From positions 1,169,322 to 1,233,321 of the forward strand of contig NZ_FMIY01000002.1 in assembly GCF_900095855.1 (NCBI RefSeq): a DNA stretch of 64,000 nucleotides. Reading direction: 5' to 3'. Shown in pieces: positions 1-64,000 of this stretch. Made by a program: the position numbers and the translations under genes. Origin of the DNA: Megasphaera coli. GTDB taxonomy: Bacteria > Bacillota > Negativicutes > Veillonellales > Megasphaeraceae. Position 1 is the first letter of the stretch. Each line of letters begins with the position of its first letter. The notes beneath the pieces are model-generated. The model was not told the origin of the DNA. It searched no databases and saw only the letters and a program-made list of their open reading frames with translations.

Positions 1-41
1 TCAGTAAATATATCGTGATTTTTCGCGATTAATAATAACAT

Positions 42-60
42 GAAAGTAATTGTCATTATC
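42..60. promoter_or_regulatory. Candidate Fur box
   Basis: The 19 bases match the classical Fur consensus GATAATGATAATCATTATC at about 14 positions; the right half TCATTATC is exact. It lies about 40 bases upstream of a plausible promoter for the fumarate reductase operon, but it could equally serve a gene to the left of the window. Assignment is by eye only. Confidence 0.4.
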
Positions 61-98
61 CCGAATTGCACACATAGTATAGCAAAGTAAATTTTATT

Positions 99-126
99 TT
101 GTCAAATTTACCGACTTATAGATAAT
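99..126 (+). promoter_or_regulatory. Putative sigma-A promoter of the frd operon
   Basis: TTGTCA at 99-104 and GATAAT at 121-126 are separated by 16 bases and precede the first small gene of the operon by about 190 bases. The 1-317 stretch is otherwise AT-rich and holds no convincing gene. It carries short repeats around ATGCCGTTT and a small hairpin near 162-183. Confidence 0.4.
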
Positions 127-317
127 GCCGTTTAGTTATCTATTTTATGCCGTTTTTTGTAAATTCTTCAAACCTTGCGAAGAATGAACGGACCGTCTTT
201 TCTTTTTTATTAAAGAGCGATGCTCGTCATCGCACCTGAATGTCCCGTTTGACAGGCCTTTTCGGCAATTCTATAATAAATTTACATAACATTGATTTAT
301 ATATAAGGAATCGCACC

Positions 318-497
318 ATGCTTTCAGAAAAAAATACTTCCTTCAAAGACAGCCACTCCATATTGTACAGGCTCTGTTTAGTCGGTCTGGCCTGTCTTAT
401 AATCGCCGCATGCGCAGGCTTTTACGCAAAAATGCCGAAGCTCCTGCCGCCCGCCGCCGTCGACGCTCTGGCAGGACCGACGAGGAGCAGCCGATGA
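318..497 (+). CDS. Small single-span membrane protein, possible frd subunit
   Basis: A 59-residue protein with one hydrophobic stretch (about residues 17-37, ending near AACAGF) and a basic C-terminus. I chose the ATG at 318 because AAGGA lies just upstream; an in-frame ATG at 240 has no ribosome site. Its stop overlaps the start of the next gene as ATGA, so the two are translationally coupled. I do not recognise the family. From position alone it may be an accessory anchor of the fumarate reductase complex. It could also be a leader peptide that couples translation. No homology call is possible from the sequence. Confidence 0.5.
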   Translation: MLSEKNTSFKDSHSILYRLCLVGLACLIIAACAGFYAKMPKLLPPAAVDALAGPTRSSR

Positions 498-1006
498 GAA
501 CATTTTTCCGACTGATCGCTACGGCCGTACTCATTCTTTTCATCCTGCACGGCATCCTCGGTGCCACATCCATGACCGGCCTCAGCAACATCGACATCTA
601 CCCGCTCACAGTAGCTTTTCTCGTCCTCTTGGGCGCACATATCCTGTGCAGCCTGCACTATGTGGCCCAATCGCTGACACAGACCAAACGGCACTACTTC
701 CGTTTGAACCGCAACCTGTGGATTCGCCGCTTCAGCGGCCTTGCCGTCCTTATCCTGGCCTTGTGCCACGCCTATTTGTTCCGTTTTTTGCCGAATTTGG
801 ACCTGGACACGAAGACTTTTATCTTTACGGCGATTAACGTTCTCCTCTTGTCGGCGACATACATACACATTCGTTACAATGTGGATGCTTACATTATTTC
901 GCGCGGTGCCGAACACTACCGTAAACGGGCCGTTGATTTGCTCGTCTTTTTGACGGTTTTTTTTATCTATTTTCTCTTGGCCAATTTCTATTTTTACTTC
1001 CAATAA
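494..1006 (+). CDS. Cytochrome b-like membrane anchor of fumarate reductase (putative FrdC)
   Basis: A 170-residue integral membrane protein with about five hydrophobic segments (near residues 4-24, 36-57, 80-98, 108-126 and 146-169). Histidines fall inside or at the edge of the first four segments (H19, H49 and H55, H92, H125), as expected for a b-type cytochrome binding one or two haems. It directly precedes the flavoprotein and iron-sulfur genes, in the C-A-B order of Firmicute and epsilon-proteobacterial fumarate reductase and succinate dehydrogenase. Its role is therefore inferred to be anchoring FrdAB and passing electrons from menaquinol. It is shorter than the usual anchor of about 200-250 residues. 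The start is the ATG that overlaps the upstream stop. Confidence 0.6.
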   Translation: MRTFFRLIATAVLILFILHGILGATSMTGLSNIDIYPLTVAFLVLLGAHILCSLHYVAQSLTQTKRHYFRLNRNLWIRRFSGLAVLILALCHAYLFRFLPNLDLDTKTFIFTAINVLLLSATYIHIRYNVDAYIISRGAEHYRKRAVDLLVFLTVFFIYFLLANFYFYFQ

Positions 1007-1015
1007 ATAAGGACG

Positions 1016-2653
1016 ATGAATCCATTGCAAACAGTCATTCTCGGTGCCGGCATTGCCGGCATGAGCGCGGCCCTGCATTTGGCACGCCGCCATATACGGA
1101 CCATTATTGTCGCACCCGTCCCGTCCGTGCGCAGCCAGTCGGTCATGGCCGAAGGCGGAATCAACGCTGCCTTGGGGCCCGACGACAGTGCGGAGCTCCA
1201 TTTCCGCGACACATGGAACAGCGGCTGCCGTCTGGCCGATCAAGAAGCAGTATACCACCTCACGCGGCGTGCGCCTGAAGTCATTAAAGAGCTTGTCGAT
1301 TTGGGCATGGCCTTTACGCTCGATAAGGACGGCAAACCGGCCTTGCGCCCCTTCGGCGGCCAAAGTGTCAACAGGACGGCCCATGCCGACTCGACGACGG
1401 GCAAACAAATTGTAACGGCCCTCATTTACGAGCTGCGCCGTCATGAGGCGGAAGGTCTGATTAAACGGCTGACGGGCTGGCAGTTTCTCGATTTGGAAAT
1501 TCATGATGACGCGGTCTGCTGCCTGCATCTATACAATCGCCGCACAAAAGAATCCGCCCGCATTCCCTGCAGCCAAGTCATTTCCGCGGCCGGCGGTCTG
1601 AACGGGCTGTTCGGGAATACGACGGGCTCCGTCGTCAACACGGGCGACGTGTCGGCACGGCTTTTCACGCGCGGTGTCACCTTTGCCAACGGCGAGCTCG
1701 TCCAGTACCATCCGACCACCTTCCGGCGTCCCGGCAAAAATATGCTCATTTCCGAGGCGGTCCGCGGTGCCGGCGGCCGCTTGTTTACGGAACTGAACGG
1801 CAAGCGGATCTATTTTATGGAAGAAAAATTCGGTCCCAAGGGAAACTTAAAGCCCCGTGATGTCGTTTCTAAAGAGGAGTATCACGTCGTCCACGACTTG
1901 GGCGGCCATATTTACCTCGACGCTACGGGCATTCCCGCATCCGTCTTCACGGCATCCCTGTCCGGCTTTGCCCACGACTGCCGCGAATATTTTAATATAG
2001 ACCCGCAAACGACGCCCTTACCTGTTCTCTACGGCATCCATTATTTCATGGGCGGCATCCATGTGGACTTGCACCATCGCACCAATATACACGGTCTTTA
2101 CAGTGCCGGCGAAAATGCCTGCCAGTATCACGGCGCCAACCGCTTGGGCGGTAATTCCCTCCTCGGCGCGTACTTCGGCGGCCTCGTCGCGGCGGAAAGC
2201 GTTGCGGCCGTCGTATTGCCGGAAGACTGCGGCAATACGGACATAACCGTCTTCACGGCACCGGCAGACGTTGTGGCGACGTACGGCAACAAAAAGAACC
2301 GCCCCGGCAGTTACGCTCATGCCGTCAGTGAACTCCAAGCCCTTATGCAAAAGAGCATGGCCATTTCCCGCGATGAAGAGGGACTGCTGCAGGGTCTTGC
2401 CGCAGTTCGCGCCTTGCAGCGCCGCATAGCCGACACATATGACCCGGAAGCGGCATATGACGAAAACACGCTCCTGCCTCATCGGCTCATCCTGGCGGAA
2501 GCCATAATGCTCGGTGCCTTGGAGCGAAAGGAAAGCCGCGGCGCCCACAATCGCAGCGATTATCCGCAAACGAACGAAGTCTATGAAAAGACGCACATAT
2601 ATACGTATAAAGATGACAGAATTTCATTATCCTGGCAAAAGGAAAACCCATGA
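1016..2653 (+). CDS. frdA: Fumarate reductase flavoprotein subunit
   Basis: A 545-residue flavoprotein of the FrdA/SdhA family, which reduces fumarate to succinate in anaerobic respiration. Visible motifs are the FAD-binding GAGIAG near residue 10, the active-site segments QYHPTTF and SEAVRGAGGRL, PRDVVS, HYFMGG, and the C-terminal HGANRLGGNSLL. The hallmark segment RSHTVAAEGG reads RSQSVMAEGG here: the histidine that covalently binds FAD is Gln41 (codon CAG at 1136-1138). FAD is thus predicted to be bound non-covalently. In E. coli, replacing this histidine spares fumarate reduction but abolishes succinate oxidation, so the enzyme should favour fumarate reduction. It overlaps frdB by four bases. 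Confidence 0.93.
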   Translation: MNPLQTVILGAGIAGMSAALHLARRHIRTIIVAPVPSVRSQSVMAEGGINAALGPDDSAELHFRDTWNSGCRLADQEAVYHLTRRAPEVIKELVDLGMAFTLDKDGKPALRPFGGQSVNRTAHADSTTGKQIVTALIYELRRHEAEGLIKRLTGWQFLDLEIHDDAVCCLHLYNRRTKESARIPCSQVISAAGGLNGLFGNTTGSVVNTGDVSARLFTRGVTFANGELVQYHPTTFRRPGKNMLISEAVRGAGGRLFTELNGKRIYFMEEKFGPKGNLKPRDVVSKEEYHVVHDLGGHIYLDATGIPASVFTASLSGFAHDCREYFNIDPQTTPLPVLYGIHYFMGGIHVDLHHRTNIHGLYSAGENACQYHGANRLGGNSLLGAYFGGLVAAESVAAVVLPEDCGNTDITVFTAPADVVATYGNKKNRPGSYAHAVSELQALMQKSMAISRDEEGLLQGLAAVRALQRRIADTYDPEAAYDENTLLPHRLILAEAIMLGALERKESRGAHNRSDYPQTNEVYEKTHIYTYKDDRISLSWQKENP

Positions 2654-3372
2654 TAACTTTATATATTAAGCGGCAACGGTCGGCAGCCGGCAAGGCCTAT
2701 ACGGAAACGTTTACATACGACGGCGCGGACACGATCACAGTTGCCGACTTTTTAACTCAGCTGAATAAAAACGGCAACCGCCGCACGATCGACGGCAAGC
2801 GGACCGAGCCGGTTGCTTGGGAATGCGGCTGCCTGGAGGGCAAATGCGGTTCCTGCGCCATGGTTATCAACGGCATGCCCCGTCTGGCATGCCGCGCCTT
2901 CCTCCGAGATACGGCAAAAAACGGCAAAATCTACATAGAGCCGCTCAGCAAATTTCCCCTCATCAAGGACCTCTCCGTCGACAGACAGGATGTTTTCGAC
3001 ACCTTGCGCAAGCGGAAAATCTGGACGAATACGGCCGTCATCAAGGAAAACAAAGAGACGAGACATCTCATTTACACAGCCGGCCAATGTCTTGAATGCG
3101 GCTGCTGTCTTGAGGTCTGCCCCAATTTTAAAGGACAGTTTCTCAAAGAAAAACAAAGAGAAAAGGCTTTTCCGGGCCCGCTCTTCGTGAGTGAAACCTA
3201 CCGTGCCGCCCGTACGAGCGGTGACGCGGACCACATTAAAGATCTGAAAAAACAGTATAAATCCCTTTTTTATAACACATGTGACAACTCCCTCGCCTGC
3301 CGTGACGTTTGTCCGGCCAAGTTGGACCTCGGTGAAATGCAGGCGCGGTTAAATAAAAAAGGCGATTCATAA
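2650..3372 (+). CDS. frdB: Fumarate reductase iron-sulfur subunit
   Basis: A 240-residue subunit that carries electrons between the membrane cytochrome and FrdA. The N-terminal plant-ferredoxin fold shows [2Fe-2S] ligands C61, C66, C69 and C81 in CLEGKCGSC...C. The C-terminal part has CLECGCCLEVCP (C147, C150, C153, C157) for [4Fe-4S] and CDNSLACRDVCP (C211, C217, C221) for the [3Fe-4S] cluster. An extra cysteine at 59 precedes the first motif. The start ATG overlaps the frdA stop (ATGA). It is the last gene of the operon; a hairpin terminator follows within 20 bases. The length is normal for the family. Confidence 0.93.
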   Translation: MITLYIKRQRSAAGKAYTETFTYDGADTITVADFLTQLNKNGNRRTIDGKRTEPVAWECGCLEGKCGSCAMVINGMPRLACRAFLRDTAKNGKIYIEPLSKFPLIKDLSVDRQDVFDTLRKRKIWTNTAVIKENKETRHLIYTAGQCLECGCCLEVCPNFKGQFLKEKQREKAFPGPLFVSETYRAARTSGDADHIKDLKKQYKSLFYNTCDNSLACRDVCPAKLDLGEMQARLNKKGDS

Positions 3373-3392
3373 ATAACATAACGGCAATCATA

Positions 3393-3430
3393 AAAGCTCG
3401 GCAGACGGAAATATCCTTTTGCCGAGCTTT
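3393..3430. terminator. Bidirectional terminator between frdB and carB
   Basis: A perfect 10-bp stem AAAGCTCGGC/GCCGAGCTTT with an 18-base loop lies between two convergent genes. The T-rich stem ends suit either strand, but the U tracts are short. Confidence 0.6.
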
Positions 3431-3439
3431 CGGCAATAT

Positions 3440-6400
3440 TTATTTATAATCCTGCAGGGCCGCCACACGGTGGTAGCCGTCACTCTTGCCCTTGTTGGCA
3501 AAGACGCGCAGTACCTCGCGAGCCGTATCGAGGGATGTCAGGCAGGGAACGGCGAGTTCCACAGCCATGCGCCGCAAGTTGAAGCCGTCCCGTTCAGGCC
3601 GCTTACCGAAAGTAAGCGTGTTGACGACGAGGTCGATTTTACCGCTGCGCAAAAGAGTCGCAATATTCTGCCCTTCTTCATGAATCTTGCGGACAATATC
3701 GACCTGCAGACCGTGTTCCGCAAAGTATTGACCTGTCCCTTCCGTAGCGATAATGTGATAGCCCAACTTTTGAAAGCCGCCGGCCAAATAAATGGCTTCT
3801 TCCTTATCCCGGTCCGCTACGGTAAGAAGAATTGTACCGCCTGCAGGCACCTTCATTTTAGCGCCGCCGACAGCCTTATATAAGGCCTCCGAGTAGGTTT
3901 TGCCGATACCCATAACTTCACCGGTTGACTTCATTTCCGGGCCCAAGGCGATTTCGGCAAGTCCGATTTTACTGAACGAGAAAACGGGAGCCTTTGCCGC
4001 CACATAATCCTTAGCCGGCAAAAGTCCGCTGCCGTAACCCATGCTTTTAAGCGTATCGCCCAAGGCAATGCGCGTCGCGATCTCAACCATAGGAATACGC
4101 GTAACCTTGCTGAGGAAGGGCACGGTCCGGCTGGAACGGGGATTGACTTCAATGATGTACAGTTTGTCCCGTGCCGCGACGAACTGAATGTTGACACTGC
4201 CCTTTACTTGCAGCTCAAGTGTAATGCGCGTCGTATAATCGACGATTTGCGCCACCATTTCATCACTTAAATGCTGCGGCGGATAGACGGCAATAGAGTC
4301 GCCCGAATGGACGCCGGCCCGTTCGATCTGTTCCATAATACCGGGAATGAAGACGTCCGTCCCGTCGGAGACGGCGTCGACCTCGAGTTCCCGGCCGACC
4401 ATGTATTCGTCAATCAGGATAGGATGATCCGGCGAAGCGATGACGGCTTCACGCAAATACCGTTCCAGTTCGCTTTCGTTGTAAACAATTTCCATAGCCC
4501 TGCCGCCCAGCACATATGACGGGCGCACGATAAGAGGAAATTCCAATTCCGACGCGACACGCATGGCTTCCGTATCACTCGTCGCAATGCGTCCGGCCGG
4601 GCGGGGAATGCGGAGCTTGCTCAAGAGGTCGTCAAACTTTTCCCTATCCTCGGCCCGGTCCATGCCGGCAACGGAAGTTCCCAAAATATTTACCCCCCGT
4701 GCCGCCAAGGGTGCCGCCAGATTGATGGCCGTCTGTCCGCCGAACTGGCAAATGACGCCGACGGGCTTTTCTTTTTCAATAACCGCCATGACGTCTTCCA
4801 CCGTGAGCGGCTCAAAATAGAGGCTGTCGGATGTATCGAAGTCGGTGCTGACCGTTTCCGGATTATTGTTAATAATAATGCTCTTTATGCCCGCCTTGCG
4901 CAGGGCCCACGACGAGTGAACCGAGCAATAGTCGAACTCGATTCCCTGGCCGATACGGATGGGACCTGAACCGATGACGACGACGCTCTTTTCACCGAGA
5001 GGCTTCACTTCGTCTTCGTCGGCATAGCACGAATAATAATAAGGCGTTTCCGCTTCAAACTCGGCGGAGCACGTATCTACCATCTTAAAGGTCGGCATGA
5101 TACCGGCCGCCAGGCGATAGGTGCGAACTTCTTCTTCCGTCTTGCCGATAAAACCGGCAATAACGCTGTCGGGCATGCCGTACTTTTTTGCCGCTCTGAC
5201 ACTGTCGTCGGCAAGGCCGTTCTTCTTCAGTTCTTCTTCAAGTATGACAATGTTCATGAGCTTTTTGAGGAACCATATGTCATACCCCGTAATATAGTGA
5301 ATCTTTTCGGCGCTGATACCCATACGCAGGGCTTGCGTAATGACAAATATGCGCTCATCGTCCTGGCGCTGCAGAAGTTGGACAATGTCGATGAGGGACT
5401 TACTTTCGAGTGAACGCAGGGACAGGTAGTTGACGCCGATTTCCAAGGAGCGCACAGCCTTCAGGACGGCACCTTCAAAGGTACGGTCAATGGCCATGAC
5501 TTCACCTGTCGCCTTCATCTGCGTACCCAAGGTCCGATCGGCGAGAGCAAATTTTTCAAAGGGCCAACGCGGAAATTTGATGACGCAGTAGTCGAGAGTC
5601 GGTTCAAAGCACGCCATGGTTTTCCCCGTTACGGCATTGGGAATCCGGTCCAACGTCAAGCCTGTCGCGACTTTGGCGGCAACCTTGGCAATAGGATAGC
5701 CTGTCGCCTTGGAAGCCAACGCCGATGAGCGGCTGACGCGCGGGTTGACTTCAATGACGTAATAACGGTTGCTCTTCGGGTCGAGCGCATACTGGACATT
5801 GCAGCCGCCTTCAATTTTCAGACGGCGAATGATATTCAGAGACGCCGTGCGCAAGAGTTGATACTGCAGGTCGTTCAAGGTCTGACTCGGCGCGACGACG
5901 ATGGAGTCACCCGTATGGACGCCGACGGGATCGACGTTTTCCATATTACAAATAATAATGCAGTTATCCGCCTTGTCGCGCATAACTTCATATTCCACTT
6001 CTTTCCATCCCGCTACAGACCGTTCGACGAGGATCTGGTTGATCGGGCTGAGCTTGATGCCCCGCGTCGCAATGAAAAAAAGCTCGTCCTCATCGTGAGC
6101 AATACCGCCGCCCGTACCGCCCAGCGTATAGGCCGGGCGCACGATGACGGGATAGCCGATTTTGTCGGCAAAGGTTGTCGCCGCCGTGACGTCTTCAAAA
6201 ATATCGCTCTCCGGCACAGGCTGGCCGATATCTTCCATGGCCGCCTTGAAGAGTTCTCTGTCTTCCGCTTCTTCAATGGCGCTCAGCTTCGTTCCCAAGA
6301 GGCGTACGCCGTATTTATCGAGAACGCCGCTATTGGCGAGCTCAATGGCCATATTCAGGCCTACCTGACCGCCCAAGGTGGCCAAGAGGCCGTCAGGCCG

Positions 6401-6637
6401 TTCCTTTTCTATAACCTCCGTCACATAGTCGAGGGAAATGGGCTCAATATAGACACGGTCCGCTATATCCTCGTCCGTCATAATTGTCGCCGGGTTGCTG
6501 TTAATCAGTACCACTTCCAGGCCTTCTTCTTTCAAGGCGCGGCATGCCTGCGTACCGGCATAGTCAAATTCGGCGGCCTGGCCGATGATAATCGGGCCGG
6601 AACCGATAACGAGCACTTTCTTTAATGTCTGTTCCAT
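3440..6637 (-). CDS. carB: Carbamoyl-phosphate synthase large subunit
   Basis: A 1065-residue protein of the usual CarB length. It makes carbamoyl phosphate from ammonia, bicarbonate and two ATP for pyrimidine and arginine synthesis. Two homologous ATP-grasp halves are visible. The first starts [20 protein letters not shown] and the second, near residue 555, [20 protein letters not shown]. Both contain the conserved EVNPR(V/S)SRSS-type segment. The C-terminal MGS-like allosteric domain (from about residue 940) is present. It is the last gene of pyrB-pyrC-carA-carB, with its start directly abutting the carA stop. Control is inferred to come from the PyrR attenuator ahead of pyrB. Confidence 0.97.
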
Positions 6638-7696
6638 CTATTTGCCCTCCATCATCTTGACAAACTGCTCGAACAAATACAAATTATCCGACGGCCCCGG
6701 TGAGGCTTCCGGATGGTATTGGACGCAAAACAGATTCTTTTCGGGATAAGCGAAGCCTTCAAGCGTATTGTCGTGCAAGTTACGATGCGTAACGATTACA
6801 TTTTTCGGCAAGGTCGACTCGTCAATAATATAGCCGTGATTCTGCGACGTAATGTGTACGCGGCCGGTCCGCACATCCTTGACGGGATGGTTCGATCCGC
6901 GGTGCCCGAAGGCGAGCTTCCGCGCCTTTCCGCCCAGAGCAAGTCCCAATAATTGCAGGCCCATGCAGATGCCGAAGATAGGCTTCTTACCGATTAATTT
7001 CTGCACTTCGCCGTACATTTCAGGCACGTCCTCCGGATTGCCCGGCCCGTTGGACAGGAAAATGCCGTCCGGCTTGACCGCCAGCACAGCTTCCGCCTTT
7101 GTATAACACGGGAAAACCGTAAGGCGGCAATCATTTTTTACGAGTTCCCGCAAAATATTATCCTTTGCACCGTAGTCCATGACGGCTACATGATACTTGC
7201 CGTTGCCATACGTCTTGACCTTGCGCGTCGACACTTGAGCAATAAGGTCTTTATCAAGTTCCGTCTTCATAAAATCCGCAATATCCGCTTCTTCCATGAA
7301 CTCGGGCACGATAACCCCCTTCATGACGCCGCGGCTGCGAATGGCCCGCGTTACGGCGCGCGTATCGACATCGTAAATACAGGGAATGTGGTGCATCATG
7401 ATAAAAGTGGACAAGGCGCCTTCATTTTGCCAGTTGCTCGGAGCATTGCAGATTTCGCTTAAAACGAAGCCCTTCGCGTAGGGTCTGTCAGCCTGTTCAA
7501 TTTCATGGAACAGGCCGTAGTTACCGATGAGCGGATAGGTCATCGTAATAATCTGACCTGCATAGGACGGATCCGTAAAAGTTTCCTGATATCCCGTCAT
7601 CCCCGTATTAAAGACAACCTCGCCTACTGCCGGCATCGACATCAGGAGCTTGCCGCGAAATTTCTGCCCGCTCTCCAAAATAAGAAGTCCGTTCAT
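6638..7696 (-). CDS. carA: Carbamoyl-phosphate synthase small (glutaminase) subunit
   Basis: A 352-residue subunit that hydrolyses glutamine and channels ammonia to CarB. The N-terminal CarA domain begins LLILESGQKFRGK. The class I glutamine amidotransferase domain carries the nucleophile in FGICMGLQLLGLALGG and the His-Glu pair in QYHPEASPGP. The start ATG overlaps the pyrC stop by four bases, indicating coupling. Length and motifs are complete. Confidence 0.96.
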   Translation of the reverse strand: MNGLLILESGQKFRGKLLMSMPAVGEVVFNTGMTGYQETFTDPSYAGQIITMTYPLIGNYGLFHEIEQADRPYAKGFVLSEICNAPSNWQNEGALSTFIMMHHIPCIYDVDTRAVTRAIRSRGVMKGVIVPEFMEEADIADFMKTELDKDLIAQVSTRKVKTYGNGKYHVAVMDYGAKDNILRELVKNDCRLTVFPCYTKAEAVLAVKPDGIFLSNGPGNPEDVPEMYGEVQKLIGKKPIFGICMGLQLLGLALGGKARKLAFGHRGSNHPVKDVRTGRVHITSQNHGYIIDESTLPKNVIVTHRNLHDNTLEGFAYPEKNLFCVQYHPEASPGPSDNLYLFEQFVKMMEGK

Positions 7697-8988
7697 GCCA
7701 ATACCTCCCCGTCTTTCATGACAACCATTCCATCAACAATGGTAGCCGCCGCCCGCCCTCTCAGCTTCATGCCGTCAAAGGGCGACGACTTGCCTTGAGA
7801 GTAAAAGGCCGTCGCATCGACAACCCATTCCCTGTCCAGGTCTATAAGTGTCAAGTCCGCAGCCTTACCGACGGCCGCATTGCCCGCATCGACGCGCAGC
7901 AGGGCGGCCGGATGTACCGTCATGGTACGGATGAGGCTTATCAAATCGAGCTTGCCCGTGTGATAAAAATACGTCAACATAAGGCCCAGGGATGTCTCCA
8001 AGCCGACAAAGCCGCTCGGCGCCAAGCTGAACTCGCAATCCTTTTCTTCTTCCGCGTGAGGCGCATGATCCGTCACGACGGCGTCGATTGTCCCGTCCAG
8101 GAGACCTTCTTCTACGGCGCGGCGGTGGTCTTCGGAGCGCAGGGGCGGATTGACCTTAAAGCTCGTATTATACGTGCGCAGGCCTTCATCCGTCAAAATA
8201 AGGTGCTGCGGTGTCACTTCGGCCGTTACCTTAAGGCCCTTCGCCTTGGCGCGGCGTACCATAGCGACAGCATTCTTCGTGCTGATGTGCGCAATGTGCA
8301 CGGCCGCACCCGTCGCCTCGGCGAGAAGAATATCGCGTGCAACGGCAATGTCTTCAGCCACGGCCGGCCGCCCTTTCAGGCCCAGTTCATTGGAGACGGT
8401 GCCTTCATGCATTTGTCCGCCTGCAATAAGAGTCTCGTCTTCGCAGTGATCAATGACGATTTTGTCGAACATGCTCGCATATTCCATGGCCTTACGCATA
8501 AAATCGCAGCTCTGTACGTAGCGGCCGTCGTCGGAGAATGCGACGGCACCGGCCGCAGCCATACCGCCCATAGCGGCAAGTTCTTTCCCTTCAAGGCCCT
8601 TGGAAAGAGAGCCGATGACATCGACCTTGACGAGACCTTCCTTTGCAATTTTATATTTCAGCCCCTCTACGATAATCGTGCTGTCAATGACGGGCTTTGT
8701 GTTCGGCATGGTCGCGACCCGTGTAAAACCGCCGGCCGCAGCAGCCATAGTGCCGCTGCGAATGGTCTCTTTCGCAGACTGTCCCGGTTGACGCAGGTGG
8801 ACGTGCATGTCGATAAGACCCGGCGTGACGACGAGCCCCCCGGCGTCCAAGACGACTGCATCCGGCGCATCTATGGTCGGCGCAATTTCTTTTATAACTT
8901 CCCCTTCAATCAAAATGTCGCAAACCCGGTCTTCACCCGTCGCCGGGTTGATAAGTCTGCCCTGCTTAACGAGTAATGCCACTGTCAT
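7693..8988 (-). CDS. pyrC: Dihydroorotase
   Basis: A 431-residue class I dihydroorotase that closes carbamoyl aspartate to dihydroorotate. The zinc-binding motif DMHVHLRQPG lies near residue 60. Later metal and catalytic segments include HCEDE, AHIST and VVTDHAPHAEEEK. The start overlaps the 3' end of pyrB by 23 bases, and GGGGGCG sits upstream as ribosome site. The stop overlaps carA. All expected motifs are present, so this is an active dihydroorotase rather than an inactive pseudo-DHOase partner. Confidence 0.95.
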   Translation of the reverse strand: MTVALLVKQGRLINPATGEDRVCDILIEGEVIKEIAPTIDAPDAVVLDAGGLVVTPGLIDMHVHLRQPGQSAKETIRSGTMAAAAGGFTRVATMPNTKPVIDSTIIVEGLKYKIAKEGLVKVDVIGSLSKGLEGKELAAMGGMAAAGAVAFSDDGRYVQSCDFMRKAMEYASMFDKIVIDHCEDETLIAGGQMHEGTVSNELGLKGRPAVAEDIAVARDILLAEATGAAVHIAHISTKNAVAMVRRAKAKGLKVTAEVTPQHLILTDEGLRTYNTSFKVNPPLRSEDHRRAVEEGLLDGTIDAVVTDHAPHAEEEKDCEFSLAPSGFVGLETSLGLMLTYFYHTGKLDLISLIRTMTVHPAALLRVDAGNAAVGKAADLTLIDLDREWVVDATAFYSQGKSSPFDGMKLRGRAAATIVDGMVVMKDGEVLA

Positions 8989-9910
8989 CGCCCCCTATAA
9001 TCGTCAAATACAATACAGCCATGCGCACGGAAACACCGTTTTTAACCTGTTCCTGAATGGACGACTGCGTCCAGTATGCTGCATCCGGTTCTATTTCAAG
9101 ACCTCTGTTCATCGGCCCCGGATGCAGAATGAGGACATCTTTTTTCGCCCTTGTAAGGCGCTTGCGGTTGATGCCGTAAAGGGTGCGGTATTCGCCTTCA
9201 CTCGGGAAAAAGCCGACACCTTGCCGTTCCTTTTGAATGCGCAGAATATTGACCACATCCGCTCCGTCAAGGGCTTCATCCAAATTATAATGAAGTTTTA
9301 CGCCCATGGCCTCCATTTCCGGCTGTACGAGCGTCCTAGGTCCGACGAGATGTACATCCGCACCGAGGCTGTGCAGGCCGTAAATATTGGAACGCGCCAC
9401 GCGGCTGTGGTCGATATCACCGACGATAACGACCTTCAGTCCGTCTATATGCCCCTTTACTTCCATCATCGTGTATAAATCGAGGAGCGCCTGCGTCGGA
9501 TGCTCGTGAGCGCCGTCGCCGGCATTGACGATAATCGGGTCCGCATACGTGTCGGCAAGAGCGGGCGCCCCTTCCTGCTTATGGCGTATGACGATGGCGT
9601 CGACACCCATGGCCGTCACGGTCAGAAGGGTGTCGCGAAAACTCTCGCCTTTGACGAGGGAGCTGCCGCTCGGCGTAAAATTGATGACACTCGCGTCCAA
9701 GTATTTGGCTGCCAGTTCAAAGGAACCCCGTGTCCGGGTGCTCGGTTCCAAAAACATGTTGACCACGGCCTTGCCGCGCAGTAAAGGTAATTTCTTGTTA
9801 TCACTGTTTACAACGTTCTTCATCTTTCGGGCCGTATGCAAAATGAGTTCTATATTCTCTTTCGCCACGCCTTGCAACCCGAGTAAACTCTTTCCCTTTA
9901 AACCGGTCAC
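8966..9910 (-). CDS. pyrB: Aspartate carbamoyltransferase catalytic subunit
   Basis: A subunit of about 314 residues that joins carbamoyl phosphate and aspartate. Signatures are EPSTRTRGSFELA (carbamoyl-phosphate loop) and HPTQALLDLYTMME, followed by HPGPMNRGLEIE near the C-terminus. A strong AAAGGAGG sits five bases from a GTG at 9910 and only two bases from an ATG at 9913, so I prefer the GTG. An upstream in-frame ATG at 9973 lies inside the attenuator hairpin and is unlikely. No pyrI regulatory subunit is seen. It is the first gene of the attenuated operon. Confidence 0.95.
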   Translation of the reverse strand: MTGLKGKSLLGLQGVAKENIELILHTARKMKNVVNSDNKKLPLLRGKAVVNMFLEPSTRTRGSFELAAKYLDASVINFTPSGSSLVKGESFRDTLLTVTAMGVDAIVIRHKQEGAPALADTYADPIIVNAGDGAHEHPTQALLDLYTMMEVKGHIDGLKVVIVGDIDHSRVARSNIYGLHSLGADVHLVGPRTLVQPEMEAMGVKLHYNLDEALDGADVVNILRIQKERQGVGFFPSEGEYRTLYGINRKRLTRAKKDVLILHPGPMNRGLEIEPDAAYWTQSSIQEQVKNGVSVRMAVLYLTIIGGDDSGITR

Positions 9911-9931
9911 CATATCCTCCTTTACACAAAC

Positions 9932-10016
9932 GAAAAAGCCTTTGCCGAAAGGCAAAGGCCATATTATGCACACAACAAAATATGTCCCTTTTTAGCCTCT
10001 CCGGACTATATTAAAG
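9932..10016 (-). promoter_or_regulatory. PyrR-type transcription attenuator of the pyrBC-carAB operon
   Basis: Read on the minus strand, the leader holds AGTCCGGAGAGGCT flanked by CCTTT and AAAAGG (plus 9984-10016). This closely resembles the PyrR-binding loop of Bacillus pyr leaders (AGTCCAGAGAGGCT). It is followed by the intrinsic terminator GCCTTTGCC-TTTC-GGCAAAGGC-TTTTT (9932-9960), just before pyrB. By analogy, UMP-bound PyrR would stabilise the anti-antiterminator and stop transcription when pyrimidines are plentiful. No pyrR gene is in the window. Confidence 0.85.
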
Positions 10017-10076
10017 GTACAAAGAACTTGCTTTTGAACAGTTCGGCCTCACGGGACCGTCGTATATTCTTTCCCT

Positions 10077-10105
10077 ATTTTATATATGCGGCCCCGTAAA
10101 GTCAA
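10077..10105 (-). promoter_or_regulatory. Promoter of the pyrB operon
   Basis: On the minus strand, TTGACT and TAAAAT are separated by 17 bases. They lie about 60 bases ahead of the PyrR loop, giving a leader of about 160 nucleotides. Confidence 0.65.
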
Positions 10106-10140
10106 GAAATTTACGATACCGACCGCTACCTTATGAGTGC

Positions 10141-10614
10141 TTAACGAACGGCCGCATCACCGTCAAGATAGGCCCGCTGCGGCGCAATTGTCAACACGCC
10201 GTCCGTTATGGTGACATTATTGAAGAGATCGCGGAAAAACTCTGCCGGCACGTACATGCGGCCGTCAATAATTTGTGCCGCCGCGCCGTACGTGAAATCC
10301 TGCGTCAAGTTAATAACCTTGAGTTTTCCCTTACGTCCGTACGTCGTGCTCCCGGGCACGGCCGACAGGGACGCAATGCTCATATCCGCCGTCGCCACCC
10401 GCTTCTCGCCGTCCCACGTGACCGTATAGCCGAGACCTTCAGAAACGACCCGCAGGGGCACCATGTAGGCACCCTTTTCTTCATAAATCGTTCCCGCTGC
10501 AACCGTGCCGTCAACGGACAGCCTATAGGCCGTCGGCGTCATAGCGCCTGCCGTAACCCCCGGCGTACTGCACAAACAAAATAAAAATAAGAAAACTGCC
10601 TTAAATCGTTTCAT
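10141..10614 (-). CDS. Secreted protein with copper amine oxidase N-terminal-like domain
   Basis: A 157-residue protein with an N-terminal signal peptide (MKRFKAVFLFLFCLC..., cleavage likely near TAGA). The rest resembles the Cu_amine_oxidN1 repeat domain common in secreted Firmicute proteins: GAYMVPLRVVSEGLGYTVTW followed later by DGRMYVPAEFFRDLF. This domain has no oxidase activity by itself and is usually found in surface or cell-envelope proteins. It lies 25 bases downstream of the membrane protein gene on the same strand, so it may share the pyrF-pyrE transcript. Its function is unknown. Confidence 0.75.
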   Translation of the reverse strand: MKRFKAVFLFLFCLCSTPGVTAGAMTPTAYRLSVDGTVAAGTIYEEKGAYMVPLRVVSEGLGYTVTWDGEKRVATADMSIASLSAVPGSTTYGRKGKLKVINLTQDFTYGAAAQIIDGRMYVPAEFFRDLFNNVTITDGVLTIAPQRAYLDGDAAVR

Positions 10615-10639
10615 TGTTTCTCCTTATGTCCAAACCGCC

Positions 10640-11572
10640 CTACCATTGAAAAATACTGCTGCTTACAGGTGCCACCTCGGGCAATCCTGTCGGTACAGGC
10701 TGGACGAGCCAGAATATGAGTACTGCCAACACGGTCATGCCCAGCGCAAGGTAGGAGAACTTGCCGCGCTTCCCGTAGTCATAGACGCCGAAGAAACGAA
10801 TTGTCAGAGCCGAGCCGATAGTTGTAAACAAGGCGCCTACAGGGAAATAACCGTAAATACCGTAGCCTACGAGGAGGGCAGCAACCATGGCGCTATATAT
10901 GACGATGGGGTATACCTTGGATAAAAGAGATTCTTTTTCCCGTTTCATAGCGGCAAACCAATCGTCGGCCACAATGCCGCAGAGGCCCGTAACCAAGGCG
11001 GAGCCGTAGAGAACGGCATCCCAAAGGGAAACATATTTTCTTCTGTTCCCGGCCATTCCCATAAAGAGAGCGAAGAGAAGGATTAAAAGGCCGGCAAGGA
11101 GGTAATAGTATTCCGCCGGAAACCATTGCACCAGCGCCGTGCCGACGGACATAAGAGCGGCCGCCGCAACGGTCAGTTCGACTATGTCTCTTTTATTCGG
11201 ACGGGAGCGGCCGTCCATGGTACTATACATCCTGGCAAAGGTCTCCGCCAGGAAAAAAGCGATGAAGATAATAATGCCCAAAAATGGGCTGACTACAGCG
11301 ACGGCAATAGTGAAGATAAGAGGGATGGCCATCTTAAGCCCCGGAAAAAAAGTCAATTCTTTAATTCCCATAACATGCTGCTGCGTATATACCGTGAAAT
11401 AGGTAAACGTATTGAAAACCAGCATGGTAAGCACGACTTCTACGGGCGTACCGCCGATGTACAAGAGCGAAAGCAGGACAGCCATGCTCAGATTCATGCC
11501 CGTAAAGCGGGCCAGTACGGCTGCAATGACGCCGACATCAAAAAACGGTAAAAGTGTCCAAATATTTTCCAT
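10640..11572 (-). CDS. Uncharacterised multi-pass membrane protein
   Basis: A 310-residue, very hydrophobic protein with roughly nine or ten membrane segments. Polar stretches include MYSTMDGRSRPNKRD (near residue 115) and AAMKREKESLLSK (near residue 208). I recognise no transporter signature. It lies 19 bases after pyrE on the same strand and ahead of the copper amine oxidase-like gene, so co-transcription with pyrF-pyrE is likely. A role in pyrimidine uptake would be a guess. No nucleobase permease motif is visible. Confidence 0.7.
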   Translation of the reverse strand: MENIWTLLPFFDVGVIAAVLARFTGMNLSMAVLLSLLYIGGTPVEVVLTMLVFNTFTYFTVYTQQHVMGIKELTFFPGLKMAIPLIFTIAVAVVSPFLGIIIFIAFFLAETFARMYSTMDGRSRPNKRDIVELTVAAAALMSVGTALVQWFPAEYYYLLAGLLILLFALFMGMAGNRRKYVSLWDAVLYGSALVTGLCGIVADDWFAAMKREKESLLSKVYPIVIYSAMVAALLVGYGIYGYFPVGALFTTIGSALTIRFFGVYDYGKRGKFSYLALGMTVLAVLIFWLVQPVPTGLPEVAPVSSSIFQW

Positions 11573-11591
11573 TACTGCGTTTCTCCTAAAA

Positions 11592-12179
11592 TTATTTTAA
11601 GTGATGGCTGCCCCGTTCGGTCAGGGCCGTGCCGGCAGCACACAAGGGGCAGGCAGCCGGTTCGTACGTCGGTACGGTCAAGTGCAGGAGGGCCTGTATG
11701 TCTTTTTGCGGTACGCCGAATTCGGCCTTACCGCCGCTTCTGTCGACGAGAAGTCCTACGCCGACAATGTCACCGCCTGCGGCCTTGACGACGTCGACTA
11801 CTTCCTTAACGGAGCCGCCTGTCGTCACAATATCTTCCACAATGAGAACCCGCTCGCCCGGCTCGATACGAAAACCGCGGCGAAGCGTCATCTTCCCCTT
11901 TTCCCTTTCCGTAAAAATGGCGCGCGTCCCCAAAGCTTTGCCCACTTCGTGAGCGAGCAGAATACCGCCCGTCATGGGACCCATAACGGTCTGTACCCTC
12001 TTATTTTTAAAGCGTTCGGCCAATTCCCTGCAGAGCTTCTCCGTATATTCCGGGTGTTGCAGGACGTTGAACTTTTCTACATACAAGGGACTGTGCAGAC
12101 CCGACGTCAATAAGAAATGCCCTTCCAGCACGGCTTCCGTTTCCACCAAAAGAGCACGTACTTCCGCTTCCGACAACAT
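11592..12179 (-). CDS. pyrE: Orotate phosphoribosyltransferase
   Basis: A 195-residue enzyme that joins orotate and PRPP to form OMP. The PRPP-binding loop VLIVEDIVTTGGS is clear, as are TSGLHSPLYVEKF near the N-terminus and the flexible loop EREKGKMTLRRGF. The start lies two bases after the pyrF stop, so the two final steps of UMP synthesis are made together. The C-terminal tail ends with a CPLC motif followed by about a dozen residues; the CPLC type is common in anaerobe PyrE and may bind metal. Confidence 0.95.
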   Translation of the reverse strand: MLSEAEVRALLVETEAVLEGHFLLTSGLHSPLYVEKFNVLQHPEYTEKLCRELAERFKNKRVQTVMGPMTGGILLAHEVGKALGTRAIFTEREKGKMTLRRGFRIEPGERVLIVEDIVTTGGSVKEVVDVVKAAGGDIVGVGLLVDRSGGKAEFGVPQKDIQALLHLTVPTYEPAACPLCAAGTALTERGSHHLK

Positions 12180-12181
12180 GC

Positions 12182-12895
12182 TTATACCTCCTTGATTTCC
12201 GCAGCTATCCGCTCGGCAGCCGCCTTCGGGTCGGCGGCCTGCGTAATCGGCCTGCCGATAACCAGCTGCGTTGCACCGTCACGCAAAGCCTCTGCCGGCG
12301 TGGCAACGCGTTTTTGATCATTTTTTTGCGCAAAAGACGGGCGAATCCCGGGCGTGACGATTAAGAAGTCCTTGCCGCAAGCCGTACGTATTGCCGCCGC
12401 TTCCCGAGGCGACGCGACAACGCCGTCCATACCGGCCTCCTTCGCCAGCCGTGCCAACCGTTCCACCGACGTGCCGACAGGCTCGCCGTGACCTAAAGCC
12501 GCCCACGCGGCCTCATCAATACTCGTAAGCACGGTCACGGCCAAAAGACGCGGCCGTTCCATGCCTAAACGAGCCGATTCATTCCGTGCCGCCTCCGCTG
12601 CAGACTGCAGCATCAACGCTCCGCCGCTGCCGTGAAGAGTCATCAAATCGGCGCCGAGGCGAATCAAGGCCCGCACGGCCTGAGCCGCCGTATTGGGGAT
12701 ATCATGAACCTTGAGATCGAGAAACACTTTTTTCCCCATATCTCTCAAACAACGAATCGTATCGGGGCCGACACTGTAAAAAAGCTCCATGCCCACCTTG
12801 TAAAAAGTCACAGAATCACCCAAGGTAATTACCATTTTCTTCATATCTTCCAAAGAGTGAACATCTAAGGCCGTAATAATGCGGTTATCTGCCAT
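12182..12895 (-). CDS. pyrF: Orotidine 5'-phosphate decarboxylase
   Basis: A 237-residue enzyme that converts OMP to UMP. The catalytic Lys/Asp segment DLKVHDIPNTAAQAVRA lies near residue 60. The C-terminal phosphate-binding part includes VTPGIRP and QLVIGRPIT. It is the first gene of pyrF-pyrE with its own promoter, and no PyrR-type hairpin is visible in its short leader. The pathway genes in the window lack pyrD (and pyrK), which must be elsewhere. Confidence 0.95.
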   Translation of the reverse strand: MADNRIITALDVHSLEDMKKMVITLGDSVTFYKVGMELFYSVGPDTIRCLRDMGKKVFLDLKVHDIPNTAAQAVRALIRLGADLMTLHGSGGALMLQSAAEAARNESARLGMERPRLLAVTVLTSIDEAAWAALGHGEPVGTSVERLARLAKEAGMDGVVASPREAAAIRTACGKDFLIVTPGIRPSFAQKNDQKRVATPAEALRDGATQLVIGRPITQAADPKAAAERIAAEIKEV

Positions 12896-12945
12896 ATCCT
12901 CACCTCTGCGCCGAAATAACAGGAATACCGGTACATATCTGTTTG

Positions 12946-12974
12946 ATTATCACACGCTTTAATTTTACTGTCAA
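12946..12974 (-). promoter_or_regulatory. Promoter of pyrF-pyrE
   Basis: On the minus strand, TTGACA and GATAAT are separated by 17 bases, about 50 bases upstream of the pyrF start. Confidence 0.7.
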
Positions 12975-12996
12975 ATATGCCTTCCCATGACCGGCC

Positions 12997-13470
12997 TTAG
13001 ATATGAATTTTACAGGTCCATTCCGTAACTGCCAGCTTAATCACACCCATAGTCGGAACTGCAGCTGCCGGGATTTCCCACTCGCTGCTGCCCGTATACG
13101 TGCGCATCAATTCCGTCAAGGCCTTTTTCTTCTCATCCCTGTCGGTCAGAACAACTATATCGCCTTTGCCCATGACGGAACGGAAACGAAATGAATGGGC
13201 ACAGGCTTTCTCGGCATAAACCGTTTCATGTGCCGTGTCCAGTTCAAAAGATGCCCGATTTTGCCGTTTCAGTAAATCATATTTTTTTCCTTGCGCCGCT
13301 CCGTGAAAATAAAAGACACCGAAATCTCCTTCCGCAACAAAGGCAAAATTCAGCGGCACAATGTAAGCCAGGCCGTCGTCGCCGATAAGCCCCAAACGGC
13401 AGCAATCACACTCACCGACTACCTTACGTATTTCTTCAACCCGTGTCTCTTCCCGATCCTTACGTCTCAT
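12997..13470 (-). CDS. Pyridoxamine 5'-phosphate oxidase-like flavoprotein (NimA type)
   Basis: A 157-residue split-barrel protein similar to the NimA/HugZ-like FMN-binding family. The arrangement is typical: an N-terminal CDCCRLGLIGDDGLAYIVPLNF strand region, then FYFHGAAQGKKYDLL, then SVMGKGDIVVL. Many relatives bind FMN or haem, and some reduce nitroimidazoles; the substrate here cannot be told. It stands alone on the minus strand upstream of the pyrF promoter. The 13471-13656 stretch beyond its start shows no gene. Confidence 0.75.
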   Translation of the reverse strand: MRRKDREETRVEEIRKVVGECDCCRLGLIGDDGLAYIVPLNFAFVAEGDFGVFYFHGAAQGKKYDLLKRQNRASFELDTAHETVYAEKACAHSFRFRSVMGKGDIVVLTDRDEKKKALTELMRTYTGSSEWEIPAAAVPTMGVIKLAVTEWTCKIHI

Positions 13471-13656
13471 CCCGACGCCTCCCTAATTATATATAAATTT
13501 ACTATATCACAAAATGAGTGCGTGTATAAACAAGAACGACCGAGAACAGTTCCTTTATTGCCTCTTCTTTACAAGCGCGCAGTTTTCGAAACGGTTCTCC
13601 TAATGGGCGACACATTTTACAAGTGAACATCAGACCGTGTTATGTCACTACGAAAA

Positions 13657-13696
13657 AGGCCCTGCGCTCCGAGCTTTCGCTCGGGCCGCAGGGCCT
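13657..13696 (-). terminator. Terminator of hsp20
   Basis: A long hairpin, AGGCCCTGCG/CGCAGGGCCT with a further inner stem GAGC/GCTC, is followed on the minus strand by TTTTTCG. Confidence 0.85.
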
Positions 13697-13738
13697 GTAT
13701 TATACTGAAAGGGCAGTGTCTGTGATTCACAGACGGAA

Positions 13739-14170
13739 TTAACGAATTTCTATTTGCTTACTTTCTTCCGTCTGTTGAGCATCTTCCTTGGGCAGGACGA
13801 CTTTCAACACGCCGTCGGCAAAGGAAGCGTCAATTTTGCTTTTTTCTACGTGAGGAATAATAAGACGGCGGCAGAATGCCCGGTTTATCCGTTCGCGGTA
13901 AACGTAATTCTTTTCGTCCTTATCCGTTTCCTCCTTGTGCTGTGCAGTTACGGACAAGACATTGTTGTCATACGTAACCTGTACGTCTTCCTTATTCATG
14001 CCCGGCAAATCTGCTTTCAATTCATATTTGTCGCCGCAATCTTCCAAGTCGATTTTCGGCACGCTCAGAGTCGGTGCGGCGCCGACTACATCACTGAAAA
14101 AGGTGCGAAATACATCATGCGGAAATAAAAAGTTGTCGCTGTTTACGAGAGGTAATAAGTTTCTCATCAT
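13739..14170 (-). CDS. hsp20: Small heat-shock protein (Hsp20 / alpha-crystallin)
   Basis: A chaperone of about 143 residues that holds unfolding proteins. The alpha-crystallin domain covers about residues 38-130 with YELKADLPGMNKEDVQVTYD and the ADGVLKVVLPK strand; an I-x-I-like IEIR tail ends it. I prefer the ATG at 14170 because GAAGGG lies just ahead of it; the longer in-frame start at 14224 has no ribosome site. Transcription starts from a consensus promoter overlapped by a perfect CIRCE, so HrcA repression and heat induction are expected. Confidence 0.92.
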   Translation of the reverse strand: MMRNLLPLVNSDNFLFPHDVFRTFFSDVVGAAPTLSVPKIDLEDCGDKYELKADLPGMNKEDVQVTYDNNVLSVTAQHKEETDKDEKNYVYRERINRAFCRRLIIPHVEKSKIDASFADGVLKVVLPKEDAQQTEESKQIEIR

Positions 14171-14247
14171 AATCCCTTCTTTTCTTTGTACAATATTTGT
14201 TCTTTTGACTTTTATAGGTATCATGTAGTTCTCTTGACTACGTTTAT

Positions 14248-14287
14248 ATCATACATCCTTTTAGCACTCATGTCAATAGAGTGCTAA
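14248..14287. promoter_or_regulatory. CIRCE operator overlapping the hsp20 promoter
   Basis: TTAGCACTC (14261-14269), nine bases, GAGTGCTAA (14279-14287): a perfect CIRCE inverted repeat, the HrcA binding site. On the minus strand TTGACA (14271-14276) and TATGAT (14248-14253), 17 bases apart, form the hsp20 promoter, so HrcA would block polymerase. On the plus strand an extended -10 (TGGTATAAT, 14299-14307) for the ABC-F gene lies 12 bases beyond the operator, so both divergent genes may be affected. Confidence 0.93.
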
Positions 14288-14345
14288 CAAAATTTTTATG
14301 GTATAATACGTATCGTTATGATTTACTGCGAAAGGATATATTTCC

Positions 14346-16229
14346 ATGGCGGCTATGAAAATACAAAAACTGACTAAATCCTTCGGTGTGCGCACCGTTT
14401 TTAAAGACGTCTCCTTCGAACTCAAACGCGGCGAACGGCTGGCCCTCATCGGCGCCAACGGCACGGGCAAGTCGACGCTTCTCAAGTGCATTACAGGCGA
14501 AGAAGACTTCGACAGCGGCAGCATCGTCATTCCGTCGGGCGAGCACTTCGGATATTTACGCCAGGATATTACGATAAACGACGACCTGACTCTGCGCGAA
14601 ACGATAGACTCGGCCTGGCAGGATCTGCACCGTTTGGAAAAAGAAATCAAAAAAACGGAAAAAGACATGCAGACAGCGCCGGATAACACGGATTTAACGG
14701 AGCGCTACGCCGGTTTAATGACGCGTTTCGAAGATGCGGGCGGTTTTTCGTATGAAGCCATGTCCCGCAAAATCGCCGCCGGTCTCGGCTTTACCTCGAC
14801 CGATTGGGACAGACGGGCACAAGATTTTTCCGGCGGCCAAAAGACGCGCATCAACTTGGCCAAGGCCCTCGTCCGCCGCCCGGAGTTTCTCCTCCTCGAC
14901 GAACCGACGAACCACCTCGACACGGACATGCTCGAATGGCTCGAAACCTTTCTCCTCTCTTACAGCGGCGCCATCCTCATCGTCTCACACGACCGCTATT
15001 TTCTCGACAAAGTGGCGACGGGTATCTTGGAACTGAAGCAGGGCGCACTCACACAGTATAAGGGAAACTACTCGCGCTACGTACGGCAGCGCGACGAACG
15101 GCGCAAGTCCTTGGAGCGGGCGTATGAAAAACAACAAACTCATATTAAGAAAACGGAAGAATATATTCGCAAGTACAAGGCAGGCATCAAATCCAAACAG
15201 GCGAGAGGCCGCCGGTCGCAGTTGGACAGACTGGAGCGAATTGAATTGACCCCTCACGAAAAAACGCTGAAATTTCGTTTCGCTCCCGTAGAAACGTGCG
15301 GTGATAAAGTCCTCGTCCTGGACAACGTGTGCGGCGGCTTTCCGGACAAAGAGCTTTTCCGCCATCTGTCCCTCCTCCTGCGCCGCGGCGAGGCGGCTTC
15401 CCTCATCGGCCCCAACGGCGCCGGCAAGACGACACTCCTGCGCATGATTCTCGGTAAGCTCGAGCCAACAAACGGGTACATTACCTTGGGCAACAAGGTT
15501 CACGTCGGCTATTTTGCCCAGGAACACACGGAACTGCACGGCAGCCTGCCTCTCTTGGATGAGCTCATGAGCGACTTTACGATGAATGAAGAAACGGCCC
15601 GTTCCGTACTGGGACGCTTCCTTTTCCGCGGCGACGACGTCTTTAAGAACGTAAATTCCCTGAGCGGCGGTGAAAAAGCACGCTATGCCTTACTGAAGCT
15701 TCTGTTGTCGGGACCGAACTTCCTCATTCTCGACGAACCGACAAATCATTTGGATATTCCGACACGGGAAATATTGGAACAGGCGCTCCTCGCCTTCGGC
15801 GGCACATACCTCATCGTTTCCCACGACCGCTATTTTCTCGACAAGATTACGACGCGCACATTAATCTTAGAGGACAAGCGCCTGCACGATTTTGCAGGCA
15901 ACTACTCATATTACAGGGAAAAAGAAAACGAATCGGCGGCGGCGAATACAAATGCCGCTGACACCGCACCGCAGGCGACGGCAACACAAGAAAACGCGTA
16001 TCCCGAGACACCGGCCGCAACACCGGTCAAGGTCGTCTCTGGAAGCACGCCGCAGCGACTGGAACAGGCGGAAATAAAAATTGCCGAACTCGAAGCGACC
16101 TTGAAGATGTACGAAGTACAAATGAACAGCGCTTCGTCGGACGAGCTCGTTGCCCTCAATGAAGCATACGAGAGAACGAAGGAAGACCTGACCGCCGCCT
16201 ACGAATGCTGGGAAATGCTGGCCGACTAA
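14346..16229 (+). CDS. ABC-F family ATPase
   Basis: A 627-residue soluble protein with two ABC cassettes and no membrane segment. Walker A motifs are GANGTGKST (near residue 36) and GPNGAGKTT (near 357). Signatures are SGGQKTR and SGGEKAR, and each half has a LDEPTNHLD Walker B. A charged linker (about residues 240-300) joins the halves. A low-complexity Ala/Thr stretch and a C-terminal coiled coil end the protein, as in Uup/YdiF-type members. ABC-F proteins act on the ribosome E site, and some protect against antibiotics; the subtype cannot be assigned here. It diverges from hsp20 across the CIRCE. Confidence 0.9.
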   Translation: MAAMKIQKLTKSFGVRTVFKDVSFELKRGERLALIGANGTGKSTLLKCITGEEDFDSGSIVIPSGEHFGYLRQDITINDDLTLRETIDSAWQDLHRLEKEIKKTEKDMQTAPDNTDLTERYAGLMTRFEDAGGFSYEAMSRKIAAGLGFTSTDWDRRAQDFSGGQKTRINLAKALVRRPEFLLLDEPTNHLDTDMLEWLETFLLSYSGAILIVSHDRYFLDKVATGILELKQGALTQYKGNYSRYVRQRDERRKSLERAYEKQQTHIKKTEEYIRKYKAGIKSKQARGRRSQLDRLERIELTPHEKTLKFRFAPVETCGDKVLVLDNVCGGFPDKELFRHLSLLLRRGEAASLIGPNGAGKTTLLRMILGKLEPTNGYITLGNKVHVGYFAQEHTELHGSLPLLDELMSDFTMNEETARSVLGRFLFRGDDVFKNVNSLSGGEKARYALLKLLLSGPNFLILDEPTNHLDIPTREILEQALLAFGGTYLIVSHDRYFLDKITTRTLILEDKRLHDFAGNYSYYREKENESAAANTNAADTAPQATATQENAYPETPAATPVKVVSGSTPQRLEQAEIKIAELEATLKMYEVQMNSASSDELVALNEAYERTKEDLTAAYECWEMLAD

Positions 16230-16234
16230 AGTGC

Positions 16235-16264
16235 TTGCCAACGCCCCGTGTTTCATGATACTAT
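16235..16264 (+). promoter_or_regulatory. Putative tRNA-Ala promoter
   Basis: TTGCCA and TACTAT are separated by 18 bases, directly ahead of the tRNA gene. Confidence 0.4.
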
Positions 16265-16285
16265 TATACATGTTCTGAAACATAT

Positions 16286-16361
16286 GGGGGTGTAGCTCAG
16301 CTGGGAGAGCACCTGCCTTGCAAGCAGGGGGTCAGGAGTTCGATCCTCCTCATCTCCACCA
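16286..16361 (+). tRNA. tRNA-Ala (TGC)
   Basis: A 76-base cloverleaf with encoded CCA. The anticodon stem is CCTGC/GCAGG with loop CTTGCAA, giving TGC. The T-loop TTCGATC is present and the acceptor stem pairs with two G-U wobbles. It stands alone between the ABC-F gene and the flavodiiron gene. Confidence 0.96.
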
Positions 16362-16366
16362 ATGAA

Positions 16367-16397
16367 AAGGGACCGCTGTCGAAGCGGTCCTTTCTTT
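16367..16397 (+). terminator. Terminator after tRNA-Ala
   Basis: GGACCGCT/AGCGGTCC stem followed by TTTCTTTG. It may also serve the convergent flavodiiron gene on the other strand, because AAAAGG precedes the stem. Confidence 0.75.
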
Positions 16398-16413
16398 GTT
16401 TCTCCTACATTAA

Positions 16414-17613
16414 TTATTCGGCACCGTTTACGGCGTCCATAAATTCCTTGCCGAACCGTACGCATTTCTTGCGCGCATCTTCGTCAGGAACCCACATGAG
16501 TTTAAATTCGTCTTTAATTACGTCAAATCCGCCTGCTTTGAGGTGCTCCGCAATCATCTTGGGCGCGTCACCGCTCCATCCGTAGCTGCCGAAAGCTGCG
16601 GCTTTTTTATTTTTAAATTTTAGGCCTCTGATCATTTCCATAATGCCGCCAATGGAATACATAAACCCGTAGTTAATGGTCGGCGAACCGATGAGAATAG
16701 CCTTGGACTTAAAGACTTCCGTGCAAATGTCGTTCTTGTCGAGCTTGGACGAATTACAAAGCTTAACCGTAACGGACGGATCCGCTTCTCTAATACCTGC
16801 GGCAATGCATTCGGCCATGCGGCGCGTTGAATTCCACATTGTATCGTAAACAACAGTCACCTGGTTCTCCTGATATGCTTCAGCCCACTTCTGATACGCT
16901 TCAACTATCTGCATCGGGTTGTCGCGCCAAATAACACCGTGGCTGGGACAGATCATCTTAACGGGCACGTTCATGGCGAGGATTTCTTTAATCTTCTTGG
17001 CTACCATGGGACTGTACAGGTTAAGAATATTCGCATAGTACTTCATGGCTTCATGGTACAAATCACCCTGGTCGACCTTGTCGTTATAGAGGGATTCACT
17101 CGCATAGTGCTGGCCGAAGCCGTCGTTGCTGAAGAGGATTTCTTCGCCCGTCATGTACGTGAACATCGTGTCGGGCCAATGGAGCATGGGCGCTTCAATA
17201 AAGACCAGCTTGCTGCCGCCCAAATCCAGCGTATCGCCGGTTTTGACGTTGACGAAGTTCCAATCCTTGTGATAGTGACCGCGAATGATGGCTTCCCCTT
17301 TTTTCGTACAGTAAACGGGCGTATCCGGAATTTCTTCCATGAGCAGGGGCAGGGCACCGCTGTGATCGCTTTCGTTATGGTTCATGACAATATAGTCGAT
17401 GTCCTTGAGGTCAATGACTTCTTTCAAGCTTTCCACATATTCTCTGCCGAAAGGCTTCCACACCGTATCCATGAGAACCGTCTTTTTATCGCGAATCAAA
17501 TAAGAATTATACGATGAACCTCGATCCGTCGAATATTCTTTGCCGTGAAAGTACACGAGTTCCCAGTCGACTTTGCCGACCCACGTAACCTTATCCGTAA
17601 TTTTCTTTGCCAT
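16414..17613 (-). CDS. Flavodiiron protein (A-type, O2 or NO reductase)
   Basis: A 399-residue protein with an N-terminal beta-lactamase-like diiron domain and a C-terminal flavodoxin domain from about residue 252. The iron ligands are visible as H79, E81, D83 and H84 (HNESDH), H145, D164 and H225 (PSHG). The flavodoxin part shows VVYDTMWNSTRRMAE and GSPTINYG. Such enzymes reduce oxygen to water, or NO to N2O, using rubredoxin, and protect anaerobes. No rubredoxin is adjacent. It is apparently monocistronic. Loss of ligands, seen in some homologues, is not observed here. Confidence 0.95.
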   Translation of the reverse strand: MAKKITDKVTWVGKVDWELVYFHGKEYSTDRGSSYNSYLIRDKKTVLMDTVWKPFGREYVESLKEVIDLKDIDYIVMNHNESDHSGALPLLMEEIPDTPVYCTKKGEAIIRGHYHKDWNFVNVKTGDTLDLGGSKLVFIEAPMLHWPDTMFTYMTGEEILFSNDGFGQHYASESLYNDKVDQGDLYHEAMKYYANILNLYSPMVAKKIKEILAMNVPVKMICPSHGVIWRDNPMQIVEAYQKWAEAYQENQVTVVYDTMWNSTRRMAECIAAGIREADPSVTVKLCNSSKLDKNDICTEVFKSKAILIGSPTINYGFMYSIGGIMEMIRGLKFKNKKAAAFGSYGWSGDAPKMIAEHLKAGGFDVIKDEFKLMWVPDEDARKKCVRFGKEFMDAVNGAE

Positions 17614-17717
17614 AGTGCTACCTCCTGTATAAAAACAACTGCTCCTTACGTTTGTCAGTATACACTTTTCTCTCGTAATTGTTCGTTGTTTTTATAACTT
17701 TTTCCTGACAGTTTGTA

Positions 17718-17757
17718 CAAAAAAGCCTGCCGTTCTCAACAGGCAGGCTTTTTTTTA
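17718..17757 (-). terminator. Terminator of fbp
   Basis: GCCTGCC/GGCAGGC stem with A-rich and T-rich flanks on both sides; the minus-strand U tract is AGGCTTTTTT-like. It overlaps the fbp stop codon. Confidence 0.85.
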
Positions 17758-19671
17758 CCATTCGCGGCAGTCGTGTTCAAAAATATAGCCCTGTCGATAG
17801 GCCGCCAGGAGCCGTTTCAAGTCGGCAATCATCTGCAGGAGCTTTTTACCCGTGTCCGTATCACCGATCATGATCCGCTTCGGTTCAAGCTCGATCTGCA
17901 CGGAATCGGAAAGGATATCCGTGTTGGATTGCAATACGGATTCGACGTTTGTAAAGGGATAATGTGACTTTAACCGCAAGCCGTAAGAATTGAAGATAAG
18001 CGTATATCCGGCAATTCCCGTCGAATTCTGATAGGCCCTGCAAAAACCGCCGTCAATACAAATTCCTTTACCGTCGGCACGAACGGGGCTTTCCCCTTTT
18101 TTCACTTTAACCGGCGTATGACCGTTAATGATATGTCCCTGCGGCGAATCGATACCGAATTCTCTCAGCATGGCCGCACAGGCATCTTTGTCCCTGTTCA
18201 AGGTGTAATAAGGATTCTGAGGTTCTTTCCATGTCGACTCGTCGGCAATATAGCTCCGTTCCAGTGTCTTTACAACGCGTCCCGACATGGGCGAGTCATA
18301 GCCGCACCACAGATACCACATGTAGTCGAGGCTGTACTCGTCGCGCTGCTCGAAAGCGCGGCGGGCAAGGAAGTCGGCTTTGTCCATAAAGGCCTTACCG
18401 GCATACTTTTTCCCTTCCAGCAGGACTTCCGTAAAACTGCCGTCTTCATTCATGGGAATACCGCCGTGGAAGAGGAGGTTGCCGTTGTAAGCACGGTATA
18501 CCGAGCCGTGGCTGTAAAGGAAGCGTATATGTCGCTGCAGGCGTTCGCTGCCGAGAAAGCGCCGTTTCATTTCCGCCATCAGCTCCGCTTCGCCCTCGCT
18601 CAGAGCATACGGGTCGCTGCGGTCGACGGTGGGAAAATCTTTTGTCGTAAGCTCATACGTTCCCGACGGCAATGTGACCGTACCTTTATCGAAATCGAAA
18701 TTCTTGAATATGAGCCTGTCATCCATGCCGTACTCGGGGCGGCGCATAATCGTCTGTCCTTCAAGCTTGCAGAGAAGGACGTTAATGGCTTTGACCATGG
18801 GGTCGATACCGTCGCCGGCGGTATACGTATTGACTGCAAAGAGAGCCAATGAACGCAGACTGATGCCGTAACCGTTTTCGAGAATTTCCAGATTATGGTA
18901 ACGCACGTTATTGCGCAGTACATTAATGATACACGCCAAATCACCGGCAGCCGCGCCCATCCAGAGGACGTCATGGTTGCCCCACTGAATGTCCAGGGAG
19001 TGGTGATGCATGAGTTCGTCGACAATTTTATCGGCATGGGCGCCGCGATCGTAAATATCCCCGATAATGTGCAGATGGTCGACGGCAAGGCGCTTAATGA
19101 GAGCCGTCAGGGCAAAGATAAACTCGTGAGCGCTGACCGTTTCCAATATGGTATCAATAATCTTGGCGTGATAAGCATAACGGTTTTTGTCTTCATCAGG
19201 GCGGGCGTGCAAGAGCTCATCAATAACATAGCGAAAACTTTCGGGCATGGCTTTGCGGACTTTCGACCGCGTGTATTTGGAAGAAAGCAGTTTTGCCAAG
19301 CGCAGAAGCTCTTGCAATATCGTGCGCGTCCGCCCGTCGTTGAGAAGTTTTTGCTGTTCCATAAGAGCCAGCTTTTCTTTCGGGTAATACACAAGCGTCA
19401 ACAAGTCATCCTGCTCGTCTTTGGTCAGGGATTCACCGAAGAGGATCTCCACCTTCTCCCGGATAACACCGGAACAATTATTTAAAATATGATAGAACGC
19501 CTCGTATTCACCGTGAAGGTCGCTCATGAAGTGCTCCGTCCCCTTCGGCAAATTAACGATGGCCCGTAAATTGATAATTTCCGTAAACGTAGCGGCCTGC
19601 GTCGGGTAATCCTTGGCTAAAAGCGCCAAATACCGAAGCTCCTCCGGCGTATATACCAGTTCTTCCTTCAT
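17755..19671 (-). CDS. fbp: Fructose-1,6-bisphosphatase class III
   Basis: A protein of about 638 residues of the Firmicute class III FBPase family, a gluconeogenic enzyme built on a metallophosphatase fold. Metal and phosphate motifs are SDLHGEYEAF, IIGDIYDRGAHADK, WGNHDVLWMGA and NGHTPVKVKKGE. The length is close to Bacillus Fbp. The ATG at 19671 begins the conserved MKEELVYTPEEL; GTG codons at 19680 and 19683 are in frame and possible, and no start has a strong ribosome site. A likely extended -10 (TGGTATAAT on the minus strand, about 19731-19739) precedes it. Confidence 0.94.
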   Translation of the reverse strand: MKEELVYTPEELRYLALLAKDYPTQAATFTEIINLRAIVNLPKGTEHFMSDLHGEYEAFYHILNNCSGVIREKVEILFGESLTKDEQDDLLTLVYYPKEKLALMEQQKLLNDGRTRTILQELLRLAKLLSSKYTRSKVRKAMPESFRYVIDELLHARPDEDKNRYAYHAKIIDTILETVSAHEFIFALTALIKRLAVDHLHIIGDIYDRGAHADKIVDELMHHHSLDIQWGNHDVLWMGAAAGDLACIINVLRNNVRYHNLEILENGYGISLRSLALFAVNTYTAGDGIDPMVKAINVLLCKLEGQTIMRRPEYGMDDRLIFKNFDFDKGTVTLPSGTYELTTKDFPTVDRSDPYALSEGEAELMAEMKRRFLGSERLQRHIRFLYSHGSVYRAYNGNLLFHGGIPMNEDGSFTEVLLEGKKYAGKAFMDKADFLARRAFEQRDEYSLDYMWYLWCGYDSPMSGRVVKTLERSYIADESTWKEPQNPYYTLNRDKDACAAMLREFGIDSPQGHIINGHTPVKVKKGESPVRADGKGICIDGGFCRAYQNSTGIAGYTLIFNSYGLRLKSHYPFTNVESVLQSNTDILSDSVQIELEPKRIMIGDTDTGKKLLQMIADLKRLLAAYRQGYIFEHDCREW

Positions 19672-19899
19672 ACATTGCACCACACTTTTCTCTATCAGAC
19701 TCTGCCTAAACAGTACCTATTATGTATTCTATTATACCATACTGTCGAAAAGACCACACACAGAACATACCAAAAAGAGATGGCCGCCGCAACCATTTCG
19801 CACAGATGAAACACGGTTTTCCCAAGCTCGGAAAACAATATATTGAATAGTTCCCATAGTATGGCAAGGTATGCCGATTTGCCTCCGAACCGTACGCGA

Positions 19900-19936
19900 A
19901 AAGGCCGCACCCCCGCCGTACCGGAATGCGGCCTTT
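19900..19936 (-). terminator. Terminator of the hmuF-hmuW pair
   Basis: A perfect 10-bp stem AAAGGCCGCA/TGCGGCCTTT lies about 40 bases after the hmuW stop. The 19740-19899 stretch beyond it shows no gene. Confidence 0.7.
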
Positions 19937-19977
19937 CCGTTTATGGAGATGTTATATAATAGTCTAATCGCAGTTAA

Positions 19978-21549
19978 TTATTCGCGCATACTCTTCATGA
20001 CGGTCTGTATTTCTTCGGGCGTCATGGAATTCATGGCTTCCGTCATCATGGCCATGGCTTCGGGCGTCGGTCCGCCGCCGGCGGACTTGGCTTTTTTCAT
20101 GGCATCAATAATGCGCCGCACCTTATCACTCATGGCCTTCGTTTCTCCGCCTTCCTGGGCGGCAATGCCTTGCAGGGACATGGTCTCCTCTCCTTTAATC
20201 AAATAATTGATACATTCAACGGTAGTCTGCGCCAGGTTCACCTGCCAGAACTCGCCCGCTTCGGTCAGACGATACTGCACACCGTTATACGTCACGAGGC
20301 CCTGTTTTTGCCAGAGCTCATAGAGCCACTGCAAATCGGCAAGCCGTCCGTCCGCCTCTGCGAGAGCATGTAAATCGAAGTACCCCTGCTCCAGCTGAGC
20401 TAAGGTTTTACTGACGAGGGGCTGTACGTCCGACTGTTTGACGAGAGCCATGAAGGGCTTTTCGCTCTTTTCCACAGCCTTTTCATACGTGTCGAGCGTA
20501 CGATAGAGCATGGTCGAATAACCGTCCAGGTTGCCGCCGGCACCGCTGCCGAAGGGAAACATGGTCACGCCTTCTTTGGCATACGTATTATAGAGGCTGC
20601 GTTCCCTGTTCGTCCGGCTCCAATGGCAGGCGCTGAGACGATTGTATTTGCGTGCTTCCAAATAGCTGCGTCCGAAAGCAAACATACGCGCCTGCTCCTT
20701 CGTCGTTGCTGCCGGCGGCAAAGCACCGGCCTGTATGCGTTTGGCCAGATCGCTGTTGTCGAAGACATTGAGCTGGTACAAGTCGACGCCGTCCACGCCG
20801 GACTCAATAAGGCTATTCAAATCGGCCTTCCAGATTTCATGTGTCTGACCGGGCAGACCGTAAATGAGATCGATGACGACAACGCACTGGTTATAGGCAC
20901 GCAAAGCGGCGAGATTGCGCAGCACCGTCTCCTTATCGTCCAGACGTCCTACTTGCCGGCGCACGGTCGTATCAAAGGACTGCACGCCCAAGGACATGCG
21001 GTTTACGCCGCCGGCCATCCAAGTATCCATCTTCTCCGGCACGAGGTCATGAATACGGCCCTCCATGGTCAGCTCATAATCATTAGCCAAGGGCAGGCAT
21101 TCACGAATGGTCTGCAGAAGGCGCTGCGCATTGCGCACGGACAAAGACGTAGGCGTGCCGCCGCCGATGAAGACGGAGTGAAGCAGTCCGTTCTTTAAAC
21201 GGGGCGCCGCACTTTCCCTCTGTAAGTCGAGAATAAGGGCATCCACATAGGCGTCTTCTACTGCCTGATCCGTCCCGTTCTGAAAAAAAGCGCAATAAAG
21301 GCACTTGGTCTTACAAAAGGGAATGTGGATATATGCGGTCTGCGTCGGGTTACCGACAGGTTCTTTTTCCATGAGACGCTGCCAAATATGCTGTGCTTCG
21401 GCAGGACTTACAGGCGTACCGTCAATCCCGGCATGTACGACGCGTTTACGCGGAAAGGCTTCGATCAGAGGATCCGCGCCAATCCGGCCGAACTGAAATT
21501 CCCGTTGCTCGGACGTCATTTTTTCGTATAATGCGGCCAATGTGCCCAT
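19978..21549 (-). CDS. hmuW: Anaerobic haem-degrading radical SAM enzyme (ChuW/HutW/HmuW family)
   Basis: A 523-residue HemN-like radical SAM protein. C79, C83 and C86 in IPFCKTKCLYCAFFQN match the CxxxCxxC cluster site and the aromatic-rich continuation of ChuW/HutW. FIGGGTPTSL and MSLGVQSFD follow. These enzymes open the haem ring without oxygen and release iron. True HemN is less likely because of the partner gene: a small flavodoxin starts the operon and ends one base before this start, as in the Fusobacterium HmuF-HmuW pair. The last 70 residues, rich in Met, Ala and Glu (AMSDKVRRIIDAMKKA...), form an extra helical tail. Confidence 0.8.
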   Translation of the reverse strand: MGTLAALYEKMTSEQREFQFGRIGADPLIEAFPRKRVVHAGIDGTPVSPAEAQHIWQRLMEKEPVGNPTQTAYIHIPFCKTKCLYCAFFQNGTDQAVEDAYVDALILDLQRESAAPRLKNGLLHSVFIGGGTPTSLSVRNAQRLLQTIRECLPLANDYELTMEGRIHDLVPEKMDTWMAGGVNRMSLGVQSFDTTVRRQVGRLDDKETVLRNLAALRAYNQCVVVIDLIYGLPGQTHEIWKADLNSLIESGVDGVDLYQLNVFDNSDLAKRIQAGALPPAATTKEQARMFAFGRSYLEARKYNRLSACHWSRTNRERSLYNTYAKEGVTMFPFGSGAGGNLDGYSTMLYRTLDTYEKAVEKSEKPFMALVKQSDVQPLVSKTLAQLEQGYFDLHALAEADGRLADLQWLYELWQKQGLVTYNGVQYRLTEAGEFWQVNLAQTTVECINYLIKGEETMSLQGIAAQEGGETKAMSDKVRRIIDAMKKAKSAGGGPTPEAMAMMTEAMNSMTPEEIQTVMKSMRE

Positions 21550-21550
21550 G

Positions 21551-22072
21551 TTATGCCTCTCGTCCCTTACTTAATACGCCGGCCGCAAAGGCTTTTGCCG
21601 CAGCCAAATCCGCCGCATCGGGATGCTTGGCCGCTTCGGCGTGCAGGGCGTCCCGTTCGGGACTCTTGCCGTGCGCTGAACCGGCGGGAAACATTTTGTA
21701 CATCATTTCGATCAACTTCGGATCGACCGCACCTTGGCAAATAAACGAATCGACAACAGTCACACCTTCCGGTACCAAAGCGGCCCCGTTGGCCAGAGCC
21801 TGTGCGGCGTGTTCCGATTTCGGATCGGCGCCGAGAGTTGCGAAGATGCCGGCCTTGCAGGCAGGCAGATTTTTCAATATTTCCTGCGCTTCCGCATTGG
21901 CATTGCCCTTGTCTACCCAAAACCCGACAAAAATATAATCATATGCCGACAAGTCGGCAGGAACTTCTTTCACATCAACGCAGGCCGTCCCTGCCGGAAG
22001 CCCTTGGCAAACTGCTTCGGCAACTTTTTTCGTATTACCCGTACGCGAAGAATATAAAACAATGCAATTCAT
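21551..22072 (-). CDS. Flavodoxin-family electron donor (HmuF/BilS-like)
   Basis: A 173-residue flavodoxin-fold protein. The FMN phosphate loop SSRTGNTKKVAEAV begins at residue 9, and YIFVGFWVDKGNAN and ATLGADPKSEHA form later FMN loops. It is coupled to the radical SAM gene with a one-base gap. By analogy with Fusobacterium HmuF, it would deliver electrons, and possibly haem, to the radical SAM partner. A bilirubin-reductase accessory (BilS-type) role is the main alternative from the same family. An ATAAC-AAA-GTTAT palindrome at 22146-22158 lies upstream and may be an operator. Confidence 0.75.
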   Translation of the reverse strand: MNCIVLYSSRTGNTKKVAEAVCQGLPAGTACVDVKEVPADLSAYDYIFVGFWVDKGNANAEAQEILKNLPACKAGIFATLGADPKSEHAAQALANGAALVPEGVTVVDSFICQGAVDPKLIEMMYKMFPAGSAHGKSPERDALHAEAAKHPDAADLAAAKAFAAGVLSKGREA

Positions 22073-22238
22073 GTAGTGTCCTCCTTAATCTCTGCAGTTG
22101 TCACCCGTTTGCTCGTCAAAACAACATCGTCCAACTTCTTGTATCATAACAAAGTTATATACTTGTTTCTACTCCATTCAGTCGCCAAATAATCCAATCG
22201 GACACGATTTTCGTACTGCCTTGTCCGGAACTCAAAAA

Positions 22239-22266
22239 ATGCCGCCCCACATCTTTCAGGCAACAT
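22239..22266 (-). terminator. Terminator after the CMD-cupin gene
   Basis: On the minus strand ATGTTGCC/GGCGGCAT pairs over 8 bp (two G-U) and is followed by TTTTTTG. Confidence 0.6.
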
Positions 22267-22286
22267 TTTTCGGCTTTATGTGACAC

Positions 22287-23045
22287 TTACTTCAAATTTT
22301 CATATTCTTCATCCGATACGGGTTCGCACCACTCGTTACTCGTCTTTTCGCCGGGCACCCCAATGGCAAGATGGGAAAAGTAGCTGTCCTTTACTGCGCC
22401 GTGCCAATGCTTAACGTTTACGGGAATATTCACGACATCACCCGGATAGAGTTCGCGTACCGGTCGGTCTTCTTCCTGATAGTAACCGCGGCCTGCAACA
22501 CAGACGAGGACCTGGCCGCCGCCCTTCTCGGCATGGTGAATATGCCAATTATTACGGCAGCCGGGAGCAAAGGTCACGTTGTGAATGGGAATCTGCTCCG
22601 TCGAGAGCGGTGCCAAGTAACTTTTGCCGCTAAAATACCGTGCATACGCATCGTTCGGCGCGCCGACGGGGAAGATCATAGAATTCGCATATCGCGCGAA
22701 GGCATCGTCCGCACACTCCGGCTCCGACCAGACATCTCTGGCGAGAGTAAATGCCGCCCACGCCTTAGGCCAGCCCATATAGAAAGCGGCGTGTGTCAGT
22801 ATTTCCGCGATTTCGGTCTTTGTGATACCGTTCTTCCTTGCCGTTTCCAAATGATAACGCAGTGAATTGTCCGTAATCCCCTGCGCAACAAGGGCTACAA
22901 CGGTGACAAGACTGCGGTCGCGCAGAGAAAGCGCATTCTCCCTGCTCCACACTTCACCGAAGAGCACGTCATCGTTGAGCCGGGCAAATTCCGGAGCAAA
23001 ATCCCCCAACTGTGTTCTGCCTGCCGTTTGTTTAATCGCCATCAT
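22287..23045 (-). CDS. Carboxymuconolactone decarboxylase-like / cupin fusion
   Basis: A two-domain protein of about 252 residues. The first half is an AhpD/CMD-like helical domain (SLRDRSLVTVVALVAQG, then LTHAAFYMGWPKAWAAF), but it lacks the CxxC of peroxidatic AhpD. The second half is a cupin with metal ligands in WHIHHAEKGGGQVLVCVAGRG and DVVNIPVNVKHWHGA. Such fusions are common in anaerobes and their substrate is unknown. I chose the ATG at 23045 since AAGGGGG lies just upstream. It is monocistronic between the flavodoxin gene and the IS element. Confidence 0.8.
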   Translation of the reverse strand: MMAIKQTAGRTQLGDFAPEFARLNDDVLFGEVWSRENALSLRDRSLVTVVALVAQGITDNSLRYHLETARKNGITKTEIAEILTHAAFYMGWPKAWAAFTLARDVWSEPECADDAFARYANSMIFPVGAPNDAYARYFSGKSYLAPLSTEQIPIHNVTFAPGCRNNWHIHHAEKGGGQVLVCVAGRGYYQEEDRPVRELYPGDVVNIPVNVKHWHGAVKDSYFSHLAIGVPGEKTSNEWCEPVSDEEYENLK

Positions 23046-23173
23046 ACAACCCCCTTGTCTCTTCCTGTTATCAACCAATCATAAGTCGGCACTTATATTA
23101 TATGCCAATTTCAAAATTAACGGAATCGGCATCTTTGCCGGCATAAATCATAACCACCAGTAGAACTGGTGGT

Positions 23174-23290
23174 TTGCTCTGACCCTATAAGGGTCTATCT
23201 CTTGTGGTAGCACCAAATGGTGCACTGAATAAAATCCGGCAATCACATCACTGTTACTGGCAGCCCCCTACTCGGGGGCTCTTTCTTTGC
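23174..23290 (+). other. Structured non-coding segment in IS200-like copy 1
   Basis: Between the right-end hairpin and the tnpA stop are three stems readable on the plus strand: GACCC/GGGTC, GCACC/GGTGC and GCCCCC/GGGGGC. The last is followed by TCTTTCTTTG, like an intrinsic terminator. It could be a small RNA or a barrier to incoming transcription. The same segment is in copy 2 at 58504-58620. Confidence 0.35.
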
Positions 23291-23294
23291 CTAC

Positions 23295-23759
23295 TTATGT
23301 ACTCTTCTTACCCGTAAACGGGTCTACATACTCTTTGAAATCCAACGTGTCCTGTGCTATATCTTCCTGCAGTTGTTGTCGGATATAGGTTTTTATCGCA
23401 CCTTCGTATTTTCCTACCGTGTCCACATAGTAACCCCGACACCAAAAATGTCTATTGCCATACTTATATTTTAAGTTTGCATGTTTATCAAATATCATTA
23501 AACTGCTCTTACTTTTTAGATATCCCATGAAACCGAATACACTTAGATGTGGTGGTATTGTCACCAGCATGTGGATATGATCCGGACAACATTCTGCTTC
23601 CAGTATTTCTACGTGCTTCCGGGTGCACAACTCCCGCAATATTTTTCCTATATCCACCTTTATGGTCCCATATATAGCTTGTCTTCTATATTTGGGCGCA
23701 AATACGATATGGTATTTGCATCTCCATTTACTGTGTGATAAGCTTTGTACGTCATTCAT
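23295..23759 (-). CDS. tnpA: IS200/IS605 family Y1 transposase TnpA, copy 1
   Basis: A 154-residue single-strand DNA transposase. The HUH motif is H61-I-H63, and the catalytic tyrosine is probably Y125 in the YIRQQ helix. The length is typical of IS200 TnpA. The protein is identical to copy 2. GGAGG lies 11 bases ahead of the ATG. Confidence 0.95.
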   Translation of the reverse strand: MNDVQSLSHSKWRCKYHIVFAPKYRRQAIYGTIKVDIGKILRELCTRKHVEILEAECCPDHIHMLVTIPPHLSVFGFMGYLKSKSSLMIFDKHANLKYKYGNRHFWCRGYYVDTVGKYEGAIKTYIRQQLQEDIAQDTLDFKEYVDPFTGKKST

Positions 23760-23900
23760 TGACAGTGAACCTCCTATCCGTTATGTGATGTGGTTGCCAG
23801 ACCATCATCATTCTAACACAGGAGGTTCCTTCTTTTTCTATAAGTATTTTTTGCTCCCCCAGTAAACTGGGGGTTTAGTCATGCCTGTTCGGCGCCAAAC

Positions 23901-23936
23901 AAAAACGCCTGTAAGGAATTTTCTTACAGGCGTTTT
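23901..23936 (-). terminator. Terminator of the AraC-family gene
   Basis: AAAACGCCTGTAAG/CTTACAGGCGTTTT hairpin; on the minus strand its T-tract TTTTTGTTT runs into the end of IS copy 1. Confidence 0.88.
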
Positions 23937-23940
23937 GAGA

Positions 23941-24879
23941 CTAACAGCTGCGACGATATTCACCGGGAAGTTGCCCTGTCAGTTTTTGAAAGGCTACTGC
24001 AAACTTGCTGCTGTTTTCGTATCCCACATAGTTGGCAATTTCCATAATGCTGTCCTGTGTATTTAAGAGCAGTTGCTTCGCCTTACTGATACGATATTCT
24101 TTAATATATTGTGAAAGGGTACTGCCGTAAACACCTTTAAAGCATTTTTTCAACGTCGTCGGCGCGATACCGTGTTTTTTTGCCAATTCTTCAATCGTAA
24201 ATTTCCGTTTCATGTTTTTTGTAAGTTCCCATTGGATTTCCTTGACAATATTAACCTGCTGAAGTGTAAAGGTTTCTCTTTTCTCAGCGGGAATTTCTTC
24301 AATTGTACTGAAAAAGAGAAGAATTTCCAACAGTTTAATGCGAAAGTACTGCTTTTTTATAGATTCGGGAACGTGGTACAGCTCGTAAAACAGATGCTTC
24401 AGTTTTTCATCTTCCTGCATGATGGCCGCAAAGTCCGTATGCCGGCAAAACCGCCTGCTCATACATTCCAAATCGATAACCTTTTTACCGAGCTGCCGAT
24501 CCAATGCTTCCTGCGCCTGCGGCAGAGAGAGAAGAATTGTCACACCGTGGTAATGAGAGGACGGAAAAAATGATTTATGGCAGTAGGCGCTGCGCCGCCG
24601 CCAACCGACGGACATATCGCCCTTTCCCATATACAAATATTCACCGTTATGGAAGTTACACTCAATTCGACCTTCTTCACAGTGGTTGATGGCAAACACA
24701 TCGGGCATAGGCCGCGCTTCACAATCCAAATAAGGCATATGGATATCCAAGTACATCAAAGTAATTCCCGGATATACGGCATACCCCGTCATCTTCGCCT
24801 GCCCCGTTTCGTCTTTGATTTCATAGACGTTACCATGGTGCATGCTGTTTGTCATTTGCATTTCCTGCGCGTTTTTCAT
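23941..24879 (-). CDS. AraC-family transcriptional regulator
   Basis: A regulator of about 312 residues. The C-terminal two-helix-turn-helix domain covers about the last 100 residues (FTIEELAKKHGIAPTTLKKCF; ISKAKQLLLNTQDSIMEIANYVGY). The N-terminal half resembles YbtA/PchR-type sensor domains, which respond to siderophores. I chose the ATG at 24879 because AAAGGAC precedes it. The gene follows an ABC exporter and a haem/siderophore importer on the same strand and has its own promoter. I infer that it controls these genes. Two copies of an ATATAAGTAT-type repeat lie in its leader. Confidence 0.85.
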   Translation of the reverse strand: MKNAQEMQMTNSMHHGNVYEIKDETGQAKMTGYAVYPGITLMYLDIHMPYLDCEARPMPDVFAINHCEEGRIECNFHNGEYLYMGKGDMSVGWRRRSAYCHKSFFPSSHYHGVTILLSLPQAQEALDRQLGKKVIDLECMSRRFCRHTDFAAIMQEDEKLKHLFYELYHVPESIKKQYFRIKLLEILLFFSTIEEIPAEKRETFTLQQVNIVKEIQWELTKNMKRKFTIEELAKKHGIAPTTLKKCFKGVYGSTLSQYIKEYRISKAKQLLLNTQDSIMEIANYVGYENSSKFAVAFQKLTGQLPGEYRRSC

Positions 24880-24895
24880 AATGTATGTCCTTTCC

Positions 24896-24946
24896 GCATA
24901 CGAATACTTATATAAGGTTGAATACCTTTTTTGCATACTTATATTA
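24896..24946 (-). repeat. Direct repeat in the AraC-gene leader
   Basis: Minus-strand ATATAAGTATGC and ATATAAGTATTCGTATGC occur about 20 bases apart, just downstream of the -10. They could be operator half-sites for autoregulation. Confidence 0.35.
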
Positions 24947-24971
24947 TGCTTTTATTGATAGCATATGTCAA
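24943..24971 (-). promoter_or_regulatory. Promoter of the AraC-family gene
   Basis: On the minus strand, TTGACA and CATAAT are separated by 17 bases. It lies between the exporter gene and the regulator. Confidence 0.65.
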
Positions 24972-24978
24972 TATTCTC

Positions 24979-26691
24979 TTAAGTCCGTCTAAATTGTTCC
25001 ATATATAATTCGTAATACAAGCCTCTTTTTTCCATTAATTCCTCATGTGTTCCCGCCTCTGCAACTCTGCCGCCTTGCAGAAAAACAATACAATCCGCAT
25101 GCCGCACCGTTGCCAGGCGATGAGCAATCATAAGAGTCGTCCGCTTTTCCGAGAGAGCCGATAAGGCTTGAAGAACAGCTTTTTCCGCCTTGTTGTCCAT
25201 AGACGCCGTCGCCTCATCCAGGATGAGAACGGGCGGATTTTTCAGAAATATGCGGGCCGCGGCAATACGCTGTTTTTGCCCGCCCGACAATTTTACACCC
25301 CGCTCACCGATAAAGCTTTCATAGCCGTCGGGTAAAGCGCGAATAAACGAGTCGGCGCCTGCGGCAACGGCGGCGGCAACGACTTCTTCATCCGTCGCAT
25401 CCTCTCGGCCGAGGCGAATATTCTCACTAATGGAATCGGAAAATAAATACACATCCTGCTGCACGATACCTACAGCCCGTCTCAGCGATGCGAGCGTATA
25501 CGAGCGCACATCCTTTCCGTCGAGCAGAATTCTCCCTGCCGTCACGTCATAAAAACGCAAGAGCAGAGATACAATGCTGCTCTTGCCGGCACCGGTCGCG
25601 CCGACAAGGGCAATTTGTTGGCCCCGTTTTATGGACAGATTAAAATCCTGCAACACGGGGAGACCCTTTTCATAGGAAAAGTCGACGTGCTCAAAAGTGA
25701 TATTCCCACGGACTGCCGCCGGCTCAAGCTCAAAAGAGCCGTCCTGTACGGACGGAGAAAGAGCCATGATTTCCTCATAGCGGCGGAACCCGGCCATGCT
25801 GCGCTGATACTGCTCCGTTAACATGGTCACCTGCATGATGGGCCGAATAAAAAGCATGAGGTACATGAGAAAGGCGACAAGATCCGTCAGTTCCAGTTGC
25901 CCATCTATAATGAGGATACTGCCCACGAGGATAATGGCCAAATTGATCGTATTGGAAAAAAAGACAATCGTCCCTGACAAATAAGCCTGAAACTTGAACG
26001 TACCGCGTTGGGCCGCCGCCAAGTCATCCGACGCTGCCGCAAAACGCTGCAGCGCCTTCGCTTCTCCCGCAAAAGCCTTGATAAGGCGCACGGCACCGAG
26101 GAGTTCTGTCGCCTGTCCGCTCAAAGCGCCGAGCTTACGGCGAGTTTCGGCAAAGGATTTCTTCATGCGGCGGTTAAGGAGAATCGTATCGCCCGTTTTC
26201 AGTAAAATGAGCAGGAGCACGCATACTGCGAGAAACGTATTGATGTAAAAAAGAAAAAAGGCACTGCCGCCCATGGTGATGAGACAAACGACGGACAAGT
26301 TGGGCAATTGAAACATAAAGTTGCCTACTTCCGAGATGTCCCCGGTCAGGCGCGATACGAGGCGGCCTGTCTTTTTTCTGTCAAAAAAGGCAAAATCGAG
26401 CCCTTCCAAATGGCGAAAGAGGGAACGGCGCAAGTCGTTTTCTATGGATACACCCATGTTGCGGCCACAGCGATAGACAGTGTACGTCGACACGAGGCAG
26501 ACACAGTAGAGCATAAATAGAAAGGCCCCTTCGCGCCAAAGCTCTCCTATATCCCGCGCCGGCAGGACAACGCTCAACATGTGACGCACGATCATGGGAA
26601 AGACGATTTCCAGCCCTGCCGCCAAGAGGGCTCCGCCGATGACAAGAACCAGGCTTTTTTTATAAGGTCCGTAAAATTTCCAAAACTTCAT
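24979..26691 (-). CDS. ABC transporter, fused permease and ATPase
   Basis: A half-transporter of about 570 residues: six membrane segments in the N-terminal 320 residues, then an ATPase with Walker A GATGAGKSS, signature LSGGQKQR and Walker B VLILDEATASMD. The fold is that of type IV exporters (MsbA/LmrA-like) and it would act as a homodimer. AGGAGAAATT precedes the ATG at 26691, so I reject the longer frame start at 26739. Its place between a haem/siderophore uptake operon and an AraC regulator suggests export of a siderophore, haem or porphyrin. Sequence alone does not show the substrate. Confidence 0.85.
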   Translation of the reverse strand: MKFWKFYGPYKKSLVLVIGGALLAAGLEIVFPMIVRHMLSVVLPARDIGELWREGAFLFMLYCVCLVSTYTVYRCGRNMGVSIENDLRRSLFRHLEGLDFAFFDRKKTGRLVSRLTGDISEVGNFMFQLPNLSVVCLITMGGSAFFLFYINTFLAVCVLLLILLKTGDTILLNRRMKKSFAETRRKLGALSGQATELLGAVRLIKAFAGEAKALQRFAAASDDLAAAQRGTFKFQAYLSGTIVFFSNTINLAIILVGSILIIDGQLELTDLVAFLMYLMLFIRPIMQVTMLTEQYQRSMAGFRRYEEIMALSPSVQDGSFELEPAAVRGNITFEHVDFSYEKGLPVLQDFNLSIKRGQQIALVGATGAGKSSIVSLLLRFYDVTAGRILLDGKDVRSYTLASLRRAVGIVQQDVYLFSDSISENIRLGREDATDEEVVAAAVAAGADSFIRALPDGYESFIGERGVKLSGGQKQRIAAARIFLKNPPVLILDEATASMDNKAEKAVLQALSALSEKRTTLMIAHRLATVRHADCIVFLQGGRVAEAGTHEELMEKRGLYYELYMEQFRRT

Positions 26692-26709
26692 AATTTCTCC
26701 TAAAGAAAA

Positions 26710-26747
26710 CGGCAGGCTCACAGATTGCGTGGCCTGCAAGCCTGCCG
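26710..26747 (-). terminator. Terminator after the haem-uptake operon
   Basis: On the minus strand CGGCAGGCT/AGCCTGCCG is followed by TTTTCTTT. It lies between the ChaN-like gene and the exporter start, so exporter expression probably depends on read-through. Confidence 0.8.
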
Positions 26748-26765
26748 CTTCGGTCTGGCATAACC

Positions 26766-27668
26766 TTACTTGTCCCGCGAGACAAATACCAAATAGTCAC
26801 CATCTTGCCGATGTTCTTCCGCAAAGGAAACGATGTCACCGTCATCGGCTTTGTATTCAATAGAGTCGACAATGATTGTTTTCAGTTGCGGTCGTAAGAC
26901 CCGCAGTTTTTCAGGAACACCGAGCCCCTCTTCGCTGTGAAAAGCACCTTGAACATGAAAAATGAGAGCATCTTTATGGGCTGCCGCATAATCGCTTATA
27001 CTTTCGGCCATCGCATCGTCCTTCAAGCACTGGGCGCGAAACATGGGTTCTATCCGTTCTTCCGGAACGACCATGGCACCGGCAGTCATGCCCTTCATGG
27101 TCATAGTGAACTTTTCTCTGTACGCCGCCGAACCCTCTCTGTGGATTCGCGGCAAATACAGCTTATCAGCCGCATCCAAGCCGTCAAGAGCCGTGCCGTG
27201 TGCATACGCGGCAGCCATGCGCCGCGGTATATTGGCAGCCACTACGGGAATTCCCTTCTCCTTGGCAAACATAATCAGCGGCCTGTAGGCGGATTCATAG
27301 TTGGGCCACGGCCGGGATTTGACAAGAAAGGCCGTTTCATCCGTGCGTCCGCTCAAAAAATCGTTCACTGTATCTTGCGTATCGCGTTCAAACATTTCCA
27401 TTGAAAGGACGGTACGCTCACCGTACCGCCGATACAGCGACTCGAGCAAGGCAAGCTCCGCCGCATGCGCCTGTGTACTGTCGTGAAGTTCGCCGAAAAA
27501 AACGACGCCGCCCTGACGATCGCAAGCCGCAGTAATGTCATCAACCGATACGTTTTTCAACGCAGCCGACTCCACTATGGGCGGAATCGGCCCCGCGACG
27601 GCAAAGACATTACTGCCGATACATAAAAACACGCCGATACTCACCGCCAGTCGAATCAGCCGGTCCAT
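26766..27668 (-). CDS. ChaN-family haem-binding-type protein
   Basis: A 300-residue exported protein with an N-terminal signal or anchor (LIRLAVSIGVFLCIGSNVFA). The ChaN core is visible: VVFFGELHDSTQAHAAELALL, LSMEMFERDTQDTVNDFLSG and VVAANIPRRMAAAYAHG. ChaN of Campylobacter binds haem and helps iron uptake. The start ATG overlaps the receptor stop as TAATG; a longer frame would extend back into the receptor gene. The family, and its place after a TonB receptor and ABC importer, point to haem handling at the envelope. No canonical lipobox cysteine is seen. Confidence 0.82.
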   Translation of the reverse strand: MDRLIRLAVSIGVFLCIGSNVFAVAGPIPPIVESAALKNVSVDDITAACDRQGGVVFFGELHDSTQAHAAELALLESLYRRYGERTVLSMEMFERDTQDTVNDFLSGRTDETAFLVKSRPWPNYESAYRPLIMFAKEKGIPVVAANIPRRMAAAYAHGTALDGLDAADKLYLPRIHREGSAAYREKFTMTMKGMTAGAMVVPEERIEPMFRAQCLKDDAMAESISDYAAAHKDALIFHVQGAFHSEEGLGVPEKLRVLRPQLKTIIVDSIEYKADDGDIVSFAEEHRQDGDYLVFVSRDK

Positions 27669-29746
27669 TACCATTTCCATTCTGCGCCGACGCGCCACAT
27701 TCTGCCGTCCACGTACAGGTCGTCCACTTTCTTATTAAAAATATTGTCGACACCGCCATATATGGAGAAAGCTTCATTCAGCTGCTTGTTAAAAGAGAAA
27801 TTAACCGTATTATAGGTGTAATCATCCCCGTCATACCGGTAATCCTGCGCGAACTGATCCCAAAGAATGGCGCTGAAGCCGGTTTGCTTATTGTTGTCGT
27901 CGTAAATGAGTTGTGCCGTCGTCGTCGCTCTGGCGCGTCCGTTCAGCCGTTCGTGACTGTGCTTGTCGGTCGCATCCAGCCAATTGTGTGTCAGCTTCAC
28001 AGTCCAACGCTTGCCGAAATGCCTGCCCACTTCAGCTTCGACACCATTGATCTGCGCGTCATCTATATTGACATAGTGATATTGCACTCCTGTGGAGCCG
28101 GGGATCCGTTCCGTCGTGATCAAATTGGAGACTTTGTTGTTAAAATAGGTGACCTTGCCGAACCAGTCCCCTTTATTGCCTTCCACACCGAAATCAAAGC
28201 TGCGCGATTTTTCCGGATCCAAATCGGGATTACCGTAAATATTTACGGTCGTCACACCCATAGCGCGGTGCATACGCATGTAGAGTTCACTGATCGTCGG
28301 CGCCTTGTAACCGTATCCCCAGTTCGCTTTAAACCGCCAATGAGGGTTGAAATTATACGTCAGGCCGACCTTAGGCGTCACTTCCGATCCGAACTGGCTG
28401 TTGTGCTCGAAGCGCAGGGACGGAATGAGGTAAAGCTTATCGTTTACCTGCCACTGGTCCTGAATATATGCGGCATATGAATCGATGTGGTGCGATTTTT
28501 TATCCTTCGACATGCCAGAAGCGGAATCGCCCAAGCGGGTACCGGTATATTTTACGGTTCTGTATTCGCCGCCGAAAGTCAAATTATGCTTGTCGCCGAT
28601 GTACATCGTATTTTGCGCTTCCGTTACCCACGTGCTGTATTTAGCCGAATCCATATCCTCTTTCGGATATTGCAGATTATAATTTATCGGTCCCATCGGA
28701 GTTATGACGGAGCCGGCAGGCAATACCCGTTCATTAAAGAGATGGGAATATTTCTTCAGTTCATTATAATACGAGCGTACTTTATATTCATTCCGCTTGG
28801 TCTTTCCCGAGTATTCTACACTGAACCCGCGCTGTTCATTATCATACCATTCTTTCTTGTTTTTATTGGTAAACCTCCATGCCACCGGCGGAAATGTACC
28901 TGTAAAAATACGCGACCGCGTATCGGGAAAATCGGAGCGGAAGTTTTCTTTGCCGTAATCGATGTCAAAGCGCAGCTTGTTCTTATTGGCATTTTCAAAA
29001 TCATATTGCGACGCCAGATGGAAGAGCTTTCTCATACCGTACATAGAACGCGTATAACCGTCCGTTATGGAGCTTACGGCATGTGTCATAGGACTGATCG
29101 TCTCCGTATAGGTATAGCGATTATAAGGACGTCTTCTTTCCAAACGGCCGTCAATGCTTGTAGTCCATCTGCCATGCTTGCCGAAGTCGAAGTTGAAGTA
29201 TTCCGACGTATGCAGCGTGCCCGTCGACACGCCGACTCTGCCGCCCGCCTCTTTCGGCACCTTCGTAATAATATTGATAACGCCGCCCATCGCATCGGAT
29301 CCGTAAAGAGAACTCGACGGACCGCGAACGATTTCAATCCGATCAATATCACTCACGTTCAGGCGCTGCAGGGCGTAGACGTTCGTCGTATTACTTGCAT
29401 CTTCACCGGAATAGCGTTTGCCGTCTACAAGAATAAGCGTATGATTTGTACTCATGCCCCGGATCTGCACGGACGTTCCCGTCATTCCCGCCTTGGACAG
29501 ATTTAAATTATTGGCCAAAGCCAGCGCGGTCAACACGTCATCGGCCCCCATCCGTCTGATATCCTTGGCCGTAATAACTTCCGCCGCCTGCGGCTCCGCC
29601 TTCAGCGTTTCTTCCGTACGCGAAGCCGTGACGAGGATTTCCCCCGTATCGAGCCTGTTGCCTTCATTATCGGCTGCTGCCGCCACATTTCCCATAAGCG
29701 TCGCCGTCAATGCGGCAAAGACGGCAAGCCGCTGTGTTCTTTTCAT
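27668..29746 (-). CDS. TonB-dependent outer-membrane receptor (haem or siderophore)
   Basis: A 692-residue receptor. It has a signal peptide (cleavage near VAAAAD), a plug domain from about residue 30 (GEILVTASRTEET, then MRGSS-like RGPSSSLYGSDAMGGVIN) and a 22-strand-type barrel ending in an aromatic residue (VGAEWKW). Near residues 485-520, YKAPTISELY and NPDLDPEKS resemble the FRAP and NPNL boxes of haem receptors, with a histidine (RMHRAMG) between them. This favours haem as ligand, but siderophore receptors share parts of this pattern. The presence of the protein implies an outer membrane. TonB and ExbBD are not in the window. Confidence 0.9.
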   Translation of the reverse strand: MKRTQRLAVFAALTATLMGNVAAAADNEGNRLDTGEILVTASRTEETLKAEPQAAEVITAKDIRRMGADDVLTALALANNLNLSKAGMTGTSVQIRGMSTNHTLILVDGKRYSGEDASNTTNVYALQRLNVSDIDRIEIVRGPSSSLYGSDAMGGVINIITKVPKEAGGRVGVSTGTLHTSEYFNFDFGKHGRWTTSIDGRLERRRPYNRYTYTETISPMTHAVSSITDGYTRSMYGMRKLFHLASQYDFENANKNKLRFDIDYGKENFRSDFPDTRSRIFTGTFPPVAWRFTNKNKKEWYDNEQRGFSVEYSGKTKRNEYKVRSYYNELKKYSHLFNERVLPAGSVITPMGPINYNLQYPKEDMDSAKYSTWVTEAQNTMYIGDKHNLTFGGEYRTVKYTGTRLGDSASGMSKDKKSHHIDSYAAYIQDQWQVNDKLYLIPSLRFEHNSQFGSEVTPKVGLTYNFNPHWRFKANWGYGYKAPTISELYMRMHRAMGVTTVNIYGNPDLDPEKSRSFDFGVEGNKGDWFGKVTYFNNKVSNLITTERIPGSTGVQYHYVNIDDAQINGVEAEVGRHFGKRWTVKLTHNWLDATDKHSHERLNGRARATTTAQLIYDDNNKQTGFSAILWDQFAQDYRYDGDDYTYNTVNFSFNKQLNEAFSIYGGVDNIFNKKVDDLYVDGRMWRVGAEWKW

Positions 29747-29761
29747 GTATATTTCCCCTTT

Positions 29762-30559
29762 CTATATATGTTCACGTAAATAAGGCATGCAAATCGGTTG
29801 CACTCTGTTTCCCTGCTGTATTTCCGTCACGCACACGTTGACATCGTATAACCGCTCCAGTACGTCTTGACGAAAAACCTCGCCGACCGGACCGTCCGCC
29901 ACGACGCACCCGTTTTTTACGGCAATGAGGCGCTGACTGAAGCGGGCGGCGTAGTTTAAATCATGCATGACCATAATAATCGTAATCCCCGTCTGCGTAT
30001 GAAGACGTGTAATGAGTTCCATCAACTCCAGCTGATAATGTATGTCGAGAAATGTCGTCGGCTCGTCAAGCAGGAGGATCTTCGGCTCCTGAGCCAGCGC
30101 CATGGCAAGCCACGCCCGCTGCCGTTCTCCGCCGGACAAGGCACCGATACGCCGCTCCTGCAACTCCGTCAACCCGGTGGCGGCGATGGCTTCATCAACA
30201 GCCCGTTCGTCGTCTCTCGTAAGGCGTGAAAAAGCCGAACCGTAAGGGATGCGCCCGCACGTAGCCAAATCCCGCGCCGTCATGTCGCCGGGTGCCTGCG
30301 CCGACTGGGGCAGGACGGATATCCGCCTCGCAATGGCGGAGGAAGGCATGTCCCGCATGTCCCGTCCGTTCAGATAAACGGCGCCCCGACGCGGCGGCAA
30401 TAAGCGGCCCAGAGCCTTTAAAAGCGTCGACTTGCCCGACCCGTTCGGACCTATGATAGAAACGATTTCCGGCTTCATGAAAGAAGCATTCATGTGCTCG
30501 GCAACAACGCGTTTGCCGTATTGTAAAAGACCGTCTCTGATTTCCAAAGTATCGTTCAT
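29762..30559 (-). CDS. Haem/siderophore ABC importer ATPase
   Basis: A 265-residue ATPase of the FepC/HmuV family. Walker A is GPNGSGKST, the signature is LSGGERQR and Walker B is ILLLDEP. It overlaps the permease gene by four bases, and 15 bases separate it from the receptor start. It would energise import of haem or ferric siderophore from the periplasm. Confidence 0.93.
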   Translation of the reverse strand: MNDTLEIRDGLLQYGKRVVAEHMNASFMKPEIVSIIGPNGSGKSTLLKALGRLLPPRRGAVYLNGRDMRDMPSSAIARRISVLPQSAQAPGDMTARDLATCGRIPYGSAFSRLTRDDERAVDEAIAATGLTELQERRIGALSGGERQRAWLAMALAQEPKILLLDEPTTFLDIHYQLELMELITRLHTQTGITIIMVMHDLNYAARFSQRLIAVKNGCVVADGPVGEVFRQDVLERLYDVNVCVTEIQQGNRVQPICMPYLREHI

Positions 30560-31551
30560 GTATGCATCCTCCTCTTCAACAAGTATAAAAAGAAGGGCGC
30601 TCCCAAAAAGGAGAGAAAAATACCGACGGGAACTTCGACGGGACTGAACACGGTGCGTGCCGTCATGTCCGCAAAAACGACGAGAGCCGCACCGAAGATG
30701 GCCGACGCGGGCAGGAGAAATTCAAAGTCCGAGCCGACGATAAGGCGCATAATATGAGGTACAATAAGACCGACAAACCCGAGAAGGCCCGCAACGCTGA
30801 CCGCCGAGGCGGCGAGAAGAGCGGCCAGGGTAAGCAGAAAAAAGCGTGTCCGCTCCACCTTGATGCCGAGAGAAGCAGCCACGTCGTCACCGAGCTGCAG
30901 TGCATTCAACTTGCGGTAACTGCACAGTGCGGCAATGATGCCGACGCAGCTGTACGGCAGAATCATGAGCACATGACGCCAACTGTCGCCTGCAAAACCG
31001 CCGGCCATCCAACTGACCGTGCCCTGGATTTTGTCAGAAAAGAAGACCGACAGGGCTGCCGTGCCGCCGCCGAAGAAGGCCGCAATGGCAACGCCCGCCA
31101 AGATAAGACGCAGCGGATGAATGCCGTGTTCCCAGGCGAGCATGAAAACTATAAGCGATGCGAGAACGGCGCCGCCAAAGGCTGCAAAGGGAACGAAGTA
31201 TGTCAATTCCGGTGTAATGAGCATCAGCGCCATGGCCGCAAGACCGGCACCGGCCGTTACGCCGATAATACCGGGATCGGCCAGGGGATTGCGCAAAATC
31301 CCCTGCAGGATACAGCCGGCCAAGGCAAGGTTCGTCCCCGTCAGGGCGGCACAAAAAACGCGGGGCAGACGAATGTAATAAATAATCCGATAGTTTTCCG
31401 CCGTCGTCAGGCCGCACAACACATCGGCCACTTCGTGCAGCGTAATAGGCACGGCGCCGGCTGCAATGCCGCCGAAAAGTGTGACGGCAAGCAGTCCGAC
31501 GCCGACCAGGAGCGTTAAATACCGGCGCGTCAGCCTTTTATCTTCGTGCAT
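30556..31551 (-). CDS. Haem/siderophore ABC importer permease
   Basis: A 331-residue FecCD/BtuC-type permease with about ten membrane segments. Typical segments are LRLPRVFCAALTGTNLALAG (shortened family motif RLPR), GILRNPLADPGIIGVTAGAG and GFVGLIVPHIMRLIVGSD. It overlaps both neighbours and probably forms a homodimer with the ATPase. Length and motifs are complete. Confidence 0.94.
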   Translation of the reverse strand: MHEDKRLTRRYLTLLVGVGLLAVTLFGGIAAGAVPITLHEVADVLCGLTTAENYRIIYYIRLPRVFCAALTGTNLALAGCILQGILRNPLADPGIIGVTAGAGLAAMALMLITPELTYFVPFAAFGGAVLASLIVFMLAWEHGIHPLRLILAGVAIAAFFGGGTAALSVFFSDKIQGTVSWMAGGFAGDSWRHVLMILPYSCVGIIAALCSYRKLNALQLGDDVAASLGIKVERTRFFLLTLAALLAASAVSVAGLLGFVGLIVPHIMRLIVGSDFEFLLPASAIFGAALVVFADMTARTVFSPVEVPVGIFLSFLGAPFFLYLLKRRMHT

Positions 31552-32510
31552 TATTCATTGCTCCCGTCTTCATACAAATCGTGATAGAGAATATCCATGG
31601 CTTTGGCAATGCGCGTGCCCGGATTTACGGAAAAGAGATCACCCGACAGGTAATAGATACGGCCGTTTTTGACGGCGGTTACATCTTGCCACAAGGGATT
31701 TTCAGCGAGGTCTTTCTTAAACGAATCGACAATAGCCGGATTGGGCATCATACTGATAAAGAGAACGGCCTGCGGATCTTGCTTGACAATATATTCCATG
31801 CTGAGCGGCACAAAACTGTCCTCAACGGATACAGTACCGTCGGCAATATTGACCGCTCCCAATTGCTTTGCCAAATCGCCGCTGAAGGACTTGCTCGTCG
31901 CCATGCTGAAGCTGCCGGGTGCGCCGAAGACGATGAGTGCCCGCGGCGGCGTCTTGCCCTTCGTCTTGGCAACGACGTCTTTGTACTGCTCTTCAATCCG
32001 CTCCTTTTCAGCTTTTGCCATATCTTCCTTACCCGTAAGCTCGCCGAAGAAGGTCAGCGTATTGAGTACATCTTCATACGTGTTCAGATTGTTGATGTAC
32101 AAGGGAATACCCGCTTTAGCCAGTGTATCGCGAATACCTGTATGGAAGGGAACATTGACGCCGATAACCAAATCCGGCTTTAAAGAAAGGATGGTTTCAA
32201 CATTGGGATTATGAATAATACCTACTTCCGGCACGTCGGCCACTTTTTCCTTCAAGTCCGGTGCAATAGATTGGGATGTCGGCTTGCCCACGGCCGTACC
32301 GCCGACAGCATAGTACATATCCAGGTTGGATGCGTTCAAAAAAACGACTCGCTGCGGGTGAACCGGAATGGAAATCTTCGTTCCCGTGCTGTCCGTCACG
32401 TCCCGCATGGCTGCCGTCGTCATGCCGTTGTCGCGCAAACCTATCCAGGCGACGGCACCGAGAAAGCAGACGACAATGAGGCATAAAATAATTTTGATTA
32501 CCTTACTCAT
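31551..32510 (-). CDS. Haem/siderophore ABC importer substrate-binding protein
   Basis: A 319-residue class III periplasmic binding protein. DVTDSTGTKISIPVHPQRVVFL opens the fold and the ETILSLKPDLVIG motif follows. The N-terminus has one hydrophobic stretch (residues 5-24); its cysteines do not fit a lipobox, so the protein is probably anchored or cleaved by signal peptidase I. It is the first gene of a five-gene operon ending with the ChaN-like gene. AAGGAGGTC precedes the start. Confidence 0.92.
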   Translation of the reverse strand: MSKVIKIILCLIVVCFLGAVAWIGLRDNGMTTAAMRDVTDSTGTKISIPVHPQRVVFLNASNLDMYYAVGGTAVGKPTSQSIAPDLKEKVADVPEVGIIHNPNVETILSLKPDLVIGVNVPFHTGIRDTLAKAGIPLYINNLNTYEDVLNTLTFFGELTGKEDMAKAEKERIEEQYKDVVAKTKGKTPPRALIVFGAPGSFSMATSKSFSGDLAKQLGAVNIADGTVSVEDSFVPLSMEYIVKQDPQAVLFISMMPNPAIVDSFKKDLAENPLWQDVTAVKNGRIYYLSGDLFSVNPGTRIAKAMDILYHDLYEDGSNE

Positions 32511-32552
32511 AAGACCTCCTTATTTTGATTTTATTTTTCATTTACGTATATA

Positions 32553-32581
32553 ATCTTATAAAATGGAAAGGTATATGTCAA
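32553..32581 (-). promoter_or_regulatory. Promoter of the haem/siderophore uptake operon
   Basis: On the minus strand, TTGACA and TAAGAT are separated by 17 bases. I see no good Fur box here. Confidence 0.65.
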
Positions 32582-32614
32582 TTATAAATACTGACCAATA
32601 TAGTTATTTTCCCG

Positions 32615-32669
32615 TTTCAGCACAAAAAAAGCGAGTGTATATGAATATACTCGCTTTTCTGTGCTGAAA
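32615..32669 (-). terminator. Terminator after gadB
   Basis: A long hairpin with outer arms TTTCAGCAC/GTGCTGAAA and inner arms AGCGAGT/ACTCGCT; the internal A/T runs give U tracts on both strands. Confidence 0.75.
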
Positions 32670-32688
32670 TTATTTATTGTTTAATTTT

Positions 32689-34065
32689 TTAGTGAGCAAA
32701 TGCCGTTCCTTCCTCAGGTGTCACATGCGACACGATTTCATGCGTCTTAAAGTAGTCGATGCACCGATTCATATCCTGCATTAATAAAGATACCAAATCA
32801 CGGCTTACGCCGTGGCGAATGAGTGCCCGCTGCACAACCGTATCCTCCGCCCGTGCCGGCAGGGAATATGCCGGTACCTGCCACCCTCTGGCGCGCAGAC
32901 GATCGGCCAAATCATATAACGTAAAGTTGATTTTCGCGTTATCCCTCAGCTTCCATGTAACGGCCGGAATTCCCTCTTCCGGATTGCCGTCATAGACGAC
33001 TTCAAAAAGACCCGTCTTTTCCAGTTCTTTTGCCAAATAGGATGCCGTCTTGTAGCAATTCATATGAATTTTTTTATACCCTTCCCGGCCCAAACGCAGA
33101 AACAGGTAGTACTGCGCAATAATTTGCCCGGCAGGGCGGGAGAAATTAAGCTGAAAAACGGACATGTTGCCTCCCAAGTAATTGACATGGAATATCAAAT
33201 CCTCCGGCAGATCCGCCGCATCACGCCATAAGACCCAACCGCAGCCGAGAGGTGCCAGGCCGAACTTATGACCTGACGCGCTGATGGACTTAACGCGAGG
33301 CAGACGAAAATCCCAAAGGATATGCGGTGCGCAGAAGGGAGCCAAAAAACCGCCTGACGCGGCGTCCACATGAAGATCGACAGATATGCCCGTTTTCTTT
33401 TCATATGCATCAAGAGCATCCGACAGAGCTTTTATCGGTTCGTATTTACCTGTAAAAGTCAGACCGAAAGTTGCGACGACGCCGATTGTATTTTCATCAA
33501 TGTACTTCACCATATTTTCAGGCGTCATATAAAAGGCGTCCCTTTCCATAGGCACTTCACGCAGCTCTATATCCCAGTAAGCGGCAAATTTATGCCAACA
33601 TACCTGAACCGGGCCTGTAACGATATTGGGCCGGCTTACGTCTTTGCCTGCGGCCTTTCTCTTAGCTCGCCAGCGGCGATACATAGCCAAACCGCCGAGC
33701 ATGCATGCTTCCGACGAACCTACTGTGGACGTACCGACGCTGCGGCTCCTGTCAGGAGCATTCCATAATTGAGCCACCATGCTGACGCACCGTTCTTCGA
33801 TTTCAGCGGTCTGCGGATACTCGTCCTTATCGATCATATTCTTACTGATGGAAATATCCATCAGTTCATGCACTTCGTCACTCAAATACGTCTGGCAGAA
33901 AGTCGCCAGGTTCTGCCGTGCATTGCCGTCTAAGAAAAGTTCGTCTCGAATGAGTTCCTTAATAACTCGCGGCGCACTTTCCTTTTCAGGCATTTTATAC
34001 TTCGGCAATTCCACGTCGCTGTCGCGGCTGCTGAATATACTTTCGTATTTTGAATCTTTATTCAT
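32689..34065 (-). CDS. gadB: Glutamate decarboxylase
   Basis: A protein of about 458 residues of the GadA/GadB family. It converts glutamate to GABA with proton consumption in the cytoplasm. The PLP lysine lies in SASGHKFGLAPLGCGWV, and the conserved VDAASGGF and TSTVGSSEACMLGGLA segments are present. The start is placed at the ATG at 34065 because GGGAG lies eight bases upstream; an in-frame ATG 18 bases earlier lacks a site. It follows the antiporter gene on the same strand with a 77-base gap and ends at a strong terminator. Together they form an acid-resistance or GABA-producing pair. Confidence 0.94.
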   Translation of the reverse strand: MNKDSKYESIFSSRDSDVELPKYKMPEKESAPRVIKELIRDELFLDGNARQNLATFCQTYLSDEVHELMDISISKNMIDKDEYPQTAEIEERCVSMVAQLWNAPDRSRSVGTSTVGSSEACMLGGLAMYRRWRAKRKAAGKDVSRPNIVTGPVQVCWHKFAAYWDIELREVPMERDAFYMTPENMVKYIDENTIGVVATFGLTFTGKYEPIKALSDALDAYEKKTGISVDLHVDAASGGFLAPFCAPHILWDFRLPRVKSISASGHKFGLAPLGCGWVLWRDAADLPEDLIFHVNYLGGNMSVFQLNFSRPAGQIIAQYYLFLRLGREGYKKIHMNCYKTASYLAKELEKTGLFEVVYDGNPEEGIPAVTWKLRDNAKINFTLYDLADRLRARGWQVPAYSLPARAEDTVVQRALIRHGVSRDLVSLLMQDMNRCIDYFKTHEIVSHVTPEEGTAFAH

Positions 34066-34142
34066 TGCATATACTCCCATCATAAAAGCCTTCTCTCTTC
34101 AATACAATACATAACTATATAATACTAATCAGTACATCTCCT

Positions 34143-35633
34143 CTACTCTTTCTTCTGCTCCGGGTCCCGCAGAAAAGGCGCCAGTTCTTCACCCTGCCGT
34201 TCCATAACCCAGGACGGCCTGCGGCAGGCGTAAATAATGAGCGGTAATCCGACAAAGAGGACGTACCCGCAGAAGAGGACACTGTACCAGATAGCAGTAC
34301 TGCCGACTTTAATCTGTGCAGGCGGTAAAAAGCCCAGCACAAAAGCCATGGCAGCTCCGATGCAGCCGACGAGTCCCCAGAAATAGATCCCGTACTTACC
34401 TCCGGGAACAGTAAAAGGACGCTTCAGCTCCGGATACATATGACGCAATTTCATTCCCGATAAAAAGAGGAGAAAATACATGCTCAAATAGAGAATTGCC
34501 GTGAGTTGTCCCAGAATTTGATATACGGCCTGGACGGACGGCATAAACGTAAAGAGCAAAATTAAAACCGTCACGATTCCGCCTTGAACAAGGAGAATGT
34601 TTATCTGCACGCCCCGGTCATTTGTCTTTTGTAAAAAAGGCGGTAAAAAGCCGTGATGACCTACTGCCAAAAGTCCCTTGCTCGGTCCGCCGATCCACGT
34701 GGATACACCGGCAAGGACACCGATGACCAACATGAGAGCCACCAGGGGCGTCAGTGCGGTCAATCCGTAAGCAGTCAAATACTTGTCGAAGGCGACGAGC
34801 AGTCCCTGCGTGAGATTAATAGACTGTGCCGGCAAGACAAAGGCGATGGCAAGGGTTCCGAAGACGAAAATGCAGACCGTCAGGATCGCCGCCGCAAAGA
34901 TAGCACGCGGATAATTGCGCTGCGGGTCATCTATTTCCATAACATGGACGGCTGAAAGCTCCATGCCGGCAAAAAAGAGAAATATACTCGACGCCAAAAC
35001 AAGATTATTCAGCTGCGACAAGTCCGGTACAAATGTGAGGGCAGACGTATCCATCGCCAAAGGCTGCCCGCCTGCAAGCCACAGGATACCGAAAAAAATC
35101 AAAAAAGCTGCCGGAATGATCGTGCCGACCAAACCGCCGTACTTACTGATCTTTGCGCTTGCAGAAAGGCCGCGCAGATTTATAAATGTGGCACACCAAT
35201 AAATGACAAAGCAGGCGGCGGCCACATAAATTCTGTTATTGGCCAAAGGTACTTCCGTCGCCGCCGGATCGGCACCGATATAAGCGATGGAGACGGCAGC
35301 AAAGGTGAGGACCGTCGGAAACCAAATAGTGTTTTGAATCCATTGCAGCCAAATGGCTACAAACCCCGCTTCAGGTCCGAGAGCTTCACCGACCCATCGG
35401 TAAACTCCTCCTTTTTGCGGAAAGGCGGCCGCCAGCTCCGCCGAAATCAAAGCGACGGGAATAAGAAAAACAACAGCCGCAAAAAGATAGTAAAAGATAG
35501 AGCCGAGCCCGTAACCGGCTTCACTCGGCAGCCCCCGCAGGCTGACGACGGCGGCAACATTCATGACGGCCAGTGTGAACACGCCGAGGCCGCGTGACTT
35601 ACCTGCAGTTTTTGCCGTTGAATCTTTATCCAT
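34143..35633 (-). CDS. gadC: Glutamate/GABA antiporter
   Basis: A 496-residue APC-superfamily transporter with 12 predicted membrane segments. The early LRGLPSEAGYGLGSIFYYL and FPQKGGVYRWVGEALGPEAGF segments match GadC-like glutamate:GABA exchangers. The linked gadB supports this substrate. The short charged C-terminus (ELAPFLRDPEQKKE) may act as the pH-sensing plug known from E. coli GadC. Exchange of internal GABA for external glutamate completes the proton-consuming cycle. Confidence 0.9.
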   Translation of the reverse strand: MDKDSTAKTAGKSRGLGVFTLAVMNVAAVVSLRGLPSEAGYGLGSIFYYLFAAVVFLIPVALISAELAAAFPQKGGVYRWVGEALGPEAGFVAIWLQWIQNTIWFPTVLTFAAVSIAYIGADPAATEVPLANNRIYVAAACFVIYWCATFINLRGLSASAKISKYGGLVGTIIPAAFLIFFGILWLAGGQPLAMDTSALTFVPDLSQLNNLVLASSIFLFFAGMELSAVHVMEIDDPQRNYPRAIFAAAILTVCIFVFGTLAIAFVLPAQSINLTQGLLVAFDKYLTAYGLTALTPLVALMLVIGVLAGVSTWIGGPSKGLLAVGHHGFLPPFLQKTNDRGVQINILLVQGGIVTVLILLFTFMPSVQAVYQILGQLTAILYLSMYFLLFLSGMKLRHMYPELKRPFTVPGGKYGIYFWGLVGCIGAAMAFVLGFLPPAQIKVGSTAIWYSVLFCGYVLFVGLPLIIYACRRPSWVMERQGEELAPFLRDPEQKKE

Positions 35634-35756
35634 ATAAAGTCCCCCCTTCTTCCGCCTACATTATAGTCTTCTTTATTTTCTATGTCCATAATTTTAAAAT
35701 GCAATCTCATTTATTGACAAAATATATAAATTTACCTGTCCTGATTGTGTTGAAAA

Positions 35757-35786
35757 ACAAAAAGAGCCGCATCACCAAGATACGGC
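35757..35786 (-). terminator. Terminator of the DUF438 gene
   Basis: On the minus strand GCCGTATC/GATGCGGC (8 bp, one G-U) is followed by TCTTTTTG. Confidence 0.65.
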
Positions 35787-35805
35787 ATCATTTTGTGTCA
35801 CTACA

Positions 35806-37374
35806 CTATTTCTTTTCGTGTTTTCTTATTTCCGCCTTTACTTTCTCCAACAGCTCATCCGGTTCAAAGCCGCCGCGACGTGCCGCCATGCCGAGATCCG
35901 CCAATCTGCCCATAGCGGCGAAGATAACGGGATTTTTCAATTTCTGATAAACCGGTGAAAGCTCAACAAAGAAATCCTTCAAATAAGGGTACTTGTCAAA
36001 CAACCCTGCCATCGTGATAGAGGTCGTCAAATCATCGACACCGGCGGACGGTTTCGTTTCCGCAGGTGCCGCGGCGGTCGGTGTCGTTACAGGCGATGCC
36101 GCTTCTTTGCGTTGTTCTGCAGCGATGCTTTCACCGTCTTTCGCAAAGGGCGTCACATCTTGCATAGTTTCCAATACGCCGCGGAAATTGCCTGCTTCAT
36201 CATGGACACCGATATATTCGATATGGACTATTCTTCCTTTTTTCTTTAATGTAAATTGAACTTTGTCTTTTTCGCCGGAGCGCAGGGATGATACAACGCG
36301 ATTAACGATGGGCCATACTTCGCGAGGATGACAGTTCTGCAAAAGTCTGCCGATGATCCCCGCACTGCGGTCAAAGACACGTTCCTTTGTGTCCGTGTAA
36401 AATTTGACGATATCATTTTCATCTGTAAAGGTCAGATCCATAGGTAAATGCCTGTAAATAAGGTTAATTTGTTCCAGCGTAAGCCTGCCGTTGGCAACAT
36501 CCAGTATTTCTTCAGCCGTCTTGCCGATCTTATACTTTTGCAGGAGCGCATTGAACTCGTCCGCAAAGCCCTCCGTCGGCCCTTCTGCCATAACCTTTGC
36601 AGGTACGGCTTCATCCTGCTTTGTTTCCGGAAGGAACCCCTGCGGCTCGTCTATATTGGCAAAGCCGATTTCTTCTTCACCGATACGCATTTGACGAAAC
36701 TCCTGTTCCGTCAGAAGCTTCAGCGACGTCGGATAAAGAATGGTCCGTTCTTTGAGCATAATATCTTCTATTTTTTCGATAACTTCGGGCTGCAATTCAC
36801 GAAACGCTTTTTCGTCATCCTTATCGAGAAGCTTTTTACCCTTGCCTATAACATTGCGCACGGCATCGTCAAAGCTCCACATAATAGCCGTCGGCCTGTC
36901 AAACCCCTTCTGTTCAAGGAAGGGGAAAAGCTGATTGTGCTTGCGCGCAAAGTGGCGTTGGTACAAGAGAAGCTTATCGTACACTTCAAGCCACTCATTT
37001 TTAATAAATTTGTCTTTGGCGAGGAGCGCTTTCATATGGCCGACAATCTTTTCCATGACTGCGTTTTCCGCCATGAACGTGCGAACGGGGTGTCCTTCAG
37101 GAAGCGCTTCCAAGGCCGGCTGCCGCAAAATACCGTCAAAGAGGCGGATAATGTCATTCATGCGGTCATGCATTTCTTCGTCCGCCATGCCTTCTTCTTT
37201 CAGCTTCTGTTCGCCGTATGCAAATTCCTCAGGCGTTACATAGTCAAATTTGGATTTCAGTTCCCGCCGTGCTTCGTCAAAGGACAGGCGCCCTGCTACA
37301 TAGTCCATTTTGATGCGAACTATTTCTTCACATTTTTTTACATCTACATCAAATACACGTGCTTTATCCGTCAT
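35806..37374 (-). CDS. DUF438 / hemerythrin / PAS / DUF1858 protein
   Basis: A 522-residue soluble multidomain protein. The N-terminal 75 residues fit DUF438. A hemerythrin-like HHE region follows, with histidines in GHPVRTF, VGHMKALL and YQRHFARKHNQLF (about residues 95-165). The middle (about 315-420) is PAS-like with VRFDRSAGIIGRLLQNCHP-type sequence ending DVTPFAKD. The C-terminal 70 residues match DUF1858 (YPYLKDFFVELSPVYQKLKNP). This arrangement suggests sensing of oxygen, NO or redox state, but there is no output domain such as a kinase or HTH. It is monocistronic, and its role is unknown. Confidence 0.8.
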   Translation of the reverse strand: MTDKARVFDVDVKKCEEIVRIKMDYVAGRLSFDEARRELKSKFDYVTPEEFAYGEQKLKEEGMADEEMHDRMNDIIRLFDGILRQPALEALPEGHPVRTFMAENAVMEKIVGHMKALLAKDKFIKNEWLEVYDKLLLYQRHFARKHNQLFPFLEQKGFDRPTAIMWSFDDAVRNVIGKGKKLLDKDDEKAFRELQPEVIEKIEDIMLKERTILYPTSLKLLTEQEFRQMRIGEEEIGFANIDEPQGFLPETKQDEAVPAKVMAEGPTEGFADEFNALLQKYKIGKTAEEILDVANGRLTLEQINLIYRHLPMDLTFTDENDIVKFYTDTKERVFDRSAGIIGRLLQNCHPREVWPIVNRVVSSLRSGEKDKVQFTLKKKGRIVHIEYIGVHDEAGNFRGVLETMQDVTPFAKDGESIAAEQRKEAASPVTTPTAAAPAETKPSAGVDDLTTSITMAGLFDKYPYLKDFFVELSPVYQKLKNPVIFAAMGRLADLGMAARRGGFEPDELLEKVKAEIRKHEKK

Positions 37375-37493
37375 AAGACTTCACTCCTTACGCAAAAATT
37401 AATTCCGTAATGAAACAGTTTATCATCTCTATGGTCGGAGTATACGTCTTAGAAGAGTATTCGTCCATTGGATTTACAACAAAGGAGCGATAC

Positions 37494-38669
37494 TTATTCT
37501 TTGTTCCGTTCTTTGGCGAATTCGTCGGCGACAGCACGACGCAGGTCCGCGTCAGCCGCCAATTTCAAGACGACATTGCCCATAATTTCGGCACCGCGCA
37601 TAATGACCGGCTCAATTGTCTTATCTTGTACCATCGCCGCGATTTCCCGCGAATGGCCGGGGTAATACGTATTCCCTCCGGCAAGGCGAATATGCAGTGT
37701 CGGGCATTCGTGACTCACATTGCCGATATCGGAGCTGCCGCCGGCGCGGCGGCTTACCGTATAAGGCACGGCGAGTTCCTGCAATACTTCTTCCGCAAGG
37801 CCCGCAGCCGCTTCATTCCAAAGCATTTCATCATAATCCAGGCCCATGGAGATGACGTCATATGTCGTATCCGTTGCAATAGCCGCCCCTTTGATACAGT
37901 TCATGACTTTGCCTACGAGTTCATCTAAATAAGGCCGCGACGTGTAGCGAAGTGTACATTCAAGCTCCGCTCTGTCAGGCACGATATTTGATGCCGTACC
38001 GCCGTCGACGATATACGCACCTATGCGCGCTTCCGGCCGAATGTGCTGGCGCAGCATGTCCATGCCGTGCAGGGCGAGCATGGCCCCGTTCAACGCGTTT
38101 CGGCCCTTCCAGGGATCGTTGGCGCCATGAGCCGTCCGACCGTGAAAAACGACGCGGTAACAGCTGAGAGCGAGAAAATTCTCATTCGGTTCCGTCTCAT
38201 TGGCCGATATGTGAGTCATCAGTGCCAAATCATAGTCTTTAAAAATGCCGGCCCGACACATGAGGACCTTGCCGCCGCGCAGCTCTTCATCCGGAGTGCC
38301 GATGAGGTCGATATCTGCAGGCAGGTCACTGAGCTCACTCAGACCCAGGCAGGCAAGGAGACTCATGGCGCCGTTTGCCGAGTGTCCGCAGCCGTGCCCG
38401 ATTTCGGGAAGTGCGTCGTATTCGGCGAGTACGGCCACCTTCATGACAGGTTTTTTTGCTCTGCGCACGGCGGCACGAAAGGCCGTCGCCTGCCCTGTAA
38501 ATTTCTCTTCCACTGCGAACCCGCAGTTCTTACAAAGTTCCACATAAGCCGCGCAGGCACGATATTCCTCGCCGGACAGTTCCGGATCGGCGGCAATGGC
38601 GTAATTGAGCGCAAAGGCCGTTTCTTTATTTTTGTCTATCTTTTCTGCAAGCGCTTCCTGAAGCCCCAT
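37494..38669 (-). CDS. M20-family amidohydrolase
   Basis: A 391-residue metallopeptidase-like hydrolase of the AbgB/PM20D2 branch. Metal-site segments are LAEYDALPEIGHGCGHSANGA and GTPDEELRGGK, and the dimerisation domain begins FHGRTAHGA. Related enzymes split N-acyl amino acids, p-aminobenzoyl-glutamate or dipeptides; the substrate here is not determined. A nitrilase-family gene ends 12 bases upstream on the same strand, so the two hydrolases are probably co-expressed. Confidence 0.88.
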   Translation of the reverse strand: MGLQEALAEKIDKNKETAFALNYAIAADPELSGEEYRACAAYVELCKNCGFAVEEKFTGQATAFRAAVRRAKKPVMKVAVLAEYDALPEIGHGCGHSANGAMSLLACLGLSELSDLPADIDLIGTPDEELRGGKVLMCRAGIFKDYDLALMTHISANETEPNENFLALSCYRVVFHGRTAHGANDPWKGRNALNGAMLALHGMDMLRQHIRPEARIGAYIVDGGTASNIVPDRAELECTLRYTSRPYLDELVGKVMNCIKGAAIATDTTYDVISMGLDYDEMLWNEAAAGLAEEVLQELAVPYTVSRRAGGSSDIGNVSHECPTLHIRLAGGNTYYPGHSREIAAMVQDKTIEPVIMRGAEIMGNVVLKLAADADLRRAVADEFAKERNKE

Positions 38670-38681
38670 GAGCCTATCCCC

Positions 38682-39494
38682 CTATACTGTGTTCTTTCCT
38701 GCTGCAGCCTTTTCATACAGAGCCGGTCTCCTGTCCGCAAAGACCGTGATTTTTTGCCGCACTCGCCCCGTTTCCACGGGCTCTATTGTCGCCTCTATAA
38801 TATCTTCAGCGTCGCCGCCCTTTGCCGAGGTTTCACCAAGCGGGCCGAAGACGGCCGAACCGCCGCCGCCGATTTTCCCCTTTACGTCGTCAACTGCGTT
38901 AGCCATAACGACATAGCACTGGTTTTCAACGGCTCGAGCCCGCCCCAAAAGATGCCAATGGTCGATACGCGCCGCCGGCCACGACGCCGGTATAAAAAGA
39001 ACCTGAGCCCCCGCCAGAACGGTCAGGCGCACCCATTCACAAAAACGCAGGTCATAGCAGATAACGGCACCCATATTCACGCCGTCAAGGGAAAAAAGAC
39101 CGGGCGCGTTGCCCGGCGTGAATTTTTTATCTTCCCCGGCCGGAGAAAATAAATGGGCCTTGTCATATGTTGCCGTAAGGCTGCCGCCGCGGTTATAGAC
39201 ATACATACGGTTATATGCCTTCCCGTTCTCCTGAACGGCAACGGATCCGCCGACAATATTAACCTCATGCGCCGCCGCAAAGGCGGATAAAAACGCTTGC
39301 GTCCGTACACCGCCTTCATCGGCAGCACGCAATACATCGTCCGGATAAAAACCCGTATTCCACATTTCCGGCAAAACGACAACATCGGGTTTATCCGCCT
39401 GTACGGCCGCTTCCATCCGCTCGGCCGCAGCAGCGTAGTTGCAGTCGACGTCGCCGAGGCGGGAGGCAAATTGAATGATTGTTATTTTCATCAT
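38682..39494 (-). CDS. Nitrilase-superfamily amidase (Nit2/YafV-like)
   Basis: A 270-residue C-N hydrolase. The Glu-Lys-Cys triad is visible: E in VVLPEMWNTGF, K in TYDKAHLFSP and C in GAVICYDLRFCEW. This sequence type matches omega-amidases that hydrolyse alpha-ketoglutaramate or ketosuccinamate. The start is one of two adjacent ATGs (39494 or 39491) after AGGTGAT. It is the first gene of the two-gene unit with the M20 hydrolase. Confidence 0.9.
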   Translation of the reverse strand: MMKITIIQFASRLGDVDCNYAAAAERMEAAVQADKPDVVVLPEMWNTGFYPDDVLRAADEGGVRTQAFLSAFAAAHEVNIVGGSVAVQENGKAYNRMYVYNRGGSLTATYDKAHLFSPAGEDKKFTPGNAPGLFSLDGVNMGAVICYDLRFCEWVRLTVLAGAQVLFIPASWPAARIDHWHLLGRARAVENQCYVVMANAVDDVKGKIGGGGSAVFGPLGETSAKGGDAEDIIEATIEPVETGRVRQKITVFADRRPALYEKAAAGKNTV

Positions 39495-39625
39495 ATCACC
39501 TGCTCTACGTAAAAAATTATTAGTAATTTTATTATACGAAAGGAAGACAGGCTATGCAACAAGACATGGCAGGCACGCCCCATTTATGATATAGTAAGGA
39601 CATACTGAAAGGATGGGCCGGGCTC

Positions 39626-40141
39626 ATGTCAAAAATAAAAAAGACCAATGTTATGCGTATACTTGATAAAGCGGGCATCGAATATACAGTCAAAACATAT
39701 GAATATACAGAAGACGATTTATCCGGTCTTCATGCCGCAGCCGCAACCGGACTCAATCCCGACCGTGTTTTCAAAACGCTCGTCGGGGAAGGAAACAAGA
39801 ACGGCCCTGTCGTCTTCTGTATTCCCGTGCATAAAGAACTGGATTTGAAAAAAGCCGCCCACGTAAGCGGCAATAAAAATGTGCGCCTCGTTCATGTCAA
39901 AGAGCTGCCGACTTTGACCGGATACATCCGCGGCGGCTGCTCACCCGTAGGTATGAAAAAACTCTTTCCCACTTATATAGACGCAAGTGCAATAAATACC
40001 GATATCATCAGTATCAGCGCCGGGCAAAGGGGTATTCAGGTGCTCCTTGAGCCCAAAGACATACAAGCCGTGACCGAGGCGGCCTTTGCGGATCTGGTCA
40101 TGGAAGATATTATTTTAACGGAAGGACGTGTCCGCCCATGA
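39626..40141 (+). CDS. ybaK: YbaK-type aminoacyl-tRNA deacylase
   Basis: A 171-residue YbaK/EbsC-family protein that removes cysteine mischarged on tRNA-Pro. The conserved parts are NPDRVFKTLVGEG, VFCIPVHKELDLKKAA and GYIRGGCSPVGMKK, with the catalytic lysine in the FKTL segment. It overlaps the UDG gene by four bases. The length is typical. Confidence 0.93.
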   Translation: MSKIKKTNVMRILDKAGIEYTVKTYEYTEDDLSGLHAAAATGLNPDRVFKTLVGEGNKNGPVVFCIPVHKELDLKKAAHVSGNKNVRLVHVKELPTLTGYIRGGCSPVGMKKLFPTYIDASAINTDIISISAGQRGIQVLLEPKDIQAVTEAAFADLVMEDIILTEGRVRP

Positions 40142-40794
40142 CAGCTTCTTGGCAAGATTGGCTTGACACCTTGACGCGCTGTGATTCCTGCCCGCTCCGT
40201 CACGAAGGAAATCGCGGCCCGACGCGCAGCTCCGGGCCTGCAGATTCGCCCATTATGTTCGTCGGTGAGGGGCCCGGCGGTGTGGAAGATGAATACGGCG
40301 TCCCGCTCGTCGGGCCGTCGGGAAAGCTATTGGATAAGGCGCTGTGGAGTGTCGGTCTGACGCGGGACCGCATATATGTGACGAACATCGTCAAATGCCG
40401 CCCCCGTAACAACCGCACGCCGACACTGGAAGAAGGCAGATACTGCGCAAACATTCACCTGGTGCGGGAGATTGAACTTGTAAATCCTAAGGTTATCGTC
40501 TGTCTCGGTAAGGTGGCTTTTCAATACTTTTACGGACAGGCTGCAAGCATTATGCGCAATCGCGGCAAGTGGCTCGAGCACGGAGATATTCCCGTCATGC
40601 CCACATATCATCCGGCCTTCCTGCTGCGGCAAACCGGCACAGAGCTGGTCGAGTCAAAATGGCAGGTCTATTACGATCTGAAGGCAGCCGTCGAAAAAGC
40701 AAAGAAATCCTGTCCCGACTACCTCTACGGCAGCAAAACCGTTCCCGATTTGCTGCAGCAGTATAAAGCGTTGAAAGAAAGCAGACATTTCTGA
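40138..40794 (+). CDS. Uracil-DNA glycosylase, family 4/5
   Basis: A 218-residue iron-sulfur UDG that removes uracil from DNA. Motif A is FVGEGPGGVEDEYG, and motif B is the HPAFLLR segment near residue 160. Cysteines for the [4Fe-4S] cluster are C15 and C18 in CDSCPL and others in KCRPRNN and RYC. It is co-translated with ybaK through ATGA overlap and followed by a strong terminator. Confidence 0.93.
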   Translation: MTASWQDWLDTLTRCDSCPLRHEGNRGPTRSSGPADSPIMFVGEGPGGVEDEYGVPLVGPSGKLLDKALWSVGLTRDRIYVTNIVKCRPRNNRTPTLEEGRYCANIHLVREIELVNPKVIVCLGKVAFQYFYGQAASIMRNRGKWLEHGDIPVMPTYHPAFLLRQTGTELVESKWQVYYDLKAAVEKAKKSCPDYLYGSKTVPDLLQQYKALKESRHF

Positions 40795-40840
40795 AAAAGG
40801 TTGCCATGACGGATTTGGTATCTTGTCATGGCAACCTTTT
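40795..40840 (+). terminator. Terminator after the UDG gene
   Basis: A 15-16 bp stem AAAGGTTGCCATGAC/GTCATGGCAACCTTT ends in TTTT. It is symmetric enough to stop the convergent tRNA-Gly transcript too. Confidence 0.9.
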
Positions 40841-40844
40841 GTTC

Positions 40845-40918
40845 TGGAGCGGATGAAGGGGATCGAACCCTCGTACCAAGCTTGGGAAGCTTGTATTCTA
40901 CCACTGAATTACATCCGC
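40845..40918 (-). tRNA. tRNA-Gly (CCC)
   Basis: A 74-base cloverleaf with encoded CCA. The acceptor is GCGGATG/CATCCGC and the anticodon loop TTCCCAA gives CCC. Confidence 0.95.
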
Positions 40919-40976
40919 ATGAGTTACTTGTTCAGTATATCAATAAAGCCATTTTTTGTAAAGGAGAACTGCTTCC

Positions 40977-41465
40977 ATGGCTTGGAAAAACGACTGGATT
41001 CTCTTGGTACTTCTCATTTTCTACGGCTCTCTTTTTACGGTACTTTTCATTTCTTTACAAAAATACCGGGAATTATCCGGCCATGCCGCAATAGACTCCT
41101 GGCCTTTTATGGTTGTCGACAGCCGTTTGGTACTCAATAAATGGGCCTTGAACCGGTTTCCTCTCCTTCAGCTCTTTCACACCGCAACGATTTCCTTTCC
41201 CTTAGCGTCCGTTGAACAGGTGGAAATCGGATACAGCAGTTACCTTTCCATAGCCGGTTTCAATTCCTATGTGCGCATTCACACGAAAACCGGCAAAAAA
41301 TCGGCCCGCTATTGGTATTCTTGGTCAGTCCGCAAACAACGTCCGGCACTGCATAATACAAAAGAAGAGTGTTTCCGCACGATGACTCTCTTATCGGAAA
41401 AGCTGATGGAAATGTGTATTCCCAACTATATACGCAAAGAAGAATTATGGACATTTTTCCATTGA
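40977..41465 (+). CDS. Uncharacterised membrane-anchored protein
   Basis: A 162-residue protein with one N-terminal membrane segment (residues 8-28). The soluble part is rich in beta-strand and aromatic residues (QVEIGYSSYLSIAGFNSYVRIHT), somewhat like a bacterial PH-type domain, but I cannot assign a family. AAGGAG precedes the ATG. It is a lone gene between tRNA genes on the other strand and is followed by a strong terminator. Confidence 0.7.
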   Translation: MAWKNDWILLVLLIFYGSLFTVLFISLQKYRELSGHAAIDSWPFMVVDSRLVLNKWALNRFPLLQLFHTATISFPLASVEQVEIGYSSYLSIAGFNSYVRIHTKTGKKSARYWYSWSVRKQRPALHNTKEECFRTMTLLSEKLMEMCIPNYIRKEELWTFFH

Positions 41466-41496
41466 GCTCTTCCAAACACGAGAGTTTTTCGGTTAC

Positions 41497-41549
41497 AAAT
41501 GCGAACTCCCAATCTCACAGAAATCCGTGCAGATTGGGAGTTCGCATTT
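41497..41549. terminator. Bidirectional terminator
   Basis: A 19-bp perfect stem (left arm 41497-41515, right arm 41531-41549) with AAAT/ATTT ends. It separates the plus-strand membrane gene from the convergent tRNA cluster. Confidence 0.88.
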
Positions 41550-41557
41550 ACAGTCTA

Positions 41558-41633
41558 TGGTGATCCACCCGAGACTCGAACTCGGGACACCCTGATTAAA
41601 AGTCAGGTGCTCTACCGACTGAGCTAGTGGATC
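41558..41633 (-). tRNA. tRNA-Lys (TTT), copy 1
   Basis: A 76-base cloverleaf with CCA; anticodon stem CCTGA-type with loop CTTTTAA gives TTT. It differs from the copy at 59446 by two bases. Confidence 0.96.
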
Positions 41634-41638
41634 ATAGC

Positions 41639-41713
41639 TGGCAGGGGTAGCTGGATTCGAACCAGCGCATAGCGGAGTCAAAGTCCGGTGCCTTACCACT
41701 TGGCTATACCCCT
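41639..41713 (-). tRNA. tRNA-Gln (TTG)
   Basis: A 75-base tRNA with CCA. The anticodon loop CTTTGAC gives TTG and the acceptor starts with A1-U72, typical of tRNA-Gln. The anticodon stem reads CCGGA/TCCGC, so pair 27-43 is a C-C mismatch. Confidence 0.94.
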
Positions 41714-41714
41714 G

Positions 41715-41791
41715 TGGGGCGAGTAAAGGGGATCGAACCCTTGAATAACGGAGCCACAATCCGCCGTGTTGACCGCTTCACCATACCCGCC
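41715..41791 (-). tRNA. tRNA-His (GTG)
   Basis: A 77-base tRNA with CCA. The anticodon loop TTGTGGC gives GTG, and the extra G-1 opposite C73 that marks tRNA-His is encoded. Confidence 0.95.
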
Positions 41792-41864
41792 ATATAGGTC
41801 ATCAAAAAGTCGATGACCTAGTCATCTTATCATGCAGACAAAGTCTCTGTCAAGCCTGTATGCT

Positions 41865-42713
41865 TTATTTACCCGCTTCTCCGTACAACAGTTCTTTTAC
41901 GAAATTAGGCAATACAAAAGCGCTCTTCTGAATGCCTTCATTATAGTACTGCGTCGGGAAGATACGTTTTCTGTTCGGTTCCCACGTAAGGGGATCGTAT
42001 TTTTTGGAGCCCATCGTAAAGCAGTGCATCCCCGTAGGGTAGAGGGGAATAAAAGCCGTGTACAGCCGCGTAATGGGGAAAATAGCACTTACTGCGTCGA
42101 ACACTTCTTTCACCAGTTTACGATGCATAAAAGGAGATTCCGTCTGCTGTACGAAAATACCGTCTGCTTTCAAGGCTTTATACGTATCCTTATAAAATTC
42201 GCGCGTAAACAGCCCTTCGCCGGGGCCGACGGGGTCGGAGCAGTCGACAATGACTACATCATACAGATTTTCCGCTTCTTTCATGAAAGCAATGCCGTCG
42301 CCCACTTTAACGGTCAACTTCGGATTTTGTTCCAACATGGCCGACGCAATGCGCGGAAAGTATTGCTTGGACAACTCGATGACCTTGCCGTCAATATCGA
42401 CCATCGTCACGTGTTCCGCTTCCGGGTGCCGCACGGCTTCTCTTGCCGTACCGCCGTCGCCGCCGCCGATAATGAGGACATTCTTCGGCTGTGGATGCAG
42501 GAAGAGAGGAATATGCGCAATATTTTCGTGATACGTAAATTCGTCTCTGTCCGACGTCTGAAACACGCCGTCCAACACGAGCACGCGACCGTATTCTTTG
42601 CTTTCCGCAATGACAATATCCTGAAAATCCGACTTTCCTTCATAAAGTATTTCCGATACTTCTGCACACAAATCCAGATAAGGGGACTGGTGTTCCGTAA
42701 TATATTGTTTCAT
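41865..42713 (-). CDS. speE: Spermidine synthase
   Basis: A 282-residue aminopropyltransferase that makes spermidine from putrescine and decarboxylated SAM. The binding motif LIIGGGDGGTAREAVRH and the catalytic DCSDPVGPGEGLF are clear; VLDGVFQTSDRDEFTYHE precedes them. I chose the ATG at 42713 since GGAGGC lies five bases upstream; a longer in-frame start at 42785 lacks a site. An extended -10 (TGCTACAAT on the minus strand, about 42760) probably drives it. The Orn/Lys/Arg decarboxylase at 60497 could supply the diamine branch. Confidence 0.95.
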   Translation of the reverse strand: MKQYITEHQSPYLDLCAEVSEILYEGKSDFQDIVIAESKEYGRVLVLDGVFQTSDRDEFTYHENIAHIPLFLHPQPKNVLIIGGGDGGTAREAVRHPEAEHVTMVDIDGKVIELSKQYFPRIASAMLEQNPKLTVKVGDGIAFMKEAENLYDVVIVDCSDPVGPGEGLFTREFYKDTYKALKADGIFVQQTESPFMHRKLVKEVFDAVSAIFPITRLYTAFIPLYPTGMHCFTMGSKKYDPLTWEPNRKRIFPTQYYNEGIQKSAFVLPNFVKELLYGEAGK

Positions 42714-43056
42714 GTCATGCCTCCGAGTTGCTTCAATAATAAATATATCCGTTTTATTGTAGCACACTTCGCCCGGAGAAAACATATTTTTATGGGTCAG
42801 TCAAACATTATGTTACAAAATTGGTCAGGAGAAGAAAATGAGAAGAACTCCTTACCCAACTAAAATATTCCCGCAGTTATTTTGCACTGAAGCCGTTACA
42901 GGGATATTTTATTGCCGAATTATTACAAGTTAACTAAATTTGCCGTTCTGTGCAGAAAAATCTTTAATCAGAGCCATTCCTTATGATATACTAATGTTCA
43001 AGTTTTTTAATCAGTCTTTTATATGCGGGATCTATCTTCCCCTTACAGGTGATGAA
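42714..43056. other. Intergenic region between divergent speE and the efflux operon
   Basis: It holds the speE promoter on the minus strand and an extended -10 (TGATATACT, 42983-42991) for the efflux operon on the plus strand. I see no gene or structured RNA in the remaining AT-rich sequence. Confidence 0.4.
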
Positions 43057-44196
43057 ATGAAATTGGATGTAAATAAGCTAAAAAAGAAACGTAAACTCCT
43101 CATAGTGGTCTTTCTTATCCATGTCTGTGCAATAGGCGGCTATCTCTATTATCAACATACAGTGACGGCACAAAATATGAAAGCCGTTGAAACGGCGGAC
43201 GTCACAAGGATGAATATAAAATCAACCGTATCAGCTACGGGTACGATCAGCCCTGTAAACTCCGTTGAAGTATCGCCGAAGATCACGGCCCGTATCAGTA
43301 CTGTAACGGTCAAGGAAAATGACAGCGTCACTAAAGGCGAAGTGGTCGCCACTTTAGACGGCAAGGACTTCGAAGCCAAAAGAGATCAGGCTCAATTCAA
43401 GGTAACGAATGCACAATTAAAATATGAACGGGCCAAGTATCTCTACGAAACCGGAGCCGGCTCCAAGCAGGATTACGACGACGCAAAGTTTAATTATGAT
43501 ACGGCTATCAGCAACTTAAGCGAAGCCGAGTCGGATGTTGCCGAAACGGTCATTACCGCACCCATGAGCGGTACCGTCGTAGGCGAACCTAAGACTCCCG
43601 GCACAATGGCGGTACAGGGCAACAGCAATCCGACAGTCATCATGCGCATTGCCGACACGGCAACCAAACAGATCGTAGCCAAGATCGATGAAACGGATAT
43701 CGGTAAAATCAAAGTCGGTCAGGATGCCGTCTTTACGGTCGATACCTATACGAACAAGACCTTTACGGCCCGTGTATCCAAAATTTCTCAAACGGACACC
43801 GGTAATACATGGGATACGACGGATTCTTCCGAAACGACGTCATCTTCATCGTCATCTTCGGCAAGTGTTATCTATTACTATGTCACCTTGGATGTAGACG
43901 ATCCGAACGATGATCTTCGCCTCGGTATGACGGCACGTGTCGACATCAATACCTCTCAAAAAGACAATGCCCTTGTCATCCCCATTGCCGCACTCAAGAC
44001 AAATAACAACGGCTCTTACGTCTTGCTCGTTAAGGACGACGGCTCAACGGAAGCCGTAAATGTTACAACAGGTATTTACAGCGACGAGTATGTAGAAATA
44101 ATCAGCGGATTGTCCGAAGGAGACAAAGTATCCGTCACGTACACGTCGGCAGGTAAATCTTCGTCAAACAATGACCAGGGACCGCCGCCGATGTAA
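43057..44196 (+). CDS. MacA-like membrane fusion protein
   Basis: A periplasmic adaptor of about 379 residues of the HlyD/RND-MFP family. It has one N-terminal membrane anchor (residues 13-32), a lipoyl-like domain (SVEVSPKITARISTVTVKEN), a coiled-coil hairpin (about 110-170) and a beta-barrel region. A run of Ser/Thr (SETTSSSSSSSAS) around residues 257-270 is an unusual loop. The ATG at 43057 has AGGTGATGAA ahead of it; the open frame extends further upstream without a ribosome site. With the next two genes it forms a MacAB-type efflux pump; a TolC-like protein is not in the window. Confidence 0.9.
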   Translation: MKLDVNKLKKKRKLLIVVFLIHVCAIGGYLYYQHTVTAQNMKAVETADVTRMNIKSTVSATGTISPVNSVEVSPKITARISTVTVKENDSVTKGEVVATLDGKDFEAKRDQAQFKVTNAQLKYERAKYLYETGAGSKQDYDDAKFNYDTAISNLSEAESDVAETVITAPMSGTVVGEPKTPGTMAVQGNSNPTVIMRIADTATKQIVAKIDETDIGKIKVGQDAVFTVDTYTNKTFTARVSKISQTDTGNTWDTTDSSETTSSSSSSSASVIYYYVTLDVDDPNDDLRLGMTARVDINTSQKDNALVIPIAALKTNNNGSYVLLVKDDGSTEAVNVTTGIYSDEYVEIISGLSEGDKVSVTYTSAGKSSSNNDQGPPPM

Positions 44197-44211
44197 AACA
44201 AGGAGTACACG

Positions 44212-44919
44212 ATGGATAAAATAATGATTGATTTAAAAGATATCCGTAAAACTTACCGCATAGGTTCGCAAGATTTCGCCGCTCTGGCAGGTATTACCTT
44301 ACAGATAAAGGAGGGAGAATTCGCAGCACTCATGGGCCCGTCCGGGTCAGGCAAGTCGACGTTGATGAATATTCTCGGTTGCCTGGATCGCCCCACTGCG
44401 GGATCATACAAACTGGACGGGGAAGAAGTTGCCAACCTGTCGGATGATGAGCTGGCATTTACCCGAAACAAAAGTATAGGATTTGTCTTTCAAAATTTCA
44501 ATCTTCTCGGACGCATATCCGCACTTGACAACGTAGCTCTCCCGCTGGTATACGCCGGTATCAGCAAAAAAGAGCGGACTGAGCGGGCGATGGAAAAGCT
44601 TCGTGCCGTCGGTCTTGATACATGGTCTCACCACAAACCGAACGAACTGTCCGGCGGCCAACGACAACGCGTCGCCATCGCCAGGGCTCTCGTCAACGAG
44701 CCGCACATCATCATGGCCGACGAACCGACCGGCAATTTGGACACAAAGTCGACAAAAGAAATTATGAATATTTTCGAAGAATTGCATAGAGACAAGAAAA
44801 CGGTCATCCTGGTTACACATGAACCGGAAATTGCGGCTTGTGCAGGCAGGCAGCTGCTGTTGAGTGACGGTGTGATCACGAAAGATGCCGGAAAAGGGGT
44901 GGTCATGGATGTTGTTTAG
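44212..44919 (+). CDS. MacB/LolD-type ABC ATPase
   Basis: A 235-residue ATPase. Walker A is GPSGSGKST, the signature is LSGGQRQR and Walker B is IIMADEPTGNLD. This branch (MacB, LolD, FtsE) energises mechanotransmission rather than import. It starts 15 bases after the fusion protein and overlaps the permease gene, which supports a three-part efflux pump. Confidence 0.94.
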   Translation: MDKIMIDLKDIRKTYRIGSQDFAALAGITLQIKEGEFAALMGPSGSGKSTLMNILGCLDRPTAGSYKLDGEEVANLSDDELAFTRNKSIGFVFQNFNLLGRISALDNVALPLVYAGISKKERTERAMEKLRAVGLDTWSHHKPNELSGGQRQRVAIARALVNEPHIIMADEPTGNLDTKSTKEIMNIFEELHRDKKTVILVTHEPEIAACAGRQLLLSDGVITKDAGKGVVMDVV

Positions 44920-46126
44920 AGAAAGCATCGCCATCGCTTTAACGGCTCTCTTTTCCAATAAACTTCGATCTATTTTGACAATGCTCGGTATTATTATCGG
45001 CGTCGGAGCCGTCATCGTCATGATTTCCATAGGCATGGGAGTTAAGAAAGAGGTCACCGATTCGATTGCCAGCCTCGGCAGCAATATGCTTATCGTTACT
45101 CCCGGTTCATCGAATTCCCGCGGCATCCGCACAGCTGCCGGTTCGGGTAAAAAGCTGAAATATGATGATGCGACAGCAATAAAAAAGAAGATCAAAAATA
45201 TCGACTATGTAGCTCCGACAGTCAACAACTCCTATCAAATAGTCAACGGCAACGAAAACTGGAATACCTCCGTATACGGAGTAACTCCGGAATACTTGAA
45301 TATCCGTTCCCTAAACGTTACAACAGGCTCTTTTATTACTCAATCCGACTTGGATTCACGCAACCGTGTAGCCGTCATCGGCTCAACAGTAGCCTCAAAT
45401 CTCTTTGACACGGAAAATCCTGTAGGTAAGAACATCCGTATCAATAATCAGCCTTATAAGGTCATCGGGGTCCTTGAAGCAAAGGGACAATCTTCCATGG
45501 GCTCCGACCAGGACGATGTCGTCCTCGTCCCCTTGACGACGGCACAGGAACGGCTCATGGGCATCACCTATCTCCGCTCTATCAACATTCAAGTTTCAAG
45601 TCCCGATAAAATTGATGAAGTACAAAGTCAGGTGGAGACCTTATTGCGCCAACGGCATCATATTACGGGCACAAAAGAGGATGATTTCACAGTTCGAAAT
45701 CTGACGAGCCTGATGGAAACAATGACCAGCACGACAGCCATGCTGACTCTTTTCCTCGGCAGCATAGCTGCTATTTCCCTCATTGTCGGCGGGATCGGTA
45801 TCATGAATATAATGATGGTTTCCGTCACGGAACGCACGCGGGAGATCGGCATTCGCAAGGCCTTAGGTGCAACGTATCGCACCATTATGATGCAGTTTCT
45901 CATCGAAGCGATCATTATCGGCGTCATCGGCGGTCTTTTAGGGATCCTTATCGGTATCGCCATCGTGGAACTCGTCAAGCAGACAGGCAGTTTTACACCT
46001 GTCATTACGGCTTCACCGATCATCGTCTCCTTCTCCTTTTCCGTCGGTATAGGTCTTTTTTTCGGGATCTATCCGGCACGAAAAGCGGCCAGACTCGACC
46101 CTATCGAAGCTTTGCGTTACGAATAA
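44909..46126 (+). CDS. MacB-type permease (FtsX-like)
   Basis: A permease of about 405 residues with four membrane segments: one near the N-terminus (LRSILTMLGIIIGVGAVIVM) and three in the C-terminal third (IAAISLIVGGIGIMNIM; MQFLIEAIIIGVIGG; IIVSFSFSVGIGLFFGIYPA). A large periplasmic MacB_PCD domain lies between them (about residues 50-280). RTREIGIRKALGA is the family coupling segment. I place the start at the ATG at 44909 inside the ATPase 3' end. The substrate could be a macrolide, peptide or siderophore. Confidence 0.92.
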   Translation: MLFRESIAIALTALFSNKLRSILTMLGIIIGVGAVIVMISIGMGVKKEVTDSIASLGSNMLIVTPGSSNSRGIRTAAGSGKKLKYDDATAIKKKIKNIDYVAPTVNNSYQIVNGNENWNTSVYGVTPEYLNIRSLNVTTGSFITQSDLDSRNRVAVIGSTVASNLFDTENPVGKNIRINNQPYKVIGVLEAKGQSSMGSDQDDVVLVPLTTAQERLMGITYLRSINIQVSSPDKIDEVQSQVETLLRQRHHITGTKEDDFTVRNLTSLMETMTSTTAMLTLFLGSIAAISLIVGGIGIMNIMMVSVTERTREIGIRKALGATYRTIMMQFLIEAIIIGVIGGLLGILIGIAIVELVKQTGSFTPVITASPIIVSFSFSVGIGLFFGIYPARKAARLDPIEALRYE

Positions 46127-46133
46127 ACAACTA

Positions 46134-46190
46134 TATACAAAAAAGACGAGATTCGACTGTCTGCAGCCGTGACTCGTCTTTTTTTGTATA
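46134..46190. terminator. Bidirectional terminator between convergent genes
   Basis: TATACAAAAAAGACGAG pairs with CTCGTCTTTTTTTGTATA, with a 22-base loop. Both strands gain a U tract. Confidence 0.85.
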
Positions 46191-46191
46191 A

Positions 46192-47106
46192 CTATCTTTC
46201 ATTATTTCTTCGCCAAACATGTACGCTGAAGGCAAGAAGAACTCCCAACGTAACGATACCGGCAATAGCCGTCGTCACGAGCGTTATTCCTATTGCCGCC
46301 GGGGTTTGGAAAAAAATCTTACTTACATCACGAGCCGCTACGGCGAAAATGACAAGCGGAAATGTAAAAGAGGCAAATGTCGGATAAAATTTTCCGTTTC
46401 TGCAGAGGCGGACAATACAGGCGAGACTCATTCCATAAAAGGCCAGTCCCGGTACGGCAAGAAGCAGAAAAAAAGGCATATCCGGCAATCCTGTCGTATG
46501 AAGAAAAGCACAAAGACAAAGAGATGACGGTGCCGCAAAAATCGCCAGTGTCGGTTGTTCCCTTTCTTTTAGCGGCAAGACACGAAGGCGCCGGATAATA
46601 AGAGCTCCGATAACGACATATGCGATCAAGCCCCATGACAGCAGCATCGTCATCAGTCCGAAAGAAACAAAACCCGGGGGAGCCGTTACAACAGCAACAA
46701 CAATACCTACATAGATGACAAACCATGAAGGCAGTACGTTTTCCAATCTGAATTTTCCGATAAATCGTTTTGTAAAGGATAAAATCAGACTGCCGTGCCA
46801 AATAAGTCCGCCATACCATAAAAGCAGGCCGGCAAAGTCCGACCAAGACACGGTATACGTCGACAGCGACATGACGGTCATCGACAAAACCGGCATGATC
46901 GGTGCCGACAAGGGATGTCCGGCATCCTCCTTATAGAGCCGGGGATACCGAAGATAGCGTAAGAGAACGATCGTCAAAAGCAGGCTTGCCGTGTACAGGC
47001 AAGCACAAGAAAAGCCCCGTCCGTACGGTTCAAGCAAACGGCTCATCGTTGCCAAAGCTAAGGCTATCCCGCCGCCTGCAACGGGGATGGATTCTAAAAG
47101 TCTCAT
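46192..47106 (-). CDS. TDT/SLAC1-family (TehA-like) transporter
   Basis: A 304-residue membrane protein with about ten membrane segments of the tellurite-resistance/dicarboxylate family. Typical parts are VAGGGIALALATMSRLLEPYG near the start, LPSWFVIYVGIVVAVVTAPP in the middle and FASFTFPLVIFA near residue 245. These channels conduct small anions or dicarboxylates. It follows a cysteine desulfurase gene by 22 bases on the same strand, so both may be read from the purB promoter. Confidence 0.85.
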   Translation of the reverse strand: MRLLESIPVAGGGIALALATMSRLLEPYGRGFSCACLYTASLLLTIVLLRYLRYPRLYKEDAGHPLSAPIMPVLSMTVMSLSTYTVSWSDFAGLLLWYGGLIWHGSLILSFTKRFIGKFRLENVLPSWFVIYVGIVVAVVTAPPGFVSFGLMTMLLSWGLIAYVVIGALIIRRLRVLPLKEREQPTLAIFAAPSSLCLCAFLHTTGLPDMPFFLLLAVPGLAFYGMSLACIVRLCRNGKFYPTFASFTFPLVIFAVAARDVSKIFFQTPAAIGITLVTTAIAGIVTLGVLLAFSVHVWRRNNER

Positions 47107-47128
47107 AATATTTCCCTGACCGCAGGCT

Positions 47129-48268
47129 TTACCGAGCCGCTATATCGCGCAGTGCCGCAAGCGCAGCCTTTATTTCCGCTTCCGTCGTAAAAAGGCTGAG
47201 GGAAAAACGGACGGCGCCGCGGGCCTCCGTTCGCAGCTCTTTGTGCATGAGCGGCGCGCAGTGAAATCCCGCCCGCGTGGCAATTCCGAAATCTTCCCAG
47301 AGCAGTTCGCTCACCAGGGCGGATTCGGCTTCGCCTATGTTAAGAGCAAAGACGTTAACGCGCGGACCTGAAAAATCGCCGTATACGTGAAGGTTGTCTA
47401 TTTGCTTCAGGCCGTCCACAAAAAGGGCGGACAGACGCTTCTGCACCTGCGTGACATCTTCGGCGCCTCTGTTCAGGAGATACTGCACGCCTGCACCGAG
47501 GCCGGCGATGCCGGCAATGTTGGCCGTACCGGCTTCAAAAACGCCAGGAACGGCATGAGGAAATCCCCTGTCAAAAGTGTGCACACCGTCACCGCCCGTA
47601 ATAAGCGGCTTTACTTGCACATCCGTGCGCACGACTGCACCGCCCGTCCCGCCAGGACCGTAGAGCGACTTATGTCCCGTAAAGCAGGCAGCCGTAATCA
47701 CATTATCGGACAGATCTACGGGATAAGCGCCGGCAGTCTGCGAAACATCGACAATCAGCATGAGTCCGTGTGCCTTACAGAAAGCTTTTATACGGTTTAA
47801 ATCAAGAACATTACCGGTCAAATTGGAAGCATGATTGCAAACGACGGCCTTCGTTTCCGGCCGGAGCAAGGCTTCAAACTCATCGTAGTGGAGAATGCCC
47901 GTCTCCGCGTCGGAATGAACAAAGTCGACGGACAGGCCGTCATCTTCCAGTTGATATAAAGGTCGTAAGACCGCATTGTGCTCCCATGTCGTGGAGATGA
48001 CATGGTCCCTTGCAGACAGCAACCCCTTTAAGACCTCATTTAAGGCGACTGTCGAATTATACGTAAAAGCGACATCGTAGGCGTTACCGGCATGAAACAA
48101 CTCTTTTATAGATTCTTTCGCCTGCAGGACCGTGCGATAAGCGCGCAAGGCATAGCCGTGAGCACCCCGTGAAGGATTGCCCATTTGTCCGCTTGTCAGC
48201 GCTTCATATACGGCTTTGGCAACTACTTCCGGTTTATGGGCTGTCGTAGCTGCATTATCAAAATACAT
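47129..48268 (-). CDS. Class V aminotransferase, cysteine desulfurase family
   Basis: A PLP enzyme of about 379 residues. YFDNAATT opens it, the PLP lysine is in CFTGHKSLYGPGG and the sulfur-carrying cysteine is in GFHCAPLMHKEL. It belongs to the same subfamily as the gene at 52749, and both have the RxGxHCAP motif. The family releases sulfur, or selenium, from cysteine or selenocysteine. The ATG at 48268 follows GGGGAGAAG; an in-frame ATG at 48316 reaches into purB. It lies 28 bases after purB, which suggests co-transcription. Confidence 0.88.
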   Translation of the reverse strand: MYFDNAATTAHKPEVVAKAVYEALTSGQMGNPSRGAHGYALRAYRTVLQAKESIKELFHAGNAYDVAFTYNSTVALNEVLKGLLSARDHVISTTWEHNAVLRPLYQLEDDGLSVDFVHSDAETGILHYDEFEALLRPETKAVVCNHASNLTGNVLDLNRIKAFCKAHGLMLIVDVSQTAGAYPVDLSDNVITAACFTGHKSLYGPGGTGGAVVRTDVQVKPLITGGDGVHTFDRGFPHAVPGVFEAGTANIAGIAGLGAGVQYLLNRGAEDVTQVQKRLSALFVDGLKQIDNLHVYGDFSGPRVNVFALNIGEAESALVSELLWEDFGIATRAGFHCAPLMHKELRTEARGAVRFSLSLFTTEAEIKAALAALRDIAAR

Positions 48269-48296
48269 GCGTACTTCTCCCCTTTCTGCCACTTCC

Positions 48297-49589
48297 TTAC
48301 AATCCGAAGCGGGCAAAGATTGTATCTACATGGCGCAACATTTTATTAACATCAAAGCACGCTTCAATGTCTTCATTCGTCATAACTGTTGCAATATCTT
48401 CATCTTTCTTCAGATTTTCCAGGAAATCTTCTCCTTCAAGCCACCGTTTCATGGCATTTCGCTGTACCCAGCGGTAAGCCTGTTCACGAACGGCGCCCTT
48501 TTCGACGAGCCTATTCAATAAGATGGGGCTGAAGATTAAGCCGCCTGTAAGCTCAAGGTCCTGCATCATTTTTTCGGGATACACGATAAGGCGATCGACG
48601 ACACGCGTAAAGGTCGTAAGCATATAATCGAGGGCAATCGTGCTGTCCGGCAAAATGATGCGCTCTACGGAAGAGTGGGAAATATCCCGTTCGTGCCAAA
48701 GTGCCACATCTTCCAATGCCGCCTGGGCATTGCCGCGAATGACGCGGGCCAGACCGCACATGCGTTCACACGTAACGGGATTTCGCTTATGAGGCATAAT
48801 AGACGAGCCCTTCTGTTTCGGGCTGAAATATTCTTCCGCTTCGCGCACTTCCGTCCGCTGCAAGTGTCTGATTTCCGTGGCAAATTTATCAATAGACGCG
48901 GCAATAACGGCCAAGGTCGTCATAAATTCGGCATGGCGATCACGCTGCAGTGTCTGCGTAGAAACGGGTGCCGGCAAAATACCGAGCTTTTCGCAGACAT
49001 ACCGTTCAATAAAAGGATCCACATCGGCGTACGTGCCGACAGCACCGGATATTTTCCCGACCGATATGACCTCTTTTGCCCGTCGCATGCGTTCAATATT
49101 GCGCTCCGTTTCGGCAAGCCACATGCACAGCTTCAGGCCGAAGGTCGTCGCCTCCGCATGAATGCCGTGAGTTCGACCGATGATCGGCGTGTACTTGAAC
49201 TCGACGGCGCGACGACGCAAAACCAGGCGAAATGCTTCCAAGTCCTTCAGCAGAATCTCCGACGCCTCTTTTAACATATATCCCAATGCCGTATCCTTCA
49301 CGTCTGTCGACGTGAGACCCAGGTGAACGTATTTCCCCGCTTCACCGATATTTTCGGAAAGGTTGGAAACAAAGGCGGCAATGTCATGGTGCGTTTCCGC
49401 TTCAATCGCATGAATGCGCTCTACGGAAAAGGACGCTTTTTCACGGATTTTCTCAGCCGCTTCCTTCGGAATATTTCCCAATTCCGCCTGTGCTTCACTG
49501 GCCAGGATTTCCACCTGCATCAGCGTATGCCATTCATTCTGTTCGCTCCAAATATGACCCATTTCTTCATTGGTATATCGTTCAATCAC
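48297..49589 (-). CDS. purB: Adenylosuccinate lyase
   Basis: A 430-residue fumarase-superfamily enzyme that acts twice in purine synthesis (SAICAR to AICAR, adenylosuccinate to AMP). The signature GSSIMPHKRNPVTCE is exact, and the catalytic histidine region GRTHGIHAEATTFG is present. The start codon is GTG, with AAGGAG eight bases upstream. A leader of more than 300 bases separates it from its likely promoter. The downstream desulfurase and TehA-like genes probably share the transcript. Confidence 0.95.
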   Translation of the reverse strand: MIERYTNEEMGHIWSEQNEWHTLMQVEILASEAQAELGNIPKEAAEKIREKASFSVERIHAIEAETHHDIAAFVSNLSENIGEAGKYVHLGLTSTDVKDTALGYMLKEASEILLKDLEAFRLVLRRRAVEFKYTPIIGRTHGIHAEATTFGLKLCMWLAETERNIERMRRAKEVISVGKISGAVGTYADVDPFIERYVCEKLGILPAPVSTQTLQRDRHAEFMTTLAVIAASIDKFATEIRHLQRTEVREAEEYFSPKQKGSSIMPHKRNPVTCERMCGLARVIRGNAQAALEDVALWHERDISHSSVERIILPDSTIALDYMLTTFTRVVDRLIVYPEKMMQDLELTGGLIFSPILLNRLVEKGAVREQAYRWVQRNAMKRWLEGEDFLENLKKDEDIATVMTNEDIEACFDVNKMLRHVDTIFARFGL

Positions 49590-49976
49590 GCTGATCTCTC
49601 CTTTTCACGAAGTGATAATAAATAAAATACACACGACTACTTGCAAAGCAGCCGTGTATGTACTCACTTAAAACATAGTGTTGTCATCTTCCGCCTGTTC
49701 CGGGATATCCTGCAAAACCTCCCGGCGTCAGCCGGTATCGGCCAATTTCTTCCTTTTCAATCAAATACCTTGCTCTTGAGCTGCAATTTATTCATCGTCT
49801 GCGGCAATTCACTCTTCACCGCCGTCAAAATTACCGTGCATCTGAATAAAAACTGCCGAACACGGCGGCTATTGTTTTTTATATAAAATTCTCCCTCCCC
49901 ACTCCTTGTACTCGTTGTTTTTTATTATCCTATATTTCCATATAATAGGCAATACAAAACACACGGCTGCAAACAC
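49590..49976 (-). promoter_or_regulatory. purB promoter and long leader
   Basis: On the minus strand TTGCCT and GATAAT, 17 bases apart (about 49923-49951), form a plausible promoter and leave a leader of about 320 nucleotides. Near its 3' end, ACACGGCT/AGTCGTGT (about 49631-49659) is a hairpin followed by TATTTTATTT, like a weak terminator. I recognise no riboswitch, and no open frame with a proper start is present. Confidence 0.4.
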
Positions 49977-50012
49977 AAAAGGGCATACATCCGCAATGTG
50001 ACGTATGCCCTT
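49977..50012 (-). terminator. Terminator of the selenium operon
   Basis: AAGGGCATAC/GTATGCCCTT stem followed on the minus strand by TTGTG, just after the selD stop. Confidence 0.8.
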
Positions 50013-50025
50013 GCCGCCGATATGA

Positions 50026-51060
50026 CTACTCGACTACGATAGCCGTATCTTCTTTTACCGTTACGTACCCGATTATTTGGCCGCACGGCAAATTGTCTTT
50101 CAATTCTTTTTCCAAGGCAACCGCATCTTTTTCACTGACTGCGATCATGAGTCCGCCGGAAGTCTGCGGGTCATAAAGAATATCCATAACCGCTTCACTT
50201 ATATCTCCGGCAATCTTTACGTGACCCTTCGTGTAATCGCGATTGCGATACGCGCCGGCCGGAATAAAGCCTTCCTCCGCCATACCGACGGCTTCCGGAT
50301 GGTAAGGCATGTTCTTCACGTCCAAGTGAAGTGTCATGCCGCTTCCCGATGCCATTTCATAGGCATGTCCCATGAGGCCGAAGCCCGTAATATCCGTACA
50401 ACTGTGAACGTCATACTTAATCATAATGTCGCGCCCGTATTTATTGAGCTCCGCCATTTCCTTGAAAAGTTGCCGTTCCAATGCCGGTTCTACGAGGCCA
50501 ACCTTTGCAGCCGTCGTCAAAATGCCGACGCCAAGCGGTTTGGTCAGGAGCAGAACGTCACCTTCGCGAGCCGACGAATTGCTGAGCAATCGGTCGGGAT
50601 GCATGAACCCCGTTACGGAAAGACCGTATTTCGGTTCTTTGTCTTCAATTGTATGCCCGCCCGTAATGAGTACGCCCGCTTCATAGGCCTTGCTGTAGCC
50701 GCCTTGAAGAATTTCCCGAACTGCGTCCTGCCCCATGGCGGAATTGATACACATGACATTCATGGCCAGTTTCGGATCCGCACCCATGGCGAATATATCG
50801 CTCAACGAGTTTGCTGCCGCAATTTGACCGAACATATACGGATCGTCCACAATAGGCGGAAAAAAGTCTACGGACTGAACAATTGCCAAGTCGTCGCGAA
50901 CTACATACACGGACGCATCATCACTCTTATCGTAGCCGACAATCAAACGGTCATCGTGATGGCGGGGAATCCCGTCCAACATTTGTGCCAGCACGCCGGC
51001 ACCGACCTTAGCGCCTCAGCCGGAGCAGGAAGCCATTGACGTTAATTTAATGTCGCTCAT
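50026..51060 (-). CDS. selD: Selenophosphate synthetase, itself a selenoprotein
   Basis: A 344-residue enzyme that makes selenophosphate from selenide and ATP. The catalytic segment reads MASCSG-U-GAKVGAG: the TGA at 51016-51018 stands where SelD has Cys or Sec, and K18 follows in the usual place. Without recoding the frame would begin only at 50994 and lack the active site. The ATG at 51060 is 14 bases after the DUF3343 stop. Later motifs such as DIFAMGADPKLAMNV and TDITGFGLMGHAYEM are normal. It is the last gene of yedE-yedF-DUF3343-selD. The organism must also have selA, selB and selC, none of which is in the window. Confidence 0.95.
50985..51018 (-). promoter_or_regulatory. UGA codon with candidate bacterial SECIS in selD
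   Basis: Just after the UGA, GTGCC/GGCAC can form a hairpin with the 8-base loop GGCGTGCT, beginning about 14 bases downstream. This fits the place of bacterial SECIS elements read by SelB. The fold was judged by eye. Confidence 0.65.
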
Positions 51061-51074
51061 TGTAATCACACCCT

Positions 51075-51317
51075 TTATGTCGAACTGTAAATCTGCTCAT
51101 AGCCGTTTTCCGTATGCCGGACAATTTGTTCGACTTCGCCACTTTCGTCACCGGAGTACGTGTAATCGTCAGGCGCCTGAAAACGGATGCCTGTGCCGCA
51201 AGACGAGCTCAGGTCCCGCGGCACGGGCATTAACTGAATGTCCGTTACCGACGGATGCGCTTCATTCTTAAAACGAATGGCCCCGAAATGGGAGTAAAAA
51301 GTAGCGATATATTGCAT
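51075..51317 (-). CDS. DUF3343 protein, putative Se/S carrier
   Basis: An 80-residue DUF3343 protein. The family shows a conserved Cys near the middle, here SSSCGTGIRF, and is repeatedly found with selD, yedF and NifS-like genes. It may carry selenium or sulfur as a persulfide-like adduct. It lies between yedF (20-base gap) and selD (14-base gap) in one transcript. The function rests on genomic association only. Confidence 0.8.
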   Translation of the reverse strand: MQYIATFYSHFGAIRFKNEAHPSVTDIQLMPVPRDLSSSCGTGIRFQAPDDYTYSGDESGEVEQIVRHTENGYEQIYSST

Positions 51318-51337
51318 GATTACACCTGTTTTCTCAC

Positions 51338-51541
51338 TTATTTTCTAGTAAACACCAACTTGAAATCTTCGCCTTCAGGCGCCGATTTTACTGTATACCC
51401 GTGGTTAGATACGTAGCGCGTAACATTTTCCATAGCCGTGTGTGTATCCACCATCATCTCATATTCCTGTTCCTGTGACTCCAAAGCCTTTTTCGCCATA
51501 ATAACAGGTTCGGGGCAAGAGTATCCGCGTGCATCTATCAT
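51338..51541 (-). CDS. yedF: TusA/YedF-family sulfur or selenium carrier
   Basis: A 67-residue TusA-fold protein. It has the single-cysteine motif DARGYSCPEPVIMAKKAL at its N-terminus. In TusA that cysteine carries persulfide sulfur; YedF members next to selD are predicted to carry selenium. This copy is a single TusA domain, without the extra C-terminal domain of longer YedF proteins; the next gene, DUF3343, may take that place. Confidence 0.85.
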   Translation of the reverse strand: MIDARGYSCPEPVIMAKKALESQEQEYEMMVDTHTAMENVTRYVSNHGYTVKSAPEGEDFKLVFTRK

Positions 51542-51555
51542 CGTGATCCCTCCTT

Positions 51556-52617
51556 CTATGCGCTCTGCTTACGTGTATTGACAACAGCAATAATAAAAGC
51601 AACGACAAAGCCGATGATAACGGCGACCTGACCGTTAAACGTCGGACCGGCGCCGGAAGCCGCCAAATTGAAATTATGAGCGAACGCCGCACCGACAATA
51701 AGTCCGAGAACGGTGACTGCCGAGTCGGAGTTTCCTTCACCGGTCAAAATAAGCTGACGCATCGGGCAACCGCCGAGAAGGATGCTGCAAAAACCTGCAA
51801 GAGCCATGCCGAGCAAATTCCACAAGCCGTCCGTATGGGCGATCGGTTGATTGGCAAAACCCGGATGGAAGTTACCGAAAGAAATATTTACAAGAAAAGC
51901 TGCAACCAATACAGCTACAAAGCCCAGTATCAATTTTGTTTCGTGGAATAAGATTATATCACGAATACCGCCTACCATGCAAAGACGGGTATATTGCGCC
52001 AAGCCGCCTACAACAAGGCCTGCAATCAAAGATACCGCCCAAGCCGCATGCATGGCACCGGGACCCTTTTCACTGAAGAAAATGAAAGCCGGGGCCGTAA
52101 CGACAAAAATCAGCAATACTACCTGTAATACGGGCATAACGGCCGTATCGAGTTTCGTCAATTTATACGTGCGCTTCAGAGAATAGCCGTTCTTTAAGAA
52201 AACCGTCCCGATACCGATACCGATAACAAAGCCGACAAATCCCAAGATTGCATTCCAGTCACCGCCGGCAAGGCGAAGAATCAAGCGGAAAGGGCAACCG
52301 AGAAACATCAGGCACCCGATCATGACCAGGACTCCCAAAATAAAACGAGTCATCGGTGAAGAGCCGCCTTTAGACACATGTTCACCGCGAATAACCGACA
52401 AAATAAATGCACCTAAAATAAGACCGATAATTTCGGGACGAATATATTGTACCGGTGCGGCACGGTGCAGCCCCAAACCGCCTACAGTATCCCGAATGAA
52501 GCAGGCAATACAAAAGCCCATGTTGGCGGGGTTGCCCGCAAGGACCAAAAAGCCCGCAATGGCGCCGATAATCAAACCGGCAATAATAATAGCGCGTTTC
52601 TCATGTGTAATTCCCAA
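51556..52617 (-). CDS. yedE: YedE-family membrane protein (selenium/sulfur transporter)
   Basis: A 353-residue membrane protein with about ten segments. It has two homologous halves with glycine- and cysteine-bearing motifs, NPANMGFCIACFIRD and the later TRLCMVGGIRD and LLGGCPMRQLI. YeeE/YedE proteins move thiosulfate-like or selenium compounds; members beside yedF and selD are predicted selenium transporters. I place the start at a TTG (52617) because AGGAGG lies seven bases upstream; the open frame continues to 52815 without a site. It leads the selenium operon. Confidence 0.87.
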   Translation of the reverse strand: MGITHEKRAIIIAGLIIGAIAGFLVLAGNPANMGFCIACFIRDTVGGLGLHRAAPVQYIRPEIIGLILGAFILSVIRGEHVSKGGSSPMTRFILGVLVMIGCLMFLGCPFRLILRLAGGDWNAILGFVGFVIGIGIGTVFLKNGYSLKRTYKLTKLDTAVMPVLQVVLLIFVVTAPAFIFFSEKGPGAMHAAWAVSLIAGLVVGGLAQYTRLCMVGGIRDIILFHETKLILGFVAVLVAAFLVNISFGNFHPGFANQPIAHTDGLWNLLGMALAGFCSILLGGCPMRQLILTGEGNSDSAVTVLGLIVGAAFAHNFNLAASGAGPTFNGQVAVIIGFVVAFIIAVVNTRKQSA

Positions 52618-52681
52618 GATAAATCCTCCTCTCGAAATCGCGGTCAGGTACCGTTCACACCATACCGTCATATAAAAATAT

Positions 52682-52710
52682 TTGAAAATCTCCGGCCTGT
52701 ACACTATACT
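52682..52710 (+). promoter_or_regulatory. Promoter of the NifS-like gene
   Basis: TTGAAA and TATACT are separated by 17 bases; the gene starts 39 bases further on, behind AGGAGAGAG. Confidence 0.65.
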
Positions 52711-52748
52711 GAACGGGTAAAGAGAAATCAACAAACAGGAGAGAGAAA

Positions 52749-53897
52749 ATGGAAAAACTTTATTTAGACAACGCGGCAACGACATTCCCAAAACCGGCAG
52801 TCGTTCCCGACGCAATGAGCGATTTCATCAAAAACCACGGGGTAAACATCAACCGCGGCTCGTACGCGCCTGCATATGACATGGAAGAACTCGTCTTCAA
52901 CACGCGCCGCCGCCTTGCCGACCTTTTCGGCGGGAAGGATGTGAAAAACGTAATTTTCACGCAAAATGTCACCATGAGCCTGAACATGGTTATCAAAGGA
53001 CTTTTCGGCAAGACGGACCACCTCCTCGTCTCCGCTATGGAGCACAATGCGGTTATGCGGCCTATTGTGCAGCTCAGTCATGACGGGCTGACCTTCGACA
53101 GGATTCCCTGTGCAGTCGACGGTACTCTTATTTCATCAGAAATGGAGCGGCTTGTCCGTCCTGAAACAAAAGCAATTATCATGACCCATGCGTCCAACGT
53201 CTGCGGTACGGTCATGCCGCTTGCTGAGGTCGGCGCTTTTTGTAAAAAGCACAACCTGCTCTTCATTGTCGACAGCGCCCAAACGGCCGGCACCTTGCCC
53301 ATCGACATGAAGACGATGCACATTGACGTCCTGTGCTTTACGGGCCACAAGGGACTTCTCGGTCCCCAGGGCATCGGCGGCTTCGTTCTCAGCGATGAAG
53401 TGGCCAAAGCCATGACGCCGCTCATTGCCGGCGGTACGGGCAGCCTTTCCCATTCGGAAGAAATGCCCGACTTTTTGCCGGATAAATTCGAATCGGGAAC
53501 AATGAATCTCCCCGGTATCGTCGGTCTCCACGCAGCCCTGAAGTTTCTTGACGAAACGGGCATGACCGCAATCCATCAGAAAGAAATGGCTCTTACGGAA
53601 CAATTTCTCGCCGGCATTGCTGCAGTCAAGCATATTCACCTCGCCGGAAAGCAAAGCCTTGCCGATCGCACAGCCGTCATTTCCATCGCCTCAACAACGA
53701 TGGACAACGCGAAACTCGCCGTTCGTTTGGAATCGGAATACGGCATCCTCACCCGTGTCGGGCTGCACTGCGCGCCGTCGGCACATAAAACGCTGCAAAC
53801 CTTCCCGAGCGGCACGGTGCGCTTTTCTTTCGGTTATTTTAACACGGAAAGTGAAATCGATACGGCCGTAAAAGCACTTCATGCCATTTGTGACTAA
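52749..53897 (+). CDS. NifS-like cysteine desulfurase / selenocysteine lyase
   Basis: A 382-residue class V PLP enzyme. [13 protein letters not shown] opens it, the PLP lysine is in [13 protein letters not shown] and the active cysteine in [13 protein letters not shown]. It diverges from the yedE-yedF-DUF3343-selD operon, so it is a strong candidate to release selenium for SelD. A general cysteine desulfurase role is possible too. It has a consensus promoter and its own terminator. The related gene at 47129 lies in a different context. Confidence 0.9.
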
Positions 53898-53910
53898 CAG
53901 TCATATAAAA

Positions 53911-53940
53911 GGCCTGTTCCTATGGAATAGGTCTTTTTTT
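53911..53940 (+). terminator. Terminator of the NifS-like gene
   Basis: GGCCTGTTCC/GGAATAGGTC stem (two G-U) followed by seven T; it reaches the stop codon of the convergent radical SAM gene. Confidence 0.85.
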
Positions 53941-54769
53941 ATTCTGCCCCCAACTTTCCGCATGCATCGGCACGGCAACGACAGCAATGAGTCATTTGCG
54001 GCATTACTTGGCCGATGAATTGACGAATACGGTGCAGTTCTTTATCCGTCGGCGCCGTTTTCCCCGCAAAAGGCGTATCATGAACGGGAATCATAGAGAT
54101 ACAGTTCATAATATCCGCTCCCCAGGCGGATGCTTTGGCGGCAATTTCCGGTATATGCTCCATATTGACACCCGGTATGACAACCGTATTGATTTTGACG
54201 ATCAGCTTATTTTCCTTCAAGCGCCTGATCGCTTCATCCTGACGATCCAGCAAAATTTCTGCGCCCTCTATACCCGTGTAAGTCCTGCCCTCATGACGCA
54301 CGAACGCGTATACGTCGGCACCTACTTCAGGACGAACGGCGTTGACCGTAACCGTAACATGGCTAATGCCGATTTCGACCAGCTCGTCCACGTATTCCGG
54401 CAAGGCCAGTCCGTTACTGGAAAGACACAGCATGACTCGCGGGAAGTGAGCACGCACCTTCTCAAAGGTGGAAATCGTCTTATCGGCATCACACATGGGA
54501 TCTCCCGGTCCGGCAATACCGACGACGGAAATATCCTGTCGCCTGGCGAAAAGTTTTTCCAGCATATCCACCGCCTCATCCGGCGTATACACGTGCTGTG
54601 TGACGCCGGGACGATTTTCATTGGCACAGTCATACATACGGTTGCAGAAGTTGCACTGAATATTGCAGTCAGGCGCGACGGGCAAATGAACGCGCCCCCA
54701 ATTGGCGGACGCCTCCTTATTAAAACAAGGATGATTATTTAAAAAACTTTGTCCCCTTATGTCCGTCAT
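53939..54769 (-). CDS. NifB-core-like radical SAM protein
   Basis: A 276-residue radical SAM enzyme. C35, C39 and C42 sit in PDCNIQCNFCNRMYDC, followed by ANENRPGV; this is close to the NifB signature CNxxCxYCNRxxDCxNExRPGV. GIAGPGDPMCD and a cysteine-rich tail (HCCRCRADACGKLG) also follow NifB. The C-terminal NifX-like domain of many NifB proteins is absent. NifB builds the carbide-bearing Fe-S cluster NifB-co, but no nitrogenase gene is here. It is the third gene of a unit with a membrane ferredoxin and a Tat-exported binding protein, and its product is unknown. Confidence 0.85.
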   Translation of the reverse strand: MTDIRGQSFLNNHPCFNKEASANWGRVHLPVAPDCNIQCNFCNRMYDCANENRPGVTQHVYTPDEAVDMLEKLFARRQDISVVGIAGPGDPMCDADKTISTFEKVRAHFPRVMLCLSSNGLALPEYVDELVEIGISHVTVTVNAVRPEVGADVYAFVRHEGRTYTGIEGAEILLDRQDEAIRRLKENKLIVKINTVVIPGVNMEHIPEIAAKASAWGADIMNCISMIPVHDTPFAGKTAPTDKELHRIRQFIGQVMPQMTHCCRCRADACGKLGAE

Positions 54770-55533
54770 TATTCCTTACCCTTTCTGCCGAACTTAATCG
54801 CGTTCTTATGGCATACGTTCAGGCAATCACCGCAGTTGGTACAGTTCATTTCGTCAGGACGCGTCCCCATTTCGCATGTACGCAGGCAAGCGTCGCAATT
54901 GTCGCAGGCGCTCGTCTTATATACGCGGAAAAAGGAAATTTTACGAATAAGTTCCATCGCGCCGCCGACAGGACAGATAAAACGGCACCAGAAGTTGGCA
55001 ATAATGAGAGAAGCCGCAATCAGCGACACGACCATTACGGTACGTACGGCCCAATACCAATCGGCAAAGCGAACGGACATGATGACCGCATTAAAATACT
55101 CATCACTCGTACGCATAGGAATCATGACCCGCGGGTTATCAAGACAGAAGTATACGCCCAGGCCGATAAGAATTGTAATGACCATGCCGATTTGAGCGAA
55201 CCTCATGCGCTTATCGCGTATCTTCAGCTTTGTAATCGCCAGCTTGCCGAGTATTTGATTGACAAGACCGCTCGGACAGAGCCAGCCGCAAAAGGCACGG
55301 CCCAAGAAGATGGCAAGGAGCGGTATAAAGAGCCAAAAACCGAAGAAATATGCCGTAATACGCCCCCAACAGGTGATGACGGGACATCGCTCACAATTGA
55401 CGAAGGGAACAATAAAGGGACATCGGAAAATCCCGTAGTATACCCATTTACCCATAACTGCAAGGAATACGAGCTGTACTAAGCGGCGCAGCTTGGGAAG
55501 ATAAAATGTATTTACTTTCTCTTTATTAGACAT
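54769..55533 (-). CDS. NapH-like membrane ferredoxin
   Basis: A 254-residue membrane protein with about five hydrophobic segments. The membrane cysteine motifs FCGWLCPSG and FWCRFICPVG are typical of the NapH/NosR/RdxA group. Two cytoplasmic 4Fe-4S sites follow: CDNCDACLRTC and CTNCGDCLNVCHK. A further cluster of cysteines near residues 38-55 (FRCPF...CERCPVITC) is unusual. Such proteins move electrons between quinol and periplasmic or cytoplasmic partners. It overlaps both neighbours, so the three are made as one unit. Confidence 0.88.
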   Translation of the reverse strand: MSNKEKVNTFYLPKLRRLVQLVFLAVMGKWVYYGIFRCPFIVPFVNCERCPVITCWGRITAYFFGFWLFIPLLAIFLGRAFCGWLCPSGLVNQILGKLAITKLKIRDKRMRFAQIGMVITILIGLGVYFCLDNPRVMIPMRTSDEYFNAVIMSVRFADWYWAVRTVMVVSLIAASLIIANFWCRFICPVGGAMELIRKISFFRVYKTSACDNCDACLRTCEMGTRPDEMNCTNCGDCLNVCHKNAIKFGRKGKE

Positions 55534-56392
55534 CTTTTACGCCGAACCTTTCTATTAAATCCAAGCCCCGCGGTGAATGAACGGAGGTAAACCCGTTGTG
55601 CTCAAACGCGGCCTGGCCTTCATCGGAACGAATAAAATCAACGAAGTCATCTGCCAACGCCCTGTCTTGAACATATTTCATCACATTAATAGTAAACGTT
55701 AACGGTGCCGGCGGAATAAATTTAGGATCGATCGGCATGTATTCGATTTTATCTTTAAACCGATCGTGCGTAGTCAACCGTTTTTCAATAATCGATACAT
55801 CGCCCTTTCCCTCAATAAGGCCGCACATCATTTTAATGACGCACGTTTCGTTGACGATCATATTTTGCATAAATGCGTCCGTGAGCCCCGATTTCTTCAT
55901 AATTCCCTGAACGGAAGCGCTGCCCGGAGGAGAAGCCCCTAAGGGAAGCATAACGCGTACTCCCGGTTCGGCCATATCCTGTAAATCACGAATACCCGCA
56001 GGGTTTCCCTTCGGCGTAACAATGACGTAATCCGTAAAACAGAGAGGTTTAAAAGCCAAGCTTACACCTTTCTTGCGCATATTCTTAGCCAGCTCCAGCC
56101 CGCGGGCACCGAAAATTTCCGTCTGTCCTTTTAGCGATAAAAGTGCTTTACCCAAGGCACCGGCAAACGCACCCGTATATTGAATATTATGACCCGTTTT
56201 CTTTTCGTAAATTTCGTTAGCCTCAATAAAAGCCTCCGATAAACCTCCGCAGGACCAAACTTCCAGAGAGTCTGATTTAAAGGGCGTGTATCCGGCGGAA
56301 ATCAGCTTCGGCACGGCTGAAGCTGCAGCGGCGGATAGAGCGGCACCTTTAATAAATTGCCGTCTGGAAATCCGATCTTTCAAAAAATCCAT
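55526..56392 (-). CDS. Tat-exported ModA-like substrate-binding protein
   Basis: A binding protein of about 288 residues with a twin-arginine signal (SRRQFIKG, then an Ala-rich core, cleavage likely near ISAG). The mature part is a type II periplasmic fold like molybdate-binding ModA, with LEVWSCGGLSEAF at the start and FVDFIRSDEGQAAFEHNGF near the end. No ABC permease or ATPase lies beside it. Tat export suggests folding or cofactor loading before export. I chose the ATG at 56392, eight bases after GAGGAG. It is the first gene of the unit. Confidence 0.85.
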   Translation of the reverse strand: MDFLKDRISRRQFIKGAALSAAAASAVPKLISAGYTPFKSDSLEVWSCGGLSEAFIEANEIYEKKTGHNIQYTGAFAGALGKALLSLKGQTEIFGARGLELAKNMRKKGVSLAFKPLCFTDYVIVTPKGNPAGIRDLQDMAEPGVRVMLPLGASPPGSASVQGIMKKSGLTDAFMQNMIVNETCVIKMMCGLIEGKGDVSIIEKRLTTHDRFKDKIEYMPIDPKFIPPAPLTFTINVMKYVQDRALADDFVDFIRSDEGQAAFEHNGFTSVHSPRGLDLIERFGVKDV

Positions 56393-56442
56393 ATTTGTTA
56401 CTCCTCTCACATATTCACAGGGTCAAGAAACCCGGTGTTTTC

Positions 56443-56464
56443 ATTATCTTCTATTATCATTATT
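56443..56464 (-). promoter_or_regulatory. GATAAT hexamer array (Fur-like)
   Basis: On the minus strand AATAAT-GATAAT (56453-56464) and GATAAT (56443-56448) lie 50-70 bases ahead of the binding-protein start. Adjacent GATAAT-type hexamers are the building blocks of Fur sites, so iron control is a fair hypothesis. The right half of a classical box is poor. Confidence 0.4.
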
Positions 56465-56479
56465 ATGTACATAATATAT

Positions 56480-56518
56480 AAAAAATATCTATAATTCCGG
56501 TTGTGGAATTATAGATAT
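56480..56518 (-). terminator. Terminator of the FAD-dependent dehydrogenase gene
   Basis: A 14-bp stem ATATCTATAATTCC/GGAATTATAGATAT followed on the minus strand by TTTTTATAT. Confidence 0.8.
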
Positions 56519-56556
56519 CAATAATTTTCTTTCACTTCTTAAATTTTGCGGGAATT

Positions 56557-57945
56557 TCAACATTCTTCCCGAGCCGTAATGACCTGTCCCACCGTTACTC
56601 CCGCAGCCGACGCTTGTACAAGACCGCGCGTAATACCGGCACCGTCACCTATAGCAAAGAAGTTGTGCACCTTCGTCTCCAGATTTGCACTAAGTTCAAG
56701 GCGATTTGAATAGAACTTAACCTCCACACCGTAGAGCAGTGTATGCCGCGAATTGGCCCCGGGCGCAACCTCGTCGAGAGCGGCGAGCATTTCCTTAATA
56801 TCCTGCAAATGGCGATAGGGCAGGACAAGCGACAGATCGCCGGGCGTTGCCGTCGGCATAGTCGGCCGCACGAGGCCGCGCATAATTCGCTCTTCCGTCG
56901 AGCGGCGCCCGTCAAGCAGATCGCCCAAGCGCTGTACAATAACGCCGCCGCCGAGTATATTGGCCAAATTGGCAATATACTTGCCGTATTTAATAGGCTC
57001 CCGAAAAGGTTCCGTAAACTTTTTCGACACGAGGACGGCAAAATTCGTGTTCCCGCTCTTTTTATGGGCATAGCTGTGGCCATTGACTGTTAACAGTCCA
57101 TCGTTGTTTTCCGTTACGACAAAGCCGTTGGGATTCATACAAAAGGTTCGTACGCGGTCATCAAAGGAGCGACTGAAGTAGACGAGCTTTGATTCATAAA
57201 CGACATCCGTAATAGACTCCAGCACTTCCGCCGGCATTTCTACGCGAACGCCGATGTCGACGGCATTACTCGTAAATTCCAACCCAAGTTGCGACACTTC
57301 GTTAACAAACCATTCCGCCCCTTCTCTCCCGGGCGCGCCGACAAGATAACGGCAGCCGTAAAACATATCCTTAATGATGACACCCTTGACGACGCCGCTT
57401 TCCGCTATAATCCGGTCAACAGCCGTATCCGCCATAATGTCCGCCTTATCTGCCAAAAAATCGCGCATATTCGTCAAAATTTCACCGTTCACGTCGGTTC
57501 CTAAATGGCGAATGCGCGCCGGTATGAGCCGCAGGTCTGCCGCGGCAGCCTTGCGTTTCAAGTCACGAATAAGGTCGGCATGCTCATCGCCGTACACTTT
57601 TCGCCCGGCTCCGCCGAAATGACAGTACGTTTTATCGACATATCGAATCTTTTCGGCCAACTCTTCTTTGGACAAATAATCATCCAGGTTACCGCCGAAT
57701 TCCGTCGTAAGTGTCAGCTTTCCGTCGCTGAACGCGCCGGCACCGCCCCAACCGCAGACGACGTTGCGCACCTTATCTTTAGGCAAGGCATTCTTATTTC
57801 GACTCGTCGCAATGCGCTCCCGTATATCCTGCCCCTTTTCGACCATCAGAATCTTCAGCCCCTTGCCGGCCAACTCGAGAGCGGTGAAAATACCGGCCGG
57901 ACCGGCGCCGATAATAATAACATCGTATGTTTTTACGGCTTTCAT
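56557..57945 (-). CDS. FAD-dependent dehydrogenase (COG2509 family)
   Basis: A 462-residue FAD protein. The nucleotide-binding motif IIIGAGPAGIFTALELAGKG opens it, and NVVCGWGGAGAFSDGKLTL, SHPGREG-like LVGAPGREGAEW and FFAIGDGAGITRGLVQA follow. The family is widespread in anaerobes and has no assigned reaction. It appears monocistronic, divergent from a small membrane gene. The length is normal. Confidence 0.88.
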   Translation of the reverse strand: MKAVKTYDVIIIGAGPAGIFTALELAGKGLKILMVEKGQDIRERIATSRNKNALPKDKVRNVVCGWGGAGAFSDGKLTLTTEFGGNLDDYLSKEELAEKIRYVDKTYCHFGGAGRKVYGDEHADLIRDLKRKAAAADLRLIPARIRHLGTDVNGEILTNMRDFLADKADIMADTAVDRIIAESGVVKGVIIKDMFYGCRYLVGAPGREGAEWFVNEVSQLGLEFTSNAVDIGVRVEMPAEVLESITDVVYESKLVYFSRSFDDRVRTFCMNPNGFVVTENNDGLLTVNGHSYAHKKSGNTNFAVLVSKKFTEPFREPIKYGKYIANLANILGGGVIVQRLGDLLDGRRSTEERIMRGLVRPTMPTATPGDLSLVLPYRHLQDIKEMLAALDEVAPGANSRHTLLYGVEVKFYSNRLELSANLETKVHNFFAIGDGAGITRGLVQASAAGVTVGQVITAREEC

Positions 57946-58025
57946 ATTTTTGCCTCCTCCGCCGTATGCTACGGCAAAATATGGTATAATAACTGCAATA
58001 TCATGCTTTTTGAAAGGAGTTTCTC

Positions 58026-58460
58026 ATGCCCGGAACACGCCGCCGCCAACCGTATGAAAAAGTAAATTTTCAGCAGGAAGTGTACTTGCAGGTGAGTATT
58101 TTCTTGTGGACGCTCTTCCTTATGATTATACTACTGGCCGCTTTCTTTTTCCAAATGCCCGTCGCCGCATCAGCCGTTATCACCGCCGTTTTACTGTCCT
58201 CTACACTGGTTTTACGCATAAAGTTCAAAGATTTTTACAAATTCCGCGACCGCGGCCAGCGGACCTGGTGTGCCACATGCGCCCTCTACGCAAGTCTCTG
58301 TCTGACGGGCGGCTGCATTTATGTATATAATCAGTCCGCCGAAATGACGTGGGATTACGCCCTCGTCTTTCTCTTCGGTTTTCTTTTTTTCACATATATG
58401 GCCTATAGAAGCCTCAGTCCGACAATGGTTGTCGGCAACAAACGAACGAGTATCCGCTAA
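58026..58460 (+). CDS. Small uncharacterised membrane protein
   Basis: A 144-residue protein with about four membrane segments (residues 22-42, 45-62, 84-102 and 112-130) and a basic N-terminus (MPGTRRRQPYEK). I do not recognise the family. An extended -10 (TGGTATAAT, 57982-57990) and AAAGGAG precede it. The second IS copy starts 14 bases after its stop, so its normal terminator may have been displaced. Confidence 0.7.
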   Translation: MPGTRRRQPYEKVNFQQEVYLQVSIFLWTLFLMIILLAAFFFQMPVAASAVITAVLLSSTLVLRIKFKDFYKFRDRGQRTWCATCALYASLCLTGGCIYVYNQSAEMTWDYALVFLFGFLFFTYMAYRSLSPTMVVGNKRTSIR

Positions 58461-58474
58461 GGTGTTACGGCAAC

Positions 58475-59229
58475 AAATCATAACCACCAGTAGAACTGGT
58501 GGTTTGCTCTGACCCTATAAGGGTCTATCTCTTGTGGTAGCACCAAATGGTGCACTGAATAAAATCCGGCAATCACATCACTGTTACTGGCAGCCCCCTA
58601 CTCGGGGGCTCTTTCTTTGCCTACTTATGTACTCTTCTTACCCGTAAACGGGTCTACATACTCTTTGAAATCCAACGTGTCCTGTGCTATATCTTCCTGC
58701 AGTTGTTGTCGGATATAGGTTTTTATCGCACCTTCGTATTTTCCTACCGTGTCCACATAGTAACCCCGACACCAAAAATGTCTATTGCCATACTTATATT
58801 TTAAGTTTGCATGTTTATCAAATATCATTAAACTGCTCTTACTTTTTAGATATCCCATGAAACCGAATACACTTAGATGTGGTGGTATTGTCACCAGCAT
58901 GTGGATATGATCCGGACAACATTCTGCTTCCAGTATTTCTACGTGCTTCCGGGTGCACAACTCCCGCAATATTTTTCCTATATCCACCTTTATGGTCCCA
59001 TATATAGCTTGTCTTCTATATTTGGGCGCAAATACGATATGGTATTTGCATCTCCATTTACTGTGTGATAAGCTTTGTACGTCATTCATTGACAGTGAAC
59101 CTCCTATCCGTTATGTGATGTGGTTGCCAGACCATCATCATTCTAACACAGGAGGTTCCTTCTTTTTCTATAAGTATTTTTTTGCTCCCCCAGTAAACTG
59201 GGGGTTTAGTCATGCCTGTTCGGCGCCAA
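58475..59229 (-). mobile_element. IS200-like element, copy 2
   Basis: A 755-base element with the same sequence as copy 1 apart from one extra T in the T-run near 59180. It has the same subterminal hairpins, the same single tnpA and the same orientation. It sits directly behind the terminator of the six-tRNA cluster. Its structured segment is at 58504-58620. Confidence 0.9.
58625..59089 (-). CDS. tnpA: IS200/IS605 family Y1 transposase TnpA, copy 2
   Basis: The 154-residue protein is identical to that at 23295-23759, with HUH motif H61-I-H63 and probable catalytic Y125. The reading frame is intact, so the copy may be active. Confidence 0.95.
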   Translation of the reverse strand: MNDVQSLSHSKWRCKYHIVFAPKYRRQAIYGTIKVDIGKILRELCTRKHVEILEAECCPDHIHMLVTIPPHLSVFGFMGYLKSKSSLMIFDKHANLKYKYGNRHFWCRGYYVDTVGKYEGAIKTYIRQQLQEDIAQDTLDFKEYVDPFTGKKST

Positions 59230-59230
59230 C

Positions 59231-59270
59231 AAAAAGAACTATCTACCGGAAAGGATAGATAGTTCTTTTT
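59231..59270 (-). terminator. Terminator of the six-tRNA cluster
   Basis: A 15-bp stem AAAAAGAACTATCTA/TAGATAGTTCTTTTT; on the minus strand its TTTTTGTT runs directly into IS copy 2. Confidence 0.9.
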
Positions 59271-59277
59271 GCGTATT

Positions 59278-59353
<76 letters not shown>

Positions 59354-59358
59354 GAGTG

Positions 59359-59433
59359 TGGTGACCCCTACGGGATTCGAACCCATGTTATCGCCGTGAA
59401 AGGGCGGTGTCTTAACCGCTTGACCAAGGGGCC
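59359..59433 (-). tRNA. tRNA-Glu (TTC)
   Basis: A 75-base tRNA with CCA; the anticodon loop CTTTCAC gives TTC. The acceptor GGCCCCT/AGGGGTC contains one G-U pair. Confidence 0.95.
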
Positions 59434-59445
59434 ATGAAAGATTTG

Positions 59446-59521
59446 TGGTGATCCACCCGAGATTCGAACTCGGGACACCCTGATTAAAAGTCAGGTGCTC
59501 TGCCGACTGAGCTAGTGGATC
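59446..59521 (-). tRNA. tRNA-Lys (TTT), copy 2
   Basis: A 76-base tRNA with CCA and anticodon TTT; nearly identical to the copy at 41558. Confidence 0.96.
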
Positions 59522-59528
59522 ATAAATT

Positions 59529-59602
59529 TGGCAGGGGTAGCTGGATTCGAACCAACGATGACGGAGTCAGAGTCCGTTGCCTTACCGCTTGGCGATACCC
59601 CT
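59529..59602 (-). tRNA. tRNA-Gln (CTG)
   Basis: A 74-base tRNA with CCA. The anticodon stem ACGGA/TCCGT is fully paired and loop CTCTGAC gives CTG. Confidence 0.95.
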
Positions 59603-59605
59603 ATG

Positions 59606-59681
59606 TGGCTCCTCAAGTAGGACTCGAACCTACGACAAATCGGTTAACAGCCGATTGCTCTACCAACTGAGCTATTGAGGA
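59606..59681 (-). tRNA. tRNA-Asn (GTT)
   Basis: A 76-base tRNA with CCA; stem ATCGG/CCGAT and loop CTGTTAA give GTT. Confidence 0.96.
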
Positions 59682-59708
59682 ATACTTGCTTTCCTCTAAA
59701 GAGAAAAA

Positions 59709-59783
59709 TGGAGCGGAAAACGAGGCTCGAACTCGCGACCCCCACCTTGGCAAGGTGGTGCTCTACCACTGAGCTACTTCCGC
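59709..59783 (-). tRNA. tRNA-Gly (GCC)
   Basis: A 75-base tRNA with CCA; stem CCACC/GGTGG and loop TTGCCAA give GCC. It is the first gene of the cluster. Confidence 0.95.
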
Positions 59784-59795
59784 ATGACAACGGTT

Positions 59796-59825
59796 ATTAT
59801 ACTATAGTATTTTAAGCCTTGTCAA
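59796..59825 (-). promoter_or_regulatory. Promoter of the six-tRNA cluster
   Basis: On the minus strand TTGACA and TATAAT, both perfect consensus, are 18 bases apart. The promoter overlaps the 3' end of the tmk-like gene. Confidence 0.85.
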
Positions 59826-60495
59826 TATACCTTTCTCTAATAAGCCGGTATACTTCTTCATGAATGGCCTCGGCAGGACGCAGAGTACCGTCGTAAACAC
59901 AATTCACTACATGCCAGCCGTATTTCTTTACGAGTTCTCCATAGGCTTTATGACATTTATCAAGAAAGCTCCGGTTGTTTTCATGAATATCCCCCGTTTG
60001 TCCGCCTGTCTTACCTGCTCTTGCCGCCATGAGCCGCGCCGACACATCCTGCGGCACGTCGAGAAGCACCACGCCGTCCGGCTCGGGCAAGCCCAGTTTA
60101 TGAAACTCGAAATCCGTCAGCCAGTCGAGGAACGCTTCCCGCTCCGGTGCAGCATCAATTTTAATCATTTGGTAAAGCATGTTACTCGTCGTGTAGCGGT
60201 CGGCCAGGACGATACCGCCGCTTTTAAAAAAAGCCTTCCACTTGCGTTCATACGAAGCGACCCGGTCCACCGCATAAAAGGCCGAAGCCGCATAGGGATT
60301 CACCGCATCGGCATGTGTACCGAAGTCGCCGCGCAAATACATTTTCACAAGGGCACTCGACTCGCTGTCATAATCGGGAAAGTTTACAGCCATGACGGGA
60401 AACCCGTCTTTTTCCAAATGCTTGTGCAATAATTCAGTCTGCGTCGCCTTGCCGCTGCCGTCGCCGCCTTCAATAATAATCAGTTTTCCTGCCAT
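59812..60495 (-). CDS. tmk: Thymidylate kinase
   Basis: A 227-residue dTMP kinase that makes dTDP for DNA synthesis. The P-loop is EGGDGSGKATQT, with Ala where most family members have Thr or Ser after the lysine. The DR(Y/S) motif is ADRYTTSNMLYQ, and the lid region follows near residue 145. The gene starts one base after the decarboxylase stop; the same decarboxylase-tmk order is known in Bacillus (yaaO-tmk). Confidence 0.9.
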   Translation of the reverse strand: MAGKLIIIEGGDGSGKATQTELLHKHLEKDGFPVMAVNFPDYDSESSALVKMYLRGDFGTHADAVNPYAASAFYAVDRVASYERKWKAFFKSGGIVLADRYTTSNMLYQMIKIDAAPEREAFLDWLTDFEFHKLGLPEPDGVVLLDVPQDVSARLMAARAGKTGGQTGDIHENNRSFLDKCHKAYGELVKKYGWHVVNCVYDGTLRPAEAIHEEVYRLIRERYIDKA

Positions 60496-60496
60496 C

Positions 60497-61966
60497 TTAC
60501 TTCTCCCGTCTCTTTATTACACGCAAAGCCTTCCCCGTCTTATCAGCGCAGCCGTGCGCTCCATAGCCTTCACTTGTCTTTTTGCGAATATACACGGCAC
60601 AGGCTTCCGTCACTTCTTCACCCGGCGCCAATACAGGTATGCCCGGCGGGTAAAAGAGGACCGGCTCCGCCGCTATCCTGCCTATAGCCTGCTCCAACGG
60701 CACGAGCTGCGTCTCGCCTTGCCAAGCCTGCCGCGGCGATAAACGTACGACAGGTTCCGGCAGCGGTATTTCCGCAACGGCGCCGTTTTGCTCAGCTTCA
60801 TTGCAAATTGTACTTATCTTGAGGCAAGCTTCATATAAGGCAGCTACACTTTCCACAGTGTCACCCAGAGTAATCAGTACCAGGACATGATTGCCTGCCG
60901 TCAGTTCCGCTTCTATCTTCTCCTGCCGCAAGAGCCGTTCCGCCTGCGCTCCGGTCAAGCCCAAGCCGGAAAAGTCAATACAGATTTTCGTTTCATCGAA
61001 CCCGCCGAGACCGCCATATTTCGCTAAAATATCCTTACCGAAAGAAACTATACCCGGGATCTCGTTTAATTTACGGCGCAGCGCGGCTGCCAACGTCAAT
61101 GTCCGTTCAAGCAGGCCGTGCCCTTCCAGCGCCATTTGCTGCCGCGCACTGTCCAAAGAGGCGAGAAACCAATAATGAGGGCTCGTTGACTGCACAAAAG
61201 ACATTGCCTCAACCACCTTGTCGGTCAGCGCAAAGCCGCGGCGGCAATGAAGCATGGATGTCTGTGTCAAAGAACCTGCCAATTTGTGCGTACTTTGCGC
61301 CACGCAATCGGCGCCGCACGACAAAGCGGACGACGGCAAACCGGGATGCATGCCGAAGTGAGCTCCGTGCGCCTCATCGACAAGAACCACGAGTCCCTGC
61401 TCATGTGCATAATCCGCAAGAACCGTTAAGTCCACACACACGCCGTCGTATGTAGGATACGTAAACAGGACGGCCCTGGCTGCCGGATGTGCCGCAATAA
61501 CCCGCTTCAATTCCGCCAAGTCCGGCCCCAGAGAAATCTGCTCGTCAAAGGCAAAACGACTCTTCATATAAACGGGCTTCGCACCGCTCAAAATAAGACC
61601 GTTCATGACGCTCTTATGAACCTCTCTGGAGATAATAAGTTCATCGCCTTCGCCGCAAACAGCCAAAATCATGGCTTCAATACAAGCGGTTGTTCCGTTG
61701 ACGGAAAAACAGGTTCTTCCGGCACCATACAAGTCGGCAGCAAGTTCCATAGCTTCACCTAAAGGGCCGGTGGGATCGAATAAATCATCAAGCGCATACA
61801 TGAGCCCCAAATCCCGCGTCAATGCCGAACCGAAGAGTTTTTTTTGGTAAGCGGAAATTCCCTGTCCCAGCTTATGACCCGGCGTATGATAGGCGAAAAA
61901 ATTTTTTTTGCAATATTCTTCCAACGCCGTCACAAAAGGCGTATTTTGCTGCTTCTCTTTATCCAT
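60497..61966 (-). CDS. Orn/Lys/Arg decarboxylase (SpeA/YaaO type)
   Basis: A 489-residue PLP decarboxylase of the short Firmicute type. Motifs are FAYHTPGHKLGQG near the start, FSVNGTTACIEAMIL, VDEAHGAHFG and the PLP lysine in QSTHKLAGSLTQTSML. These enzymes make agmatine, cadaverine or putrescine; the preferred amino acid cannot be read from the sequence. With speE at 41865 it suggests polyamine synthesis. It is the first gene of a two-gene unit with tmk. Confidence 0.9.
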   Translation of the reverse strand: MDKEKQQNTPFVTALEEYCKKNFFAYHTPGHKLGQGISAYQKKLFGSALTRDLGLMYALDDLFDPTGPLGEAMELAADLYGAGRTCFSVNGTTACIEAMILAVCGEGDELIISREVHKSVMNGLILSGAKPVYMKSRFAFDEQISLGPDLAELKRVIAAHPAARAVLFTYPTYDGVCVDLTVLADYAHEQGLVVLVDEAHGAHFGMHPGLPSSALSCGADCVAQSTHKLAGSLTQTSMLHCRRGFALTDKVVEAMSFVQSTSPHYWFLASLDSARQQMALEGHGLLERTLTLAAALRRKLNEIPGIVSFGKDILAKYGGLGGFDETKICIDFSGLGLTGAQAERLLRQEKIEAELTAGNHVLVLITLGDTVESVAALYEACLKISTICNEAEQNGAVAEIPLPEPVVRLSPRQAWQGETQLVPLEQAIGRIAAEPVLFYPPGIPVLAPGEEVTEACAVYIRKKTSEGYGAHGCADKTGKALRVIKRREK

Positions 61967-62157
61967 GGACTACCTCGATACAGGCTCATCGCTCTCAAAC
62001 GGAGGAATTTCAAATTTATGTTATTGTATCATACGAGTCACCACCGCGGTAGATAAAACATTCCAGATAAAGACATTCCGTCTCCTCATCTGTCCATTTA
62101 CAAACTCCTTGTTTTTCCATAAAATATAAGTACAGTTTTTTCTAAGGAGTGATATAT

Positions 62158-63000
62158 ATGTCTACAAAACGAGTCTTGGCAATACATGATTTATGCTCTT
62201 TCGGCCGGTGCTCTCTGACGGCGGCCATTCCTGTCATTTCCGTACTCGGCAGTCAGGTATGTCCTTTTCCGACAGCTGTTTTCAGCAATAATTTGACGTA
62301 CGGCGAATTTACAAACACCGACTTGACGCCGCAAATGTCCGAATTTCTCGCTATGTGGGAGAAATTAGGTTTCCGGTATGACGCCATATACAGCGGCTTC
62401 CTGGCAAATGCCGCCCAAGTAACGCTCGTAAAAGAAACAATTGCCCGTTTTGCTGCCGACGGCACGCTCGTCGTCGTCGATCCGGCAATGGCCGATAACG
62501 GTGAACTATATCCTGTTTTCGACGAATCCATCATCGGTGCCATGCGTACCCTTATTGCAGATGCCGTACTGATTACACCGAATTATACGGAGGCGGCCCT
62601 CCTCTTGGGCGAAGATCCGCATATTTCAGGTATTCCGACAACAAAATCGCTCCTGCAAAAATGTAAAGACTTGTCCAAGCACGGACCGAAGCGGATCATT
62701 ATTACGAGCGTACCTACGCAAACGGGCATAAAGAATATCAGCTATGACAGTATAAGTGAATCTTTTGACGAAGCGACGACATATAAGGTACCTTTCGCAA
62801 CCTGCGGTACGGGCGACCTCTTTACCTCCACCGTTACGGGACTGCTCCTAAAAGGCATGGACCTTCATACGGCCGCCGAAACGGCAACAAAGTTCCTCAC
62901 GCGCGTCCTCGACTATACGCACGAGTCGGGCTCCGATTATCGTGAAGGCGTTCAGGTAGAACCGTGTTTGGGGCTGTTAGCAACACCCGAATTGCTGTAA
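62158..63000 (+). CDS. Pyridoxal/pyridoxamine kinase-like protein
   Basis: A 280-residue ribokinase-fold kinase of the PdxK/PdxY group, which phosphorylates B6 vitamers to feed PLP enzymes. LAIHDLCSFGRCSLTAAIPV opens it, ITPNYTEAALLLG lies in the middle and the anion-hole motif is TCGTGDLFTSTVTGLLL. The ATG at 62158 has AAGGAG eight bases upstream; another in-frame ATG at 62149 overlaps that site. It is monocistronic. The 61967-62157 stretch upstream holds no gene. Confidence 0.88.
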   Translation: MSTKRVLAIHDLCSFGRCSLTAAIPVISVLGSQVCPFPTAVFSNNLTYGEFTNTDLTPQMSEFLAMWEKLGFRYDAIYSGFLANAAQVTLVKETIARFAADGTLVVVDPAMADNGELYPVFDESIIGAMRTLIADAVLITPNYTEAALLLGEDPHISGIPTTKSLLQKCKDLSKHGPKRIIITSVPTQTGIKNISYDSISESFDEATTYKVPFATCGTGDLFTSTVTGLLLKGMDLHTAAETATKFLTRVLDYTHESGSDYREGVQVEPCLGLLATPELL

Positions 63001-63004
63001 TCCC

Positions 63005-63772
63005 TTAGAAGTGCAGCATAGAGTTTAAAAAATTTTTTGTCCGTTCATTTTTGGGCTGACCGAAAATCTCTTCCGGCGTACCTTCTTCCTGAATCATACC
63101 GTCAGCCATAAATATAATCCGGTCCGCCACTTCTCTGGCAAAGGCCATTTCATGAGTTACGATGAGCATAGTCATGTCGTCATCAGCCAGTTGTTTAATC
63201 GTCTGCAGCACTTCGCCCGTCAATTCCGGATCGAGCGCCGATGTAGGCTCGTCAAAAAGCATAATATCCGGATTCATCGCCAAGGCGCGGGCAATAGCAA
63301 CGCGCTGCTTTTGGCCGCCTGATAACTGAGACGGATATACATCCCGTTTTTCCCACAATCCGACCTTGCGGAGCAAGTTTTCCGCCAACGGTCGGATTTC
63401 TTCGTCCTGCAACCCCTTTACAATGCGCGGCGCTTCCATAATATTGGCCAAAATCGTCATATGCGGAAAGAGATTGAACTGTTGAAAGACCATCCCCATA
63501 CGGCGGCAAATAGCGCGAACTTTCGCCGTCGGCGCATATACGGAACGCTGACCGCCTTCAGGTTGCCGGACCATCACTTCACCGCCGACAACAATTTCGC
63601 CCTTATCGATTGTTTCCAATTCACAAAGACAGCGCAAGAACGTGCTCTTACCGCTGCCTGACGGACCGATGATGGAAACAACTTCACCTGCCTCCATATG
63701 GAGGGAAACATCTTTCAATACTTCCAGAGTTCCGAAATATTTTCCGATATGATTCATTTCAATAAAACTCAT
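63005..63772 (-). CDS. Polar amino acid ABC importer ATPase (GlnQ/HisP type)
   Basis: A 255-residue ATPase. Walker A is GPSGSGKST, the Q-loop region is [13 protein letters not shown], the signature is LSGGQKQR and Walker B is [14 protein letters not shown]. This sequence type drives uptake of glutamine, histidine, cystine or similar amino acids. It follows the permease gene by 12 bases, with TAGGAGG as ribosome site formed by the permease stop. The substrate-binding protein would lie beyond the window. Confidence 0.94.
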
Positions 63773-63784
63773 TTGCAGTTCCTC

Positions 63785-64000
63785 CTACCCCTCATATACG
63801 GCAAAGCGGTTTTCAAGATACATGAACAGTCGTGTCAGGACGAAGGTAAATACCAGGTAAAATACGGCGGCTACTACGAAGGCGGTCGTATCGAAATCGC
63901 GCTGTACAATGGAGCGCGTAATGCGCAGAACATCGTTCATAGCAAGAATATACACGAGAGACGTATCCTTCAGAAGATTAATCGTTTCATTGGCTACAGG
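63785..64000 (-). CDS. Polar amino acid ABC importer permease (partial, C-terminus)
   Basis: The last 71 codons of a HisM/GlnP-type permease are visible. The family loop NETINLLKDTSLVYILAMND is followed by a membrane segment (FVVAAVFYLVFTFVLTRLF) and ends ENRFAVYEG. The 5' end lies outside the window. It is co-transcribed with the ATPase. Confidence 0.92.
   Translation of the reverse strand, partial: PVANETINLLKDTSLVYILAMNDVLRITRSIVQRDFDTTAFVVAAVFYLVFTFVLTRLFMYLENRFAVYEG

Follow-up and report, generated by a model that had tools for sequence, protein, structure and literature searches.

What is a nifB-like gene doing away from nitrogenase genes, in one transcriptional direction with genes for a putatively exported binding protein and a membrane iron-sulfur protein? 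NifB and its product have been described as found only in diazotrophs (PMC5601070), with methanogens as a known exception (PMC12176620). Here we describe such a locus in a window of 64,000 nucleotides from Megasphaera coli (the whole stretch of DNA that was analysed) and propose a role for it.

A compact three-gene unit

The genes lie in the order binding protein, NapH-like protein, radical SAM protein, all on the minus strand (Table 1). Their coordinates confirmed the 8-base (55526-55533) and 1-base (54769) overlaps of the three-gene unit described in an initial annotation of this DNA. The binding-protein gene starts with ATG, and an in-frame GTG is found at 56410. As that annotation had also stated, no ABC permease and no nif gene were seen around the unit, here between 48000 and 62000 (gene listing by eye, nine proteins by profile). 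Likewise, no nap genes were recognised around it in the gene listing and profile searches. An Rfam search returned 11 tRNAs and one PyrR element.

Table 1. Features of the unit and its surroundings (positions within the window)
Feature	Position	Strand	Basis
SelD, itself a predicted selenoprotein (in-frame TGA in CSGUG)	50026..51060	-	TIGR00476; start chosen by eye
DUF3343 Se/S carrier-like protein	51075..51317	-	PF11823, E 6e-11
YedE putative selenium transporter	51556..52815 (profile match about 51586-52590)	-	TIGR04112, 514 bits, cut-off 200
Cysteine desulfurase / selenocysteine-lyase-like protein	52749..53897	+	TIGR01977, 456 bits, above cut-off
Terminator-like hairpin where the radical SAM and cysteine desulfurase genes converge	53907..53937	+	14-pair stem, T tail
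NifB-type radical SAM protein, 276 aa, no NifX-like domain	53939..54769	-	TIGR01290
NapH/MauN-like membrane iron-sulfur protein, 254 aa	54769..55533	-	PF12801
Tat-type ModA/PEB3-fold binding protein, 288 aa	55526..56392	-	PF13531, E 2e-40
Candidate promoter of the unit (TGTACA-17-GATAAT)	56443..56471	-	consensus scan only; weak
Terminator-like hairpin, sets the unit apart from the upstream FAD-protein gene	56484..56519	-	15-pair stem, T tail

The radical SAM protein falls within the NifB family

In profile searches the radical SAM protein matched Radical_SAM and the nifB model TIGR01290 (E 4e-100), the latter with 335.5 bits against an equivalog cut-off of 343.65 and over 9-278 of 441 model positions. 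We read this score as a limit of the model, because other NifB-type genes of about this length also miss the cut-off; in our Desulfobacterota sample, 39 of the 110 NifB-positive genomes had no TIGR01290 match above the cut-off. The closest solved structures were the NifBs 6y1x, 7bi7, 7jma and 7jmb, the first of which is titled 'Radical SAM domain protein' and is a NifB according to PMC9692996. With ligand numbering mapped from PMC9692996 and PMC7145814, the radical SAM Cys motif and the K1 (C15, H28, C115) and K2 (C262, C265) ligands were found in 23/23 unit members (residues kept throughout: C15, H28, C35, C39, C42, C115, C262, C265), and the gate residue C48 in 21/23.

In a quick, unrooted tree, 21 unit NifBs shared a clade with 23 Desulfobacterota NifBs (SH-aLRT 99), while two (L106 and L108) belonged to another NifB branch; a single clade of all 23 was rejected (p-AU 0.003). 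Three rows were removed from this tree, and the NIF rows of L123-L152 were labelled without a check for nif neighbours. On this tree, NifB appears to have been recruited into the unit at least twice. Judged by its sequence, the radical SAM protein is a member of the NifB family, and NifB-co synthesis is predicted for it. The NifB core proposed by the initial annotation is thus borne out by the kept cluster ligands and the position within the NifB tree, which places the gene inside NifB and not in a characterised non-NifB family.

The absence of a NifX-like domain, to which the annotation had also pointed, is true of the protein but is not a special mark, since stand-alone NifBs are common (a survey put them at 24% of bacterial NifBs, PMC5715403). 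We rejected it as the sign of a new family for the same reason, such proteins being encoded mostly near nif-type genes where their surroundings were read. Stand-alone NifBs of diazotrophs have the same domain, ligands and tree as the unit NifB; they differ in company, as they mostly occur with nif-type genes and the unit NifB with the exported protein and NapH. When stand-alone NifBs and longer forms are pooled, nitrogenase-type genes were present at 35/43 nifB loci.

No nitrogenase was found alongside the unit

The source genome (1.71 Mb, 89.9% complete) gave no PF00148 match and one partial PF00142 match of 31.9 bits. These searches and the locus itself yielded no nif genes, in agreement with the earlier statement that nitrogenase is lacking, and nitrogenase-type genes were found at 0/34 pair loci, i.e., loci with adjacent binding-protein and NapH-like genes. 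Five unit-positive genomes (G004, G007, G011, G012, G014) do have PF00148 proteins. A NifDK-like client was nevertheless rejected, because PF00148 proteins were found in none of the six unit-positive genomes of one genus (g5), and 21 of 26 relatives above the PF00148 cut-off had no NifB match.

The unit recurs and appears to depend on NifB

A co-occurrence search upheld the claim of a conserved trio: the three-gene unit recurs in Negativicutes, Campylobacter concisus and Desulfobacterota. The binding-protein and NapH-like genes were adjacent in 33/33 fetched loci (18/18 in the first scan and 15/15 in the second; the L049 copy of the binding-protein gene lacks its 5' end). Four of 22 loci (L052-L055), with NapH identities of 23-27% and no binding-protein or NifB match, were dropped. 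This conservation led us to reject the unit as a product of chance or a relic. No publications on it were found in the open-licence PMC literature.

A NifB gene stood beside the pair in 25/33 loci, was truncated or cut off in two (L043, L047) and was absent in six. All six genomes without an adjacent NifB had a nifB elsewhere, in five cases beside nif-type genes and in G572 as a NifN-B fusion (3.8 kb read). In Sporomusa silvacetica the unit copy is truncated and the genome has three full-length nifBs. Across the Desulfobacterota sample, a NifB-type protein was present in 16/16 pair-positive genomes versus 94/379 others (Fisher p 6e-10, kinship ignored). The five genomes of this sample in which no NifB adjoins the pair seem to represent about three lineages, for which the background would give 0.25^3 = 0.015. 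Genome counts may be underestimates, because the searches scored a subset of the candidates in each genome. Because a nitrogenase-type nifB was present elsewhere in all six genomes with no NifB gene beside the pair, NifB activity seems to be required by the pair, a dependence that is well supported by these genome patterns.

The same patterns bear on the idea that the radical SAM protein has stopped making NifB-co and now catalyses a new reaction, for instance one whose product contains selenium or is methylated. In favour of such a change, the gene is not near nitrogenase genes at any pair locus and has selenium neighbours. However, a changed product is hard to square with the absence of the unit NifB from six genomes with a nitrogenase-type nifB and its truncation in a seventh; the retention of the cluster ligands and, in most members, of gate C48, together with recruitment at least twice on this tree, also argues against it, and we consider it improbable.

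Alternatively, the NifB product could serve a cytoplasmic enzyme encoded elsewhere, such as a double-cubane-cluster reductase (DCCP), with the binding protein and NapH sensing or supplying substrate. DCCP carries an [Fe8S9] cluster and is found near the unit in some Desulfobacterota (NF040772 matches in L096, L101, L103 and L106; a PF06050 fragment in L049). Yet none was recognised in the listed Negativicutes and Campylobacter loci (inspected by eye over the first 60-70 residues), the unit NifB has the exported pair as its constant partners, and the DCCP cluster has no carbide and is not known to depend on NifB. This role is therefore rather unlikely.

The putatively exported protein and its membrane partner

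The initial annotation had called the first protein a Tat-exported, ModA-like one. Profile searches placed it in SBP_bac_11 with a Tat signal (TIGR01409 20.0 bits, above the cut-off of 16.7; PF10518 22.0, just below 22.7), and its ModA score was 24.8 bits, below the TIGR01256 cut-off of 62.5. The top fold match was 4kd5, with 2h5y and 2hxw also high. The Tat motif, from which export is predicted, and each of three invariant cysteines (C48, C118, C184), which the annotation had missed, were present in 30/30 unit binding proteins versus 0/19 ordinary ModA-like proteins. Near-copies like L036 were excluded from the unit alignments (A4-A6). No invariant His was found in the aligned binding proteins. 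Residues 1-48 of the AlphaFold model have pLDDT below 50, which makes it uncertain around C48. In a 398-genome sample of the same phylum, the binding protein matched strongly only in the source genome; 37 other genomes matched more weakly (E 4e-35 to 3e-21), and all 19 proteins checked were without the three cysteines.

The fold is thus shared with molybdate-binding ModA and with PEB3, from which the unit protein differs in its Tat motif, its three invariant cysteines and the lack of an adjacent ABC permease in the window, where no ModABC-type permease and ATPase were found beside it. Elsewhere, an ABC ATPase (by motif) was found within 5 kb at 4/34 pair loci (L048, L051, L102, L108), and that of the first three comes with its own, different binding protein. 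Specifically, an NMT1-type transporter adjoins the unit in two Sporomusa loci (L048, L051), and one with a PBP_like_2 binding protein in L102. These three transporters may indicate that the substrate is something other than selenium.

The membrane protein belongs to Fer4_5, with NapH/MauN as the best subfamily match, below cut-off (TIGR02163, E 1e-16, 61.2 bits versus 213.05). Sixteen Cys positions were each kept in 31/31 members. They include two CxxxCP motifs (C82/C86, C183/C187) and the sets C210-C220 and C231-C241, i.e., the two CxxxCP motifs and two [4Fe-4S] Cys sets that we take to define NapH, and an additional four-Cys motif (C38, C47, C50, C55) after the first hydrophobic segment. The AlphaFold model is poor (mean pLDDT 49.5).

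These features would also fit a different division of labour, in which the exported protein binds a soft species (selenite, another selenium compound or a metal) in a thiol pocket, NapH reduces it for import, and the NifB cluster goes to the four-Cys site of NapH or to a membrane complex. On the one hand, in an alignment to 4kd5 the three cysteines fall next to the presumed anion-binding sites of ModA-like proteins, the additional motif is invariant in NapH, and both the linkage to YedE (see below) and the ABC transporters in L048, L051 and L102 speak for it. On the other hand, four-Cys motifs usually bind a standard [4Fe-4S] cluster, and export by Tat, not Sec, suits a protein folded around a cofactor, without proving one. 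We regard this as a possible but doubtful account.

A selenium neighbourhood

Beside the unit lies a selenium island of cysteine desulfurase, YedE, DUF3343 and SelD genes (Table 1), which the initial annotation had missed. The SelD match contains one TGA, read as Sec, and the desulfurase scored 438 bits with the SclA model, below its cut-off. YedE is a proposed selenium transporter (PMC5322559); the main text of that article has none of the words NifB, radical or ferredoxin. The YedE/SelD/DUF3343 island shares a locus with the unit in most of the Negativicutes found. Among the first-scan loci, 12/18 contained YedE and 8/18, all Negativicutes, the desulfurase. YedE was not found within the fetched Campylobacter concisus locus.

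Among relatives, YedE occurred in 12/12 unit-positive versus 8/48 unit-negative genomes (kinship ignored), and SelD above cut-off in all 12 of the former. YedE was also present in 9/10 genomes behind first-scan loci, one of which (L041) is already among the 12 relatives, and in 13/16 pair-positive Desulfobacterota. The unit is not universal among YedE genomes, an idea rejected because 8/20 YedE relatives were without it; the YedE-desulfurase pair occurred without the unit in three of five fetched loci from such genomes. Weak YedE-like matches in G029 and G015 had no unit or island protein around them. The linkage to YedE suggests a selenium role for the unit.

A proposed NifB-dependent module outside the membrane

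Taken as a whole, the unit may be a redox module that depends on NifB, acts on the outer side of the cytoplasmic membrane and probably serves selenium handling, a reading to which we give somewhat less than an even chance. In the cytoplasm NifB would, judging by its ligands and tree position, build a cluster of the [Fe8S9C] type that resembles NifB-co. This cluster would enter the ModA-fold partner, probably at the three invariant cysteines, and the loaded, folded protein would be exported by the Tat system. The NapH-like protein would then pass electrons from the cytoplasmic or quinol side outward through its iron-sulfur clusters and reduce the loaded protein. The reaction, the least certain step, would probably serve acquisition or reduction of a selenium compound for YedE and SelD. 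The full version, with a NifB-made carbide cluster carried by Tat in a three-Cys cleft of a ModA fold and driven by NapH to reduce selenium or a related compound, either an oxyanion or an organic molecule, is put forward tentatively. Counting against the module as a whole, the operon showed no NifX-like carrier and the binding protein no invariant His, and YedE is not present in every pair-positive genome.

The initial annotation had suggested a redox route across the membrane that feeds a NifB-like reaction. The parts of this route fit, but its direction is probably reversed: the apparent replacement of the dedicated NifB by a nitrogenase-type nifB at another place in the genome agrees better with NifB feeding the exported protein. 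Attachment by few cysteines has precedents, as NifB-co is held by two Cys in NifEN (PMC13128457), and the MCR activation complex has [8Fe-9S-C] clusters, one of them held by two Cys (PMC12176620).

That complex (McrC, Mmp7) resembles the proposed unit in placing such clusters outside the nitrogenase family and in an electron-transfer path; it is archaeal, ATP-driven and acts on MCR, whereas the unit has a predicted Tat-exported ModA-fold protein with NapH. NifB is essential in methanogens even without nitrogenase genes, and the authors regard it as probably involved (PMC12176620). Methylthio-alkane reductase (MarBHDK) and other nitrogenase-like enzymes likewise have a NifB-like maturase beside a client that carries an [Fe8S9C] cluster and does not fix nitrogen (PMC12552129). 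That client, however, is NifDK-type with a NifH partner, none of which was found at the 34 pair loci.

The presence, in bacteria lacking nitrogenase, of a dedicated NifB linked to an exported partner would mean that this complex iron-sulfur cluster has further uses. If the proposal is true, NifB would have a further class of client in addition to the nitrogenase-like enzymes and the MCR activation complex, in non-nitrogen-fixing bacteria and on a fold unrelated to nitrogenase. The unit could yield a small host protein for the cluster, as wanted by nitrogenase engineers, and a candidate for a still undescribed step in how bacteria use selenium.

A conserved gene unit beside a selenium island

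Profile searches of the window identified a unit of three tightly packed genes, overlapping by 8 bases and 1 base, that encode a Tat-type binding protein, a NapH-like membrane iron-sulfur protein and a radical SAM protein; the genes, their overlaps and their names agree with the initial annotation. Since the unit is flanked on both sides by terminator-like hairpins and preceded by a weak promoter match, it is probably a single transcript. Directly adjoining it, and overlooked in that annotation, are genes for a TIGR01977 cysteine desulfurase, the putative selenium transporter YedE, a DUF3343 Se/S carrier and SelD, the last itself a selenoprotein with a TGA within CSGUG. SelD of same-genus genomes is mostly a selenoprotein with one in-frame TGA, like the window's; SelD of genus g5 has no in-frame TGA.

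A NapH alignment pattern scan of one genome per species (84,980 species) returned 22 loci, of which 18 strong ones (at least 48% identity) were retained and four weak ones dropped. The strong loci came from Megasphaera, Anaeroglobus, Veillonella, Sporomusa, Anaerospora, Campylobacter concisus, Desulfatitalea, a Syntrophobacterales and a Bacillota bacterium. The binding protein was adjacent to the NapH-like gene in 18/18 and a full radical SAM gene was present in 15/18 (L043 has a truncated gene, that of L047 is interrupted where the contig ends, and L044 has none), which bears out the initial view of the trio as a unit and shows its conservation. The Campylobacter concisus unit shares about 70% identity with the window's, and on the tree its NifB is nested with the Megasphaera micronuciformis protein; gene transfer between these distant bacteria is therefore likely.

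Features of the window and of fetched loci (each in its own coordinates)
Feature	Locus	Coordinates	Strand	Basis
Binding protein, 288 aa, Tat-type signal	window	55526-56392	minus	profile searches
NapH-like membrane iron-sulfur protein, 254 aa	window	54769-55533	minus	profile searches
Radical SAM protein, 276 aa	window	53939-54769	minus	profile searches
SelD	window	50026-51060
YedE, desulfurase and FAD-protein region	window	51556-57945
Same region, unit missing	L200	8634-13107
Campylobacter concisus unit	L037	7088-9580
Campylobacter concisus unit	L050	6677-9166
NMT1-type ABC transporter	L048	4175-6885
NMT1-type ABC transporter	L051	4217-7026
ABC transporter with PBP_like_2	L102	4135-7592
Porin-like gene (Alginate_exp, PF13372)	L104	3849-5351
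Porin-like gene (Alginate_exp, PF13372)	L105	6380-7948
Porin-like gene (Alginate_exp, PF13372)	L106	10917-12482
Porin-like gene (Alginate_exp, PF13372)	L108	3996-5474
DCCP gene (NF040772)	L096	4406-5698
DCCP gene (NF040772)	L101	4423-5697
DCCP gene (NF040772), with YedF	L103	2998-4278
DCCP gene (NF040772), with YedF	L106	2023-3174
NifH- and NifE/D-like genes among hydrogenase maturation genes	L195	1-12000

Sequence identifies the radical SAM protein as a NifB

The closest solved structures to the radical SAM protein are NifBs. Positions were mapped with the NifB cluster ligands described in excerpts of two papers (PMC9692996, PMC7145814), and the three radical SAM cysteines, K1 (C15, H28, C115) and K2 (C262, C265) were kept in 23/23 unit members, the gating C48 in 21/23. 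A quick tree was built from 93 sequences, the rows labelled NIF being picked by profile match. In it, 21 unit members and 23 other Desulfobacterota NifBs (22 with frames of at least 343 aa) formed one clade (SH-aLRT 99), and two unit members (L106, L108) sat elsewhere in the NifB tree, in keeping with the NifB assignment first proposed. A single clade of all 23 unit members was rejected (p-AU 0.003); one of the 21 was not (p-AU 0.56). Because L106 and L108 are placed elsewhere and the single clade of 23 is rejected, NifB was probably recruited to the unit system at least twice. Judged by its sequence, the unit radical SAM protein is a NifB.

Nitrogenase-type genes lie near 35 of the 43 nifB loci whose surroundings were checked (query proteins named by NCBIfam). 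Nitrogenase-like proteins and, as judged by eye, genes for ABC transporters accompany the divergent-branch NifBs of L174, L179, L180 and L182; these are possible nitrogenase-like salvage systems in Desulfobacterota.

Genomes with the pair carry NifB

The NapH family was found at E 1e-30 in 16 of 395 sampled Desulfobacterota genomes. In the 15 of these loci that were fetched (the sixteenth being L049), the binding protein was adjacent in 15/15 and a NifB-type gene in 10/15. The genomes without an adjacent NifB, five from Desulfobacterota (G712, G847, G793, G798, G572) and one from Bacillota (G062, locus L044), all have a full-length nifB or NifN-B fusion elsewhere, located beside nitrogenase-type genes in five of the six (beside NifH only in G062); the fusion of G572 was found in the 3.8 kb read there. 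Sporomusa silvacetica, whose unit copy is truncated, has three full-length nifBs. Across the Desulfobacterota sample, a NifB-type match (E 1e-40) was present in 16/16 genomes with the binding protein–NapH pair versus 94/379 others (Fisher p 6e-10), and the chance expectation for all five genomes without an adjacent copy being NifB-positive is 0.25^5 = 0.0009, rising to 0.015 when the five are treated as three lineages. A further nifB occurred in 7/7 genomes whose unit copy is truncated or absent versus 5/23 with an intact one (G011, G635, G677, G759, G853; p 0.0004, ignoring relatedness), these 23 being 12 relatives and 11 Desulfobacterota. This pattern of genome content shows a dependence of the pair on NifB; read most simply, the exported pair requires a NifB, and any NifB would do.

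Candidate client and mechanism

A search of the 34 pair loci, window included, found no nitrogenase-type genes, and in the host genome (89.9% complete) PF00148 had no match and PF00142 a single weak and partial one. Five unit-positive genomes of group g1 do carry PF00148 proteins; a nitrogenase-like protein is nevertheless unlikely as the general client, because, among the 26 relatives that exceed the PF00148 cut-off, 21 lack a NifB match, and no PF00148 protein was found in the six unit-positive g5 genomes. PF00148 matches occur in 16/16 g1 and g2 relatives other than the host, with or without NifB. An Anaeroglobus-like genome encodes a NifH-like and two NifE/D-like proteins among HypF, HypD and AIRS genes, which may represent a nitrogenase-like system with a link to the maturation of hydrogenase.

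The binding protein has a ModA/PEB3 fold (predicted model with mean pLDDT 73.7, residues 1-48 below 50). Its Tat motif and C48, C118 and C184 are present in 30/30 binding proteins; at the corresponding positions, 0/19 ordinary ModA-like proteins have them. Aligned to 4kd5, these cysteines lie next to the first anion-binding loop, the hinge and the second-lobe anion contact, which are binding positions in ModA. In the NapH-like protein, for which the predicted model is poor, the CxxxCP and ferredoxin cysteines are kept in 31/31 members, as are four additional cysteines (C38, C47, C50, C55) after the first hydrophobic segment, which by the positive-inside rule are probably on the outer face.

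We infer a cluster in the exported protein, an electron route and a substrate. In the reading we favour, NifB would assemble a cluster of the [Fe8S9C] type that the ModA-fold protein would bind via its cysteines; this protein would then leave folded through Tat, and NapH would reduce the exported, cluster-loaded protein. According to excerpts of two papers, [8Fe-9S-C] clusters of the MCR activation complex are held by two Cys, two His or one each (PMC12176620), and such a cluster in NifEN by two Cys (PMC13128457).

Selenium neighbours and other substrate hints

A selenium role for the unit is the weakest step of this proposal and is based on its YedE, SelD, YedF and DCCP (double-cubane-cluster reductase) neighbours. 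YedE lay within the locus in 12/18 strong loci. Among 60 relatives, it exceeded the cut-off in 12/12 unit-positive versus 8/48 unit-negative genomes (Fisher p 9e-8), and in g5 (14 genomes sampled) unit and YedE were both present in six and both absent in eight. Nine of ten genomes behind scan loci had YedE, one (L041) already being among the 60; the one without it was L047, whose unit sits on a 3-kb contig. In Desulfobacterota, YedE occurred in 13/16 pair-positive versus 165/379 other genomes (p 0.004), but just two of the 16 have it inside the locus that was fetched (L049, L098). YedE and the desulfurase are present and the unit absent in L196, L197 and L200. In L200, from a same-genus genome (G008), YedE, the desulfurase and the FAD-protein gene stand next to one another; some 700 bases separate the FAD-protein gene from the desulfurase, and its orientation is opposite to that in the window. 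The region has therefore been rearranged around the unit.

ABC transporters adjoin the unit in two Sporomusa loci (L048, L051) and in L102, all with binding proteins of their own, and could hint at substrates other than selenium. Porin-like genes of the outer membrane stand beside the pair or unit in 4/15 Desulfobacterota loci, as expected if the substrate comes from outside.

No description of the unit was found in the open-licence literature. Its connection of NifB with a purpose beyond nitrogen fixation is shared by the MCR activation complex and by methylthio-alkane reductase; it differs from both in predicted export and in protein fold.
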